From: Lysobacter antibioticus HS124
GTDB lineage: Bacteria > Pseudomonadota > Gammaproteobacteria > Xanthomonadales > Xanthomonadaceae
DNA: 55,767 bases
NCBI RefSeq assembly: GCF_000336385.2
Contig: NZ_HG424473.1
Location: forward strand, 1-55,767
Direction of reading: 5' to 3'
The notes beneath the pieces were generated by a model. It was not told where the DNA came from and did no database searches. It worked only from the letters and a program-made list of their open reading frames with translations. The translations under genes were made by a program, and so were the position numbers. This document shows, in pieces, positions 1 to 55,767 of this stretch (position 1 is its first letter; every line of letters begins with the position of its first letter).

Positions 1-78
1 CCGCGCGGCGTGGCCGGCGCCCGGCGCGAACGCAGGCGCGGCGGCCGGCGGCGGAAACCGCGGCCCGCAAACGCGAAC

Positions 79-100
79 GGCCCGGGATCGCTCCCGGGCC
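79..100 (-). terminator. Possible terminator hairpin after ppiB
   Basis: A perfect 9-bp inverted repeat (GGCCCGGGA / TCCCGGGCC) with a 4-nt loop lies 33 nt beyond the ppiB stop codon. The stem is strong, but no clear T-run follows on the minus strand, so intrinsic termination is only possible. Bases 1-133 otherwise show nothing I can call. Confidence 0.4.
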
Positions 101-133
101 GTCGCCGGAACCGCGGCGGTTCGGCGCGAAGCC

Positions 134-628
<495 letters not shown>

Positions 629-1268
629 GGTCCGGACTCGGTTCGGTGAGGGAGCCGCATAGCATACCGCCATGCCGGCCCCGGGCTGGCCGGGCCGCCG
701 CCGTCGGGCGCAGGCCGCCGGCGCGAACCGCCAGCACGGCCCGCTCGGTCAGGCGTACGGCCCTGTGCGGCGCCCGTACCGGGCCAGCCTGCCCTGCGCC
801 AGCGCGGCGGATTCAGGCTCCGCGCCGCGCAGGGCGGCGCCCGCGGCTTCGCGGAGGCCGGTTCCGACGGAGCCCGCTGCGGCCTGACCCGCTACGGTTT
901 GACCCGCAGCGGTTTCGCCCCCACCAAGCCCCTGCCGGCCCAGCCCGCTCTGGCGAACCCTCTCGAACAAAGCCTGCCCGGGACCGGGCCGGTTCGACCG
1001 GGGAAGCCCTCAGAACCGCCGCCCCGCCGCCCCTTTTGCAGGGTGGAGGAAGGACCCTTTCGTACCCTTCGCCCGCACCTTCCGGCCCGCGAATCGCCCC
1101 CCTTCCGACGACGATCCGCCTCCGCCTCCCCCGCCCGGCCCGCCTCAACCACCCGAACGTGGCCCGTTTCGGTTGCCGATGCCGCCGCATTGAGCGGACG
1201 GTCACCGTTGCCGGCTATAATGGTCGGCTATCTTCCTCAGCTATCGCGCCTCGCGGCGTCCCCTTCGC
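629..1268. other. Intergenic region between divergent ppiB and typA
   Basis: 640 bp of very GC-rich sequence. Several long open frames exist on both strands, but they have proline/arginine-rich compositions typical of chance frames in high-GC DNA, and I recognise no domain. It should hold the divergent promoters. The only clear element is the TATAAT box for typA at 1216. Nothing else is supported. Confidence 0.6.
1216..1221 (+). promoter_or_regulatory. -10 box of the typA promoter
   Basis: A perfect TATAAT stands 48 nt upstream of the typA ATG in an otherwise GC-rich region. The best -35 candidate, TTGAGC at 1190, is 20 bp away, which is longer than ideal, so the -35 is uncertain. The expected start is near 1228, giving a leader of about 40 nt. 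Confidence 0.6.
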
Positions 1269-3098
<1,830 letters not shown>

Positions 3099-3175
3099 TC
3101 CTCGCTACCGTCGCCTTGCCCGCAAGGCGACCGGGCCCCGCCTCTCCCGCCCGCGCGGGGAGGCAGGGGCCAGGA

Positions 3176-3205
3176 AACGCGCGCTCCGGCGCGCGTTCCG
3201 GTTTT
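3176..3205 (+). terminator. Terminator after typA
   Basis: A perfect 9-bp stem (AACGCGCGC / GCGCGCGTT) with loop TCCG is followed within a few bases by GGTTTTC. It lies about 80 nt past the typA stop. A second, imperfect hairpin (3136-3169) precedes it. Confidence 0.55.
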
Positions 3206-3366
3206 CGCCGCCGGCGCGATCGACCCGACACAATCGGCGCCGCCAGCGGGAACCCCCACCGCGCCACGAAGATCGAACGCCGCATGCCCATGCACGATCT
3301 GATCGCTCCCGCTTCCCGCCGGCGCCCGCCGCCCGGCCCCGCCCGCGCCTGCGGCGCGCCGCCGCG

Positions 3367-3840
3367 ATGACGCCGGCCGATCCCGCCTACGACCACGATC
3401 CCAAGGCCCACCCGGGCCTGCACGCCATCGCCGCGCTGGAAGCGGCCAAGGGCGTGCTGGCGCTGTCGGCGGCGAGCGGCCTGGAACTGCTCGGCCCGGC
3501 GCCGTTGCGGCGCTGGATCGACGAACTGATCCGCCATTTCCACCTCGACCCGCGGCACGGCTCGCTGGCCTGGCTCGCCAACGGCATCGGCCCGGATTCG
3601 ATCCACCTGGCCGCGGCGATCGCGTTCGGCTACGCGCTGCTGCGCTTGCTCGAAGCCTGGGGCCTGTGGAAGGCGCGCGCCTGGGCCTCCTGGCTGGGCT
3701 GCATCGGCGCGGCGATCTACCTGCCGGTCGACCTGTACGCGCTGTGGAAGCACCCGGGCTGGCTGTCGATCGCGGTGCTGGCGATCAACGTGATCGTGGT
3801 CTGGATTCTCGCCCGCGACCTGGTCAAGCGGCGTCGCTGA
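3367..3840 (+). CDS. DUF2127 family membrane protein
   Basis: A 157-residue protein with three to four predicted membrane segments (about residues 15-35, 77-97, 105-125 and 132-150) and a positively charged C-terminus (KRRR). Spacing of the segments and the pattern around FGYALLRLLEAWGLW match the DUF2127 family, whose function is unknown. A short open frame, 3284-3370, ends with TGA overlapping this ATG; it could be a leader that couples translation, but it has no recognisable content. No functional link to the neighbouring pqq genes is evident. Confidence 0.8.
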   Translation: MTPADPAYDHDPKAHPGLHAIAALEAAKGVLALSAASGLELLGPAPLRRWIDELIRHFHLDPRHGSLAWLANGIGPDSIHLAAAIAFGYALLRLLEAWGLWKARAWASWLGCIGAAIYLPVDLYALWKHPGWLSIAVLAINVIVVWILARDLVKRRR

Positions 3841-3982
3841 GCGCGCCGCGACCGCCGCCGGCGGCCATGCGCGAGGCCGCGATCCGGCCGTCAATCACAG
3901 GCGCGGCCGCGGATCGCGGTGTATCGTCGGCAAGTCGCGGCCGCTGCGCCGCGACCGGCCCACTCCCCAACGAGGAACGCTC

Positions 3983-4066
3983 ATGAAGACCTGGTCCAAG
4001 CCTCAGATCCGCGAGATCTCGGTCGGCTGCGAAATCAATTCGTACTCGTCCGGCGATCTGTTCTGA
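3983..4066 (+). CDS. pqqA: PQQ precursor peptide PqqA
   Basis: A 27-codon gene. The peptide contains the conserved Glu-x3-Tyr pair (E17, Y21 in CEINSYSSGD), whose side chains are cross-linked by PqqE and become the backbone of pyrroloquinoline quinone. The N-terminus MKTWSKPQIREISVG resembles other PqqA peptides. It begins the pqqABCDE cluster, with 61 bp before pqqB, a typical spacing that lets pqqA be expressed above the enzymes. A purine-rich GAGGAACG stretch precedes the ATG. Confidence 0.95.
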   Translation: MKTWSKPQIREISVGCEINSYSSGDLF

Positions 4067-4127
4067 GCATGTCCGCTTCCGCCGCCGCGACGCGCGCGAG
4101 GCCCGGTGCCGATGCCCAAGGCCGGCG

Positions 4128-5045
4128 ATGATGCGCATCGTCGTGCTCGGAGCGGCGGCCGGAGGCGGCTATCCGCAGTGGAACTGCAACACCCCCGGCA
4201 GCCGCCAGGCCTGGCGCCAGGCGCCGGGGCATAAGCGCCGCACCCAGGCCAGCATCGCGGTCAGCGCCGACGGCGAACGCTGGCTGCTGATCAACGCCTC
4301 GCCGGATTTCCGCCAGCAGGTGCTGGCCGCGCCCGCCTTGTGGCCGCGCGACGGCCTGCGCCATTCGCCGATCGAAGCGGTGCTGCTGAGCAGCGGCGAG
4401 ATCGACCACATCGCCGGCCTGCTGTCGATGCGCGAACGCCAGCGTTTCGACCTGTGGGCCAGCGCGCGCGTGCATCAGCTGCTGCGCGACAACCCGATCT
4501 TCGACGCGCTGGACCCGGCCTACGTGCGCCGGCGTGCGCTGGCGCTGGACGCGCCGCTGGAGATCGACGGCCTGGAGCGCCCGCTCGGCCTGCGCGTCAC
4601 CGCCTTCGCCGTGCCCGGCAAGGTGCCCTTGTTCATGGAGTCGCGGGTCGCGGACCTGGCCGGCGACGCCGAGCACACGCTGGGCCTGGAGATCGACGAC
4701 GGCCGCGAGCGTTGCTATTACATCCCCGGCTGCGCGGCGATGACCGACGCCCTGCGCGAACGCGTGCGCGGCGCCGCGCTGGTGTTCTTCGACGGCACCG
4801 TCTGGCACGACGACGAACTGATCCGCGCCGGCGTCGGCAGCAAGACCGGCGCGCGCATGGGCCACATGAGCGTGGCCGGCGAGCGCGGCACCTTGGCGGC
4901 GTTCGCCGACCTGGCGGTGGCGCGCAAGGTCTTCGTCCACCTCAACACCACCAACCCCCTGCTCGACGACGCCTCGTCCGAGCGCGCGCACGCCGCCGCG
5001 CAAGGCTGGGAAGTCGCCGAGGACGGCATGGAGATCCAGCTGTGA
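4128..5045 (+). CDS. pqqB: PQQ biosynthesis protein PqqB
   Basis: 305 residues, typical of PqqB, a metallo-beta-lactamase-fold protein of PQQ synthesis proposed to hydroxylate a PqqA-derived tyrosine intermediate. Family landmarks are the N-terminal VVLGAAAGGGYPQWNC stretch, the SGEIDHIAGL motif and the FFDGTVWHDDE motif near residue 225. Two adjacent ATGs (4128, 4131) are possible starts. The stop overlaps the pqqC start (GTGA), indicating translational coupling. Confidence 0.96.
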   Translation: MMRIVVLGAAAGGGYPQWNCNTPGSRQAWRQAPGHKRRTQASIAVSADGERWLLINASPDFRQQVLAAPALWPRDGLRHSPIEAVLLSSGEIDHIAGLLSMRERQRFDLWASARVHQLLRDNPIFDALDPAYVRRRALALDAPLEIDGLERPLGLRVTAFAVPGKVPLFMESRVADLAGDAEHTLGLEIDDGRERCYYIPGCAAMTDALRERVRGAALVFFDGTVWHDDELIRAGVGSKTGARMGHMSVAGERGTLAAFADLAVARKVFVHLNTTNPLLDDASSERAHAAAQGWEVAEDGMEIQL

Positions 5046-5854
5046 GCGCCCGCCCCGTCCCCTCGCCGCTCGACCGCTCCGACGCCCGTGCCGATACCGA
5101 TGCCGCCCGCCCGTTGAGCGCGGCGGAACTGGAGGCGCGGCTGCGCGCGATCGGCGCCGAGCGCTACCACGACCGCCACCCCTTCCACGCCCTGCTGCAC
5201 GGCGGCCGGCTCGACCGCGGCCAGGTCCAGGCCTGGGCGCTGAACCGCTACGAGTACCAGCGCTGCATCCCGCTCAAGGACGCGGCCTTGCTGGCGCGGA
5301 TCGAGGATCCGCAGCTGCGCCGGGTCTGGCGCCAGCGCATCGTCGACCACGACGGCGACGGCCCCGACGAAGGCGGCATCGCCCGCTGGCTGCGCCTGAC
5401 CGACGCGCTGGGCCTGGACCGCGAGCTGGTCGAATCCGGGCGCGCCCTGCTGCCGGCGACCCGCTTCGCCGCCCAGGCCTACATCCGGTTCGTGCGCGAG
5501 CGCAGCCTGCTCGAAGCGATCGCGTCCTCGCTGACCGAACTGTTCGCGCCGACCATCATCGGCCAGCGCGTCGCCGGCATGCTCGCCAACTACGACTTCG
5601 TGTCCAAGCAGGCGCTGGCCTATTTCGACTCGCGCCTGCACCAGGCGCCGCAGGACGCGAACTTCGCCCTCGACTACGTGCTGCGCCACGCCCGCACCCG
5701 CGAGCAGCAGGAGGCGGTCTGCGCCGCGCTGCGCTTCAAGTGCGATGTGCTGTGGTCGATGCTCGACGCGCTGCACTTCGCCTATGTCGAGCCGCGTCTG
5801 CCGCCGCCCGGCGCGTTTTTGCCGCAGGCATGCTCGCCGGAGTCGGACGCATGA
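5042..5854 (+). CDS. pqqC: Pyrroloquinoline-quinone synthase PqqC
   Basis: 270 residues. PqqC is the cofactor-free oxidase that performs the final ring closure and multi-electron oxidation to PQQ. The family block [13 protein letters not shown] lies near residues 39-52, and the helical bundle continues through [14 protein letters not shown] chose the GTG at 5042 because it overlaps the pqqB stop in a GTGA junction; this gives a 15-20-residue N-terminal extension over most PqqC. The end overlaps the pqqD ATG (ATGA). Confidence 0.95.
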
Positions 5855-6153
5855 GCGCGCTGCCGCAAACGCCGGCGCCCGACGCGATTCCGCGCTTCCC
5901 GCCCGGCGTGCGCCTGCAATACGACCGCGCGCGCGATCAGTGGGTGCTGCTCGCCCCGGAGCGCGTCGTCGAGCTCGACGAGATCGCCCACGCCGTGCTC
6001 GCGCGCGTGGATGGCGCGACCCGCGTCGACACGATCGTGGCCGCGCTCGCCGCCGAATACGGCGCCGAGCCGTCCGAGGTCGGCGCCGACGTCGGCGAGT
6101 TGTTCGCGACCTTGCTCGAGCGCCGCCTGCTGGCCCTGGCGCCGGCGACATGA
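5851..6153 (+). CDS. pqqD: PqqA-binding chaperone PqqD
   Basis: A 100-residue RiPP recognition element. PqqD binds the PqqA peptide and presents it to the radical-SAM enzyme PqqE. The winged-helix landmarks are visible: [17 protein letters not shown], then a conserved Leu-Asp-Glu at the strand-helix junction and a C-terminal helix ending in RRLL. Start and stop both overlap neighbours (ATGA at each end), consistent with equimolar production with PqqC and PqqE. It is a separate gene, not fused to pqqC as in some organisms. Confidence 0.95.
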
Positions 6154-7319
6154 ACGCCGTGCCGTCGGCGCCGGACCCGATCGCGCGCCGCGCGCCGGCA
6201 CCGCCGCTGGCGGTGCTGCTGGAACTCACCCACCGCTGCCCGTTGGCGTGCCCGTACTGCTCCAACCCGCTGCGCCTGGTCGGCCAGCGCGAAGAACTTG
6301 CCACCGCCGACTGGCTGCGCGTGCTCGACCAGGCGGCCGAACTCGGCGCGCTGCAGGTGCACTTCTCCGGCGGCGAACCGACCCTGCGCCGCGATCTGCC
6401 CGAACTGGTCGCGCGCGCCCGCGCGCTGGGCCTGTACGCCAATCTGATCACCTCCGGCATCGGCCTCGACCGCACACGCCTGCAAGCCCTGCAGCAGGCC
6501 GGGCTCGACCATTTGCAACTGAGCCTGCAGGACAGCGAAGCCGCCGGCGCCGACCGCATCGCCGGCTACGACGGCGCGCACCGGCGCAAGCTCGCGCTGG
6601 CGCAATGGTGCCGCGAGTTGGACCTGCCGCTGACCCTCAACGCGGTGATCCATCGCCACAATGCCGGACGCGTGGCGGCGATGATCGAACTCGCGCTCGA
6701 ACTCGGCGCCGGCCGGCTGGAAGTCGCGCATACCCAGTACTACGGCTGGGGCTTGAAGAACCGCGCCGCGCTGATGCCGACCCGCGAACAGCTCCAGGCC
6801 GTGACCGCCGCCGTCGAAGCCGCGCGCGAACGCCTGCGCGGCCGCCTGACCATCGACTACGTCACCCCCGACTATTACGCGCGCCGGCCCAAGGCCTGCA
6901 TGGGCGGCTGGGCGCAGCGTTTCGTCAACATCAGTCCGGAAGGCAAGGTGCTGCCTTGCCACGCCGCCGAAACCATCGACGGTCTGCGCTTCGAATCGGT
7001 GCGCGAGCGCAGCCTCGGCGAGATCTGGCGCGAGTCGGAAGCGTTCGCGCGCTTCCGCGGCAGCGACTGGATGCCCGAGCCGTGCCGCGGCTGCGAACAC
7101 CGCGAGCGCGACTGGGGCGGCTGCCGCTGCCAGGCGCTGGCGCTGAGCGGCCGCGCCGATACTCTCGACCCGGTCTGCGAGCGCTCGCCCGACCATGCCC
7201 GGGTGCGCGCGCTGGCCGAACGCGAGTCGCAGGCGCCGGCGCCGGACTTCGTCTACCGCCGCCCGTCGCGGCCGGTCGCCGCCGTGGACGACGACGCGGA
7301 CGGCGACGCGCCCGCCTGA
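6150..7319 (+). CDS. pqqE: PqqA peptide cyclase PqqE (radical SAM)
   Basis: 389 residues. PqqE forms the carbon-carbon bond between Glu and Tyr of PqqA. The radical-SAM cluster motif Cx3Cx2C is at C30, C34 and C37. A SPASM domain with several cysteines follows near residues 250-350 (ACMGGW, LPCHA, EPCRGC, GGCRC), expected to bind auxiliary Fe-S clusters. A roughly 30-residue acidic, proline-rich tail follows. The ATG overlaps the pqqD stop. No pqqF-type protease follows, so trimming of PqqA would need a protease encoded elsewhere. Confidence 0.97.
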
Positions 7320-7378
7320 GCGCACGGCCGCCCGGCGCCGGGCATACTCGACGGCGAGCCACGCAGGGGAGCGCTCGC

Positions 7379-9010
7379 ATGCCCAGCCCGTCCTTCGTCC
7401 TCCGCCTCGGCGCCTTGGCGCTGGTCCTGGGCTTGGCCGCTTGCGCCAGCGCGCCTTCGACCGCGCCGCGCACCGGCGCCGCCGAGCCGGCGGCCGGGCG
7501 GGCACCGGCCGACCCGCTGCGCATCGTCGAAGCCGACCTGGCGACCTTGAGCGCGCGCATGGCCGGCGGCGACCTCAGCAGCGCGCGCCTGACCGAGGCC
7601 TACCTGGACCGCATCGCCGCGCTCGACGACGCCGGTCCGCGCCTCAATGCGGTGATCGAACTCAATCCCGACGCGCTCGGCGAAGCGCGCGCGCTCGACG
7701 CCGAACGCAAGGGCGGGCAGGTGCGCGGGCCGCTGCACGGCATCCCGGTGCTGCTCAAGGACAATATCGACGCGCTGCCGATGGCCAACTCGGCCGGCTC
7801 GCTAGCCCTGGCCGAACACCGCCCGCGCCGCGACGCGCCCCTGGTCGCCGCGTTGCGCGCGGCCGGCGCGGTGATCCTGGGCAAGACCAATCTCAGCGAG
7901 TGGGCCAACTTCCGTTCGACCCGCTCGACCTCGGGCTGGAGCGCGCGCGGCGGCCAGACCCGCAATCCGTACGCGCTGGACCGCAGCGCCTGCGGCTCCA
8001 GTAGCGGCACTGGCGCGGCGATCGCCGCCAGCCTGGCCGCGGTCGGAGTCGGCACCGAAACCGACGGCAGCATCCTGTGCCCAGCGGCGATGAACGGCCT
8101 GGTGGGCTTCAAGCCCAGCGTCGGTCTGGTCAGCCGCGCCGGCATCATCCCGATCTCGTCCAGCCAGGACAGCGCCGGGCCGATGGCGCGCAGCGTCGCC
8201 GACGCCGCGCAGTTGCTCAACGTCCTCGCCGCGGCCGAGGCCGGCGGCGACCGCGCCGCACAGGCCGCCGCCGGCAAGCGCGCGCCGGACTACGTCGCCG
8301 CGCTCGACGCCGACGCGTTGCGCGGCGCGCGCTTGGGCCTGTTGCGCGACAGCGGCGTGCGCAGCCACCCGGACCAGGACGCAGCGCTGCAGCGCGCGCT
8401 GCAGCGCATGCGCGAAGCCGGCGCGACCGTGGTCGAGGTGCGCATGCCGACCCAGGGCAAATGGGACGGGCCCGAGTTCGAGGTGCTGCTGTACGAATTC
8501 AAGGACGGCCTGCAGCGCTATCTGCGCGACAGCGACGCGCCGATCAAGACGCTGGACGAATTGATCGCGTTCAATCGCGCCCAGGCCGAGCGCGAGATGC
8601 CGTTTTTCGGCCAGGAGCTGTTCGAACAGGCAGCGAAGAAAGGCCCGTTGACCGAGCCGGCCTATCGCAAGGCCGCGGCGCGGGCGCGCCAACTCGCCGG
8701 CACGCAGGGCATCGATGCCTTGGTGAACAAGCACCGCCTCGACGCCTTGATCGCGCCCGCGACCACCCCGGCCTTCATGGCCGACCCGGTCAACGGCGAC
8801 GCCTTCGGCGGCGCCAGCTGGGGCGCGGCCGCGGTCGCCGGGTATCCCAGCCTGACCGTGCCGATGGGCGAAGCCCAGGGCCTGCCGGTCGGCCTAGCCT
8901 TCATGGGCCCGCGCTGGAGCGACGCGCGCCTGCTCTCGCTCGGCTACGCCTTCGAGCAAGCCACCGGCACCCGCCGCGCGCCGCGGTATCCGGTCAGCGT
9001 CAATCCGTAG
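7379..9010 (+). CDS. Peptide amidase (Pam-like) lipoprotein, amidase-signature family
   Basis: 543 residues. The N-terminus is a lipoprotein signal with lipobox LGLAAC (Cys22), so the enzyme should be membrane-anchored outside the cytoplasm. The catalytic triad of the amidase-signature family can be placed: Lys127 in VLLKDNI, cis-Ser207 in CGSSSG and nucleophile Ser231 in TETDGSI. From memory, the sequence is close to the peptide amidase of Stenotrophomonas maltophilia, which removes C-terminal amides from peptides. A 59-bp gap separates it from pqqE, so co-transcription is possible, but no metabolic link to PQQ is known. The ATG was chosen because it starts the signal peptide. Confidence 0.9.
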   Translation: MPSPSFVLRLGALALVLGLAACASAPSTAPRTGAAEPAAGRAPADPLRIVEADLATLSARMAGGDLSSARLTEAYLDRIAALDDAGPRLNAVIELNPDALGEARALDAERKGGQVRGPLHGIPVLLKDNIDALPMANSAGSLALAEHRPRRDAPLVAALRAAGAVILGKTNLSEWANFRSTRSTSGWSARGGQTRNPYALDRSACGSSSGTGAAIAASLAAVGVGTETDGSILCPAAMNGLVGFKPSVGLVSRAGIIPISSSQDSAGPMARSVADAAQLLNVLAAAEAGGDRAAQAAAGKRAPDYVAALDADALRGARLGLLRDSGVRSHPDQDAALQRALQRMREAGATVVEVRMPTQGKWDGPEFEVLLYEFKDGLQRYLRDSDAPIKTLDELIAFNRAQAEREMPFFGQELFEQAAKKGPLTEPAYRKAAARARQLAGTQGIDALVNKHRLDALIAPATTPAFMADPVNGDAFGGASWGAAAVAGYPSLTVPMGEAQGLPVGLAFMGPRWSDARLLSLGYAFEQATGTRRAPRYPVSVNP

Positions 9011-9144
9011 CAGCAAGAGCACATCGACCCGGCGTTCTCCCAAACCCGAGACAGCGGCAGCCGAGCGAGACGGACAGCCCATCGGCTGTCCGCATCTCTT
9101 CCCGGAGCCCAAGCCGCAAATGCAATTCGAACCGTCGCTCCAAG

Positions 9145-9167
9145 CAATCCCCAATCCCCAATCCCGC
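9145..9167. repeat. Single arm of the (GGGATTC)-type intergenic repeat
   Basis: Reads as three copies of a CAATCCC-like heptamer on the plus strand (GGGATTG on minus). It matches one arm of the larger inverted repeats at 29.2, 30.7, 31.8 and 37.1 kb, but I see no second arm here. It adjoins the DAHP synthase terminator. Confidence 0.6.
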
Positions 9168-9170
9168 CCA

Positions 9171-9205
9171 AAAGAAAAAGCCCGCCGAAAGGCGGGCTGT
9201 TTTCT
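9171..9205 (-). terminator. Intrinsic terminator of the DAHP synthase gene
   Basis: An 8-bp perfect stem (AGCCCGCC / GGCGGGCT) with a GAAA loop. On the minus strand it is followed by a T-rich run (complement of AAAGAAAAAG), so it terminates the minus-strand gene. A shorter T-run (GTTTTCT) on the plus side could make it bidirectional. Confidence 0.85.
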
Positions 9206-9218
9206 CGGGGCATCCGGT

Positions 9219-10610
9219 TCAGGCCGGCGCCGCGATCTGCGCCTGCTTGCGCACGATCAGCATCGCCACCTCCAGCGCCTGCTCGTAGTTCAGGCGCGGA
9301 TCGACGGTGGAGCGGTAGGCGCGTTCCAGATCGCTCTCGGTCAGCTCGCGCGCGCCGCCCAGGCACTCGGTGACGTCCTCGCCGGTCAACTCCAGGTGCA
9401 CGCCGCCCAGGCGCGTGCCGGCGGCCGCGTGCAGCTCGAACGCGGTCTCGATCTCGGCGCGGATATTGCGGAAGCGGCGGGTCTTGTAGCCGTTGCTGGT
9501 GCTCTCGGTGTTGCCGTGCATCGGATCGCACACCCACAGCACGCGGCGGCCGTCGCGGCGCATCGCGTCGAGCAAGGTCGGCAGCTTGTCCGCGATCTGG
9601 CTCGCGCCCATGCGATGGATGAAGGTCAACCGGCCCGGCTCGTCGTCGGGGTTGAGCAGGTCCACCGTGCGCAGCAGCTGGTCCGGCGTGACCGACGGGC
9701 CGACCTTGAGCGCGATCGGATTGCGGATGCCGCGGAAGTACTCGGCATGGGCGCCGTCGACCGCCGCGGTGCGCATGCCGATCCACGGGTAATGGGTGCT
9801 GAGGTTGAACCAGCCCCAATGGCGCGGCACCTGCCGGGTCAGCGACTCCTCGTACGGCAACAGCAGGGCTTCGTGCGAGGTGTAGAAGTCGACCCGGTTG
9901 AGGTTGTGCACTTCCGAACCCGACAGGGTTTCCATGAAGCGCACCGCGTCGCCGATCGCGTTGACCATGCGCCGGTACTCGTCGGCCAGCGGCGAGTGGC
10001 CGACCCAGCTCAGGTTCCAGTACTCGGGGTGGTGCAGGTCGGCGAAGCCGCCGTCGATCAGCGCGCGGACGAAGTTCATCGTCATCGCCGAACGCGCGTG
10101 CGCCTTGATCATGCGCCGCGGGTCGGGCTTGCGCGCGGTCTCGTTGAAGGCCGGGCCGTTGACCATGTCGCCGCGGTAGCTCGGCAAGGTCACGCCGTCG
10201 ATGGTCTCGGTGTCGGCCGACCGCGGCTTGGCGTACTGGCCGGCGAAGCGGCCCACGCGCACCACCGGCTTGCGCATGCCGTGCACCAGCACCAAGCTCA
10301 TCTGCAGCAGCACCTTGAGCCGGTTGGAGATCACGTCCGAGCTGCACTGGTCGAAGCTCTCGGCGCAATCTCCGCCCTGCAGCAAAAATCGCTTGCCTTC
10401 CTGGGCTTCGGCCAGTTGCTGCTTCAGCGACAGGATCTCCCACGAGGTCACCAGCGGCGGCAGCTGCCGCAGCTCCTGCAAGGCGCTGTCCAACTCGGCC
10501 GCGTCCGGATAGCTCGGCAACTGCAGTGCGGTGCGCTCGCGCCAGGAGGTCGGGCTCCAGTCGGCGGGCAGATTGACGGCACGGAGGTTGCTGCGATCGG
10601 AGGCGCTCAT
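9219..10610 (-). CDS. 3-deoxy-D-arabino-heptulosonate 7-phosphate synthase, class II
   Basis: 463 residues of the type II (plant/mycobacterial-like) DAHP synthase family. It condenses phosphoenolpyruvate with erythrose 4-phosphate, the first step of the shikimate pathway. Landmarks are LLQGGDCAESF near residue 70, VGRFAGQYAKPRS, the metal-binding CDPMHGNT block and GGVHLELTGEDVTEC. I place the start at MSASDRSN because the 40 residues upstream are low-complexity. Xanthomonads normally use a class II enzyme for housekeeping aromatic synthesis. No phenazine genes flank it, so a PhzC role is unlikely. Confidence 0.93.
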   Translation of the reverse strand: MSASDRSNLRAVNLPADWSPTSWRERTALQLPSYPDAAELDSALQELRQLPPLVTSWEILSLKQQLAEAQEGKRFLLQGGDCAESFDQCSSDVISNRLKVLLQMSLVLVHGMRKPVVRVGRFAGQYAKPRSADTETIDGVTLPSYRGDMVNGPAFNETARKPDPRRMIKAHARSAMTMNFVRALIDGGFADLHHPEYWNLSWVGHSPLADEYRRMVNAIGDAVRFMETLSGSEVHNLNRVDFYTSHEALLLPYEESLTRQVPRHWGWFNLSTHYPWIGMRTAAVDGAHAEYFRGIRNPIALKVGPSVTPDQLLRTVDLLNPDDEPGRLTFIHRMGASQIADKLPTLLDAMRRDGRRVLWVCDPMHGNTESTSNGYKTRRFRNIRAEIETAFELHAAAGTRLGGVHLELTGEDVTECLGGARELTESDLERAYRSTVDPRLNYEQALEVAMLIVRKQAQIAAPA

Positions 10611-10707
10611 TTCCTTGGATTCCGTTTGGGGCTTGCGAGGGAGGGAGTGGTCGGGTGAATGGGAGGGCGGCGGGACGGGTAGCGGGAAAGCGTCGGTACT
10701 ACTGGGG

Positions 10708-11208
10708 TCAACGGCCGCGGAACGCGGCATAGGCCGCCCACACGGCCAGCACGATGAAGCAGATCAGGCTCCAGGCCGGCATGGCCAAACCGAGGAAGGT
10801 CCAGTCCACCGCCGCGCACTCGCCCGAGCCGGTCATGACCTTGCGGATGACGCCGGCGATCGGCATCGCCTCGAGCATGTAGTCCAGGCCCGGGCCGCAG
10901 GCCGGCACCTGACCCGGCGGGAGGTGCTGCAGGCGGACATGGTTGCCGGCCACGGCGATGCCGGCCAGCGCGGCCAGCAGGCTCAGCACGCCGTAAGCGC
11001 GGCGGCCGCCGGGCTTGCGCGGGCCGTGGATAGCGCCGAGCAGGAACACCAGGCCGAGAGCGAAGAACGCCACCCGCTGGAAGATGCACAGCGGGCACGG
11101 CTCCAGATGCTGGTAGAGCTGGAGATAGAAGGCGTAGGCGAGCAGACCCGCGCAGGCCAGGAAGCCGAGCAGGAATTGGATCCGGAAGGAGGCTTTGAAA
11201 GGGTTCAT
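10708..11208 (-). CDS. dsbB: Disulfide bond formation protein DsbB
   Basis: 166 residues with four membrane segments. DsbB reoxidises periplasmic DsbA and passes electrons to quinones. Both cysteine pairs are present: the CPLC motif after the first transmembrane segment (in HLEPCPLCIFQR) and a second periplasmic pair (PACGPG and GECAAVDW). The conserved Arg after CPLC is kept. Start MNPFKASFRIQFLLG is typical. A sigma-70-like promoter sits so close to the ATG that the mRNA may be leaderless. It is followed by the DAHP synthase gene on the same strand. Confidence 0.94.
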   Translation of the reverse strand: MNPFKASFRIQFLLGFLACAGLLAYAFYLQLYQHLEPCPLCIFQRVAFFALGLVFLLGAIHGPRKPGGRRAYGVLSLLAALAGIAVAGNHVRLQHLPPGQVPACGPGLDYMLEAMPIAGVIRKVMTGSGECAAVDWTFLGLAMPAWSLICFIVLAVWAAYAAFRGR

Positions 11209-11214
11209 GTACAC

Positions 11215-11244
11215 ACCATACGGGTCGGGGTTGGGTCGTGCCAA
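11215..11244 (-). promoter_or_regulatory. Candidate dsbB promoter, possibly leaderless
   Basis: On the minus strand: TTGGCA, an 18-bp spacer, then TATGGT. The -10 ends only 6 nt before the ATG, so transcription would begin at or next to the start codon. No Shine-Dalgarno sequence is visible. Confidence 0.5.
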
Positions 11245-11474
11245 TGTCCAATCGGCATGAATTCGAGCAACGCTGCGTCGCGCCGCAGCCCGAATGGACT
11301 GCGCCGGCGGCACGAAAGTTGCCGCCCTGCGACGATTCGTCCTCGCAGCCGATGCTGCGGATCGATGCGACCGGATTCCCGTCTGCCCAAGCCCTCTTGT
11401 AGTCCCAGGTCGGACCATACCGGCTCGCGACATTTACCGTGGTAACCGTTGCCGGCGTAACCGTCGCCGGAAAG

Positions 11475-11503
11475 CAAAAACCCCGACCTCTCGGCCGGGG
11501 TTT
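11475..11503 (-). terminator. Terminator of the alpha/ribosomal operon
   Basis: Stem AAAACCCCG.../...CGGGGTTTT with T-runs on both strands, 82 nt beyond the rplQ stop. On the minus strand the hairpin runs into GGGGTTTTTGC, a good intrinsic terminator for the long ribosomal transcription unit. Confidence 0.85.
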
Positions 11504-11584
11504 TCGCTCGCATGGGCCCCGACCGTCGTGCGGCCGAGACCCAGTGTGCTGGCTGTTCGTCGCGCCGGCTACGGCGCGGACGTC

Positions 11585-11959
11585 TTACTCGGCCGCCGCT
11601 TCCGGACGGTCGACCAGCTCCACATAGGCCATCGGCGCGTTGTCGCCGGCACGGAAGCCGCACTTCAGGATGCGCAGGTAGCCGCCCGGACGGCTCGCGT
11701 AACGCGGGCCCAGGGTGGTGAACAAGGTGCCGACGGCTTCCTTGTCGCGCAGGCGCGAGAAGGCGAGGCGGCGGTTGGCGACGCCGTCCTGCTTGGCCAG
11801 GGTGATCAGCGGCTCGGCGACGCGGCGCAGTTCCTTGGCCTTGGGCAGGGTGGTGCGGATGAGGCCGTGCTTGATCAGCGAGGCCGCCATGTTGGTGAAC
11901 ATGGCATCGCGGTGAGCGCTGGTGCGGCTGAACTTGCGGCCGGCTTTCTGGTGACGCAT
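11585..11959 (-). CDS. rplQ: 50S ribosomal protein L17
   Basis: 124 residues; large-subunit protein bL17, which sits near the exit-tunnel side of the 50S. The highly conserved N-terminus [17 protein letters not shown] fixes the start at 11959, although the frame is open 22 codons further upstream. It is the last gene of the alpha cluster, separated from rpoA by an unusually long 283-bp gap that begins with a hairpin. The standard terminator follows it. Confidence 0.97.
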
Positions 11960-12211
11960 GGCTATGATTCCTGATGAATGTTGGGACGGTTGGACTTCGC
12001 TGTCGCCATCCAGGCGTTGGAGCATTGGACTGCGGGTGGTCCGAACCGGCCATCCTTGACCGGCAGGCCGCGGACTTCGGTCCGTCGGCGGTGGTGCGGT
12101 GGTGCTGGACTACGGTGTCGCTTGAATCAAGAATCCACGCTTCGGCTGACCTCGGCGTGGACTCTTGTCGTTCCCCGGCCCGGCGCACTGCGTCGGGCGT
12201 TCGCCCCGGCC

Positions 12212-12228
12212 GCGCGGCGGCGCCGCGC
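12212..12228 (-). other. Stem-loop after rpoA stop
   Basis: GCGCGGC / GCCGCGC stem with a 3-nt loop, 14 nt past the rpoA stop, with no T-run. One of a set of hairpins found in the long gaps of this gene cluster. Confidence 0.45.
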
Positions 12229-12242
12229 AGCGAGGCTTGGGC

Positions 12243-13241
12243 TCACCCCATCATCCCGTGCGAAGCGATACCGGCCGGCGGCCAGTTCTCGAGCTTCATG
12301 CCGAGGGACAGGCCGCGCTGAGCCAGCACTTCCTTGATCTCGGTGAGCGACTTCTTGCCCAGGTTCGGGGTCTTGAGCAGCTCGACTTCGGTCTTCTGGA
12401 TCAGATCGCCGACGTAGTAGATGCTCTCGGCCTTGAGGCAGTTGGCCGAACGCACGGTCAGCTCGAGGTCGTCGATCGGGCGCAGCAGGATCGGATCGAT
12501 GCCGCTGGTGGCCGGCTTCTGCGCACCGCGGTCGCGGTGGGTGAAGTCGCCGAACACCGACAGTTGATCGGTGAGGATGTCGGCGGCGGTGCGCACGGCT
12601 TCCTCGGCGTCGATCGTGCCGTTGGTTTCGATGTCCAGCACCAGCTTGTCGAGGTCGGTGCGCTGTTCGACGCGCGCGGCTTCGACGGCGTAGGCGACGC
12701 GACGGACCGGCGAGAAGCTGGCGTCCAGCATCAGGCGGCCGATGGCGCGGGTTTCTTCGTCCGGACGACGGCGGGCGGCCGCCGGCTGGTAGCCGAAGCC
12801 GCGCTCGATCTTCAGACGCATGTTGATCGCCGTGTCCTTGGTCAGGTGGCAGATCACATGGTCGGTGTTGAGGATTTCGACGTTGTGGTCGGTCTTGATG
12901 TCGCCGGCGGTGACGATGCCGGGGCCCTGCTTGGCCAGCGACAGCGTCGAGGACTCGCCGGTGTGCATGCGGATGGCGACGTCCTTGAGGTTCAGCAGAA
13001 CCTCCAGCACGTCCTCTTCCAGACCTTCGACCGTGGTGTACTCATGCAGCACGCCGTCGATTTCGACCTCGGTGATGGCGAAACCCGGGATCGACGACAG
13101 CAGCACGCGGCGCAGCGCGTTGCCCAGCGTGTGGCCGTAGCCGCGCTCCAACGGTTCGATCACGACTTTCGCGCGATTGCCGTTGAGGCGTTCGATCTGC
13201 GGACCGCGCGGGCGCAGTACCTGGTTGGCGGTAACCGTCAT
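12243..13241 (-). CDS. rpoA: RNA polymerase alpha subunit
   Basis: 332 residues, normal length. The N-terminal assembly domain (about 1-230) starts [26 protein letters not shown], the dimerisation/assembly signature. The C-terminal domain (about 245-320), which contacts UP elements and activators, includes the conserved RSANCLKAE and [11 protein letters not shown] stretches. Located between rpsD and rplQ as in other proteobacteria, so its level is tied to ribosomal protein output. Confidence 0.98.
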
Positions 13242-13353
13242 GTTTCGGTGTCTCCAATGACCTCCGCCGGGGGGCGACGGAAGGCTTTAGCTCTTGGAGC
13301 CCCCTCGATTCGAGGGAGCGGCCGGCGCGTATGCCGCGCCGACCTGGGTTGCC

Positions 13354-13388
13354 GGCGAAGGCGGTGCCGTTGCGGAACCGCCTTCGCC
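13354..13388 (-). other. Strong stem-loop after rpsD stop
   Basis: A perfect 12-bp stem (GGCGAAGGCGGT / ACCGCCTTCGCC) with an 11-nt loop starts 8 nt beyond the rpsD stop codon, inside the 155-bp rpsD-rpoA gap. A second, smaller hairpin (CCCTCGA / TCGAGGG, 13302-13316) follows. Neither has a T-run. Confidence 0.7.
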
Positions 13389-13396
13389 CAGCACTA

Positions 13397-14026
13397 TTAC
13401 TTGCTGTACAACTCGACGATCAGCGCTTCGTTGATGTCGGCCGGCAGGTCCGCGCGATCCGGAACCGCCTTGAACACGCCGCTGAACTTCTTGCTGTCGA
13501 CTTCGACCCACGACGGCGACAGGTCCATCTGCGAGGAGACGGTCAGCGATTCCTGCACGCGCAGCTGCTTCTGGGCGCGTTCGGACAGGGCGATCGCGTC
13601 GCCGGCCTTGACCTGGTACGACGGCAGGTTCACCGACTTGCCGTTGACCGTGACGCCGCGGTGCGAGACCAGCTGACGGGCGGCCGGACGGGTGACGGCG
13701 AAGCCCATGCGATAGACGACGTTGTCCAGACGGGTTTCCAGCAACTGCAGCAGGTTCTCGCCGGTGTTGCCCTTCTTGGTCGAGGCCTTCTTGTAGTAGT
13801 TGCGGAACTGACGCTCCAGCAGACCGTAGATACGCTTGACCTTCTGCTTTTCGCGCAGCTGGGTGGCGTAGTCGGACAGCTTGCCCTTGCGGGCGGTCGG
13901 GCCATGCTGGCCGGGCTTCTGCTCGAGCTTGCACTTCGAGTCGAGCGCGCGCGCGGACGACTTCAGGCCGAGGTCGGCGCCTTCGCGACGGGCGAGCTTA
14001 CAGGTGGGGCCAATATAACGAGCCAT
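13397..14026 (-). CDS. rpsD: 30S ribosomal protein S4
   Basis: 209 residues; primary 16S rRNA binder (uS4) and, in many proteobacteria, the autogenous repressor of the alpha operon. The N-terminus [16 protein letters not shown] and the KPGQHG motif are conserved, and the S4 RNA-binding domain spans about 99-160 ([12 protein letters not shown]...). Two cysteines (C9, C31) occur in the N-terminal region, too few for a full zinc site. The gap to rpoA is long and structured. Confidence 0.97.
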
Positions 14027-14040
14027 GGTTCTTCAGCTCC

Positions 14041-14433
14041 TCAGACGCGACGCTTCTTCGGCGGACGGCACCCGTTGTGCGGGATCGGCGTCACGTCGAT
14101 GATGTTGATGATCTTGTAACCGACGTTGTTCAGCGAACGAACGGCGGACTCACGACCCGGGCCCGGGCCCTTGATGCGGACTTCCAGCGACTTGACGCCG
14201 TAGTCGAGCGCAGCGCGGCCGGCCTTTTCGGCGGCGACCTGGGCGGCGAACGGAGTCGACTTGCGCGAGCCGCGGAAACCCGCGCCGCCCGAAGTCGCCC
14301 ACGACAGCGCGTTGCCCTGGCGGTCGGTGATCGTGATGATGGTGTTGTTGAAAGAAGCGTGGACGTGGGCGATGCCGTCGGTGACGACGCGCTTGATCTT
14401 CTTCTTGGTCTTGACTGCTGCCGGCTTGGCCAT
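14041..14433 (-). CDS. rpsK: 30S ribosomal protein S11
   Basis: 130 residues; uS11, on the platform of the small subunit near the Shine-Dalgarno helix. The conserved block [21 protein letters not shown] and the GPGPGRESA motif are intact, and the basic tail [12 protein letters not shown] is typical. It lies 14 nt from rpsD and 13 nt from rpsM, in the standard alpha order S13-S11-S4. Confidence 0.98.
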
Positions 14434-14446
14434 GGTCTAGGTCCCC

Positions 14447-14803
14447 TTACTTCTTGATGGCCTTGCGCGGACCCTTACGGGTACGAGCATTGGTCCGGGT
14501 ACGCTGACCGCGCAGCGGCAGGCCGCGACGGTGACGCAGGCCGCGATAGCAGCCCAGGTCCATCAGACGCTTGATGGCGATGCCGATTTCGCGGCGCAGG
14601 TCGCCTTCGACCACGAACTTGCCGACCTCGGCGCGCAAGCGCTCGACTTCCGGCTCGGACAGGTCGCGGATCTTGGTGGTCGAGGTCACACCTGCGGTTT
14701 CGCAGATCTGCTTCGAACGGGTACGGCCGATGCCGTAGATGCTCTGGAGCCCAACCCAGACATGCTTCTGGGCAGGCAAATTGACGCCCGCAATACGCGC
14801 CAT
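14447..14803 (-). CDS. rpsM: 30S ribosomal protein S13
   Basis: 118 residues; uS13, in the head of the 30S subunit, contacting the P-site tRNA and bridging to the 50S. It starts [19 protein letters not shown] and ends in the conserved [14 protein letters not shown] tail. It is the first gene of the alpha cluster here: rpmJ (L36), which in E. coli lies between secY and rpsM, is not present. A promoter and a hairpin leader can be proposed just upstream. Confidence 0.98.
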
Positions 14804-14828
14804 AACGCGATCTCCAACTGGTTTGGCG

Positions 14829-14850
14829 GCCAGGACGGATTAATCCTGGC
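14829..14850 (-). promoter_or_regulatory. Leader stem-loop upstream of rpsM
   Basis: Inverted repeat GCCAGGA / TCCTGGC around an 8-nt centre, located between the proposed start of transcription and the rpsM start codon. In E. coli S4 binds a pseudoknot in this position to repress the operon; whether this hairpin does the same is inference. Confidence 0.45.
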
Positions 14851-14864
14851 GGAGTGAACTGGAA

Positions 14865-14893
14865 ATTGTATCTAGGTCTCGGGTTAATAGGAA
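14865..14893 (-). promoter_or_regulatory. Candidate promoter of the alpha cluster
   Basis: Minus strand: TTCCTA, 17-bp spacer, TACAAT. The -10 is good, the -35 matches at three positions. It lies in a locally AT-rich patch of the secY-rpsM gap, 62 nt before rpsM. Confidence 0.5.
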
Positions 14894-15004
14894 GCCCCGC
14901 GGCACCAGAGGTGCCACGGAACTCCGGCATGGGGAGTGTGCCCATGCTCCGGCGACGAGTCTGAACTGGCTGAATGAGGCGATGCCCTGCCCCCCCCTCA
15001 GCCC

Positions 15005-15025
15005 CGCGCGCTACTCTGGCGCGCG
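15005..15025 (-). other. Stem-loop after secY stop
   Basis: CGCGCGC / GCGCGCG stem with a 7-nt loop, 13 nt past the secY stop. No T-run follows. It marks the end of the spc segment, before the alpha promoter. Confidence 0.5.
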
Positions 15026-15038
15026 AACCGGTCCTGAC

Positions 15039-16412
15039 TCACCCGCGCGCGAGACCGCCGCGCGAGCCGCCCTTCAAGTTCGCTTTCTTCAACAGGCTTT
15101 CGTACTGATGCGACATCAGATGAGCCTGGATTTGAGCGATGAAATCCATCACCACGACCACCACGATCAGCAGCGACGTGCCGCCGAAGTAGAACGAGGT
15201 GCCCAGTTGGGTACGCATGACCTCCGGCAGGAGGCAGACGATCACCAGGTAAATCGCGCCGGCCGCCGTCAAGCGGGTCAGCACGCCATCAACGTAGTCC
15301 GCCGTCGCCTTGCCCGGACGGATGCCCGGAATCAACGCACCCGACTTCTTCAGGTTGTCGGCGGTTTCCTGCGAGTTGAACACCAGCGCCGTGTAGAAGA
15401 ACGCGAAGCCGACGATCAGACCAGCATACAGGATCATGTGCACGGGTTCACCCGGATTCAGCCATTGGCTGAGCCGTTGCAGGAACCCGGAGAAGCCGCT
15501 GCCGCTGTTGTTCTGGGCGAACCAGGTCGCGGCGGTGGCCGGGAACATGACGATGCTGGAGGCGAAGATCGCCGGGATCACGCCCGCCATGTTGAGCTTC
15601 AGCGGCAGGAACGACGCCTGGTTCATGTAGGCGTTGCGCCCGCCCTGGCGCCGGGCGTAGTTCACCGTGATCCGGCGCTGGCCGCGTTCGACGAACACGA
15701 CCAGGTAGGTGAAGCCGACCACCAGCAGGACCACGACGATGGCCGCGATCGCGCTCATGTCGCCGTTGCGGATCTGCTCGAACATCTGCAGCAGCGCGGC
15801 GGGCAGGCCCGCGACGATACCGGCGAAGATGATCAGCGAAACGCCGTTGCCGACGCCGCGCTCGGTGATCTGCTCGCCCAGCCACATCAGGAACATGGTG
15901 CCGGCGGTCAGCGCGATCACCGCGGTCAGGATGAAGCCCATGCCCGGCGAATACACCACCGGCACGCCATTGGGCGCCATGCTCGACTGCAGGCCCGCGG
16001 CGATGCCCCAGGCCTGGAACACGGCCAGCGGAATCGCGCCCATCCGCGACCACTGGTTGATCTTGCGCCGGCCCGATTCGCCTTCCTTCTGGATGGCCTT
16101 CAGGCTGGGCACGATCTGCACCAGCAGCTGGACGATGATCGATGCCGAGATATACGGCATCACGTTCAGCGCGAACAGGCTGAAGCGATGCAGGGCGCCG
16201 CCCGAGAACATGTTGAACATGTCCACGATCGTGCCCTGCTTGGTCGACATGAATTCGACCATCGCCTGCGGGTTGACGCCCGGCACCGGGATGTAGCTGC
16301 CGATGCGGTAGACGATCAAAGCGCCGATCACGAACAGCAAACGCTGACGGAGCTCGGTGAACTTACCGAGCCCGCCACCGAGGCCAGCCATCGCGTTGCC
16401 GCTCCGCGCCAT
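15039..16412 (-). CDS. secY: Preprotein translocase subunit SecY
   Basis: 457 residues with ten predicted membrane segments; the channel-forming subunit of the SecYEG translocon. The N-terminal stretch [21 protein letters not shown] and the IPVPGVNP plug region are characteristic, as is the C-terminal [15 protein letters not shown] start at [13 protein letters not shown] (16412); 24 more in-frame codons upstream would overlap rplO. The C-terminus after the last helix is basic (LKGGSRGG). Seven nt separate it from rplO. Confidence 0.96.
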
Positions 16413-16419
16413 GCGTCGG

Positions 16420-16857
16420 TTACTCCTCGACCTTGCCGCCGGCCGCTTCGATCGCGGCCTTGGCGCCGGCCGTGGCCAGCACACCCTTGAGCACGAACTT
16501 CTTGGTCAGCTCGCCCTTCTTGACGATCTTGGCCTGCTTGGCCGTGCTCGGGACGAGCTTGGCGGCCTTCAGCGCGGCGAAATCGACGTCGCCGGCGTCC
16601 AGCTTGTCCAGCTGGTACAGCAGCACTTCGGCGGTGTCCTTGGCCAGCTTCGAGCGGAAGCCGATCTTCGGCAGGCGGCGCTGCATGGGCATCTGGCCGC
16701 CTTCGAAGCCGGCCTTGATCTTGCCCTTACCGGCGCGCGCGAACGAACCCTTGTGACCGCGACCGGCGGTCTTGCCCAGGCCCGAACCGATGCCGCGACC
16801 GACGCGAGTACGCTCCTGACGAGCGCCGTCGGCCGGCTTGAGAGTGTTGAGACGCAT
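16420..16857 (-). CDS. rplO: 50S ribosomal protein L15
   Basis: 145 residues; uL15. The glycine-rich N-terminal extension ([20 protein letters not shown]), which penetrates the 23S rRNA core, is present, followed by the globular C-terminal domain with an alanine/lysine-rich end. Standard position between rpmD and secY. Confidence 0.97.
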
Positions 16858-16862
16858 GATGA

Positions 16863-17060
16863 TTACTCCTCGACCTGGACGAGGTAGTGAACCTTGTTGA
16901 TCAGGCCGCGCACCTGCGGGCTGTCCTTCAGTTCACGCACGTCGTTGAGCTTGTTCAGGCCCAGCGCCTTCACCGACAGGCGGTGACGCGACTGGGTGCC
17001 ACGCAGACCCTTGACCAGACGCACCTTGACGGTGCCGGTACCGGCTTCGTTCTTAGCCAT
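16863..17060 (-). CDS. rpmD: 50S ribosomal protein L30
   Basis: 65 residues; uL30, short bacterial form with a few extra N-terminal residues (MAKNEAGT) before the core [25 protein letters not shown]. Its start codon lies inside the end of rpsE (8-nt overlap), a sign of translational coupling. Confidence 0.96.
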
Positions 17061-17592
17061 TGAGGAGATCCTCCACCTTCTTGCCGCGCTTGGCCGCGAT
17101 CTTGGCCGGCGAATGCATGTCGGTCAGGCCCTTCAGGGTAGCGCGGACCAGGTTGATCGGGTTGCGCGAACCCACGGCCTTGGCCAGCACGTTCTTGACG
17201 CCGACCGCTTCGAGCACGGCGCGCATCGCGCCGCCGGCGATCACGCCGGTACCTTCCGAAGCCGGCTGCATGAACACGCGGGCGGCGCCGTGACCGGCCT
17301 TGACCGAGTGCCACAGGGTGCCGTTGTTGAGCTCGACGTTGGCCATGCTCTTGCGGGCGTACTCCATCGACTTCTGGATCGCGACCGGCACTTCGCGCGC
17401 CTTGCCGTAACCGAAACCGACCTTGCCGTTGCCGTCGCCCACCACCGTCAGCGCGGTGAAGGTGAACTGGCGACCGCCCTTGACGGTCTTGCTGACGCGG
17501 TTGACCGCGATCAGCTTCTCGATCATGCCGTCGTCGATCTCTTCGCGGTTGCGATCGCGATCGCGACCCCGCGGTTCACGTTCGTTAGCCAT
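17053..17592 (-). CDS. rpsE: 30S ribosomal protein S5
   Basis: 179 residues; uS5, at the mRNA entry channel and involved in decoding fidelity. The double-stranded-RNA-binding-like core begins at [23 protein letters not shown] and the GTGVIAGG loop is present. The N-terminus has an Arg/Asp-rich extension ([13 protein letters not shown]) longer than in E. coli. A 166-bp gap with a strong hairpin separates it from the preceding rplR. Confidence 0.97.
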
Positions 17593-17725
17593 TGCTATAT
17601 CTCTGTAGTTGAAAGGATTTGCGACTTGGCCGCTTATCGTTGTGGGCTGCAGCGGATGTTTCGCCGACGGGGCACTAATCCTGTCGGCGCCCGACCCTGA
17701 ACCCGAGCCGGCGGGGAATGCGTTC

Positions 17726-17751
17726 AGGCGTGGGGGCGAGCCCCCACGCCT
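17726..17751 (-). other. Strong stem-loop after rplR stop
   Basis: AGGCGTGGGGG / CCCCCACGCCT stem (11 bp plus a closing C-G) starting 7 nt after the rplR stop. There is no T-run, so it is more likely an mRNA 3'-stabilising or attenuating structure than a full terminator. A second imperfect hairpin (GCCGAC / GTCGGC, about 17661-17688) follows in the same gap. Confidence 0.7.
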
Positions 17752-17758
17752 TCAAGCC

Positions 17759-18112
17759 TTAGAACTGCAGGCCGCCTTCGCGAGCGGCTTCGGCCAGCGC
17801 CTTGATGCGGCCGTGGTAGCGGTAGCCCGAGCGGTCGAACGCGACCTTCTCGATGCCCGCGGCCTTGGCGCGCTCGGCGATGATCTGGCCGACCTTGGTC
17901 GCGGCGTCGGCGTTCTTGCCGTTCTTCAGGCCTTCCTTGACTTCGGCCTGCACGGTCGAGGCCGAGGCCAGGACGCGCGAACCGTCGTGGGTGAAGACCT
18001 GGGCGTACAGGTGCTGACCGGTGCGCAGCACGGTCAGGCGCGGCACGCCGAGTTCACGGATGTGCGCACGGGTCGACTTGGCGCGGCGCAGGCGGGCGAT
18101 GTTCTTCTTCAT
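17759..18112 (-). CDS. rplR: 50S ribosomal protein L18
   Basis: 117 residues; uL18, which binds 5S rRNA together with L5 and L25. It starts [22 protein letters not shown] and ends with the conserved [26 protein letters not shown]-type block. Gaps on both sides are long for an spc operon (66 bp to rplF, 166 bp to rpsE) and each contains a hairpin. Confidence 0.97.
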
Positions 18113-18151
18113 GATCTGGTCTCCGAAAGCTGAAAGCTTGGTGTCTCGGGG

Positions 18152-18168
18152 GCCGGCGAGGGGCCGGC
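18152..18168 (-). other. Stem-loop after rplF stop
   Basis: Two GCCGGC hexamers separated by 5 nt form a 6-bp GC stem 10 nt beyond the rplF stop. No T-run. Confidence 0.4.
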
Positions 18169-18178
18169 GCCCTACCCG

Positions 18179-18706
18179 TTAGGCCTTCTTGGCTTCCTTA
18201 CGGATGATGACTTCGCCGGCGTACTTCACGCCCTTGCCCTTGTAGGGCTCCGGCGGACGGAAACCGCGAATCTTGGCGGCGACTTCGCCGACGCGCTGCT
18301 TGTCCGCGCCCTGGACCAGGATCTCGGTCTGGGTCGGGGTGGCCAGCGTGATGCCTTCCGGCGCCTTGAACACGACCGGATGGGAGAAGCCCAGGGCCAG
18401 GCTCAGGTCCTTGCCCTGCATCGAGGCGCGGTAACCGACGCCGACCAGCTCGAGCTTGCGCTCGAAGCCTTCCGACACGCCCTTCACCATATTGGCGAGG
18501 ATGGCGCGCAGGGTGCCGGTCAGCGGGATCAGCGCGGCGTCTTCGGTCACGAAGACGGCCTCGTTGTTCTCGACCTTCAGGTTGATGGCGGCCGGCTTGG
18601 CGATCGACAGCGAGCCCTTCGGGCCCTTGGCGACGACGGCGTCGGCCTGAACGTTGATTTCGACGCCCTTCGGCAGGGCGATCGGCTTCTTGGCAACTCG
18701 GGACAT
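18179..18706 (-). CDS. rplF: 50S ribosomal protein L6
   Basis: 175 residues; uL6, near the GTPase-associated region of the 50S. Two repeated alpha/beta domains are recognisable: [16 protein letters not shown] at the N-terminus and [23 protein letters not shown] at the C-terminus, the diagnostic L6 signature. It begins 15 nt after rpsH. Confidence 0.97.
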
Positions 18707-18721
18707 GGGTCTATTCCTCCC

Positions 18722-19120
18722 TTAGGCCACGAAGCACAGGACTTCACCGCCGACGCCCTGCTGGCGCGCCTGCGCATCGGTCATGATGCCCTTCGAGGTG
18801 GAGATGATGGCCACGCCGAGGCCGCCGAGGACCTTGGGCAGCGCGTCCTTGCCGCGGTACTGACGCAGGCCCGAACGGGAGTAGCGCTCCAGGCGCTCGA
18901 TCACCGGCTTGCCTTCGTAGTACTTCAGCGAGATTTCGAGTTCGGACTTGCCGCCACCGAGATCGGTGACGCGCGAATCCAGGATGTAGCCCTCGTCCTT
19001 CAGCACGGCGGCGATGGCCACCTTCACCTTGGACGACGGCATCTTCACCGTCTGCTTGCGCACAGCGGCCGCATTCTTGATGCGGACCAGCATGTCGGCG
19101 ATGGGATCAGTCATGCTCAT
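18722..19120 (-). CDS. rpsH: 30S ribosomal protein S8
   Basis: 132 residues; uS8, a primary 16S rRNA binder and the known autogenous repressor of the spc operon in E. coli. It starts [17 protein letters not shown] and ends with the conserved [26 protein letters not shown]-type stretch. A 152-bp structured gap separates it from rpsN, far longer than the few nucleotides seen between most genes here. Confidence 0.97.
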
Positions 19121-19176
19121 TAAAAGTCACCTATGAGTAGCACCGATATCCGCGGGATTGCGAATTTCAGTTGTAT

Positions 19177-19190
19177 TTGCAACGTTGCAA
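19177..19190. repeat. Perfect palindrome in the rpsN-rpsH gap
   Basis: TTGCAACGTTGCAA, a 14-bp perfect palindrome in an AT-rich patch of the rpsN-rpsH gap. It could be a protein-binding site or part of an internal promoter region; no partner is evident. Confidence 0.5.
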
Positions 19191-19195
19191 CAACG

Positions 19196-19221
19196 CCAGC
19201 GCGGCCCGGAGGCCGCGCTGG
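19196..19221 (-). other. Strong stem-loop in the rpsN-rpsH gap
   Basis: An 11-bp perfect stem (CCAGCGCGGCC / GGCCGCGCTGG) with a 4-nt loop, about 50 nt after the rpsN stop. No T-run follows. Confidence 0.7.
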
Positions 19222-19230
19222 TGGGTCCGT

Positions 19231-19250
19231 CCCCGGGCTGGAGCCCGGGG
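19231..19250 (-). other. Second stem-loop in the rpsN-rpsH gap
   Basis: An 8-bp GC stem (CCCCGGGC / GCCCGGGG) with loop TGGA, 22 nt after the rpsN stop. With the adjacent 11-bp hairpin it makes a tandem structure inside the spc segment. Confidence 0.65.
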
Positions 19251-19272
19251 AGCCGGCAAGCATAACAGACTT

Positions 19273-19578
19273 TTACCAGCTTGCCTTGCGCAGGCCCGGA
19301 ACGTCGCCGCGCATGGTGGCTTCGCGCAGCTTGTTGCGGCCGAGGCCGAACTTGCTGTACACGCCACGCGAGCGGCCCGACAGGGCGCAGCGGTTGCGCT
19401 GACGGCTCGGCGAGGAGTCGCGCGGCAGCTTCTGCAGCTTGACCACGGCGTCCATCTTCTCTTCGTACGAAGCCGATTCGCTGGAGATGATCTTCTTCAG
19501 CGCTTCGCGCTTGGCGGCGAACTTCTTCACCAGCTTGGTCCGCTTGAGGTCGCGGTTGACCATGGAGGTCTTAGCCAT
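19273..19578 (-). CDS. rpsN: 30S ribosomal protein S14
   Basis: 101 residues; uS14 of the long, zinc-independent type: the CxxC pairs of the short zinc form are absent. The C-terminal block [26 protein letters not shown] is characteristic. It lies 15 nt after rplE. Confidence 0.97.
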
Positions 19579-19593
19579 TGTTCGATCCTAGCC

Positions 19594-20136
19594 TCAGTTG
19601 CGGAACGGGAAGCGGAAGGCTTCGAGCAGGGCCTTGGCCTCGGCGTCGGTCTTCGCGGTCGTGGTGATCGCGATGTCCATGCCGCGCAGGGCGTCGACCT
19701 GGTCGAAGTCGATTTCCGGGAAGATGATCTGTTCCTTGACGCCCATGTTGTAGTTGCCGCGGCCGTCGAACGAACGGCCCGACACGCCGCGGAAGTCGCG
19801 GACGCGCGGCAGCGAGATGTTGATCAGGCGGTCCAGGAACTCGAACATCTTGGCGCGGCGCAGGGTGACCTTGGCGCCGATCGGCCAGCCGTCGCGGATC
19901 TTGAACGAAGCCACCGACACGCGGGACTTGGTCACGATCGGCTTCTGGCCGGCGATCTTGGTCATGTCGGCGACGGCATTTTCCAGGATCTTCTTGTTGG
20001 TGGCGGCTTCGCCCACGCCCATGTTCAGCGTGATCTTGACGAGGCGCGGCACTTCCATCGGGTTCTTGTAGCCGAACTTTTCAGTCAGCGCCGGAACCAC
20101 TTCTTTCTTGTAGAACTCTTCGAGCCGGGTGGTCAT
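19594..20136 (-). CDS. rplE: 50S ribosomal protein L5
   Basis: 180 residues; uL5, which binds 5S rRNA and contacts P-site tRNA. Signature stretches are [12 protein letters not shown], the [25 protein letters not shown] region and the C-terminal [13 protein letters not shown]. In E. coli the S8 repressor site lies around the start of this gene; I cannot confirm a matching structure by eye. Confidence 0.97.
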
Positions 20137-20147
20137 TTCAGCATTCC

Positions 20148-20462
20148 TCAGGCGTCGACCGCCTCACCGCTGGAGCGGAACACGCGCAGTTTGCGTCCAT
20201 CCTCCAGCACCTTGAAACCGATGCGTTCGCCCTTGCCGGTGGCCGGGTTGAACAGCATGACGTTGGAAATGTGGATCGGCGCTTCGCGCTCGACCACGCC
20301 GCCCGGCTGGTTGGCCTGCGGGTTCGGCTTGGTGTGGCGCTTGACGACGTTGATGTTCGCGACGACGACCTTGTCGCCGAGCACGCGCACCACGTCGCCC
20401 TTCTTGCCCTTGTCCTTGCCGGCGGTGACGATCACCTGATCGCCCTTCTTGATACGGTTCAT
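20148..20462 (-). CDS. rplX: 50S ribosomal protein L24
   Basis: 104 residues; uL24, an assembly-initiator protein at the tunnel exit. The KOW motif is at the N-terminus ([23 protein letters not shown]), and the family block [16 protein letters not shown] follows. Eleven nt separate it from rplE. Confidence 0.97.
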
Positions 20463-20478
20463 GGTCTAGTTCCTCCGC

Positions 20479-20847
20479 TCAGAGCACTTCGGGCGCGAGC
20501 GAAACGATCTTCATGAACTTCTCCGAGCGCAGCTCGCGAGTCACGGGCCCGAAGATACGGGTGCCGATCGGCTCATGCTTGTTGTTGAGCAACACCGCAG
20601 CGTTGCCATCGAAGCGGATCAGCGAACCGTCCGGGCGACGAACGCCCTTGCGGGTGCGGACCACGACGGCGTCGTAGACGTCGCCCTTCTTGACCTTGCC
20701 GCGCGGAATCGCGTCCTTCACGGTGACCTTGATGATGTCGCCAATGTGCGCGTAACGGCGCTTGGAGCCGCCGAGCACCTTGATGCACATCACTTCCTTG
20801 GCACCGGAGTTGTCGGCCACGTCGAGGTAGCTTTGCATCTGGATCAT
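20479..20847 (-). CDS. rplN: 50S ribosomal protein L14
   Basis: 122 residues; uL14, at the subunit interface. It starts [27 protein letters not shown] and ends with [12 protein letters not shown], both diagnostic. It opens the spc segment after rpsQ. I see no clear promoter in the 15-nt gap upstream, so S10 and spc genes are probably read through as one unit. Confidence 0.98.
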
Positions 20848-20862
20848 GGTTCAGCCCTCCTC

Positions 20863-21132
20863 TTATTCGGCCGCGCGGCTGACGATTTCAACCACGCTCC
20901 AGTTCTTGGTCTTGGACAGCGGAGCGATCTCCTTCACGCGCACGATATCGCCTTCCTTGCAGGCGTTCTCGGCGTCGTGAGCGTGGAGCTTGGTCGAGCG
21001 ACGGATGTACTTGCCGTACAGCGCGTGCTTGACCTGGCGCTCGACGAGCACGGTGACGGTCTTGTCCATCTTGTTGCTGACGACCCGGCCTTCAACCGTG
21101 CGCAGCGCCTTCTCTGTCTTGTTGTCGGTCAT
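20863..21132 (-). CDS. rpsQ: 30S ribosomal protein S17
   Basis: 89 residues; uS17, an early 16S rRNA binder with an OB fold. The conserved [12 protein letters not shown] motif and the [15 protein letters not shown] stretch are present. Last gene of the classical S10 operon. Confidence 0.97.
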
Positions 21133-21141
21133 GGCGGATCC

Positions 21142-21327
21142 TTACTTCTTCTCGCCCAGCAGCATGTTCACGCGAGCGATCTCGCGGCGAACACGGCGGG
21201 CCTCATGGGTCTTGGCGAGCTGACCGGTGGCCTTCTGCATGCGGAGAGCGAAGCTCTCCTTATGCAGTTCGACCAGGTGAGCCTTGAGCTCGTCAGCCGA
21301 CTTCTCGCGCAGTTGCTTGAGTTCCAT
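21142..21327 (-). CDS. rpmC: 50S ribosomal protein L29
   Basis: 61 residues; uL29, a two-helix protein beside the tunnel exit, near the docking site for trigger factor and SRP. Start [14 protein letters not shown] is typical. The ATG shares its first base with the last base of the rplP stop codon, so the two are translationally coupled. Confidence 0.97.
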
Positions 21328-21740
21328 TAGCGCACCGTCCGGGTAACGAAAGTGGTGGTCACCGAGAGCTTGGCGGCGGCCAGGCGGAACGCTTCGCGCG
21401 CCACGTCTTCGGCCACGCCTTCGATCTCGTAAATCATGCGACCGGGCTGGATCTGGGCGACCCAGTACTCGACGTTGCCCTTACCGGAGCCCATTCGGAC
21501 TTCGATCGGCTTCTTGGTGATCGGCTTGTCCGGGAACACGCGGATCCACATCTTGCCGCCGCGCTTGACGTAGCGGCTGATCGAGCGGCGGGCCGCTTCG
21601 ATCTGACGCGCGGTCAGCTGGCCGTGAGCGGTCGCCTTGAGGCCGTATTCGCCGAAGCTGACGGCATTGCCGTTCCAGCTCAGGCCCTCATTGCGGCCCT
21701 TGTGTACCTTGCGGTACTTGGTTCGCTTGGGTTGCAACAT
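21327..21740 (-). CDS. rplP: 50S ribosomal protein L16
   Basis: 137 residues; uL16, which helps organise the A-site and is needed late in 50S assembly. It starts [19 protein letters not shown] and contains the [13 protein letters not shown] motif. The arginine hydroxylated by RoxA in E. coli lies in this conserved region. Confidence 0.98.
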
Positions 21741-21746
21741 GGCGGA

Positions 21747-22490
21747 TTACCTCTGTTCGCGGGCAGGACGGCCCGGGCGGTCGTTACGATCACCGCGATC
21801 GCCGCGGTCACCACGCTCGCTGCGCGGCGAATCGTCCTGCTTCTCCTGGCCGACCTGGGAGAAGTCGAACACTTCGCCCTTGTAGATCCAGGTCTTGATA
21901 CCGATGATGCCGTAGGTCGTCTTGGCTTCGGCGAAGCCGTAGTCGATGTCGGCGCGCAGGGTATGCAGCGGCACGCGGCCTTCGCGATACCACTCCGAAC
22001 GCGCGATCTCGGCGCCGTTCAGGCGGCCGGCGACGTTGACCTTGATGCCCAGGGCGCCGAGGCGCATCGCGTTGCCGACCGCACGCTTCATCGCGCGGCG
22101 GAACATGATGCGGCGCTCGAGCTGCTGCGCGATCGACTCGGCGACCAACTGCGCGTCGAGTTCCGGCTTGCGGACCTCGGTCACGTTGATGTGCGCCGGA
22201 ACGCCCATCAGCGCGCTGACTTCCTTGCGCAGCTTCTCGATGTCCTCGCCGCGCTTGCCGATCACCACGCCCGGACGGGCGGTGTGGATCGTGACGCGGG
22301 CGTTGTTCGCCGGACGCTCGATGAAGATCTTCGAGATGCCGGCCTGAGCCAGCTTCTTGCGCAGCATTTCGCGAACCTTCAGGTCAGCCGCCAGGTACTC
22401 GGCGTACTGCTTCTTGTTGGCGAACCACTTGGAATTCCAATCCTTGGCGATGCCCAGGCGGATTCCGGTCGGATGAACTTTATGACCCAT
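21747..22490 (-). CDS. rpsC: 30S ribosomal protein S3
   Basis: 247 residues; uS3, part of the mRNA-entry helicase site. The KH domain region ([18 protein letters not shown]) is intact and the core ends near residue 215. The remaining tail of about 30 residues is disordered-looking and built of Arg-Gly-Asp repeats ([12 protein letters not shown]), longer than the E. coli tail. Confidence 0.97.
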
Positions 22491-22503
22491 TGTCTACTCC
22501 GCC

Positions 22504-22839
22504 TTACTTGCCGGCGCCCACAACCACAGTGATGTGGCTGGTGCGCTTGAGGATGCGGGTGCCGCGGCCCTTCGCACGCGCCATGAAGCGCTTCAGTGCG
22601 GGACCCTCGTCAACCATGATGGTCTTGACCTTGAGCTCGTCGACGTCGGCGCCCTGGTTGTTCTCGGCGTTGGCGATGGCGGACTCCACGACCTTGCGGA
22701 TCAGTGCAGCAGCCTTCTTGTCCGAGAACTTCAGCAGGTTGACGGCGCGCTCGGCGGACAGACCGCGCACCTGGTCGGCGACCAGGCGGGCCTTCTGCGG
22801 GGAGATGCGCGCGGTGCGCAGGATGGCTTTCGCTTCCAT
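22504..22839 (-). CDS. rplV: 50S ribosomal protein L22
   Basis: 111 residues; uL22, whose beta-hairpin lines the peptide exit tunnel (the [15 protein letters not shown] region). Two ATGs are available. I prefer the second (MEAKAILR, 22839) because AGGAG sits six bases before it, whereas it abuts the first ATG at 22845. Confidence 0.95.
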
Positions 22840-22849
22840 GGTCATCTCC

Positions 22850-23119
22850 TTACTTGCCCGACTTCTTGTCGCCGCCGTGACCCTTGAACGTACGGGTCAG
22901 GGCGAACTCGCCAAGCTTGTGGCCAACCATGTTTTCGTTGACCAGCACCGGGATGTGGTTCTTGCCGTTGTGGACGGCGATCGTGAAGCCCACCATCTCC
23001 GGCAGCACCATCGAACGGCGCGACCAGGTCTTGATCGGCTTCTTGTTGTTGCCCGCCGTTTCGACCTTCTTCATCAGATGATGGTCGACGAACGGGCCCT
23101 TCTTCAGTGAACGTGCCAT
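22850..23119 (-). CDS. rpsS: 30S ribosomal protein S19
   Basis: 89 residues; uS19, in the head of the 30S subunit next to S13. [19 protein letters not shown] and the FAPTRTFKGH-equivalent [13 protein letters not shown] stretch identify it. Standard location between rplB and rplV. Confidence 0.98.
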
Positions 23120-23125
23120 GTTCGA

Positions 23126-23953
23126 TTAACCCCTGCGATCGCGCACGATGAATTGCGTGGTGCGCTTGTTCTTGCGCGTCTTGTAACCCTTGGTCGGAAC
23201 ACCCCACGGGGTGACCGGATGCGGGTTGCCCTGGCCAGCCTTCGCCTCACCGCCACCGTGCGGGTGGTCGACGGGGTTCATGGCCGCGCCGCGAACGGTC
23301 GGCTTGATGCCGCGCCAACGCTTGGCGCCGGCCTTGCCGAGCTTCTCCAGGTTGTGCTCGTCGTTGCCGACTTCGCCGATGGTGGCGCGGCACTCGACCG
23401 GCACCTTGCGCATTTCGCCGGAGCGAAGACGCAGCGTGGCGTAGCCCTGCTCGCGAGCCACCAGGTAGGCGCTGGCGCCGGCCGCGCGGGCCAGCTGGGC
23501 GCCCTTGCCCGGCTTCATTTCGACGCAGCACACGGTGGAGCCGACCGGGATGTTGGTCAGCGGCAGCGTGTTGCCGACGCGGATCGGGGCGTCGCGGCCC
23601 GCGATCACCTGGTCGCCGTCCTTCAGGCCCTTCGGGGCGATGATGTAACGACGCTCGCCATCGACGTAGCACAGCAGCGCGATGTGCCCGGTGCGGTTGG
23701 GATCGTATTCGATCCGCTCCACGCGCGCCGGAATACCTTCCTTGTCGCGCTTGAAGTCGATGATGCGGTAGTGCTGCTTGTGACCACCACCGATATGACG
23801 GGTGGTGATGCGGCCGTGGTGGTTACGACCGCCGCTCTTGCTCTGCTTTTCGACCAGCGCCGCGTGCGGCGCGCCCTTGTGCAGGCCCGGCGTCACGACG
23901 CGGACCGCGTTGCGGCGGCCGGCGGAAGTGGGCTTGAAAGTCATCAATGCCAT
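23126..23953 (-). CDS. rplB: 50S ribosomal protein L2
   Basis: 275 residues; uL2, required for peptidyl transferase activity and subunit joining. The C-terminal [18 protein letters not shown] signature, including the histidine important for activity, is intact. The N-terminus has the usual [10 protein letters not shown] start. Confidence 0.98.
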
Positions 23954-23963
23954 GGATCTTTCC

Positions 23964-24260
23964 TCAGGCCTTGGCCATCACGTCGATCGACTGGCCTTCG
24001 GCCAGCTTCACGTACGCCTTGCGCCAGTCGCCGCGACGGCCCATGCGGAAACGGAAGGCCTTGTTCTTGCCCTTCACGTTGACCACGTTGACCGCCTCGA
24101 CCTTGACGTCGAACAGCTTTTCCACGGCGACCTTGATGTCGGCCTTGGTAGCTTCGGTCGAGACTTCGAAGACGTATTGGTTGGAAACTTCCTGCAGACG
24201 GGCGGTCTTTTCGGACACGCGCGGCGCGCGGATGATGCTGTAGAGCTTGGCGTCGTTCAT
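23964..24260 (-). CDS. rplW: 50S ribosomal protein L23
   Basis: 98 residues; uL23, at the tunnel exit, docking site of trigger factor and SRP. Signature: [17 protein letters not shown] and [16 protein letters not shown] prefer the ATG at 24260, which overlaps the rplD stop as ATGA; a longer start (MAGMNDAK, 24269) lies inside rplD. Confidence 0.95.
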
Positions 24261-24862
24261 GCCAGCCACTCCTCGATCTTCTTGACCGCCTCGGCGGTGA
24301 ACACGACCGAGTCGGCGCCGACGAGGGCGACCGGATCCAGGCCCTGGACATCACGCACTTCGACGTACGGCAGGTTGCGGGCCGAGAGGTACAGATTCTC
24401 GGTCGCGTCTTCGGTGACGATCAGCGGACGCTGGCCGACCGACAGACCCTTCAGCTTCTCGATCAGGCCCTTGGTCTTCGGAGCGTCGATCTCGAAGCTC
24501 TCGACGACCGTGATGCGGCCCTGACGGTTCAGCTCGGACAGGATCGCGGCGATCGCGGCGCGATACATCTTGCGGTTGACCTTCTGCGCGAAGCTGCGCG
24601 GCTTGGCCGCGAAGGTCACGCCGCCGCCGACGAAGATCGGAGCCGTCAGCGCGCCATGACGCGCGCCGCCGCCCTTCTGCTTCTTCGACTTCTTGGTCGT
24701 GCCGTTGACTTCGGCGCGGGTCTTCTGCGCCTTGGTGCCGGCGCGACCGGCGTTGCGGTAGGCAACGACCACCTGGTGGACCAGGTCTTCGCTGAACTCG
24801 CGGCCGAAGATCGCGTCGGAGACCGACAGCGTCTTGCTGCTGTTGTTGATGGTGAGTTCCAT
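24257..24862 (-). CDS. rplD: 50S ribosomal protein L4
   Basis: 201 residues; uL4, whose loop reaches the exit tunnel and which in enteric bacteria represses its own S10 operon by attenuation and translational control. The tunnel-loop region [21 protein letters not shown] is intact. AGGAG is eight bases before the second ATG (24862) and only two before the first (24868), so I chose the second. Confidence 0.95.
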
Positions 24863-24874
24863 CGTCATCTCTCC

Positions 24875-25528
24875 TTATGCCTTGCTCGAGGGACGGACGA
24901 TGACGTCGCCACCCGGCGCGCCCGGCACGGCGCCCTTGATCGCGATCAGGCCGCGCTCGGCGTCGACCTTGACCACTTCAAGACGCTGGGTGCTCTGCTG
25001 CACGGCGCCCATGTGGCCGGACATCTTCTTGCCCGGGAAAACGCGGCCCGGGGTCTGGCGCTGGCCGATCGAGCCCGGCGCGCGGTGCGACAGCGAGTTG
25101 CCGTGCGTCGCGTCGCCCATGCGGAAGTTCCAGCGCTTGATCGTGCCCTGGAAGCCCTTGCCCTTGGTCACGCCCTGGACGTCGACCAGCTGGCCGGCTT
25201 CGAAGATGTCGGCCTTGATTTCGCCGCCGACTTCGAAAGCGCCGATCTGGTCGGCTTCCACGCGCAGCTCCCACAGGCCGCGACCGGCTTCGACCTTCGC
25301 CTTGGCGAGGTGACCGGCTTCCGGCTTGTTGACGAGCGCAGCGCGGCGCACGCCGACCGTGACCTGCACGGCGCTGTAGCCGTCGGTGTCTTCGGTCTTG
25401 ATCTGGGTGATGCGGTTCGGGGTCGCCTCGATCAGGGTCACCGGAACCGACTTGCCGTCTTCAGTGAAGAAACGGCTCATGCCGGCCTTGCGACCGACGA
25501 TGCCCAACGAATACTTCTTCGCGGTCAT
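24875..25528 (-). CDS. rplC: 50S ribosomal protein L3
   Basis: 217 residues; uL3, an assembly initiator that reaches into the peptidyl-transferase centre. The [13 protein letters not shown] and [23 protein letters not shown] stretches are diagnostic; the latter holds the glutamine methylated by PrmB in E. coli. Ten nt from rpsJ. Confidence 0.98.
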
Positions 25529-25538
25529 GGTGGTTGCC

Positions 25539-25850
<312 letters not shown>

Positions 25851-26177
25851 GACGGAATTCCTTGGTTAAAAGAGCGACGGGACGGCTTCTGGGTGCGCCG
25901 GCCCCACGAAAACGCAAACACTCCAGGGCAACACCCTCGCCCCGGAGCTTCCTTGCCTGGAAAAGCTAAGGCGGCCCGGTCACCCGGCCCGCCCAGACTG
26001 AGCAGAACGCACGAAGCGCCCCGTCTAGCGTTCCTTGGAAGCCCTGCATTCGGGGCCCGGAACGTACGGAGCGCGGCCGTGCGACATATCCCTGTCTGGC
26101 GAATACGAGGCGCATCCTGCCCCTCATTTCGCTGGTTGCGCCCGACCCTAAAAACGAGCCGGACGCGGTGGTCGCGC

Positions 26178-26207
26178 ATTCTAACCGCATCGAACCGGGC
26201 AGCGCAA
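26178..26207 (-). promoter_or_regulatory. Candidate S10 operon promoter
   Basis: Minus strand: TTGCGC, an 18-bp spacer, TAGAAT. Five of six -10 positions and four of six -35 positions match the sigma-70 consensus. The predicted start near 26171 leaves a leader of about 320 nt before rpsJ. Confidence 0.6.
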
Positions 26208-26288
26208 GTCGACGCCCTGCCCCGCCCTAGCGGCGAATCCTGACCCCATTCAGCCAACCCGCCAGCGACGGGCGGGAGGCCGGAAACG

Positions 26289-26316
26289 CCTGCGGCGACC
26301 CGAGGGTCGCCGCAGG
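26289..26316 (-). terminator. Terminator after tuf
   Basis: A 12-13-bp perfect stem (CCTGCGGCGACC / GGTCGCCGCAGG) with a CGAG loop, 51 nt beyond the tuf stop. On the minus strand GGCGTTTCC follows, a short T-run. Confidence 0.75.
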
Positions 26317-26366
26317 AATAAAGCGATCGAGCGAACCGACCGACCGGACCTGCCGGCCGGAACGGA

Positions 26367-27557
26367 TTACTTGATGATCTTCGCCACCACGCCGGCGCCG
26401 ACGGTGCGGCCGCCTTCGCGGATCGCGAAGCGCAGGCCTTCGTCCATCGCGACCGGGTTGATCAGGGCGACGGTCATCTTCACGTTGTCGCCCGGCATCA
26501 CCATTTCCACGCCTTCCGGCAGGGTCACGGCGCCCGTGATGTCGGTGGTGCGGAAGTAGAACTGCGGACGGTAGCCCTTGAAGAACGGGGTGTGACGGCC
26601 GCCTTCGTCCTTCGACAGCACGTACACCTCGGCTTCGAACTCGGTGTGCGGGGTGATCGAACCCGGCTTGGCCAGCACCTGGCCGCGCTCGACGTCGTCG
26701 CGCTTGGTGCCGCGCAGCAGCAGACCGGCGTTGTCGCCCGCCTGACCCTGGTCCAGCAGCTTGCGGAACATTTCGACGCCGGTGACCGTGGTCTTCTGGG
26801 TCGGACGGATGCCGACGATTTCGATTTCGTCGCCCACCTTGATGATGCCGCGCTCGATACGGCCGGTCACCACGGTGCCGCGGCCCGAGATCGAGAACAC
26901 GTCTTCCACCGGCATCAGGAACGGCTTGTCGATCGCGCGCTCCGGCTCCGGAATGAAGGTGTCCAGCGCGTCGACCAGCTTCAGGATCGCCGGCACGCCG
27001 ATTTCGCTCTGGTCGCCTTCCAGCGCCAGACGGGCCGAACCGTGGATGATCGGGGTGTCGTCGCCCGGGAACTCGTACTTGGTCAGCAGCTCGCGCACTT
27101 CCATCTCGACCAGCTCGAGCAGCTCGGCGTCGTCCACCATGTCGGCCTTGTTCAGGAACACGACGATGTACGGCACGCCGACCTGACGCGACAGCAGGAT
27201 GTGTTCGCGGGTCTGCGGCATCGGGCCGTCAGCGGCCGAGCACACCAGGATCGCGCCGTCCATCTGCGCCGCACCGGTGATCATGTTCTTCACGTAGTCG
27301 GCGTGGCCCGGGCAGTCGACGTGCGCGTAGTGGCGCGTCGCCGATTCGTATTCCACGTGCGCGGTCGAGATCGTGATGCCGCGAGCCTTTTCTTCCGGCG
27401 CCGCGTCGATCGCGTCGTACGCCTTGAACTCGCCACCGAAACGCTCGGCGCCGACCTTGGTCAGAGCGGCCGTCAGCGTGGTCTTGCCGTGGTCGACGTG
27501 ACCGATCGTGCCGACGTTCACGTGCGGCTTGGTGCGCTCGAATTTACCCTTGGCCAT
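26367..27557 (-). CDS. tuf: Elongation factor Tu
   Basis: 396 residues. EF-Tu carries aminoacyl-tRNA to the ribosome. G1 [10 protein letters not shown]3 [12 protein letters not shown], the effector ARGITI and G4 NKAD-type motifs are intact, followed by domains 2 and 3 ending in [11 protein letters not shown]. It lies 71 nt after tRNA-Thr, like tufB in the tRNA-tufB operon of E. coli, but the next genes are those of the S10 operon, which normally follow the other tuf copy (tufA, after fusA). Confidence 0.98.
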
Positions 27558-27628
27558 GGCTGTCGCTTCTCGTATGTGGGTCTAGATGTCGCGGTGGCTG
27601 TTGGTAAAGCAGCCGGTACTGCAATGAA

Positions 27629-27704
27629 TGGTGCTCACGACTGGAATCGAACCAGCGACCTCCTCCTTACCAAGGAGGTGCTCTACCGACTGAGCTACGT
27701 GAGC
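27629..27704 (-). tRNA. tRNA-Thr (GGT)
   Basis: 76 nt including encoded CCA. Acceptor GCTCACG / CGTGAGC, D-loop TAGCTCAGTCGGTAGAG, anticodon loop TTGGTAA (anticodon GGT) and the TTCGATTCC T-loop all fold correctly. Last tRNA before tuf and probably co-transcribed with it. Confidence 0.97.
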
Positions 27705-27748
27705 GTGAAACTCGGTGACTGCTACGGCGCGTTGCGGCGGCGATTCAA

Positions 27749-27822
<74 letters not shown>

Positions 27823-27921
27823 GCCGCGTACTGCCGTTACAGCGTTGGAACTTGCTTTGTTGCCCGCCCCGAACCGCTGGAGCGTCGCGCCGAATCCTAC
27901 TGCCGACCGTCGCGTTGAAAC

Positions 27922-28007
27922 TGGTGGAGGGAGGTGGATTCGAACCACCGAAGGCGTGAGCCAGCAGATTTACAGTCTGCCCCCGTTGGCCGCTTGGGTA
28001 TCCCTCC
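27922..28007 (-). tRNA. tRNA-Tyr (GTA)
   Basis: 86 nt, a class II tRNA with a long variable arm, with encoded CCA. Acceptor GGAGGGA / TCCCTCC, anticodon loop CTGTAAA with GTA. First gene of the tRNA-tuf unit; a strong promoter lies 13 nt upstream. Confidence 0.97.
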
Positions 28008-28019
28008 GAAGAGCCCGTA

Positions 28020-28048
28020 ATTCTGGCGTGCGATTTTCGACTTGTCAA
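28020..28048 (-). promoter_or_regulatory. Promoter of the tRNA-Tyr-Gly-Thr-tuf unit
   Basis: Minus strand: perfect TTGACA, 17-bp spacer, CAGAAT. The predicted start is about 6 nt before tRNA-Tyr, and the discriminator (ACGGGC) is GC-rich, a feature of stringently controlled stable-RNA promoters. Upstream sequence is AT-rich (GAAAAGTTT..GAAAA), possibly an UP element. Confidence 0.8.
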
Positions 28049-28100
28049 CGCGTTTTCACGCAAACTTTTCGAAACCGCCGCCGCCTCCGGCCGCCCTGCC

Positions 28101-28123
28101 CGGCGCCCGAAACCGGGGCGCCG
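28101..28123 (-). terminator. Possible terminator after ychF
   Basis: CGGCGCCC / GGGGCGCCG stem-loop 21 nt past the ychF stop, without a clear T-run. It separates ychF from the tRNA promoter. Confidence 0.4.
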
Positions 28124-28143
28124 CGCGAGGCCGCACAGTCTAC

Positions 28144-29235
28144 TCAAACATTGAACCGGAAGTGCAACACATCGCCTTCCTGGACGCGATATTCCTTGCC
28201 CTCCAGGCGCAGGCGACCGGCGTCGCGGGCGCCGGCCTCGCCCTTGTACTTGATGAAATCGTCGTAGGCGATGGTTTCGGCGCGGATGAAGCCCTTCTCG
28301 AAGTCGGTGTGGATCACCGCCGCGGCCTGCGGCGCGGTCGAGCCGGCCTTGACCGTCCAGGCGCGCACTTCCTTCACCCCGGCGGTGAAATAGGTCTGCA
28401 GGCCCAACAGGGCGTAGCCGGCACGGATCAGGCGGTTCAGGCCCGGCTCGTCCAGGCCCAGGTCGGTCAGGAAGGCGTCGCGGTCGGCGTCGTCGAGCTG
28501 GCTCAGCTCCTCCTCGATCGCCGCCGAGATCGGCACCACCTGGGCGCCCTCGGCTTGCGCGCGGGCGCGCACAGCGTCGAGGTGCGGATTGTTCTCGAAC
28601 CCGTCCTCGAGCACGTTGGCCACGTACATGACCGGCTTGAGGGTCAGCAGGAACAGGTCGCGCAGGGCGGCCTTGTCGTCGTCCGACAGGTCCAGCGCGC
28701 GCGCCGGCTTGCCGGCGTCGAGCCCGGCACGGACCCGGCCGAGGATCTCCTTGCGCGCCACGGCCTCCTTGTCGCCGGTCTTGGCCGAGCGCTCGGCGCG
28801 CTGCAGCGCCTTCTCGACGCTCTCCAGGTCGGCCAGGGCCAACTCGGTGTCGATGGTCTCGATGTCGGCGATCGGGTCGACCTTGTTGTTGACGTGGATC
28901 ACGTCCGGGTGCTCGAAGCACCGCACCACGTGGGTGATCGCATCGACCTCGCGGATGTGGGCCAGGAACTTGTTGCCCAGGCCCTGGCCGCTGGCCGCAC
29001 CGGCGACCAGCCCGGCGATGTCGACGAACTCGACCGCGGTCGGGATCAGCTTCTGCGGCTTGACGATCTCCGCCAGCGCATTGAGGCGCGGGTCAGGTAC
29101 CGGCACCGCACCGACGTTCGGCTCGATGGTGCAGAACGGGAAGTTGGCCGCGGCGATGCCCGCCTTGGTCAGCGCGTTGAAAAGGGTCGACTTGCCGACG
29201 TTGGGCAGGCCGACGATGCCGCATTTGATGCCCAT
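28144..29235 (-). CDS. ychF: Redox-regulated ATPase YchF (Obg family)
   Basis: 363 residues, exactly the family length. YchF is an Obg-type P-loop protein that prefers ATP and binds ribosomes. G1 [11 protein letters not shown] and the G3 [19 protein letters not shown] block are at the N-terminus. A coiled-coil insertion follows, then the C-terminal TGS domain with [10 protein letters not shown] and DVLHFRFNV. The ATG at 29235 begins the canonical [12 protein letters not shown]; no good Shine-Dalgarno sequence precedes it. The upstream gap is wholly occupied by an inverted repeat. Confidence 0.97.
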
Positions 29236-29247
29236 GTTTTGGTCCGT

Positions 29248-29325
29248 GATTCGAGATTCGGGATTCGGGATTCGCAAAAGCCCAGCGTTGGCTCTTGCCA
29301 ATCCCGAATCCCCAATCCCTAATGC
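29248..29325. repeat. (GGGATTC)-type inverted repeat, pth-ychF gap
   Basis: Left arm has three heptamer-like units (CGAGATT, CGGGATT, CGGGATT); the right arm has the complementary AATCCCGAATCCCCAATCCC. The centre (GCAAAAGCCC...GGCTCTTGC) also pairs, so the whole element can fold into one long imperfect hairpin. The right arm includes the pth stop codon. Confidence 0.8.
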
Positions 29326-29900
29326 CGCTGCGTGTGCAGACGCGTCATCGCGTCCAGGAAATTGCCCTGCACGGCCAGTGGCATGACGTCGATGGCGTCG
29401 TCGATGGCGCGCAGGATGACGGCCTCGTCGTCCTTGCCGGGACGGCCGAGCACCCAGGGGGTGACCCTGTCCTTGTGGCCGGGATGGCCGATACCCAGGC
29501 GCAGGCGGTGGAACTTGCCGTGCCCCAGGTGCTGGACGGTGTCGCGCAGGCCGTTCTGGCCGCCGTGGCCGCCGTCGAACTTGAGCCGCGCGGTGCCCGG
29601 CGCCAGGTCGAGTTCGTCGTGCGCCAACAGCGCCTCGTCCGGCTCGATCTTCCAGTAGCGCAACGCCGCGGCCACCGACTTGCCGGAGAGGTTCATGAAG
29701 GTGGCCGGCTTGAGCAGCCACACCGGCCGGCCGGCGATCTCGATCTTCGAGGTCTCGCCGAACAGCTTGGACTCCAGGCCGAAGCGGCCGCCGAACTTCT
29801 CGTTCAGGGCGTCCACAAACCAAAACCCGGCGTTGTGCCGGGTCCGGGTGTATTCGGCGCCGGGGTTGCCCAGGCCGACGATCAGGCGCAGTCCCGCCAT
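29319..29900 (-). CDS. pth: Peptidyl-tRNA hydrolase
   Basis: 193 residues. Pth releases peptides from prematurely dissociated peptidyl-tRNA. [21 protein letters not shown] contains the catalytic His region, and [13 protein letters not shown] and ELDLAPG are conserved. Its TAG stop lies inside the neighbouring intergenic repeat. It follows rplY by 59 nt, the usual rplY-pth-ychF order. Confidence 0.97.
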
Positions 29901-29959
29901 GGATCAAGACAATCCGCGAACGCGAGCCGGCGCGCCCGAAAGAGCGCGCCGGCGAGCGA

Positions 29960-30619
29960 TCACTTCTTGTCTTCGTCCTTCTTCGAGACCTTGGCGGCCG
30001 GCACTTCGGCGGCCGGGGCCTCGGCGTCGGAGACGACCTCTTCCTTGCCGTGCTTGGCGATCACGACGGCGACGTCGTGTTCCTTGCCCAGCTTCAGCTC
30101 GGGGATTTCCACGCCCTTCGGCAGCTTCAGCTCCGACAGATGGACGATGTCGCCGACCTTGAGCGCCGACAGATCGACTTCGATGAACTCCGGCAGGTCC
30201 TTCGGCAGGCAGCTGACTTCGACTTCGTTGAGCTCGTGGGTGACCACGACATCGGCGGACTTGCCGGCCGGCGACTTGTCTTCGTTGAGGAAGTGCAGCG
30301 GCACGGCCACGCGCAGCGCCTGGTTGGCGTCGACGCGCTGGAAGTCCAGGTGCATGATGATCTGCTTGAACGGGTGGCGCTGCATGTCGCGCAGCAGAAC
30401 CTGCTCGACCTTGCCGTCGACGTCCAGGCTCAGGATCGAGGAGTAGAACCACTCGTGCTGGCTGGCCAGCCAGATCTTCTCGTGGTCGAGCTGGACCGGC
30501 TGCGGAGCGGCGGTGCCGCCGTAGACGATGGCCGGGATGCTGGCGGCACGACGCAGGCGGCGGCTCGCACCCTTCCCCTCGACGTTGCGGCCAGTGGCCT
30601 TGATGATGTGTTCGGACAT
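29960..30619 (-). CDS. rplY: 50S ribosomal protein L25 (CTC/TL5 type)
   Basis: 219 residues; bL25 with an N-terminal 5S-rRNA-binding domain (about 1-95) and the C-terminal CTC-type extension (about 96-190) found in general-stress-protein homologues, unlike the 94-residue E. coli protein. A lysine/alanine-rich tail ([19 protein letters not shown]) follows. I start at [11 protein letters not shown]; 19 more codons are open upstream. The ribosome-binding site is weak. Confidence 0.95.
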
Positions 30620-30701
30620 TTGCTTGTACTCGGTTTTACAGCGTTGAGACCGCCTCGCGGCGGCTTGGAGACTCACCCGCGACCAGGTGAGCCTTTGGAG
30701 C

Positions 30702-30795
30702 GGGGAATGGGAATTCGGGATTTGGGATTCGCAAGGCGGTGGCGCCGCCCCTGCTTCAACGAATCCCTAATCCCGAATCCCCAATCCCGAAATCA
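30702..30795. repeat. (GGGATTC)-type inverted repeat, prs-rplY gap
   Basis: Left arm on the plus strand has four G-tracts (30702-30726), the right arm matching C-tracts (AATCCCTAATCCCGAATCCCCAATCCC, given here in heptamers). The loop contains a small GGCGGTGGCGCCGCC hairpin. The right arm ends at the prs stop codon (30793-30795). Confidence 0.8.
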
Positions 30796-31752
30796 GTCGA
30801 CGTACAACGAGCTGACCGACTCGCCGAAGGCGATGCGGCGGATCGTTTCGGCCAGCAGCTCGGCGACGCTGAGCTGGCGGATGCGGCCGGTGGCCCGCGC
30901 CGCGGCGGTCAGCGGGATGGTGTCGGTCACCACCAGCTCGTCCAGCTGCGACTTGGTCACGTTGTCGATGGCCGCGCCCGACAGCACCGGGTGGGTGCAG
31001 TAGGCCACGACCTTCTGCGCGCCCTGCGCCTTGAGCGCCGCCGCGGCGGCGCACAGGGTGCCGGCGGTGTCGACGATGTCGTCGACCAGCACGCAGGTCT
31101 TGCCCGACACGTCACCGATGATGTTCATCACCGTGGCGACGTTGGCGCGCGGACGGCGCTTGTCGATGATCGCCAGGTCCGCGTCGTCCAGGCGCTTGGC
31201 GATCGCTCGCGCGCGCACCACGCCGCCGACGTCCGGGGACACGACGATCAGGTTGTCGGTGCCGTGCGCGCGCCAGATATCGGCGAGCAGCAGCGGCGAG
31301 GCGTAGACGTTGTCGACCGGGATGTCGAAGAAGCCCTGGATCTGATCCGCATGCAGATCGACCGTGAGCACCCGGTCGGCGCCGACCGCGCCGAACATCT
31401 TGGCCGCGACCTTGGCCGTGATCGGCACGCGCGAGGAACGCGGGCGGCGGTCCTGGCGGGCGTAGCCGAAGTACGGCACCACCGCGGTCACGCTGGCCAC
31501 CGAGGCGCGCTTGAGCGCGTCGATCAGGACCAGCAGTTCCATGAAATTCTCGGCCGTCGGCGCGTTCGTCGGCTGAATGACGAACACTTCCTGACGACGC
31601 ACGTTCTCTTCGATCTCGACCTGCACTTCCCCATCGGAGAAGCGGCCCACCAGGGCCTTGCCGAGCCGGATGCCGAGCTCCTTGCACACCGCTTCGGCAA
31701 GCGGACGGTTGGCGTTGCCGCTGAACACCAACAGGTTGCGATCGTTTTGCAC
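30793..31752 (-). CDS. prs: Ribose-phosphate pyrophosphokinase
   Basis: 319 residues. Prs makes PRPP from ribose 5-phosphate and ATP for nucleotide, histidine and tryptophan synthesis. Motifs: [16 protein letters not shown] at the N-terminus, the catalytic flexible-loop [11 protein letters not shown] and the PRPP loop [14 protein letters not shown] start at GTG 31752 ([10 protein letters not shown]), which matches the family N-terminus; upstream frame is intergenic repeat. It sits between tRNA-Gln and rplY. Confidence 0.96.
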
Positions 31753-31763
31753 TGTCTTTGACC

Positions 31764-31851
31764 GGGATTCGGGATTTGGGATTCGGGATTCGTAGCGGCG
31801 GCTGCGATGTCGTGCCTTGGTACGAATCCCGAATCCCAAATCTCCAATCCC
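31764..31851. repeat. (GGGATTC)-type inverted repeat upstream of prs
   Basis: Left arm: four GGG tracts each spaced by four bases (31764-31787). Right arm: CGAATCCCGAATCCCAAATC. The element lies between tRNA-Gln and the prs start, where the prs promoter or processing site should be. Confidence 0.8.
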
Positions 31852-31857
31852 ACGAAA

Positions 31858-31934
31858 TGGCAGGGGCGGTAGGATTCGAACCTACGAATGCCGGGATCAA
31901 AACCCGGTGCCTTGGGCCACTTGGCGACGCCCCT
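31858..31934 (-). tRNA. tRNA-Gln (TTG)
   Basis: 77 nt with encoded CCA. Acceptor AGGGGCG / CGCCCCT, anticodon loop TTTTGAT with anticodon TTG, T-loop GTTCGAATC. Located between ispE and prs, so it is likely excised from a shared transcript. Confidence 0.96.
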
Positions 31935-31952
31935 GTGTGTTCACGCGTGTTT

Positions 31953-32840
31953 TCAGCTTCTCGCTTCGAGCGCATCGCGCAGCGGCGAGCGCGCTGCGCC
32001 GCCGGCTGCCCAGGCCCGCAGGCCGGAGGGCAGTTCCGCCAGCGCCGCCTGCGCCGATTCGCGACTCGCGAACTCGACGAAACAGCCGCTGCCGGAGCCG
32101 GTCAGGCGTGGCGAACCGATCCGCGACAGAGCGGCGAAAGCGGCCTCGACGGCGGCCTCGCGCTGACGCAGCACCGGCTCGAACGCATTCCCGAGCGGCG
32201 AACCCGAAACGAAGTCCGATATTGTCGCGGGCGCGGCATCCCGCGTCAATTCAGGGGATTGAAACAGGGCCGCGGTGGGGGCATGGACGCCGGGGTCGGC
32301 GAGCACATACCAGGCCGGCGCCAGCGCGATCGGGCGCAGGTCCTCGCCCACCCCCTCGGCCCAGGCGTTATCGCCGCGCACGAACACCGGCACGTCGGCG
32401 CCCAGGCGCAAGCCCAGCGCGGCCAGGCGCTCGACGCCGAGGTTGGTGCCCCAAAGCGCATCCAGGGCCACCAGCACGGTCGCCGCGTCGGACGAGCCGC
32501 CACCGAAGCCGCCGCCGGCCGGAATACGCTTTTCGACGACGATGTCGACACCTTGACTGCATTTTGACTCCGCTTGCAGCAGGCGAGCGGCGCGCACGGT
32601 GAGGTCGTCGGCCTCGGCCACGCCGGCCACCGAGCCGCCGTGGCGGACCACCCGGCCGTCGCTGCGCAGGCGCAGGCGGATCGTGTCTCCCCAATCCAGG
32701 AGACGGAACACGGTTTGCAACAGGTGATACCCGTCGGCGCGGCGGCCGACGATGCGCAGGAACAGGTTCAGCTTGGCCGGGGCAGGCCAGATCGACCAGC
32801 CAGGCTCGGTGTTGGCGGCGAAGGGAAGCGGATCGGACAT
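31953..32840 (-). CDS. ispE: 4-diphosphocytidyl-2-C-methyl-D-erythritol kinase
   Basis: 295 residues, GHMP kinase family. IspE phosphorylates CDP-ME in the non-mevalonate isoprenoid pathway. Landmarks: [21 protein letters not shown] near the N-terminus, the ATP-binding [14 protein letters not shown] loop near residue 100, and [15 protein letters not shown] near the C-terminus. The ATG at 32840 (MSDPLPF) is the first in-frame ATG; an upstream TTG is less likely. It lies between lolB and tRNA-Gln. Confidence 0.96.
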
Positions 32841-32878
32841 GGCGGGGCGCAACGGCGAGTCGGGTGAACCGGCGATCG

Positions 32879-33880
32879 TCAGGGACGGGGCGAGCGGGAC
32901 GGATGCGCGCGCAACCAGTCGCCCAGGGCCCGGTTGTAGGCGGTGGCATAGGCCCGGGCCTGTTCGATCAGGCGTTCATGGCGCTCGCCTTCGACCACAT
33001 CGCCGGTACCGGACAAGATCCGCAGGCCCTGCCGCTGGGGCTGCTCGCCCTGAGGCAGCCCCGGCGCCAGGCAGGCGAAACCGCACACGCCGATCGGGCG
33101 CCGGTCGCCTCGGGCGACGTTGCGGCGCAGGTCGGCGGCCGGATCGTTCAGATCCAGCTGCGACAGCTCGCGCTGCAGTTGCTCGGCCTGGCTCTCGGCA
33201 GCGGGCTCGGGCATGCTGGAATCGGCGTCGGCCAGCCCCTGCCACTGGTCCACGATCAAGCGCACCCGGGCACCGTCGCGGCGCGCGTCCAGCCGCGCCG
33301 GCAAGTCGCCGGTCGCCGGCCATTCGTAGCCGATCCGCCAACCGCCCTGCTCGATCGATTGCGGGCGGCCGTCGGCCTCCGGGGCGATCTGCGCCTGCGC
33401 GCCGCCGCCGGCCGGCAGCGCGCGCAGCCAGTCGGCCAAGGCCGCGACCGGGATCTCCCAGCCGGTGGCTTCGCGCAGCAACGCGGCGGCGTCGCCGCCC
33501 TCGCGCGGACCGCCGTCCAGCCCTTCCAGGCGGGCGCCGTCGGGGCCGCCGCTCAGCCGCCAGCTCTGCCGGGTCACCGGCGCGCTCAGCGCCACGTCGA
33601 AGGCGTCGCCACGTTGGTTCCATTCGATCCGGCCGCTGCCGCCCTTGCCGGCGTTGGACACGGCGATGCGGCCGCTCAACGCCCACGCGTCCTGGCCGCG
33701 CAGGCGGGCGACGCGCGCGGCCTCGCGCGCAGCGGCGTCGGCGGCCGGCACGACCTGCCCTGACGGCGGCGAACGCTTGCCCGGCGCGCTGGCGCAGGCG
33801 CCGAGCAGCAGCGCCAAGGCCGCGACACCGAACAGGCGCGCCGCAGGACGCGGCGCGGACAGAGGGGCTGCGGCGCTCAT
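32879..33880 (-). CDS. lolB: Outer-membrane lipoprotein insertion protein LolB, extended
   Basis: 333 residues against roughly 200-220 for ordinary LolB. LolB receives lipoproteins from LolA and inserts them into the outer membrane. The lipobox LLGAC (Cys29) and the LolB core ([13 protein letters not shown] through [11 protein letters not shown], about residues 60-216) are normal. Residues 219-333 form an extra C-terminal segment with the stretches [14 protein letters not shown] and [12 protein letters not shown], which I do not recognise with certainty. The ATG overlaps the stop of the upstream TPR gene. Identity is supported by synteny (TPR-lolB-ispE-prs). Confidence 0.9.
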
Positions 33881-35700
33881 AAACCCAGCTTCTTCAGCGC
33901 GCGCAGCAGCGAGCGGTTGTCGGGATCGATCTGCTTGGCCTGATCGAAATACTTGCGCGCTTCCTCGCGCTTGCCGGTCTGCCACAGCACTTCGCCCAGG
34001 TGGGCGGCGACTTCGGCGTCCTTCTGCAGGGTCAGGGCCCGGCGCAGTTCGGTTTCGGCCTCGGCGACCCGGCCCAGGCGATACAGCACCCAGCCGTAGC
34101 TGTCGATCACCGCGTAGTTGTTCGGCTCGGCGGCACGGGCGCGCTCGATCAGCTCCAGCGCTTCTTGGTAGCGGGTGGTGCGGTCGGCCAGGGTGTAGCC
34201 GAGCGCGTTCAGCGCGGCGCTGTTGTCCGGTTCGGCGACCAGGATCCGGCGCAGATCGGCCTCGGCGCGGGCGATGTCGTCGCGGCGCTCCCAGCTCAGA
34301 GCGCGGGCGTAGAGAATTTCCGGCTCGTCCGGGAACGCCGCCAGGCCGCGGGCGAAGGCATCGCTCTCGCCGGCGTCGTTCTTGTCGTCGGCGCGCAGGT
34401 TGGCTTCCAGCAGATAAGCGTCGCGGCGCGCGTCGTCCTGGATCGCGGCGTCGGCCTGCATCGCGCGCAGGTTGGCATAGGCCTCGTCGGCGCGGTCGAG
34501 CTTGTGCAGCACGTTGCTGCTGCGCAGGCGCGCCAGCGAACGCTGCGAACCGCCCGGCACGCCCTGGTACCAGGTCAGCGCCTCTTCGTTGCGCTCCAGG
34601 AACTCGGCCAACTGCCCCAGCAACAGACGCCGCGCCGGATCGGGCTTGGCCGCGCTGGCGCGCAGCTCGTCATAGAGCCGGGTCAGGGTCGGCTTGTCTT
34701 CGGCGCGGGCCAGATAGGACGCGCGCAACGCGTAGGTCTGCTCGTCCTGCGGGCCGCGCCCGAGCACGGCGGCGACCGCCTGGAAGTCCTTCAGCGCCTC
34801 GTACTGTTCGGCGACCAGCGCGCGCAGGCTGGTGTCGCGGTCGGCCTGCGGCTCCAGGGTCTGCAGCAGCTTGCGCGCTTCGTCGGTCTTGCCGTCTTCG
34901 CGCAACTGGCTGACCCGCAGCAGGGCCACGCGCGGCTCGCCCGGAAAACGCTCGACCACTTCCTCGACGATGCGCTCGGTCAGCTTGGGCCGGTCCAGGC
35001 GCTGCGACAAGCCGCCGAAGGCGACCCAGGCCATCAGATTGCGCGGCGGGATCTTGCCGCCGTCGACGATCTTCTCCAGCACGCGCCCGGCCTGTTCCGG
35101 GTTCTTCGAGCCGGTGGTCAGCACCACCAGCACCTGGCGCCAGCCGGCCTCGGGGTCGGCGGCCATCAATTCGTTGAGCTGGCGCAGGGCCGCGCGATCG
35201 TCGCCGCGGCGCAGCGACAAAGTGGCCTCGGCCGCGGCCACCCCGCCGCCCTGGCCGCCGAGCTTGCGCCACAGCGCCAGGGCCTCGCCGGCGACCTGGT
35301 CCTGTTTGGCCAGCACGGCGATGTTGGTCGCGCGTTCGGCCAGCTCGCGGTCGCCGGCCGCGCGCGCGGCCTTGAGATAGGCCGCGGCGGCATCGTTCAG
35401 CTTGCCGGCCTGAAGGGCGAATTCGCCGCTCATCAGCGCTTCCAGCGAGGCGCCGGTCGGGTCGGCGGCGGCGCGCTCGCGGATGGTGGTCCGGGCGGCG
35501 GCCAGCGCGGCGGCAGACGGCGCCGAGGGCACGGTCGCGGCCAGCGCCGGGGCGGCGAGCAGCAGGCCGACCAGGGCGGCGCCGATGCGCCGGGCCAGCG
35601 CCGTCGCGCGCGGCGCGGGGGCGGCGTTCCTGCCGTCGCCGGCCGCGTCGCAGGCGGCGTCTATGGGACCGATCGGGAAAATCGATGCGTAGAAAACCAC
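33877..35700 (-). CDS. TPR-repeat periplasmic protein (LbcA-like position)
   Basis: 607 residues, mostly tetratricopeptide repeats. A signal sequence is visible ([21 protein letters not shown], in two parts, about residues 34-54) with a signal-peptidase-I-like AxA end and no lipobox cysteine. The last repeats ([46 protein letters not shown]) are well conserved. It is coupled to lolB by an ATGA overlap. The syntenic Pseudomonas gene encodes LbcA, the partner of protease CtpA; equivalence is inferred from position and repeat content. The start (GTG at 35700) is uncertain; no ATG lies nearby. Confidence 0.8.
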
Positions 35701-35719
35701 GTCGGGACCAGTGGGCCGG

Positions 35720-35725
35720 TAGAAT
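35720..35725 (+). promoter_or_regulatory. Candidate -10 box for hemA
   Basis: TAGAAT in the 164-bp divergent gap between the TPR gene and hemA, 140 nt before the hemA ATG. No convincing -35 is found at 17 bp, so the call is tentative. Confidence 0.35.
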
Positions 35726-35864
35726 GGCGGCCTTCAGCAGCCCGCAGCTTATCGCAAGCACCTGAACCGATGTCCCGCCGCCCTCGCCGAACGATGAAAC
35801 TTTTTCGCCGCGTTGCGACGGCGATGCGCCCGGCCGGCGCGACGATGGGAAACCGCTCGCACCG

Positions 35865-37175
35865 ATGAGCCTGTTCGTGCTCGGGATCAACCACCAGACC
35901 GCGCCGGTCAGCCTGCGCGAACGGGTGGCGTTCTCCGGCGACGCGGTGTCGGCGGCGCTGGCCGCGCTGCGCGCTCTGGCGCCGGTGCGCGAAGTCGCGC
36001 TGCTGTCGACCTGCAACCGCACCGAGGTCTATGCGGTCGCCGACGACGACGGCGGCGCCCTGGCCGAGTGGCTGGCTACGCATCCCGACGATGCCGGCGA
36101 TCTGCACGCTTATTTGTACCGTCACCGCGACGCCGATGCGGTGCGCCACCTGTTCCGGGTCGCCACCGGGCTGGACTCGCTGGTGCTCGGCGAGCCGCAG
36201 ATCCTCGGCCAGGTCAAGGACGCCTGGGCGGTGGCGCGCGCCGCCGGCAGCCTCGGCAGCCAGCTCGACCGACTGTTCCAGCAAGCCTTTTCGACCGCCA
36301 AGCGCGCCCGCACCGACACCCGCATCGGCGCCAATCCCGTCTCGGTGGCTTCGGCCGCGGTACGGCTGGCGCAGGAATCCTTCGCCCGGCTGGAAGACTC
36401 GACCGTGCTGCTGATCGGCGCCGGCGAGACCATCGAGCTGGCCGCGCGCCACCTGGTCCAGGCCAAGGCCAAGCGCCTGCTGATCGCCAACCGCACCCTC
36501 GCCCACGCCCAGGACCTGGCCAGCCGCCACGGCGGCTTCGCCCTGCCGCTGAGCGAACTCGACCGCCACCTGGGGGAAGCCGACATCGTCCTGTCGGCGA
36601 CCGCCAGCCGCGAACCGATCCTGCGCCGCGCCGACGTCGCCGCCGCGCGCGCGCAACGCAAGCATCGGCCGATGCTGCTGCTCGACCTGGCCGTGCCGCG
36701 CGACATCGCCGCCGACGTCGCCGACCTGGAAGACGTGTTCCTGTACACCGTCGACGATCTGGAGCGGGCGATCGAAGACAACCGCCGCAGCCGCCGCGAG
36801 GCCGCCACCGAAGCCGAGGCCATCGTCGAGCTGCAGGTCGCGCGTTTCGTCGAAACCCTCGCCGCCAGCACCCGCACCGCGCCGATCAAGCGCCTGCGCG
36901 AGCACGGCGAAGTCGCGCGCGCCGAAGTCCTGGCCAAGGCCCAGGCCCAGCTCGCCGCCGGGCAGGACCCGGCCCAGGTGCTGAACTTCCTCGCCAACAC
37001 CCTGACCAACCGCCTCCTGCACGCCCCGACCGTGGCCCTGCGCGAGGCGGCACTGACCGGCAATCCGGAGCTGGCGCGGGCGGCGGACAAGATGTTTCCG
37101 GCGGTGAAGCCGGGAATGGGGAATGGGGAATGGGGAATGGATACGGCGGATTCGCCGGACGCCGACGAGCGTTAG
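35865..37175 (+). CDS. hemA: Glutamyl-tRNA reductase
   Basis: 436 residues. HemA reduces glutamyl-tRNA to glutamate 1-semialdehyde, the committed step of C5 tetrapyrrole synthesis. The N-terminal [18 protein letters not shown] block, catalytic Cys in [12 protein letters not shown] (about residue 50), [14 protein letters not shown] and the nucleotide-binding VLLIGAGET are intact. The C-terminal dimerisation helices end near residue 415. The last 20 codons ([20 protein letters not shown]) are encoded by an intergenic-type repeat that has extended the frame. prfA follows after 60 bp. Confidence 0.95.
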
Positions 37176-37227
37176 CGTCGTTGCGCTGCTGCCGTTTCGA
37201 TTCCCTATTCCCTGTTCCCCATTCCCG
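37112..37227. repeat. GGGAAT-type inverted repeat at the hemA 3' end
   Basis: Left arm: four G-tracts separated by AAT (37112-37135); right arm: ATTCCCTATTCCCTGTTCCC and CATTCCC. It is a variant of the (GGGATTC) family with GGGAATG units. The left arm and loop lie in the hemA reading frame; the right arm lies just before the prfA start, and no clear Shine-Dalgarno sequence remains between. Confidence 0.8.
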
Positions 37228-37235
37228 GCCCGCCA

Positions 37236-38318
37236 ATGACCCCCACCCTGCGCCGCAAACTCGAAGCGCTCGTCGAACGCCGCGAAGAACTCGAGCGCCT
37301 GCTCGCCGACCCGGGCGTGATCGGCGATAGCGAGCGTTTCCGCAAGTTCTCGCGCGAGTTCGCCCAGCTCGAACCGGTGGCGCTGGCGTTGGCCGAGGAG
37401 ACCCGCGCCAAGGCCGACCTGGCCGCGGCCGAGGCGATGCGTTCGGACCCGGAGCTGCGGGAGCTGGCGGAGGAGGAGATCGCCGCGGCGCAGGAGCGAT
37501 TGCAGCGCCTGGACGTGGAACTGCTCGCCCACCTGATCCCCAAGGATCCGCGCGACGAAGGCGATTTGTACCTGGAGGTGCGCGCCGGCACCGGCGGCGA
37601 CGAGGCGGCGATCTTCGCCGGCGATCTGTTCCGCATGTATGCGCGCTACGCCGAGCGCCAGGGCTGGAAGGTCGAGATCGAATCGACCAACCCCGGCGAG
37701 CACGGCGGCTACAAGGAAATCATCGCCCGGGTCGAAGGCCGCGGCGCCTATTCCAGGCTCAAGTTCGAGTCCGGCACCCACCGCGTGCAGCGGGTGCCGG
37801 AAACCGAGTCGCAAGGCCGCATCCACACCTCGGCGGCGACGGTGGCGATCATCGCGGTCGAGCCGGAAGGCGAGCCGATCGAGATCAACCCGGCCGACCT
37901 GAAGATCGACACCTTCCGCTCCTCCGGCGCCGGCGGCCAGCACGTCAACAAGACCGAATCGGCGATCCGCATCACCCACGTCCCGACCGGCACGGTGGTG
38001 GAGAACCAGACCGAGCGCAGCCAGCACGCCAACCGCGACAAGGCGCTCAAGCGCCTGCAGGCGATGCTCGCCGATGCCGCGGCGGCCAAGGCCGCGGCGG
38101 CGCAGGCCCAGGACCGGCGCTTGCAGGTCGGCAGCGGCGACCGCAGCCAGCGCATCCGCACCTACAACTTCCCGCAAGGCCGGATCACCGATCACCGTGT
38201 CGAAGGCCTGACCCTGTACGACCTGCCCAACATCGTCGCCGGCGATCTCGACGCGCTGATCGGCCGCCTGATCCACGAGCACCAGGCCGACGAGCTGGCG
38301 CGGCTGTCGGCCGATTGA
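37236..38318 (+). CDS. prfA: Peptide chain release factor 1
   Basis: 360 residues. RF1 reads UAA and UAG. The stop-codon-recognition tripeptide region reads RVPETESQG (PET variant, common in bacteria) and the catalytic GGQ is in [16 protein letters not shown], the site of methylation by PrmC. N- and C-terminal domains are full length. prmC, which often follows prfA, is not next here. The ribosome-binding site is weak because the upstream sequence is a repeat arm. Confidence 0.97.
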
Positions 38319-38330
38319 ATCCGCTCCCGC

Positions 38331-38516
38331 TGTAGGAGCGGCGTCCCTCCAGGGATTTCTTCCGGCCATAAGCCGCGACAACCGCAGCGACGAACGGAAG
38401 CGAACGATCCACCGCCCGGAAGATCGGTGGGTTTTCCGGCCACGCTCGCCCCCGGTCTTCTACCGCATCACTTGCGCACACCGCTGCGGTGGGTCGCGGC
38501 CAACGCCCGTGCTACA
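38331..38516. repeat. Degenerate TGTAGGAGCGGCGT-type inverted-repeat element
   Basis: Begins TGTAGGAGCGGCGT and ends with the degenerate reverse complement (GGGTCGCGGCCAACGCC...TACA). The same terminal sequence bounds a better-preserved copy at 42565. The internal part (about 150 bp) has no gene. It occupies most of the 286-bp gap between prfA and the GNAT gene. Confidence 0.7.
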
Positions 38517-38604
38517 ACGTCGCTGCGGATTCGCAGCCGGCGGTCATGACGCCGCACGACGGCTGCGGCCATAATCGGGCCTCCCCGATCGGACCGCCTC
38601 CCGC

Positions 38605-39063
38605 ATGAGCCTTTCCGTCCGCCGCGCCGGCCCCGGCGACCTCGATCTGCTCGCGCCGCTGTTCGAGCGCTACCGCTGTTTCTACACCCGCCGCGAAGAC
38701 GCCGGCCGCTCGCGCGACTTCATCGCCCAACGCCTGCAACGCGGCGATTCGGCGCTGTGGCTGGCGAACCTGGACGGCCGCGACGGTGCCGGCTTCGTGC
38801 AGTTGTATCCGACGTTCTCCTCGGTGCGCGCGGCGCGGGTGTGGGTGCTCAACGATCTTTACGTCGACGCCGACGCGCGCCGCCGCGGCGTCGCCCGCGC
38901 CTTGCTCGACGCGGCGGTCGAGTTCGCCCGCGCCGACGGCGCGGTACGGCTGGAACTGGAAACCGACCACGATAATCGCCAGGCCCAGGCGCTGTACGAT
39001 GCCGCCGGCTGGCAACGTTACGACGGCACCCAGCGCTATCACCTGCCGCTGGCCGCGGCGTGA
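38605..39063 (+). CDS. GNAT family N-acetyltransferase
   Basis: 152 residues with the GNAT fold. The acetyl-CoA-binding motif A is visible as LYVDADARRRGVARALLDAA (residues about 90-109, R-R-x-G-V/A), and motif B near LETDHDNRQAQALYDAAGW. Substrate is unknown; the family includes small-molecule and protein acetyltransferases. It lies 22 nt before the O-GlcNAc transferase gene on the same strand and may be co-transcribed with it. Confidence 0.88.
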   Translation: MSLSVRRAGPGDLDLLAPLFERYRCFYTRREDAGRSRDFIAQRLQRGDSALWLANLDGRDGAGFVQLYPTFSSVRAARVWVLNDLYVDADARRRGVARALLDAAVEFARADGAVRLELETDHDNRQAQALYDAAGWQRYDGTQRYHLPLAAA

Positions 39064-39085
39064 GCGCCGCACGGAACTCGACGCG

Positions 39086-40810
39086 ATGAACGATCCGCGC
39101 CTGCCGCTGCGCCAGGCCTTGCAGCGAAATCCCGGCGATGCGATGGCCTGGATAGTTCTGGCCGAGCACGAACTCGACGCCGGCGACGCGCGCAGCGGCG
39201 AGACCGCCGCGCGGCGCGCGCTGGCGCTGCGGCCCGGGCATCCGGAGGCGCTGGCGCGGCTGGGCCGCGCGCAATGGATGCAGGGGCGGCGCGAGGACGC
39301 GGTCGCCAGCCTGCGCGAGGCCGCACGCGCGGCGCCGCAACATCCGGGCATCGCGGTCTGGCTGGCGCATGCGCTGGAAGACGTAGGCGACGCCGAGGGC
39401 GCGCTCGACGCCTACGGCCGCGCCTATGCGCTGGCGCCGCGCGAGCCGCAGCTGGCCGCCTATCTGCTGGCCTGGCGGCGCAAACTATGCGATTGGCGCG
39501 AGCTGCCGGCGCTGTCGCGGCTGGTTCGCGGAGCGGTGGCGCAAGGCCGCGCCTCGGTCGAACCCTTCGCCTTTCTCAGCGAAGACGCCAGCGCCGCCGA
39601 ACAACGCCGCTGCGCCAGCCTGCGCGCGCAGTTGGTCGCGCAATCGGTGCGACCGCTGCCGCCGGCGCCTGCGCGCGAGGCCGCGGCGCCGGTACGCGCC
39701 GGCTTTTTGTCCAACGGTTTCGGCGCCCATCCCACCGGCCTGCTGACGGTGGCCCTGTTCGAGGCCCTGCACCGCCGCGGCGGCCTGTCCGTGCATCTGT
39801 TCGCGCTCAACCGCGACGACGGCAGCGCGATCCGCAAGCGCCTGCACGCCGCCTCCGACGCATTGCACGACGTGTCCCAGCAGCCGCATGCGCAAATCGC
39901 CGCGACCGTCCGCCGTGCCGGCATCGACGTGCTGTACGACCTGCGCGGCTGGGGCGGCGGCGGCACGCCGGAAGTGCTGGCGATGCGGCCGGCGCCGGTG
40001 CAGGTCAACTGGCTGGCCTATCCGGGCACTTCGGGCGCGCCGTGGATCGACTATGTGCTCGCCGATCGCTACGTGCTGCCCGAATCCCTGGCCGCCGACT
40101 TCAGCGAAACCCCGGCCTGGCTGCCGCGTTGCTTCCAGCCCTCCGACACCCGCCGCGTGCCGGCCCCGGCGCCGACGCGCGCCGAGTGCGGCCTGCCGGA
40201 CACGGGCGTGGTGTTCTGCTGTTTCAACAACAGCTACAAGTTGAACCCGCGCAGCGTCGCGCGCCTGTTGGCGGTGCTGCGCGCCGTGCCCGGCAGCCTG
40301 CTGTGGCTGCTGTCGGGCCCAGGCCGCGCCGACCAGCGCCTGCGCGAATTCGCCGCGGCCGAAGGCGTGGCCGCGGAGCGGTTGGTGTTCATGCCCAAGC
40401 AACCGCAGGCCGAGTACCTGGCCCGGCTCGGCCACGCCGACCTGTTCCTCGACACCGGTCCCTACAACGCCCACACCACCGCCTCCGATGCGATCTGGGC
40501 CGGCTGCCCGGTGCTGACCGCGCCCGGCGCGACCTTCGCCGCGCGCGTCGCCGGCAGCCTCAACCACCACCTCGGCCTGGACTCGCTCAACGTCGCCGAC
40601 GATGCCGCCTTCGTCGAACGCGCCGCCGCGCTGGGCAACGACCCCGCCGCACTGGCCGCATTGCGCGCCGAGCTGGCCGCGCGCCGCGCCGACAGCGGCC
40701 TGTTCGACATGGACGGCTTCGCGGTCGACTTCGCCGCGATGACCCTTGCGCTGGCGCGGCGCCAGCGCAAGGGCCTGGCGCCGGCGCCGCTGCAGGGGCC
40801 GGAGCGCTGA
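39086..40810 (+). CDS. O-linked N-acetylglucosamine transferase, SPINDLY/OGT family
   Basis: 574 residues. N-terminal TPRs (about 1-135) are followed by a two-lobed GT41 glycosyltransferase. Landmarks: GFGAHPTG with His215, YPGTSGAPWIDYVLAD, NNSYKLNP with Lys385, and the UDP-sugar site DTGPYNAHTT. From memory, His215 and Lys385 correspond to His218 and Lys388 of the structurally characterised X. campestris OGT, which also lies near hemA-prfA. Acceptor substrates in bacteria are mostly unknown. Start ATG at 39086 was chosen because it begins the first repeat; no signal peptide, so cytoplasmic. Confidence 0.92.
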   Translation: MNDPRLPLRQALQRNPGDAMAWIVLAEHELDAGDARSGETAARRALALRPGHPEALARLGRAQWMQGRREDAVASLREAARAAPQHPGIAVWLAHALEDVGDAEGALDAYGRAYALAPREPQLAAYLLAWRRKLCDWRELPALSRLVRGAVAQGRASVEPFAFLSEDASAAEQRRCASLRAQLVAQSVRPLPPAPAREAAAPVRAGFLSNGFGAHPTGLLTVALFEALHRRGGLSVHLFALNRDDGSAIRKRLHAASDALHDVSQQPHAQIAATVRRAGIDVLYDLRGWGGGGTPEVLAMRPAPVQVNWLAYPGTSGAPWIDYVLADRYVLPESLAADFSETPAWLPRCFQPSDTRRVPAPAPTRAECGLPDTGVVFCCFNNSYKLNPRSVARLLAVLRAVPGSLLWLLSGPGRADQRLREFAAAEGVAAERLVFMPKQPQAEYLARLGHADLFLDTGPYNAHTTASDAIWAGCPVLTAPGATFAARVAGSLNHHLGLDSLNVADDAAFVERAAALGNDPAALAALRAELAARRADSGLFDMDGFAVDFAAMTLALARRQRKGLAPAPLQGPER

Positions 40811-40857
40811 CCCGCGCGGCCCACTTCGCCGCCTGCGTTTTGCGCTAGGCTGCGCGC

Positions 40858-41376
40858 ATGACCGCCGAACGCGATTTCATTCCCCTGAATCTGTGCGTGT
40901 TGACCGTGTCGGACACGCGCACCCTGGCCGAAGACAGCTCCGGCGACTATCTGGTGCAATCGCTGAGCGACGCCGGCCACCGCCTGGCCGAGCGCGCGCT
41001 GTTGCCCGACGACCGCTACCGGATGCGCGCGGTCGTCTCGCAGTGGATCGCCGATCCAGCGGTCGACGGCATCCTGGTCACCGGCGGCACCGGCTTCACC
41101 GGTCGCGATTCGACTCCGGAAGCGCTGCTGCCGTTGCTGGACAAGGAGATGCCGGGTTTCGGCGAGCTGTTCCGCGCGATCAGCTTCGATGAGATCGGCA
41201 CCTCGACCCTGCAATCGCGCGCGTTCGCCGGCCTGGCCAACGCCACCTTCCTGTTCTGCCTGCCGGGGTCGACCTCGGCCTGCCGCACCGCCTGGGACAA
41301 GATCGTCCGCGCTCAGCTCGACGCGCGTACCAAGCCGTGCAATCTCGCCACCCTGCGTCCGCGCCTGAAGGAGTGA
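40858..41376 (+). CDS. moaB: Molybdenum cofactor biosynthesis protein MoaB
   Basis: 172 residues of the MogA/MoaB fold. These proteins adenylylate molybdopterin; E. coli MoaB itself is dispensable. Motifs: LTVSDTRTLAEDSSGDYL at the N-terminus, VTGGTGFTGRDSTPEA (the molybdopterin-binding GGTG), and FCLPGSTSACRTAW. Six nt separate its stop from the next ATG, and the following two genes overlap, so moaB-XRE-ppk2 form a likely operon. Confidence 0.94.
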   Translation: MTAERDFIPLNLCVLTVSDTRTLAEDSSGDYLVQSLSDAGHRLAERALLPDDRYRMRAVVSQWIADPAVDGILVTGGTGFTGRDSTPEALLPLLDKEMPGFGELFRAISFDEIGTSTLQSRAFAGLANATFLFCLPGSTSACRTAWDKIVRAQLDARTKPCNLATLRPRLKE

Positions 41377-41381
41377 TCGGC

Positions 41382-41759
41382 ATGTCGTTGGACACGACCT
41401 TGCGTTTGCTGGCCAAGGCCAGCGGCCTCAGCGTCGCCGACCTGGCCACCGCGATACCGCGCGCCGGCGCGGCGACGGTCAGCGCCTGGCTGCGCGGCGA
41501 GAAACTGCCCGGCAAGGATCAGCTCGATGCGCTCGCGCGCGCCTTCGGCGTGCCGGCCGGCGCCCTGCTGGCCGAACTGGCCAGCACCCTGGACCCGGCC
41601 CGCACCCAGGGCGAACACGATCTGCTCGCCGCCTACCGCGCGCTCAACTCGCGCCAGCAAGGCGCCCTGCTCGAGGTCGCCGCCGGCATGGCCGGCACCC
41701 GCCGCAGCGCGCCGCCGCGCACGCCGCGCAAACGCGCAAGCAAGAAGGCCGCCCGATGA
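41382..41759 (+). CDS. Small XRE-family DNA-binding protein
   Basis: 125 residues. An N-terminal helix-turn-helix (about residues 5-65) reads LLAKASGLSVADLATAIPRAG..VSAWLRGEKLPGKDQLDALARAFGV, the Cro/C1 pattern. A second helical stretch and a highly basic C-terminus (PRKRASKKAAR) follow. GGAG precedes the ATG at 41382. It overlaps ppk2 (ATGA), so it is co-translated with a polyphosphate kinase; it may regulate this operon, which is inference. Confidence 0.85.
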   Translation: MSLDTTLRLLAKASGLSVADLATAIPRAGAATVSAWLRGEKLPGKDQLDALARAFGVPAGALLAELASTLDPARTQGEHDLLAAYRALNSRQQGALLEVAAGMAGTRRSAPPRTPRKRASKKAAR

Positions 41760-42553
41760 GCAAGCCGCTCAAGCGCAAGGAATACGAAGCCCAGCTCGAA
41801 CCTTTGCAGCTGGAGCTGGTGGCGATGGCGCGCTGGCTGCAGCACAGCGGCCGGCGCGTGGCGGTGCTGCTGGAAGGCCGCGACACTGCCGGCAAGGGCG
41901 GCGTGGTCGGCGCCCTGTCCGACCACCTCAACCCGCGCCAGTGCCGCATCGTCGCGCTGTCCAAGCCCAGCGAACGCGAGAGCGGGCAGTGGTATTTCCA
42001 GCGCTACGTGCCGCATCTGCCGGCCGCCGGCGAGATCGTCCTGTTCGATCGCAGTTGGTACAACCGCGCCGGCGTCGAACGGGTAATGGGCTTCGCCACG
42101 CCGGAGCAGGTCCAGGCCTTCCTGCGCCAGGCGCCGGCGTTCGAGAAGTTGCTGACCGACGACGGCATCCTGCTGTTCAAGTATTGGCTGTGCTGCGACC
42201 AGGAACAGCAGGAGCAGCGCTTCGCCGAACGCCTGGAAGACCCGCTCAAGCGCTGGAAGCTGTCGCCGATCGACTTGGGCGCGCGGAAGCACTACGACGA
42301 TTACACCCAGGCGCGCGAAGCCATGCTCGAAGCGACCCACACCGCGCATGCGCCGTGGACCCTGGTCGATTTCAACGATCAACGCCAAGGCCGGCTGAGC
42401 CTGATCCGCGATCTGCTCTCGCGCTTGCCGGATACCAAGATCGAACCGGCGCCGCTGAAGTTCCCCAAGCTCAAGGGCAAGCCGTCGACGGAACGCTACG
42501 GGGTGGTGCAGCCGATCCCGGCGACCGGCAACAAGCGCAAGAAGACCGATTGA
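41756..42553 (+). CDS. ppk2: Polyphosphate kinase 2 family protein
   Basis: 265 residues, one PPK2 domain. PPK2 enzymes phosphorylate nucleotides using polyphosphate. Walker A is EGRDTAGKGGVV (about residues 38-49), Walker B and lid are LFDRSWYNRAGVERVMGF, and FKYWLCCDQEQQEQRF follows. One-domain class I enzymes usually convert NDP to NTP; the class is not provable by eye. A basic tail (NKRKKTD) ends the protein. Coupled to the small XRE gene by an ATGA overlap. Confidence 0.93.
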   Translation: MSKPLKRKEYEAQLEPLQLELVAMARWLQHSGRRVAVLLEGRDTAGKGGVVGALSDHLNPRQCRIVALSKPSERESGQWYFQRYVPHLPAAGEIVLFDRSWYNRAGVERVMGFATPEQVQAFLRQAPAFEKLLTDDGILLFKYWLCCDQEQQEQRFAERLEDPLKRWKLSPIDLGARKHYDDYTQAREAMLEATHTAHAPWTLVDFNDQRQGRLSLIRDLLSRLPDTKIEPAPLKFPKLKGKPSTERYGVVQPIPATGNKRKKTD

Positions 42554-42564
42554 CGCCGCCCTTA

Positions 42565-42733
42565 TGTAGGAGCGGCGTGAGCCGCGACCAACCGAAGAGA
42601 TGTGCGAAAGCGCGTTCCCCCCGAAGCCCGGATCTGCGGCCGCGCGTCGGCGAATCCAAAGCCCGCATCCGGTCTTCCGCCGAAACGCTGGCGTACACCG
42701 CTGCGGTTGGTCGCGGCTCACGCCGCTCCTACA
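42565..42733. repeat. 169-bp element with 30-bp perfect terminal inverted repeats
   Basis: The ends, 42565-42594 and 42704-42733, are perfect reverse complements over 30 bp, beginning TGTAGGAGCGGCGTGAGC. There is no transposase. It sits between the convergent ppk2 and XRE-family genes, so it may act as a shared transcription end. A degenerate relative is at 38331. Elements with this terminal sequence are, from memory, common between genes in Xanthomonadales and Pseudomonas (REP/BIME-like). Confidence 0.85.
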
Positions 42734-42762
42734 GGAAGGCGGACAACGCGAGAAACCGGTTA

Positions 42763-43524
42763 TCAGCCCGACGGCTGCGGCCCGTCGCCCTGCGAACGCC
42801 GGAACGGGTGGAACAGTTGCAACAGCCAGGGCTTCTGCGCCAGCACCAGGCTGACGCCGACCCGCTCCTGCGCGCTCAGGGCCGCGTCGCGCGCCAGCAG
42901 CGCGTCGAACTCGCGCGCCACTTCGCCCAGGCGCTGCTTGAGTTCGCGGATGCCGGCGATGCTCAGCGAGCCGCTGAGCAGCAACAGCACGTCCTGCTCG
43001 CCGTCGAAGGGGTCGGCGAAAAAGTCGCCGAGCAGATGGTGGCGGAAATAGCGTTCCATCGGGCCGTCCGCGCGCCAACGGAAGTTGCGTGCGGTCAGCG
43101 GCCGGCCGCGGTTGCCGGGCATCAGCTCGATGATGCCGAGCCGGTCCAGGCGCACCATCAGCTGGGTCCAGCGCACGTCGTCGAAGACGAAATGCGCCTG
43201 CACGTCGGCCTGCTTCCAGCGGTTCAGAGTCAGGAACAGCGCCACCAGCAGCGCCGGGTCGTCGACCAGGGCCTGTTCCTGCGCCTCGCTGAGCATGGCC
43301 ATCGGCGCGCGGCCGCGCCCGGCCTCGGCGCTGAGTTCGGCCAGGCCGATGTCGAGCACTTCGCAGATCTGCTCCAGGCGGCGCAGGCTCATCGCCCGGC
43401 GCGAGAACATGCGCTTGACCGCCGCCTCGCTGAGCTTGAGCCGGCCGGCCAGGTCGCGATAGGTCAGCTCCTGCGCGCGCAGGAACCGCTTGAGGGCATC
43501 GACGAGTTCGAGGGTAAGCGCCAT
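42763..43524 (-). CDS. XRE-family transcriptional regulator with unknown C-terminal domain
   Basis: 253 residues. Residues 1-65 form a helix-turn-helix (LTYRDLAGRLKLSEAAVKRMFSRRAMSLRRLEQICEVLDIG). The remaining 190 residues include RWRADGPMERYFRHHLLGDFF and LSIAGIRELKQRLGEVAREFDAL and match no family I can name. I chose ATG 43524. A palindrome overlapping a possible -10 box sits two bases upstream and no Shine-Dalgarno is visible, suggesting an autoregulated, leaderless mRNA. Confidence 0.85.
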   Translation of the reverse strand: MALTLELVDALKRFLRAQELTYRDLAGRLKLSEAAVKRMFSRRAMSLRRLEQICEVLDIGLAELSAEAGRGRAPMAMLSEAQEQALVDDPALLVALFLTLNRWKQADVQAHFVFDDVRWTQLMVRLDRLGIIELMPGNRGRPLTARNFRWRADGPMERYFRHHLLGDFFADPFDGEQDVLLLLSGSLSIAGIRELKQRLGEVAREFDALLARDAALSAQERVGVSLVLAQKPWLLQLFHPFRRSQGDGPQPSG

Positions 43525-43526
43525 GG

Positions 43527-43543
43527 GTAGCAAAATACGCTAC
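43527..43543 (-). promoter_or_regulatory. Palindromic operator overlapping a -10 box
   Basis: GTAGC-N7-GCTAC inverted repeat. On the minus strand its centre reads TATTTT, a -10-like hexamer 7 nt from the regulator's ATG; a weak TCGGAT lies 17 bp further upstream. Binding here would block transcription of the adjacent XRE gene and perhaps influence the divergent gene. Confidence 0.5.
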
Positions 43544-43636
43544 TGACGATGGAAATCCGAGCCACCTTGTCGATGATTGTTGCCAGTCGCCGCGGGGCGT
43601 CCGAGTCTGGCCACGGTCCCGAACGAGGTGGCGCGA

Positions 43637-44080
43637 GTGCCAAGGATTGCCGACCGTCTGCTTCCCCTGGTTCTGGCCGTTTCGGCAGCCGCTGGCCCGC
43701 TGGCAGGGACGCCAGCCTTTGCGGCGGTGCAGTCCGACGGCCTGAGCCGTCAGTCCGAGGCCAGTCTGGCGGCCTCGGTGGACGTCCCGGCCGCCGCGGC
43801 GCAGGCCTTGTCGCAAGGGGCGCGCTTCTCGGTCGCGGCGATCGAAGCCAGCGCCCAGGGCGCCGCGGTCACGGTCTCGGCCGCCGCCGCAGGCACCTCG
43901 ATCGTGATCGCCTTGTCGGCGCAGCAGGCCGCACGGCTAGGCCTCAAGGTCGGCCAAGCGGTGGTGGTGACCGTGGTCGCCTCCGGCTGGCTGATCGGCA
44001 CCGTCGCCGGCGAGGCGCTGTGCTTCGTCCCCAACGAGCGCGCCCGCGCGCTGATGCACAGCGAGCGCATGGGCTCATGA
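43637..44080 (+). CDS. Secreted protein of unknown function
   Basis: 147 residues from the GTG at 43637. A signal peptide is clear (RLLPLVLAVSAAAGPLAG..AFA, about residues 7-28). The mature part is alanine-rich, with a stretch of strongly alternating hydrophobics (AAVTVSAAAAGTSIVIALSAQQAARLGL, in part) and a C-terminal hydrophobic segment. I do not recognise the family. The start is ambiguous: the preferred GTG has AGGTGG five bases upstream; other GTG and TTG codons lie further upstream. Its stop overlaps the DUF2145 start (ATGA), so the two are produced together. Confidence 0.7.
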   Translation: MPRIADRLLPLVLAVSAAAGPLAGTPAFAAVQSDGLSRQSEASLAASVDVPAAAAQALSQGARFSVAAIEASAQGAAVTVSAAAAGTSIVIALSAQQAARLGLKVGQAVVVTVVASGWLIGTVAGEALCFVPNERARALMHSERMGS

Positions 44081-44922
44081 GCGCCGCCCTCCGCCCTCGC
44101 GTACTGCGCGCCCTGCTGTGGGCCGCCTCATTGACCTTGCCACTGCATCCGCTCGCCGCCGCGGCCGGCACCGGCTGCGAGCACCGCAGCCTCGGCGCGG
44201 ACAAGCTCGCCGCCGCGGCGCAAACCGCCCTGACCGTCGCCGACGCGCTGGAGCGGCGCGATGCGCCCCTGGCCCTGGTGGCGCGGGTCGGCACCGACCT
44301 GTCGGCGCAGGGCTTGGTCTACAGCCATATCGGCTTCGTGGTCCGCGACCATCGCGCCGGGCGCTGGACCGCGGTGCATCTGCTCAACGAGTGCGGCAGC
44401 GATCGCTCCGGCCTGTACACCCAGGGGCTGGTGAATTTCTTCGCCGACGACCTGGTCAACCAGGACGCGCGCATCGTCTGGCTGGAGCAGGCACTCGCGC
44501 AGCGCCTGGCCAATCGCCTGCGTGCGCTGCCGCAGCAATCGCTGCATCAACCGCATTACAACCTGATCGCTCGCCCGGGCAGCGCCGCGTACCAGAACTC
44601 CACCGCCTGGGTGCTGGAAACCGTGGGCGCATCCTTGAACGAAGGCGTTTCCGGCGCCGGCCGCGGCCCGGCCTATCGCGCCGCCGAGCGCGACGGTTTT
44701 CGTCCCGACCGGGTGCGCATCCCCTATTCCAAACGCGTGCTGGGCGGTCTGTTCGGCAGCAATATCGCTTTCACCGACCACCCGGTGAGCACGCGGCTGG
44801 GCGGCGACTATCCGGTGGTGACGGTGCGCGCGATCGTCGAGTACCTGGTACGCAGCGGACGGGTGCAGGCGCAACAGGAGTGGCGCGGCGGGTATGAAAT
44901 GGAGCGGCTGGGGGCGTTGTGA
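44077..44922 (+). CDS. DUF2145 family secreted protein
   Basis: 281 residues with a signal peptide (VLRALLWAASLTLPLHPLAAAA, in part, residues 9-30). The core shows the DUF2145 landmarks ALVARVGTDLSAQGLVYSHIGFVVRD (His84), VHLLNECG, LYTQGLVNFF and YNLIARP..YQNSTAWVLE. Function is unknown. The order of a His followed much later by an Asn-Ser-Thr motif recalls circularly permuted NlpC/P60 (YiiX-like) enzymes, but the usual catalytic Cys is not at that place; that comparison is my inference. Coupled to the preceding secreted protein. Confidence 0.82.
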   Translation: MSAALRPRVLRALLWAASLTLPLHPLAAAAGTGCEHRSLGADKLAAAAQTALTVADALERRDAPLALVARVGTDLSAQGLVYSHIGFVVRDHRAGRWTAVHLLNECGSDRSGLYTQGLVNFFADDLVNQDARIVWLEQALAQRLANRLRALPQQSLHQPHYNLIARPGSAAYQNSTAWVLETVGASLNEGVSGAGRGPAYRAAERDGFRPDRVRIPYSKRVLGGLFGSNIAFTDHPVSTRLGGDYPVVTVRAIVEYLVRSGRVQAQQEWRGGYEMERLGAL

Positions 44923-45022
44923 TCGGTGGGCCGGTGCCTGATCGCGCAGGCGGCAGCCCAGCGTCCCGACCCTTTTTCAAAGAACGAACCGCCCGCGAGG
45001 ACGGGAGGGCGACGCGGCTGAT

Positions 45023-45292
45023 TCAGCCGCAGAGGAAGCCGGAGCCGGCTTCGGTTTCGTCGGCCGGCTCGCGCTGCAGCGAGTCCACGCGCGCGTTCGG
45101 CGGCCCCTGCCGCAGCCACTGCGCCAGACGTTCGATCGCGGCTTCGTCGCCGGCGGCGAGCACTTCGACCCAGCCGTCGGCGAGGTTGTTGGCATAGCCG
45201 CGCAAGCCCAGGGTTCGCGCCTGTTCGCGGGTGCTGGCGCGGAACCACACGCCCTGCACCTTGCCGCTGACGAAGAAGCGCGCGGCGCTCAC
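45023..45292 (-). CDS. Acylphosphatase
   Basis: 89 residues, the size of bacterial acylphosphatases, which hydrolyse carboxyl-phosphate bonds. The catalytic Arg is in GKVQGVWFRAST and the catalytic Asn in GYANNLADGWVEV. It starts with GTG overlapping the stop of the upstream lipoprotein gene (GTGA), so it is translated with it. Physiological substrate is unknown. Confidence 0.95.
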   Translation of the reverse strand: MSAARFFVSGKVQGVWFRASTREQARTLGLRGYANNLADGWVEVLAAGDEAAIERLAQWLRQGPPNARVDSLQREPADETEAGSGFLCG

Positions 45293-45972
45293 GTGTTACC
45301 GCCCGAAGGGCCTCCATCCCGGCCCGCTTGCGGCGCCGCTGCTGCTGCGGATTTCTCGCCCGGCTTCGGCGCTGCCGGCGCCTCGCCGGGTTTCGGCCCA
45401 CCCGCCCTGGCGATCGCCTCTTCGATCTTCTTCGCGTCGACCGGGCCGAGGAATTTCTCGGCGACCTTGCCGTCCGGCGCGATCAGATACGACATCGGCA
45501 GGCCGCGCGGCGTGTCGAAGGCCGGCGGCGGCGAGGCCACGTCGACCAAGGCGATCGGGTAGGACACCGGATGCTCCTTGAGGAAGGCCTGCATGTCCGC
45601 CGGCTCGATCTCCTCGTAGGCCAGGCCGATCACTTCGATGTGCTCGCGCATGGCGTCCAGCGCCGACAGCTCCGGCATTTCCTTGATGCAGGGGCCGCAC
45701 CAGGTCGCCCAGAAGTTGATCAGCACCCAGCGCCCGCGATGCTCGGCCAGATCGAACGTCTTGCCGTCCAATGTGGCGATGCGCAGCCCCGGGGTGTCGC
45801 TCGTCGACGCTGCTGCCGGTGCCGGTGCCGGTGCTGGTGCTGGTGCTGGTGCCGGCGCAGCCTGCGCCGCGGGCGCCGGCTTGGCGGTGTCGGCCGGCGG
45901 CGTTTGCGGCTGGCAGGCCGCCAGCGCCAATGCGGCGACCGGCAACAGGCATCGGATGTACGGACGGATCAT
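45289..45972 (-). CDS. TlpA-like thioredoxin-fold lipoprotein
   Basis: 227 residues. Lipobox LALAAC (Cys20) anchors it to a membrane. An Ala-Pro repeat linker (about 31-54) leads to a thioredoxin-like domain with the redox motif WCGPC (Cys92, Cys95) and the cis-proline loop GLPMSYLI. It should reduce or exchange disulfides outside the cytoplasm. The last 35 residues are a Pro/Gly/Ala-rich tail. The linker is encoded by a hexanucleotide tandem repeat and may vary in length. Located after a YihY protein and overlapping the acylphosphatase gene. Confidence 0.92.
   Translation of the reverse strand: MIRPYIRCLLPVAALALAACQPQTPPADTAKPAPAAQAAPAPAPAPAPAPAPAAASTSDTPGLRIATLDGKTFDLAEHRGRWVLINFWATWCGPCIKEMPELSALDAMREHIEVIGLAYEEIEPADMQAFLKEHPVSYPIALVDVASPPPAFDTPRGLPMSYLIAPDGKVAEKFLGPVDAKKIEEAIARAGGPKPGEAPAAPKPGEKSAAAAAPQAGRDGGPSGGNT
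45818..45853. repeat. Hexanucleotide tandem repeat in the TlpA-like gene
   Basis: Six consecutive copies of GGTGCY, flanked by degenerate copies, encode (Ala-Pro)n in the linker of the lipoprotein. Copy-number change would alter linker length in steps of two residues without frameshift. Confidence 0.85.
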
Positions 45973-45974
45973 GG

Positions 45975-47240
45975 TCACTCCTCTTCGGCGTGGATGCTGG
46001 ACACGCGCCGCTTCATCAGCGCGCGCAGCGGCACCCGCAACTCGTCCATCGCCGCCATCGCCGACTGGCCCAGCGAGTCGTCGCGGCAGGGCAGCACCGC
46101 CTCGGCGATGGGGATGCGCAGGTTGCAGGCTTCGTACAGTTCGCCCAGCGACAGCTCGTCGAGGTCGCGCGCCAGCAGCCATTCGCCGTTCTCGGCCCGG
46201 CGCACCACGTTGATCTCGCCGAGTTGCTCCAGCATCTGCTGGATCAGGGCGTCGGTCAGCATCGGCTCGAGCTGCTGGATCTCGTCGATGTGCAGGCCGC
46301 GGCCGAGCTTGCGCGCGCCGTTGAAGCGCGCCAGCAGGCGCAGCAGGCCGTACATCTCGAAGCCCAGCGGCAGCCGCATCGACGCCGGCTGATAGCGGAA
46401 GGCCGAAATCGAGGAGGACAGCGAAGCGCCGAGCAGTACCGCGATCCAGCTCAGGTAGATCCACAGCAGGAAGATCGGCACGAAGGCCAGGGTGCCGTAG
46501 ATCTTCGAGTACGAACCGAAGCTGCCGAGGTAGAAGCCGATGCCGCTCTTGATCAGCTCGAACAACACCATCGCCAGGAACGCGCCGGCGATCGCGTGCC
46601 GCCATTTGATCGTGCGGTGCGGCACCACCCGGTAGATCGCGGCGAAGGCGATCCACTCCAGCGCCATCGGCGCGGTGCGCAGCAGCAGGCCCTCCAGCCA
46701 GCGCCCGGGCTCGGTGGCGAACACGTCCATGGCGAAGAAACGCGCCGAGATCGCCAGGCTGGCCGCGGCCAACAGCGCGCCCAGGGTCAGCACGGTCCAA
46801 TACACCAGGAAACGGCCCAGGCGCGGCCGCGGCGAGTGGATGCGCCAGATCCGGTTGAATGCCGCCTCGACCCCGTTGAGGGTGATCAGCAGCGACACCA
46901 CCAGGGCGATCACGCCGGCGGTGGTCAGCTGGCCGGCATTGGCCGAGAACTGTTTGAGATAGCTCTCCACCGAACGCGCTGCGGAGGGCACGAAGTTGGA
47001 GAAGATGTAGTCGCTGAGCCGGTCGCTCCACTCGCCGAACATCGGGAACGCCGACAGCACCCCGAACACCACCATCGACAGCGGCACCAGCGCGAACACG
47101 GTGGTGTAGGACAGGGCGCCGGCGGCCTGGAACAGATTGTCGTCGAGGAAGCGCCGGGCCAGGAAGCGGAAGAACGTGCCGATGCGGGCGCGGTCGCGCA
47201 CCCGTTCGCTCCAGCGGTAGATCGAGTCCAGGGGTTCCAT
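45975..47240 (-). CDS. YihY/virulence factor BrkB family inner-membrane protein
   Basis: 421 residues. The N-terminal 290 residues have six predicted membrane segments with the family pattern (FQAAGALSYTTVFALVPLSMV, LIKSGIGFYLGSFGSYSKIYGTLAFVPIFLLWIYLSW, in parts). A cytoplasmic extension of about 130 residues follows, including LEPMLTDALIQQMLEQLGEINVV, which looks like a winged-helix segment. Earlier annotation of this family as RNase BN is not supported; function is unknown. I start at MEPLDSIYRW (47240). It lies 2 bp before the lipoprotein gene. Confidence 0.92.
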   Translation of the reverse strand: MEPLDSIYRWSERVRDRARIGTFFRFLARRFLDDNLFQAAGALSYTTVFALVPLSMVVFGVLSAFPMFGEWSDRLSDYIFSNFVPSAARSVESYLKQFSANAGQLTTAGVIALVVSLLITLNGVEAAFNRIWRIHSPRPRLGRFLVYWTVLTLGALLAAASLAISARFFAMDVFATEPGRWLEGLLLRTAPMALEWIAFAAIYRVVPHRTIKWRHAIAGAFLAMVLFELIKSGIGFYLGSFGSYSKIYGTLAFVPIFLLWIYLSWIAVLLGASLSSSISAFRYQPASMRLPLGFEMYGLLRLLARFNGARKLGRGLHIDEIQQLEPMLTDALIQQMLEQLGEINVVRRAENGEWLLARDLDELSLGELYEACNLRIPIAEAVLPCRDDSLGQSAMAAMDELRVPLRALMKRRVSSIHAEEE

Positions 47241-47254
47241 CCGCCGCAGGGTAA

Positions 47255-48288
<1,034 letters not shown>

Positions 48289-48363
48289 CCCCGTCCCGCC
48301 GCGCCTGATGGGGATACGCGTGCGGACGGTGCCCGCCGCGGGCCGGCGCCCGCGCTGCGGGCC

Positions 48364-48369
48364 TATAAT
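48364..48369 (+). promoter_or_regulatory. -10 box upstream of the asparaginase-domain gene
   Basis: A perfect TATAAT, 35 nt before the ATG, in GC-rich surroundings. No good -35 is visible at the usual spacing. Confidence 0.5.
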
Positions 48370-48403
48370 CGGGGCCCGTTCCCGACCACGCGACTCACCC
48401 GAG

Positions 48404-48889
48404 ATGGACAAGCTCTGCATCGTCACCACCGGCGGCACGATCGACAAGATCTACTTCGACGACAAGTCCGATTACCAGATCGGCGAACCGCAGATCGGCC
48501 ACATCCTCGACGAGCTCGGCGTCGCGTTCCGTTACAGCGTGATTCCGATCATCCGCAAGGACTCGCTGCACATCACCGCGCAGGACCGCGAGCTGATCCG
48601 CGCCACCATCGCCGCCCAGGACGCGCAGCACGTGCTGGTCACCCACGGCACCGACAGCATGGTCGAAACCGCCAAGGTGCTGGCGACCATCCCCGGCAAG
48701 ACCATCGTCCTGACCGGTGCGCTCAACCCGGCGCGCTTCCGCGGCTCCGACGCCGAGTTCAACATCGGCACCGCGGTCGGCGCCGTGCAGTCGCTGCCGG
48801 CCGGCGTCTATATCGCCATGAACGGCCGCATCTGGGATCCGGCCAAGGTGCGCAAGAACGTCGAGGCCAACCGCTTCGAAGCGATCTGA
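48404..48889 (+). CDS. Single-domain asparaginase-like protein
   Basis: 161 residues, corresponding only to the N-terminal catalytic domain of type I/II asparaginases (about 330 residues). The two threonine motifs are present (TTGGTID with Thr12, THGTDSM with Thr83-Asp84), and Lys151 in KVRKNVEANRF aligns with the catalytic lysine region. The second domain is missing, and the stop is followed by a terminator, so this looks like a complete short gene rather than a recent truncation. Whether it hydrolyses asparagine is unknown; the active site of full-length enzymes needs residues from a neighbouring subunit. Confidence 0.85.
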   Translation: MDKLCIVTTGGTIDKIYFDDKSDYQIGEPQIGHILDELGVAFRYSVIPIIRKDSLHITAQDRELIRATIAAQDAQHVLVTHGTDSMVETAKVLATIPGKTIVLTGALNPARFRGSDAEFNIGTAVGAVQSLPAGVYIAMNGRIWDPAKVRKNVEANRFEAI

Positions 48890-48922
48890 CCCGCGGACGA
48901 CACCCGCAGGTTGCCGGTCCAG

Positions 48923-48950
48923 CGGGCGCCGCCCAGTGGCGCCCGTTCTT
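48923..48950 (+). terminator. Terminator after the asparaginase-domain gene
   Basis: CGGGCGCC / GGCGCCCG stem with a 7-nt loop followed by TTCTT, 33 nt after the stop codon. Confidence 0.7.
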
Positions 48951-49415
48951 CGAAACGATTCCGCAACGCCGCTTGCGGCACCCGCCCGCTACTCGGGCCC
49001 TCGCACCGGATCGCGGCGCCCTCACACGGCGATAGCTACAGCTCCCCTCCTCCAGCCGCAACGCTGGTCTTTTCCAGTCCGCGACTCACCCTCGCCCACC
49101 CGGTCGCCTCCCGCCATGCGCGGCGGGGAAACCGACGCGTATGGCGCATCGGCCCCGCTCGGCAGCGCCATGCACCGGCGCCTGGGCATACTTGGCGTAC
49201 CGCCCGGGGCCTGACCAGTCCCAGCAGCGGGTTGGGCTGGCGGAGTGTGCGGATGAGCGGTTCGCGTTCCCAGGCAAGCCGGGCGCAAGAATGGGCTTTT
49301 CTGCACTGATCCCCCCCAAAGCCCCGCTCGTCGCCCTGAGCACGGCCAAGGGTGGCCTAATTTGGTGATAGAAATCACAATTCAAATTGCTTCCAAGCCT
49401 GGAGCCGCTTCTACC
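48951..49415 (+). other. Region upstream of the ECF sigma gene
   Basis: 465 bp with no convincing gene. Most is GC-rich; the last 60 bp (about 49355-49400) drop sharply in GC and contain a CRP/Clp-type palindrome (49364-49379) and a second palindrome, CAATTCAAATTG (49378-49389). This AT-rich patch probably holds the promoter of the sigma/kinase operon. No standard -35/-10 pair is obvious, so an alternative sigma factor, perhaps the encoded one, may be used. Confidence 0.5.
49364..49379. promoter_or_regulatory. CRP/Clp-type binding site
   Basis: GGTGA-TAGAAA-TCACA fits the TGTGA-N6-TCACA consensus at nine of ten half-site positions. In xanthomonads this sequence is bound by Clp, a CRP homologue that responds to cyclic di-GMP. 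It lies 36 nt before the sigma-factor ATG, a position expected to repress if it overlaps the promoter. Confidence 0.55.
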
Positions 49416-50036
49416 ATGCCCGCCGCCCAACCCGTGTGGTCCCTGCCGGATGCTACGGTCGAGTCGGTGACCGTCCTGCTGCACCAGGCCCGCGACGGAC
49501 GCAGCGATGCCTGGGACCTGATCTACACCCGGATCTACCAGGACCTGCACCGGCTCGCCCGCGCCCAGCTGCGCCAGCGCCAGCGCCGCGCCCCCCTGTC
49601 GCCGACCTCGCTGATCAGCGAGGCCTGGCTGAAGATGGCCGGCGCCGCAGCCTCGGCCGAGAGCCGCTTCCATCTCATCGCCCTGATCGCCCGCGCGATG
49701 CGCTACGCGATCCTCGACGAAACCAAGAAGGCCGTCGCCGACAAGCGCGGCAGCCGGATCGAATTCGTCGCCCTTGAGGGCGAGCATCGGATCGGCGAGA
49801 ACGCGCGGATGGAGCAACTGGTGCTGATGGACCAACTGCTGGAGCATCTGGGCAAAGTCGACGAACGGCTGGTCTCGATCGTCGAGCTGCGCTACTTCGG
49901 AGGCTTGAGCGACAAAGAGATCGGCCACCTGCTGGGAGTCGGCGAAGACCGGATCCGACGTGAGTGGCGTACCGCGCGCAGCTACCTGATCGCACGCCTG
50001 GGCCAGGGCGACTCGCTGGACCTTCCAGCGAACTGA
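49416..50036 (+). CDS. ECF-type sigma factor paired with a Ser/Thr kinase (ECF43-like)
   Basis: 206 residues. Region 2 spans about 18-88 and region 4 about 140-200 (IVELRYFGGLSDKEIGHLLGVGEDRIRREWRTARSYL). In region 2.2 the usual acidic DAED that contacts RNA polymerase is replaced by LSPTSLISEAWLKM with Thr64. This is typical of sigma factors activated by threonine phosphorylation by a neighbouring kinase (EcfP-PknT of Vibrio, EcfK-PknS of Xanthomonas). No anti-sigma gene is present. ATG 49416 has GGAG 11 bases upstream. Nine bp separate it from the kinase gene. Confidence 0.9.
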   Translation: MPAAQPVWSLPDATVESVTVLLHQARDGRSDAWDLIYTRIYQDLHRLARAQLRQRQRRAPLSPTSLISEAWLKMAGAAASAESRFHLIALIARAMRYAILDETKKAVADKRGSRIEFVALEGEHRIGENARMEQLVLMDQLLEHLGKVDERLVSIVELRYFGGLSDKEIGHLLGVGEDRIRREWRTARSYLIARLGQGDSLDLPAN

Positions 50037-50045
50037 ACGGCGCGC

Positions 50046-52955
50046 ATGAGCTCGGTCGACGCCCGCGTCCTGTCCCTGTTCCGCGCCTACGTCGACCTGG
50101 AGCCGCGACGTCGGTCGCGCTTCCTTGAGGATGCGCGCCGCGACGACCCGCAGGCCCACGTCCTGCTGGCGGCGATGATCGCCGCCGACTCGGGCGAGCA
50201 CGCGCTGGATCTGTCGCTGCCGTCGCTGTCCGACGGGCTGCGGACCGGCAACGAGGACGCTGCCGACGCCGACGAGAACGACGAAAGCGAGGGCGAAAAC
50301 CGCATCGGCACCCGGCTCGGGCCATGGCGGTTGGTGCGCAAGATCGGCCAGGGCGGCATGGGCATCGTCTACGAAGCGATGCGCGACGACCGCCAGTACG
50401 AGCAACGCGTCGCACTCAAGTGCGCACGCGCCGAGCTGTCGTCGCCGCGCCTGAGCGAAGCCTTGCTGGCCGAACGCCGCCATCTGGCGCGCCTACAGCA
50501 CCCCAATATCGTGCCCTTGCTCGACGGCGGCGTGGATGCTCAAGGCCATCCCTGGTTCGCGCTGCAATACGTCGAAGGCGAAGCCATCGATCTGTGGTGC
50601 GATCGCCGCCGCAAGAGTTTGCGCGATCGCGTCGCGCTGCTGGGCCAGGTCTGCGACGCGCTGGCCTATGCGCACGCCCAGGGCGTGGTGCATCAGGACC
50701 TCAAACCGTCCAACCTGTTGGTCACCGACGACGGCCGGGTGCAGTTGCTCGACTTCGGCCTGTCCGCGCCGCTAAACCTGGGCGCGGACACGCCGGCGCC
50801 GCCGGTCGCTCTCACGCCCGGCTACACTGCCCCGGAGATCGTGTTCCGAGGCGCCGCGCCGTGCATCGCCTCGGACCTCTACTCGCTGGGCGTGGTCCTC
50901 GCACAACTGCTGACCGGCGACGGCCCTTCGCGCTCCCTACTGGCACAGGCCAGCCAATGGCTGGCGACGACGAGTTCCGAGGCGGGCGCCGAACGTCTGG
51001 TCCGGTCCGCCGCGACTGCGACGTCCGAAGCGATAGCGAACCGAGGGCTGTCGGACCGCCGCTCCCTGGCCAAGCAGATCAGCGGCGATCTTGCGGCGAT
51101 CGTCGAACGCTGCCTACGCGCCGATCCGACGCAGCGCTACCGCAGTGCGGGCGAACTGGGCGAAGATCTGCAACGCTGGCTGCAGCACCGGCCAGTGCGC
51201 GCTCGCGACGGCGGCCGACTGTACCGGACCGGGCGTTTTCTGCGCCGTCACCGGCTCGCGATGGGGTTGGCGGGAGTGACCGCGCTGACTGCGGCGATCG
51301 GCGGCGGCGCGACCTGGTGGCAGGCTTACCGGGTCGAACGCGAAACCCAGGCCACCCTCGCCGTAAGCCGGCTGTTCGAGGAAACCCTGGGCTCGGCGAC
51401 CCTGTCCGGGCTCAGCGACACTCCGTTCTCCTCCAGTGCCTTGCTGCGCGACGTCGAAACCAAGGTCCGAGGACTCGATTTATCGGCGCAACCGCGCACA
51501 CTCGCCGGTGCGCTGACCTCGCTGGCGCGCAGCCGTGCCGTGATCGGCGACTACGCCAGCGCCACCCGCCTGGCCGACGAAGCCGCTCGCCTGCTCGACC
51601 GCGACGGCGCACCTTCGCTGGAAACCCGCGCCACCCTCGCCTCGCTGCTGAATCTGCAGGCGCGCCATCGCCAGGCGCGCAGTGTCGCCGAGCAGACTTT
51701 AGATCAGGTTCCCCACGATCAGCTCCATCGGCCCCTGCGCGTGCGTCTGCTGACCGAGATCGCACGCAGCGATTGGGAACTGTTGCATCATCGCGACGCG
51801 CAGGGTGCGCTCGACGCCGCACTGGCATTGACCCGGAATCAGCCCGAACGCGGGCCCTACGCCGAGTTGCTGACCTTGCGTGGCTACTGGAACGCTCGCC
51901 TGTTGAACCTGCCTCAAGCCGAGGCCGATTTTCGCCGCGCCATCGCGGTCGCCACCGACGCGCAACCGGCCTTGGCCAATCAAGCGCGCGAGAAACTCAT
52001 CCAGTTGCTGACCCTGCAGGAACGCTTCGCCGAAGCGCAGGGCCTGGCCTTGCAGCTGCTCGAACAGCGTCGCCGCTCGCTCGGCGACCGCCATCCCGAT
52101 ACCGGACGCGCCTGGGTGGCGCTGGCAGACAGCCAGTGCGGCGGCGGCCGCCCCGCGGATTGCCGGGCCTCGATCGAGCGCGGCAAGGACATCCTGCGCG
52201 CGCGCTACGGCGAATCGCATCCCGAGTACGCCGAGGCCTTGCGCGTCTCGACGCAACTGTACTTCCTCGACGAACACAGCTACGCCGAACGTCTGTCGGA
52301 GATGCGGCGATCGGCATCGATCCTGCAAGAATCTTACGGACCAGCACACGAAGCCGCGCTACGGGCCCGAGCCGATCTGGGCGTGATGCTGCTGCACCGC
52401 AAGCCGGCATCCGTCCCGGACGAAGAGCAGCGGCGGTTGCGAGACGAAGGTCTGGCGCTGCTGGATTCGGTGCTGTCCGCGTCCGACCGGCAGAAGGTGC
52501 CGATCTTCACTCCCAAGCTGTACTACGCCATCGCAATCGCCCGGCGCAATCGCGGCGATGACCGCGATACGGCGCGACGACTGCTCGTCGAAACCCAGAC
52601 GGACGCCGAACGCTATTTCGGCGACTCGCGCGGCTTGCATCTGCGCATTTCCTATTATCTGGCCTTGCTCGCCTATATCCAGGGCGATTTGGCCACGGCA
52701 GATTTGCAGATGGCGGACATCGCGGCGCAAGCCGAAACCGCTCCCCCTCACCTTCGCATTCGGCTCGCGCTTTGCAACATTCTCAATGTTCGCGCCAATA
52801 TCGCCTTGCATCGCGGCGACCGCGACAGTGCCCGCAACCACCTCATCCGCCTGCGCGATACCGCCATGCGCTGGTTCGGACCGGAACATCCGTGGGTCAA
52901 GCAAGCCCAGCGCGACCTGGACTTGCTGGCGCGTACCGGCCGATTCCCTACCTGA
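50046..52955 (+). CDS. Membrane Ser/Thr protein kinase with C-terminal TPR-like sensor
   Basis: 969 residues. After a helical, acidic N-terminus (1-90) comes a kinase domain (about 92-385): glycine loop IGQGGMGIVY, Lys125, catalytic Asp218 in HQDLKPSN, DFG at 236-238, and TAPE. The HRD arginine is Gln, so it is a non-RD kinase. One membrane segment (about 404-426) leads to a C-terminal region of some 540 residues with weak TPR-like helical repeats, predicted periplasmic. The pairing with the ECF sigma gene implies that it senses an outside signal and phosphorylates the sigma factor. Substrate and signal are inferred. Confidence 0.9.
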   Translation: MSSVDARVLSLFRAYVDLEPRRRSRFLEDARRDDPQAHVLLAAMIAADSGEHALDLSLPSLSDGLRTGNEDAADADENDESEGENRIGTRLGPWRLVRKIGQGGMGIVYEAMRDDRQYEQRVALKCARAELSSPRLSEALLAERRHLARLQHPNIVPLLDGGVDAQGHPWFALQYVEGEAIDLWCDRRRKSLRDRVALLGQVCDALAYAHAQGVVHQDLKPSNLLVTDDGRVQLLDFGLSAPLNLGADTPAPPVALTPGYTAPEIVFRGAAPCIASDLYSLGVVLAQLLTGDGPSRSLLAQASQWLATTSSEAGAERLVRSAATATSEAIANRGLSDRRSLAKQISGDLAAIVERCLRADPTQRYRSAGELGEDLQRWLQHRPVRARDGGRLYRTGRFLRRHRLAMGLAGVTALTAAIGGGATWWQAYRVERETQATLAVSRLFEETLGSATLSGLSDTPFSSSALLRDVETKVRGLDLSAQPRTLAGALTSLARSRAVIGDYASATRLADEAARLLDRDGAPSLETRATLASLLNLQARHRQARSVAEQTLDQVPHDQLHRPLRVRLLTEIARSDWELLHHRDAQGALDAALALTRNQPERGPYAELLTLRGYWNARLLNLPQAEADFRRAIAVATDAQPALANQAREKLIQLLTLQERFAEAQGLALQLLEQRRRSLGDRHPDTGRAWVALADSQCGGGRPADCRASIERGKDILRARYGESHPEYAEALRVSTQLYFLDEHSYAERLSEMRRSASILQESYGPAHEAALRARADLGVMLLHRKPASVPDEEQRRLRDEGLALLDSVLSASDRQKVPIFTPKLYYAIAIARRNRGDDRDTARRLLVETQTDAERYFGDSRGLHLRISYYLALLAYIQGDLATADLQMADIAAQAETAPPHLRIRLALCNILNVRANIALHRGDRDSARNHLIRLRDTAMRWFGPEHPWVKQAQRDLDLLARTGRFPT

Positions 52956-53153
52956 GCCCGCAGTATCACGCCGGTCGTGCAGCGTCGACAAAAGTCCGTT
53001 CACGACGCCCGGGGGGACGGCGTGGCGACGCTAGGCTTCAGCGCCTGACACAGAAAACGCGTACGCAGCGCGGCGAACGCCGGCGCTTACGACAACGTGG
53101 AACAGCGGTAAAGCGTCGCGTCCGGCTCCTCATGCCGACGCAACCGCCGCTTC

Positions 53154-53184
53154 GGCAGGGGCGGGCCGGGGGCCCGCGCCTGCC
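53154..53184 (-). terminator. Hairpin between the convergent kinase and M28 genes
   Basis: A 14-bp stem with one mismatch (GGCAGGGGCGGGCC / GGCCCGCGCCTGCC) and a 3-nt loop, 16 nt past the M28 stop. No T-run, but the only structure available to separate the convergent units. Confidence 0.5.
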
Positions 53185-53200
53185 GGACCGCACACAGCGA

Positions 53201-54859
53201 TCAGAAGGTGATGCTCCAGGTATCGATGCGGCCGGTGTCCTGGCTCGCGTTGTCGTTCACCCGCAGCTTCCAGGTGCCGTTGAGGGGTTCGCTGGACAGG
53301 TTGAAGTTGAAAGTGCCGCTGAGGTTGTCGGCGCTGCCGCCGGCGCGGTTGCTGATGTTGTAGAGCGAGCCGTCCGGCGCGACCAGATCGACCTTCAGGT
53401 CGCCGCGGTAGGTATGAACGATGTTCACCGACACCGAAGCGCTGCTCGGCGCGTTGCCGGTCCGGCCGGAGACGGTGATCGGGCTGTCGACGGTGGCGTT
53501 GTCGTTGATCGCGTAGTCGGTGCCGTTGGTGTAGGTCTGCGTGCCCGGACCCGGGCCCGGACCGGTACCGGCGGTCTTGCCCAACTCGCCCAGGAAGGCC
53601 AGGCCCAGCTTGGCGAAGGGCACGCTGTTGCTCGCCGAGTTGCCCATGTTGGACAGCTTGTCGTTGGGCGTGTGGATCGAGGAGAAGTAGCCGCCGCTGC
53701 TGGTGCCGCCTTCGAAGTAGATCGCCGCCGGGAAGCCGGCCGAGGTCCAGGAGGCGTGGTCGGAGCAGCCGTAGCCGCAGGTGTAGCTGCCCAGGGTGCC
53801 GCCGAGGTAGGTCGAATGCAGGTCGCGCAGGAACTGCTGCAGGGCCCCGTTCGAGTAGTCGCTGACCAGACGCACCTCCGGCGTGCCGCTGGTGCGGTAG
53901 TTGGTCATGTCCAGCTGCAGCACGCCGACCACGTTGATGCCGCGGTTCTTGAAATCGGTGGCGATCGCCTTGGACCCGCGCAGGCCCACTTCCTCGGCCG
54001 CGTAGCCCATGAACTTGATCGTGCGCTTGGGCTTCCAGCCGCTGGCCAAGGCGATGCGCGCGACTTCGGTCAGGGTGGCGATGCCGGAGGCGTCGTCGTC
54101 GGCGCCGGGCGCGTTCATCGAATCGCCGCTGCCGGTGCTGGAGATCGAATCCAGATGCGCACCCAGCACCACCACCTCGTTCGGCAGGTCGGTGCCCTGG
54201 ATGGTCAGAATCGCCGAAGGCTGGGTCGAGCAGGTCGTGCAGCCGGTATAGAGCTCGGCGCTGACGTCGCTGCGGCCGTTGGCCAGGCTCAGCCAGTTGT
54301 CCTTGATCCAGGTCGCCGAAGTGCGGCCGTGGGTGGAGGCGTAGTAGCGGTTCGGATACGAGGTCGACAGATGGTTGATGGTGCCGCGAATGTTGGCTTC
54401 GGCGACCTGGCTCAACCACGGCGTCACCGTGGCCTGGTTGTCGATGGTATAAGTCGCGAACTGGGTGGCCATCGCCTGCGCGGTGCGGTCGTTGCGGACG
54501 AAAGCCTCGGCTTCTTCGCGGCTGTCGAAGGCGATGTAGCCGCCGCAGCGCTTCTCTTTCTCGTGCACGTGATGGGTCACGTCGGTCAGCTGGTGAGTCT
54601 GGAGTTCGGCGATCACCAGCTTGGCGCCGGCGCCGTTCTGCACGCCGAGCGAATTCTTGGCCAGGGTCTTGACTCCGGCGTCGTAAGTCGCGCGCGAGGT
54701 GACGATGAACACCAGCTTGAACGGATCCTCGCCGGGGCTCAGCCGCGACTGGTCGTGGACATGGGCCGGGACGGCGGGCGTTTGCGCAGCGGCCGGCGCG
54801 ATAGCGGCGGACAAAGCGAGAGCGAGCAGAGCGGGCAGCGGGGCGACGTGCTTGTTCAC
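53201..54859 (-). CDS. Secreted M28 aminopeptidase with C-terminal P domain
   Basis: 552 residues from GTG 54859, preceded by AGGAGCG. Signal peptide about 1-24 (LPALLALALSAAIAPAAAQ). A propeptide region leads to an M28 di-zinc peptidase domain: ligands in VVLGAHLDSI (His), GADDDASG (Asp), AAEEVGLRG (Glu-Glu), LQLDMTNY (Asp) and IHTPNDKL (His), as in Vibrio leucyl aminopeptidase. A Gly-Pro linker leads to a proprotein-convertase-type P domain (about 450-552, ending GRIDTWSITF). It is probably exported by Sec and type II secretion. The cysteine pairs CTTC and CGYGC suggest disulfides. Confidence 0.93.
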   Translation of the reverse strand: MNKHVAPLPALLALALSAAIAPAAAQTPAVPAHVHDQSRLSPGEDPFKLVFIVTSRATYDAGVKTLAKNSLGVQNGAGAKLVIAELQTHQLTDVTHHVHEKEKRCGGYIAFDSREEAEAFVRNDRTAQAMATQFATYTIDNQATVTPWLSQVAEANIRGTINHLSTSYPNRYYASTHGRTSATWIKDNWLSLANGRSDVSAELYTGCTTCSTQPSAILTIQGTDLPNEVVVLGAHLDSISSTGSGDSMNAPGADDDASGIATLTEVARIALASGWKPKRTIKFMGYAAEEVGLRGSKAIATDFKNRGINVVGVLQLDMTNYRTSGTPEVRLVSDYSNGALQQFLRDLHSTYLGGTLGSYTCGYGCSDHASWTSAGFPAAIYFEGGTSSGGYFSSIHTPNDKLSNMGNSASNSVPFAKLGLAFLGELGKTAGTGPGPGPGTQTYTNGTDYAINDNATVDSPITVSGRTGNAPSSASVSVNIVHTYRGDLKVDLVAPDGSLYNISNRAGGSADNLSGTFNFNLSSEPLNGTWKLRVNDNASQDTGRIDTWSITF

Positions 54860-55110
54860 GAAAGCGCTCCTGGGTTCGGCGTCGCCGGCCGAGTGCGTGC
54901 GGGCACCGGCGCAGGGACGCGATGGTCTGGGATGACGGCGGCGCGAGGCGGCCGTCGCGAAAGAGTTGCCGGGTGCGAAAGCGGTGCCGGAACGTGCGGG
55001 GGATACGTTCCGAGGCACCCGGGACTCGACCCTAAGCGCGCTGCGATATGACGGACAAGCGACAACCTGTTCTAGCGCACATTCGCGTCCGTGACTGCGG
55101 TCATGCATAT

Positions 55111-55132
55111 GCACCGTAATCGCTTACGGTGC
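55111..55132. promoter_or_regulatory. Inverted repeat upstream of the M28 gene
   Basis: GCACCGTAA-TCGC-TTACGGTGC, a perfect 9-bp inverted repeat 252 nt before the M28 start codon. It could be an operator or an RNA hairpin; the 4-nt loop favours the latter. Confidence 0.45.
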
Positions 55133-55240
55133 GTCGGCGAATGGCCGGTATGCGCGCGAAACCCCGGAATTTTCTCTATTTCCATGATCGAAAAGCGCTG
55201 CGGCGCGCTGCCGCCGCGCCGCCGCGCATCCCAAACCACG

Positions 55241-55262
55241 AACCCCGGCCGAAGCCGGGGTT
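55241..55262 (-). terminator. Terminator of the upstream P-domain gene
   Basis: AACCCCGGC / GCCGGGGTT stem with a CGAA loop, 37 nt past the stop of the partial gene. On the minus strand a short CGTGGTTT follows. The arrangement resembles the AAAACCCCG..GGTTTT terminator after rplQ. Confidence 0.65.
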
Positions 55263-55298
55263 CGCTCTGGACGACGGCGATGAAGCGCAAAGCGCCGG

Positions 55299-55767
55299 TC
55301 AGAAGGTGAGGCTCCAGGTGTCGATGCGGCCGGTGTCCTGGGTCGCGTTGTCGTTGACCCGCAACTTCCAGGTGCCGTTGAGGGCTTCGCCGGACAAGTC
55401 CTTGACGAACGTGCCAATGACGTTGTCGGCGCTGCCGCCGGTGCGGTTGTGCAGGTTGTAGAGCGTGCCGTCCGGCGCGACCAGGTCGACCTTAATATCG
55501 CTCTTGTACGTGTGATAGATCGTTACCGACACCGAGGCGTTGCTCGGCGCGTTGCCGCTGCGGCCGGACACGGCGATGCTGCTCTCGACGGTGGCGTTAT
55601 CGAGGATCTGCACGTCGTTGTCGTTGCGATAAGTCTGGGTGCCGCCGCCGTCGCTGACGGTGACCGAGGCGGTCTTGCTGTGAGTCGCGCCGCCGTCGTC
55701 GGTAACGGTCAGAGTGACGGTGTAGGTGCCGGCCGCGGCGTAGGTCTTGCTCGGGCTGGTCGCGGTC
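55299..55767 (-). CDS. 3' end of a secreted PKD/P-domain protein (partial)
   Basis: The C-terminal 155 or so residues of a gene whose 5' part lies beyond the right edge. The visible part starts in a PKD domain (SKTYAAAGTYTVTLTVTDDGG, in part), then a Gly-rich linker and a P domain ending GRIDTWSLTF. The P domain is nearly the same as that of the adjacent M28 enzyme (for example GTWKLRVNDNATQDTGRID against NDNASQDTGRID). Such modules follow catalytic domains of secreted peptidases, so a protease is likely, but the catalytic part is not visible. Confidence 0.85.
   Translation of the reverse strand, partial: TATSPSKTYAAAGTYTVTLTVTDDGGATHSKTASVTVSDGGGTQTYRNDNDVQILDNATVESSIAVSGRSGNAPSNASVSVTIYHTYKSDIKVDLVAPDGTLYNLHNRTGGSADNVIGTFVKDLSGEALNGTWKLRVNDNATQDTGRIDTWSLTF

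Follow-up and report, generated by a model that had tools for sequence, protein, structure and literature searches.

The window analysed here, that is the whole stretch of 55,767 bases (contig C34 of the genome), carries an ECF sigma factor gene followed by a Ser/Thr kinase gene, with a palindrome upstream of both:

49365..49378, + strand: CRP/Clp-type palindrome GTGA-N6-TCAC, beginning 51 nt before the start codon of the sigma gene.
49399..49404, + strand: CTGGAG, probable ribosome-binding site of the sigma gene, suggested by an alignment of the window with three orthologues.
49416..50036, + strand: ECF sigma factor gene, 206 aa, TIGR02999 / PF07638 (ECF43-like), from the ORF, profile scores, alignment and tree.
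49599..49622, + strand: region 2.2 contact motif S62-P63-T64-S65-L66-I67-S68-E69, from three alignments to EcfK and relatives.
49749..49796, + strand: sigma2-sigma4 linker, residues 112-127, from three alignments to EcfK (pLDDT below 50 here).
50046..52955, + strand: Ser/Thr kinase with a TPR tail, 969 aa, from the ORF, profile search, motifs and a PDB relative.
50328..51143, + strand: kinase domain, residues 95-366, with catalytic HQD and Asp218 at 50697-50699, from PF00069 (143 bits) and motifs.
51255..51311, + strand: probable membrane helix, kinase residues 404-422, from the Kyte-Doolittle maximum (1.55) and a preceding basic stretch.
51312..52952, + strand: probable periplasmic TPR region (sensor), residues 423-969, from PF13424 (two stretches) and a low-confidence model.

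The sigma factor scored 147.1 bits against TIGR02999 (cut-off 126.15) and 116.7 bits against PF07638 (cut-off 21.1), and its start codon at 49416 is supported by the fact that the sequence upstream is not conserved as protein. The region 2.2 stretch reads L61-S62-P63-T64-S65-L66-I67-S68-E69, with Thr64 encoded by ACC (49605-49607), and Ser-Pro-Thr-Ser (62-65) takes the place of the DxED of ordinary ECF factors. A first-pass annotation of this DNA had described Pro-Thr-Ser in place of the acidic motif, and this was borne out, residues 62-68 containing neither Asp nor Glu. Its concern that acids might persist in region 2.2 received a divided answer: the DxxD acids are gone, whereas the next acid, Glu69, which supplies the Glu in DxxDxxQE, is retained, so that the absence of acidic contact residues is true of DxxD and not of the whole pattern. 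The alignment it had proposed with ECF43 members gave the expected result for EcfK, whose Thr51 pairs with Thr64 in three alignments. From the family scores, the motif, the adjacent kinase and the lack of an anti-sigma neighbour, we infer that the window sigma belongs to ECF43. The predicted structure (mean pLDDT 67) places Thr64 at the beginning of a helix spanning residues 63-78. A PDB search with this model gave no match reaching an E value of 0.001, and the best 50 matches, at E 0.02 and worse, included many ECF sigmas (among them SigK, sigmaE, AlgU, SigL, SigW and SigH) alongside other sigma factors and unrelated helical proteins.

The sigma stop and the kinase ATG are separated by 9 nt, as previously annotated (ORFs 49416-50036 and 50046-52955). 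The kinase does stand in place of an anti-sigma factor: the pair is flanked by an asparaginase-like gene upstream and an M28 peptidase gene on the opposite strand, and no anti-sigma gene was found among the Pfam-annotated flanking genes. Besides PF00069, the kinase matches TPR_12 (PF13424), and its catalytic residues are intact (Lys125, His216-Gln217-Asp218 and DFG at 236). The earlier description of a membrane Ser/Thr kinase is thus firm as regards the kinase and less so as regards the membrane. Residues 404-422, the most hydrophobic 19-residue segment, have a mean score of 1.55, which is modest and close to the 1.47 of a segment in the kinase core; anchoring by this helix is therefore probable mainly through likeness to PknS. 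The predicted kinase structure is poor (mean pLDDT 50), with the TPR region mostly helical. The closest solved relative is PDB 9eed (4.3e-43), which over the aligned stretch shows 100% identity to a kinase of genome G274. The sigma adjoining that kinase carries Y29, R33, Q49-A-T51-E52, H55, T104, T106, S108 and S110, which match the published Xanthomonas citri EcfK/PknS, and 9eed is therefore probably the PknS kinase domain.

In the excerpted literature, Thr51 is the mapped PknS phosphosite of EcfK (PMC13147305) and is the counterpart of the Thr that is phosphorylated in the STTA motif of EcfP (PMC13147305, PMC8999054). The same excerpts report that a T51A variant complements in X. citri, Thr51 alone being not essential, and that Thr106 in the linker is a second switch (PMC13147305). 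In the window sigma, F117 and A119 occupy the positions of EcfK T104 and T106, on which three alignments agree; the Ser/Thr that marks the EcfK sub-type at the latter position is thus replaced by Ala, with Pro in G239 (a second genome of the species) and Asp in G008 and G017. The parallel with EcfK drawn in the first-pass annotation is accordingly partial: the phosphosite aligns, whereas the complementing T51A variant and Ala119 at the Thr106 site limit it. Further along the linker lie Glu121 and Glu123, to which EcfK S108/S110 correspond in the pairwise alignment but not in the two multiple alignments, where both give H124/I126. Owing to this disagreement past A119, firm equivalences are limited to T104 and T106, and those of Glu121/Glu123 with S108/S110 are uncertain.

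Orthologues whose sigmas are 99%, 90% and 76% identical to the window sigma keep the sigma-then-kinase order, which indicates that the pairing is not due to chance. The counterparts in a named relative, Lysobacter antibioticus, share 64% (kinase) and 76% (sigma) identity with the window proteins. The genome contains four such pairs, that of the window and paralogues on contigs C60, C97 and C99. A survey of 105 sigmas comprised 82 from 80 stretches, taken best-first among the non-genus matches listed, down to G058:C19, with seven rows near the end skipped, and 23 others (the window, genus loci, G031 and the genome's own paralogues). The window sigma falls on a Lysobacter branch of the tree (support 100/99), apart from EcfK, which clusters with the C99 paralogue (98/89). 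Thr occupies the Thr64 position in 93 of the 105 sigmas and in all 20 named members of the Lysobacter branch; Ile or Val replaces it in two sigmas despite a downstream kinase. It need not imply an adjacent kinase: of 14 sigmas whose fetched stretch showed no kinase, 12 carry Ser/Thr at this position, two of these 12 lying near contig ends. No same-strand kinase lies close downstream of 33 of the 105 sigmas. Ser/Thr was found in 70/72 sigmas with a downstream kinase versus 24/31 without one (at least 1500 bases of room; p 0.003), or 26/33 without the room filter (p 0.004). The seven kinase-less exceptions form one clade (NTR/DTC motif) and tree-aware independent pairs gave p 1, so this raw association was discarded as evidence. 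The kinase distances rely on a kinase-core profile; a broader profile covering part of the TPR gave the same totals, with seven row distances differing. Fourteen of the 105 sigmas, all on the Lysobacter branch, lack any acid at those region 2.2 positions that were checked, reading SPTSLINRTW or a near form with Arg at the Glu69 position. A second, degenerate kinase is present in some relatives.

The CRP-type consensus is TGTGA-N6-TCACA, and the palindrome at 49365..49378 is the sole exact GTGA-N6-TCAC in the window (0.54 expected). It is exact and at the same place in G239, G008 and G017, with spacers TAGAAA (window and G239), TAACAA (G008) and CTTTCG (G017), and G006 (L047) and G007 have a one-mismatch form in a comparable position. 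None of the 82 sigmas from the 80 stretches has the exact palindrome within the upstream stretch scanned (300 nt before the aligned start plus 60 nt); L082 has a one-mismatch form farther up, and L049 an exact match beyond the scanned stretch. Upstream of the C60, C97 and C99 paralogues it is absent from the stretch scanned even with one mismatch allowed. No sigma-70 promoter was found on the + strand from 48900 to 53200, so the palindrome could mediate either activation or repression. The genome encodes a Clp-like protein (L164), which we take to be Clp; in xanthomonads, Clp acts as a receptor for c-di-GMP. Through this palindrome, a regulator of the CRP family, most likely Clp, probably also controls how much of the pair is made.

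We consider it likely that the pair acts as a single-step signalling switch like EcfP-PknT and EcfK-PknS (ECF43), with a phospho-activated sigma factor, a reading supported by the family cut-offs, the pairing of Thr64 with EcfK Thr51 and the intact kinase residues. The periplasmic TPR region would sense an envelope or contact signal, and the cytoplasmic kinase domain, once active, would phosphorylate Thr64 at the opening turn of the helix of region 2.2. That phosphate would replace the negative charge of the DxED of ordinary ECF factors, and the charged sigma could then bind the beta' subunit of RNA polymerase. With Ala at the Thr106-type site of the linker, Thr64 probably acts as the sole switch, while Glu121 and Glu123 may lend the linker a permanent charge. 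The EcfP/EcfK-type Thr switch originally proposed keeps its family, its aligned Thr and its kinase partner, but is qualified by the family-wide occurrence of the Thr and by the retained Glu69.

Glu69 could still contact polymerase, which weighs against a simple phospho-switch. Thr64 might be mainly a structural helix cap kept family-wide, with Glu69 and further polar residues binding the polymerase; the kinase would exert control by docking, through other Ser residues (62, 65, 68, 83) or by way of a third protein that it phosphorylates. The modelled helix, beginning at residue 63, would fit an S-P-T-S cap, and this account would agree with the Ser/Thr kept in kinase-less sigmas, with Glu69 itself and with EcfK T51A being functional in vivo (PMC13147305, in excerpt). 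As a whole it seems unlikely nonetheless, given that both EcfP and EcfK are phosphorylated at the residue equivalent to Thr64 and that the phosphomimic T51E raises T6SS expression without PknS (PMC13147305, PMC8999054, both in excerpt), and given the 14 branch relatives with Arg even at the Glu69 position. Cross-talk, with the window sigma phosphorylated mainly by a non-neighbour kinase, is suggested by the four pairs within one genome and by the 33 surveyed sigmas lacking a close downstream kinase; it is improbable given that the three closest orthologues, like the window, keep sigma and kinase side by side, and that these kinases all read HQD.

The pair could also be a functional EcfK-PknS counterpart driving type VI genes elsewhere in the genome, as its gene order and kinase-TPR architecture are those of EcfK-PknS. 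The earlier remark that no type VI genes are adjacent is true at the locus, yet VipA has one match in the genome, a type VI sheath gene on contig C19. Such a role appears very improbable, since the window sigma and kinase had no match (E 1e-5) within the 19.9 kb stretch retrieved around VipA (L062), and since EcfK groups in the tree with the C99 paralogue, whose recognition helix (ERDLRFARAWL) nearly equals that of EcfK (ERDLRFARVWL), the window sigma having RREWRTARSYL. Neither location in a T6SS cluster nor grouping with EcfK, both marks of the EcfK sub-type, was found for the window sigma, and since C99 carries an EcfK-like paralogue, the window sigma is not the leading candidate for T6SS control. 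A large DUF11/SpaA surface-like protein adjoins the pair in G008 and G017 (L043, L044) and another branch member in G015 (L081), with phmmer matches in 4 of 103 sources. It was rejected as a regulon target, the best homologue in the window species (76%) being on another contig and the genome having 13 matches.

Returning to the phospho-switch, a broader joint reading is possible, although we hold it only tentatively: Lysobacter and a close relative would own a phospho-sigma branch in which phosphate is the only contact charge in 14 members, the window sigma being an intermediate still bearing the Glu; c-di-GMP-responsive Clp would gate transcription of the window pair, yielding a two-input switch; and the added second kinase, dead in some relatives, may be an adaptor or a brake.

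The window pair is a further EcfP/EcfK-type case, such pairs being already known from Vibrio and Xanthomonas; the new elements are Ala119 at the Thr106 site, the conserved upstream palindrome, the 14 acid-less branch sigmas and the second degenerate kinase in some relatives. A non-exhaustive literature search found no paper on such a sigma-kinase pair in Lysobacter. Signalling by direct phosphorylation of sigma factors by kinases was discovered recently, and few cases have been characterised. The roles of the region 2.2 and linker sites differ between the EcfP and EcfK models; the window sigma resembles a natural single-site version of the switch. As its relatives form a graded series, some keeping one acid at the checked positions and others having none, the claim that phosphate substitutes for acid can be tested with few mutants, and the conserved CRP/Clp-type site provides a first lead to the timing of the pair's expression. 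PMC6653060, in excerpt, presents Lysobacter species as predatory bacteria with biocontrol interest, and the regulon may therefore matter in practice.

Among known systems, EcfK-PknS of X. citri (ECF43) resembles the window in having a same-family sigma adjoining a Ser/Thr kinase with a TPR tail and a Thr at the same region 2.2 position. EcfK, however, has QATE (Glu52) and the linker switch T106, whereas the window sigma has SPTS and Ala119; EcfK lies in a T6SS cluster (PMC6653060, in excerpt), whereas the window has no T6SS genes nearby; the two sigmas are on different tree branches; and the catalytic motif is HQD in the window kinase and HRD in PknS. EcfP-PknT of Vibrio parahaemolyticus (ECF43) is alike in its motif (STTA against SPTS), without acid at DxED by the excerpted description, and in its single region 2.2 switch (PMC8999054). 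Its regulon in Vibrio is a polymyxin response. The Lysobacter pair has a CRP/Clp-type site upstream. The TIGR02999 (Sig-70_X6) sigmas encoded beside TPR kinases, including those on C60, C97 and C99, share the family, the Thr and the adjacent kinase with the window, while these three paralogues belong to other branches and carry the motifs DATA, QPTA and QATS in place of SPTS.

In this part of the window, the first-pass annotation had described a sigma factor lacking the acidic contact motif and carrying a phospho-switch instead, paired with a membrane Ser/Thr kinase. The sigma-kinase pair itself is real and lies among the following features:

Window 48308-48889, + strand: short asparaginase-like gene, 193 aa (PF00710)
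Window 49365-49378: CRP/Clp-type palindrome GTGA-N6-TCAC, found by pattern match
Window 49416-50036, same strand as the kinase gene: sigma gene, read from the window sequence
Window 50046-52955, same strand as the sigma gene: kinase gene, read from the window sequence
3' of the kinase gene, opposite strand: M28 peptidase with a P-domain

The sigma and kinase genes are separated by 9 nt. The asparaginase-like gene spans the N-terminal asparaginase domain only, ends (48889) about 500 bases before the sigma gene downstream, and is matched by a homologue in the same position in each of G239 (the second genome of the species), G008 and G017. A P-domain stretch occurs twice on the - strand in copies about 80% alike, one forming the end of the M28 peptidase gene (53198-53580) and the other the end of a frame running past the window edge (55296-55678).

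The window sigma exceeds the curated cut-offs of both TIGR02999 and PF07638. Its region 2.2 reads LSPTSLISEAW; Thr64 takes the third position of DxED, and Glu69 is the retained Glu of the QE that follows. Positions 62-65 and 69 are free of Asp and Glu in 14 of the 105 sigmas examined; all 14 belong to the window's branch, but the window sigma is not among them. Three alignments place Thr64 at the position of Thr51 of Xanthomonas citri EcfK, which is phosphorylated by PknS, as is the matching EcfP residue by PknT (PMC13147305, PMC8999054). The position holds Thr in 93 of the 105 sigmas (Ser 3, Arg 6, Cys 1, Ile 1, Val 1), including every one of the 23 that come from the window, the genus, G031 and the own-paralogue loci. 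The threonine is conserved, yet not specific to kinase-paired sigmas, because Ser or Thr is kept in 12 of 14 sigmas without a kinase in the fetched stretch, two of the 12 having little downstream sequence. The seven Arg/Cys sigmas form a single clade (L087, L103, L104, L106, L133, L157 and L159) without a close same-strand downstream kinase. This fits a joint loss of threonine and kinase, counting as one event, and the clade is possibly a kinase-independent offshoot; two other sigmas without Ser/Thr nevertheless have a kinase.

EcfK has a second switch at linker Thr106, and EcfK T51A on its own remains functional in X. citri, as reported in PMC13147305. The Thr106 position is Ala119 in the window, Pro in G239 and Asp in G008 and G017, and the window sigma therefore looks like a single-site switch, judging from its sequence. 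Glu121 and Glu123 follow, their match to EcfK Ser108/Ser110 varying with the alignment, and the linker may perhaps be permanently charged.

The kinase has Lys125, His216-Gln217-Asp218 and DFG at 236, and the Asp218 given in the first-pass annotation is right; since this catalytic Asp is intact, activity would be expected. A modest hydrophobic maximum (404-422) precedes the C-terminal TPR repeats. HQD replaces HRD in five of 35 kinase rows compared (the window, its three orthologues and L048); the others have HRD, HGD, HSD or HCD, with the Asp absent in three second kinases. As HQD makes the window kinase non-RD, its activation-loop control may differ. The second kinases found after sigmas in relatives include:

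L049:2350-3705, - strand: pseudokinase
L051:9762-11054, + strand: pseudokinase
L052:10235-13000, + strand: kinase with HGH for HRD

In these three loci, two kinase genes stand behind the sigma. The L049 and L051 second kinases have lost the Gly-loop, Lys, catalytic Asp and DFG Asp, and their frames stop short of any membrane helix or TPR tail. L053-L058 carry two tandem kinases after the sigma, both with intact HRD and DFG, the first in L053 being split over more than one reading frame. At L045:6361-10197, a sigma (53% identical) and a kinase are convergent, each on its own strand, which departs from the usual arrangement. Large DUF11/SpaA surface-like proteins are also encoded nearby:

L043:2-3901, with DUF6923
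L044:3-3128, with DUF6923
L081:1930-5649

In G008 and G017 such a protein adjoins the pair, and in G015 it lies beside a different member of the branch; the window's genome holds 13 matches.

Orthologues of the window sigma, with upstream synteny kept, are 99% (G239), 90% (G008) and 76% (G017) identical, and matches at 1e-36 or better came from 18 of 20 genus genomes searched, the window's own included. Among 109 sigmas placed in a tree, one branch (support 100/99) sets apart 20 named rows together with a further G031 row (L084). Nineteen of the named rows belong to the genus, and the remaining one is from G031, which represents a different genus in the family. There are 11 PF07638 matches in the window's genome (5.14 Mb, 183 contigs). 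Four are strong (window, C60, C97, C99), and behind each strong sigma lies a kinase matching the window kinase into the TPR region, that of C97 being partly masked in its record. The sigma taken as X. citri EcfK has all the paper-named residues that were checked, adjoins a kinase 100% identical over the aligned stretch to PDB 9eed, and groups with the C99 sigma (support 98/89):

L060, G000:C99, sigma about 2304-2918: EcfK-like paralogue with nearly the same recognition helix

This closest relative of the presumed EcfK in the window's genome would be a better candidate than the window sigma for type VI secretion control.

The palindrome pattern has no second exact match in the window; since shuffles average 0.54, the site is unremarkable by count alone. 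It carries weight because of its place and conservation: it lies at the same place before the sigma gene in the window and three orthologues, with three different spacers, and the remainder of the G017 upstream DNA barely aligns. One-mismatch versions stand at a similar place in L046 (G007) and L047 (G006), and none of 82 survey sigmas had an exact copy in the upstream stretch scanned. The pattern also arises elsewhere by chance; it is present in 24 of 171 fetched loci, nine of the 24 being the same upstream sites in overlapping loci. A Clp-like CRP-family protein is encoded in the window's genome.

The pair gains interest because its Lysobacter branch stands apart, the second site is missing and some relatives are acid-free; the CRP/Clp-type site contributes as well, and so does the pairing of kinase with pseudokinase in some relatives. 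The proposed phospho-switch stands as the best available mechanism by homology, although the window pair is one example of an already known kind. Ser, Thr, Asp or Glu occupies the Ala119 column in 82 of 105 sigmas, close to the 76.9% given for ECF43 in PMC13147305.
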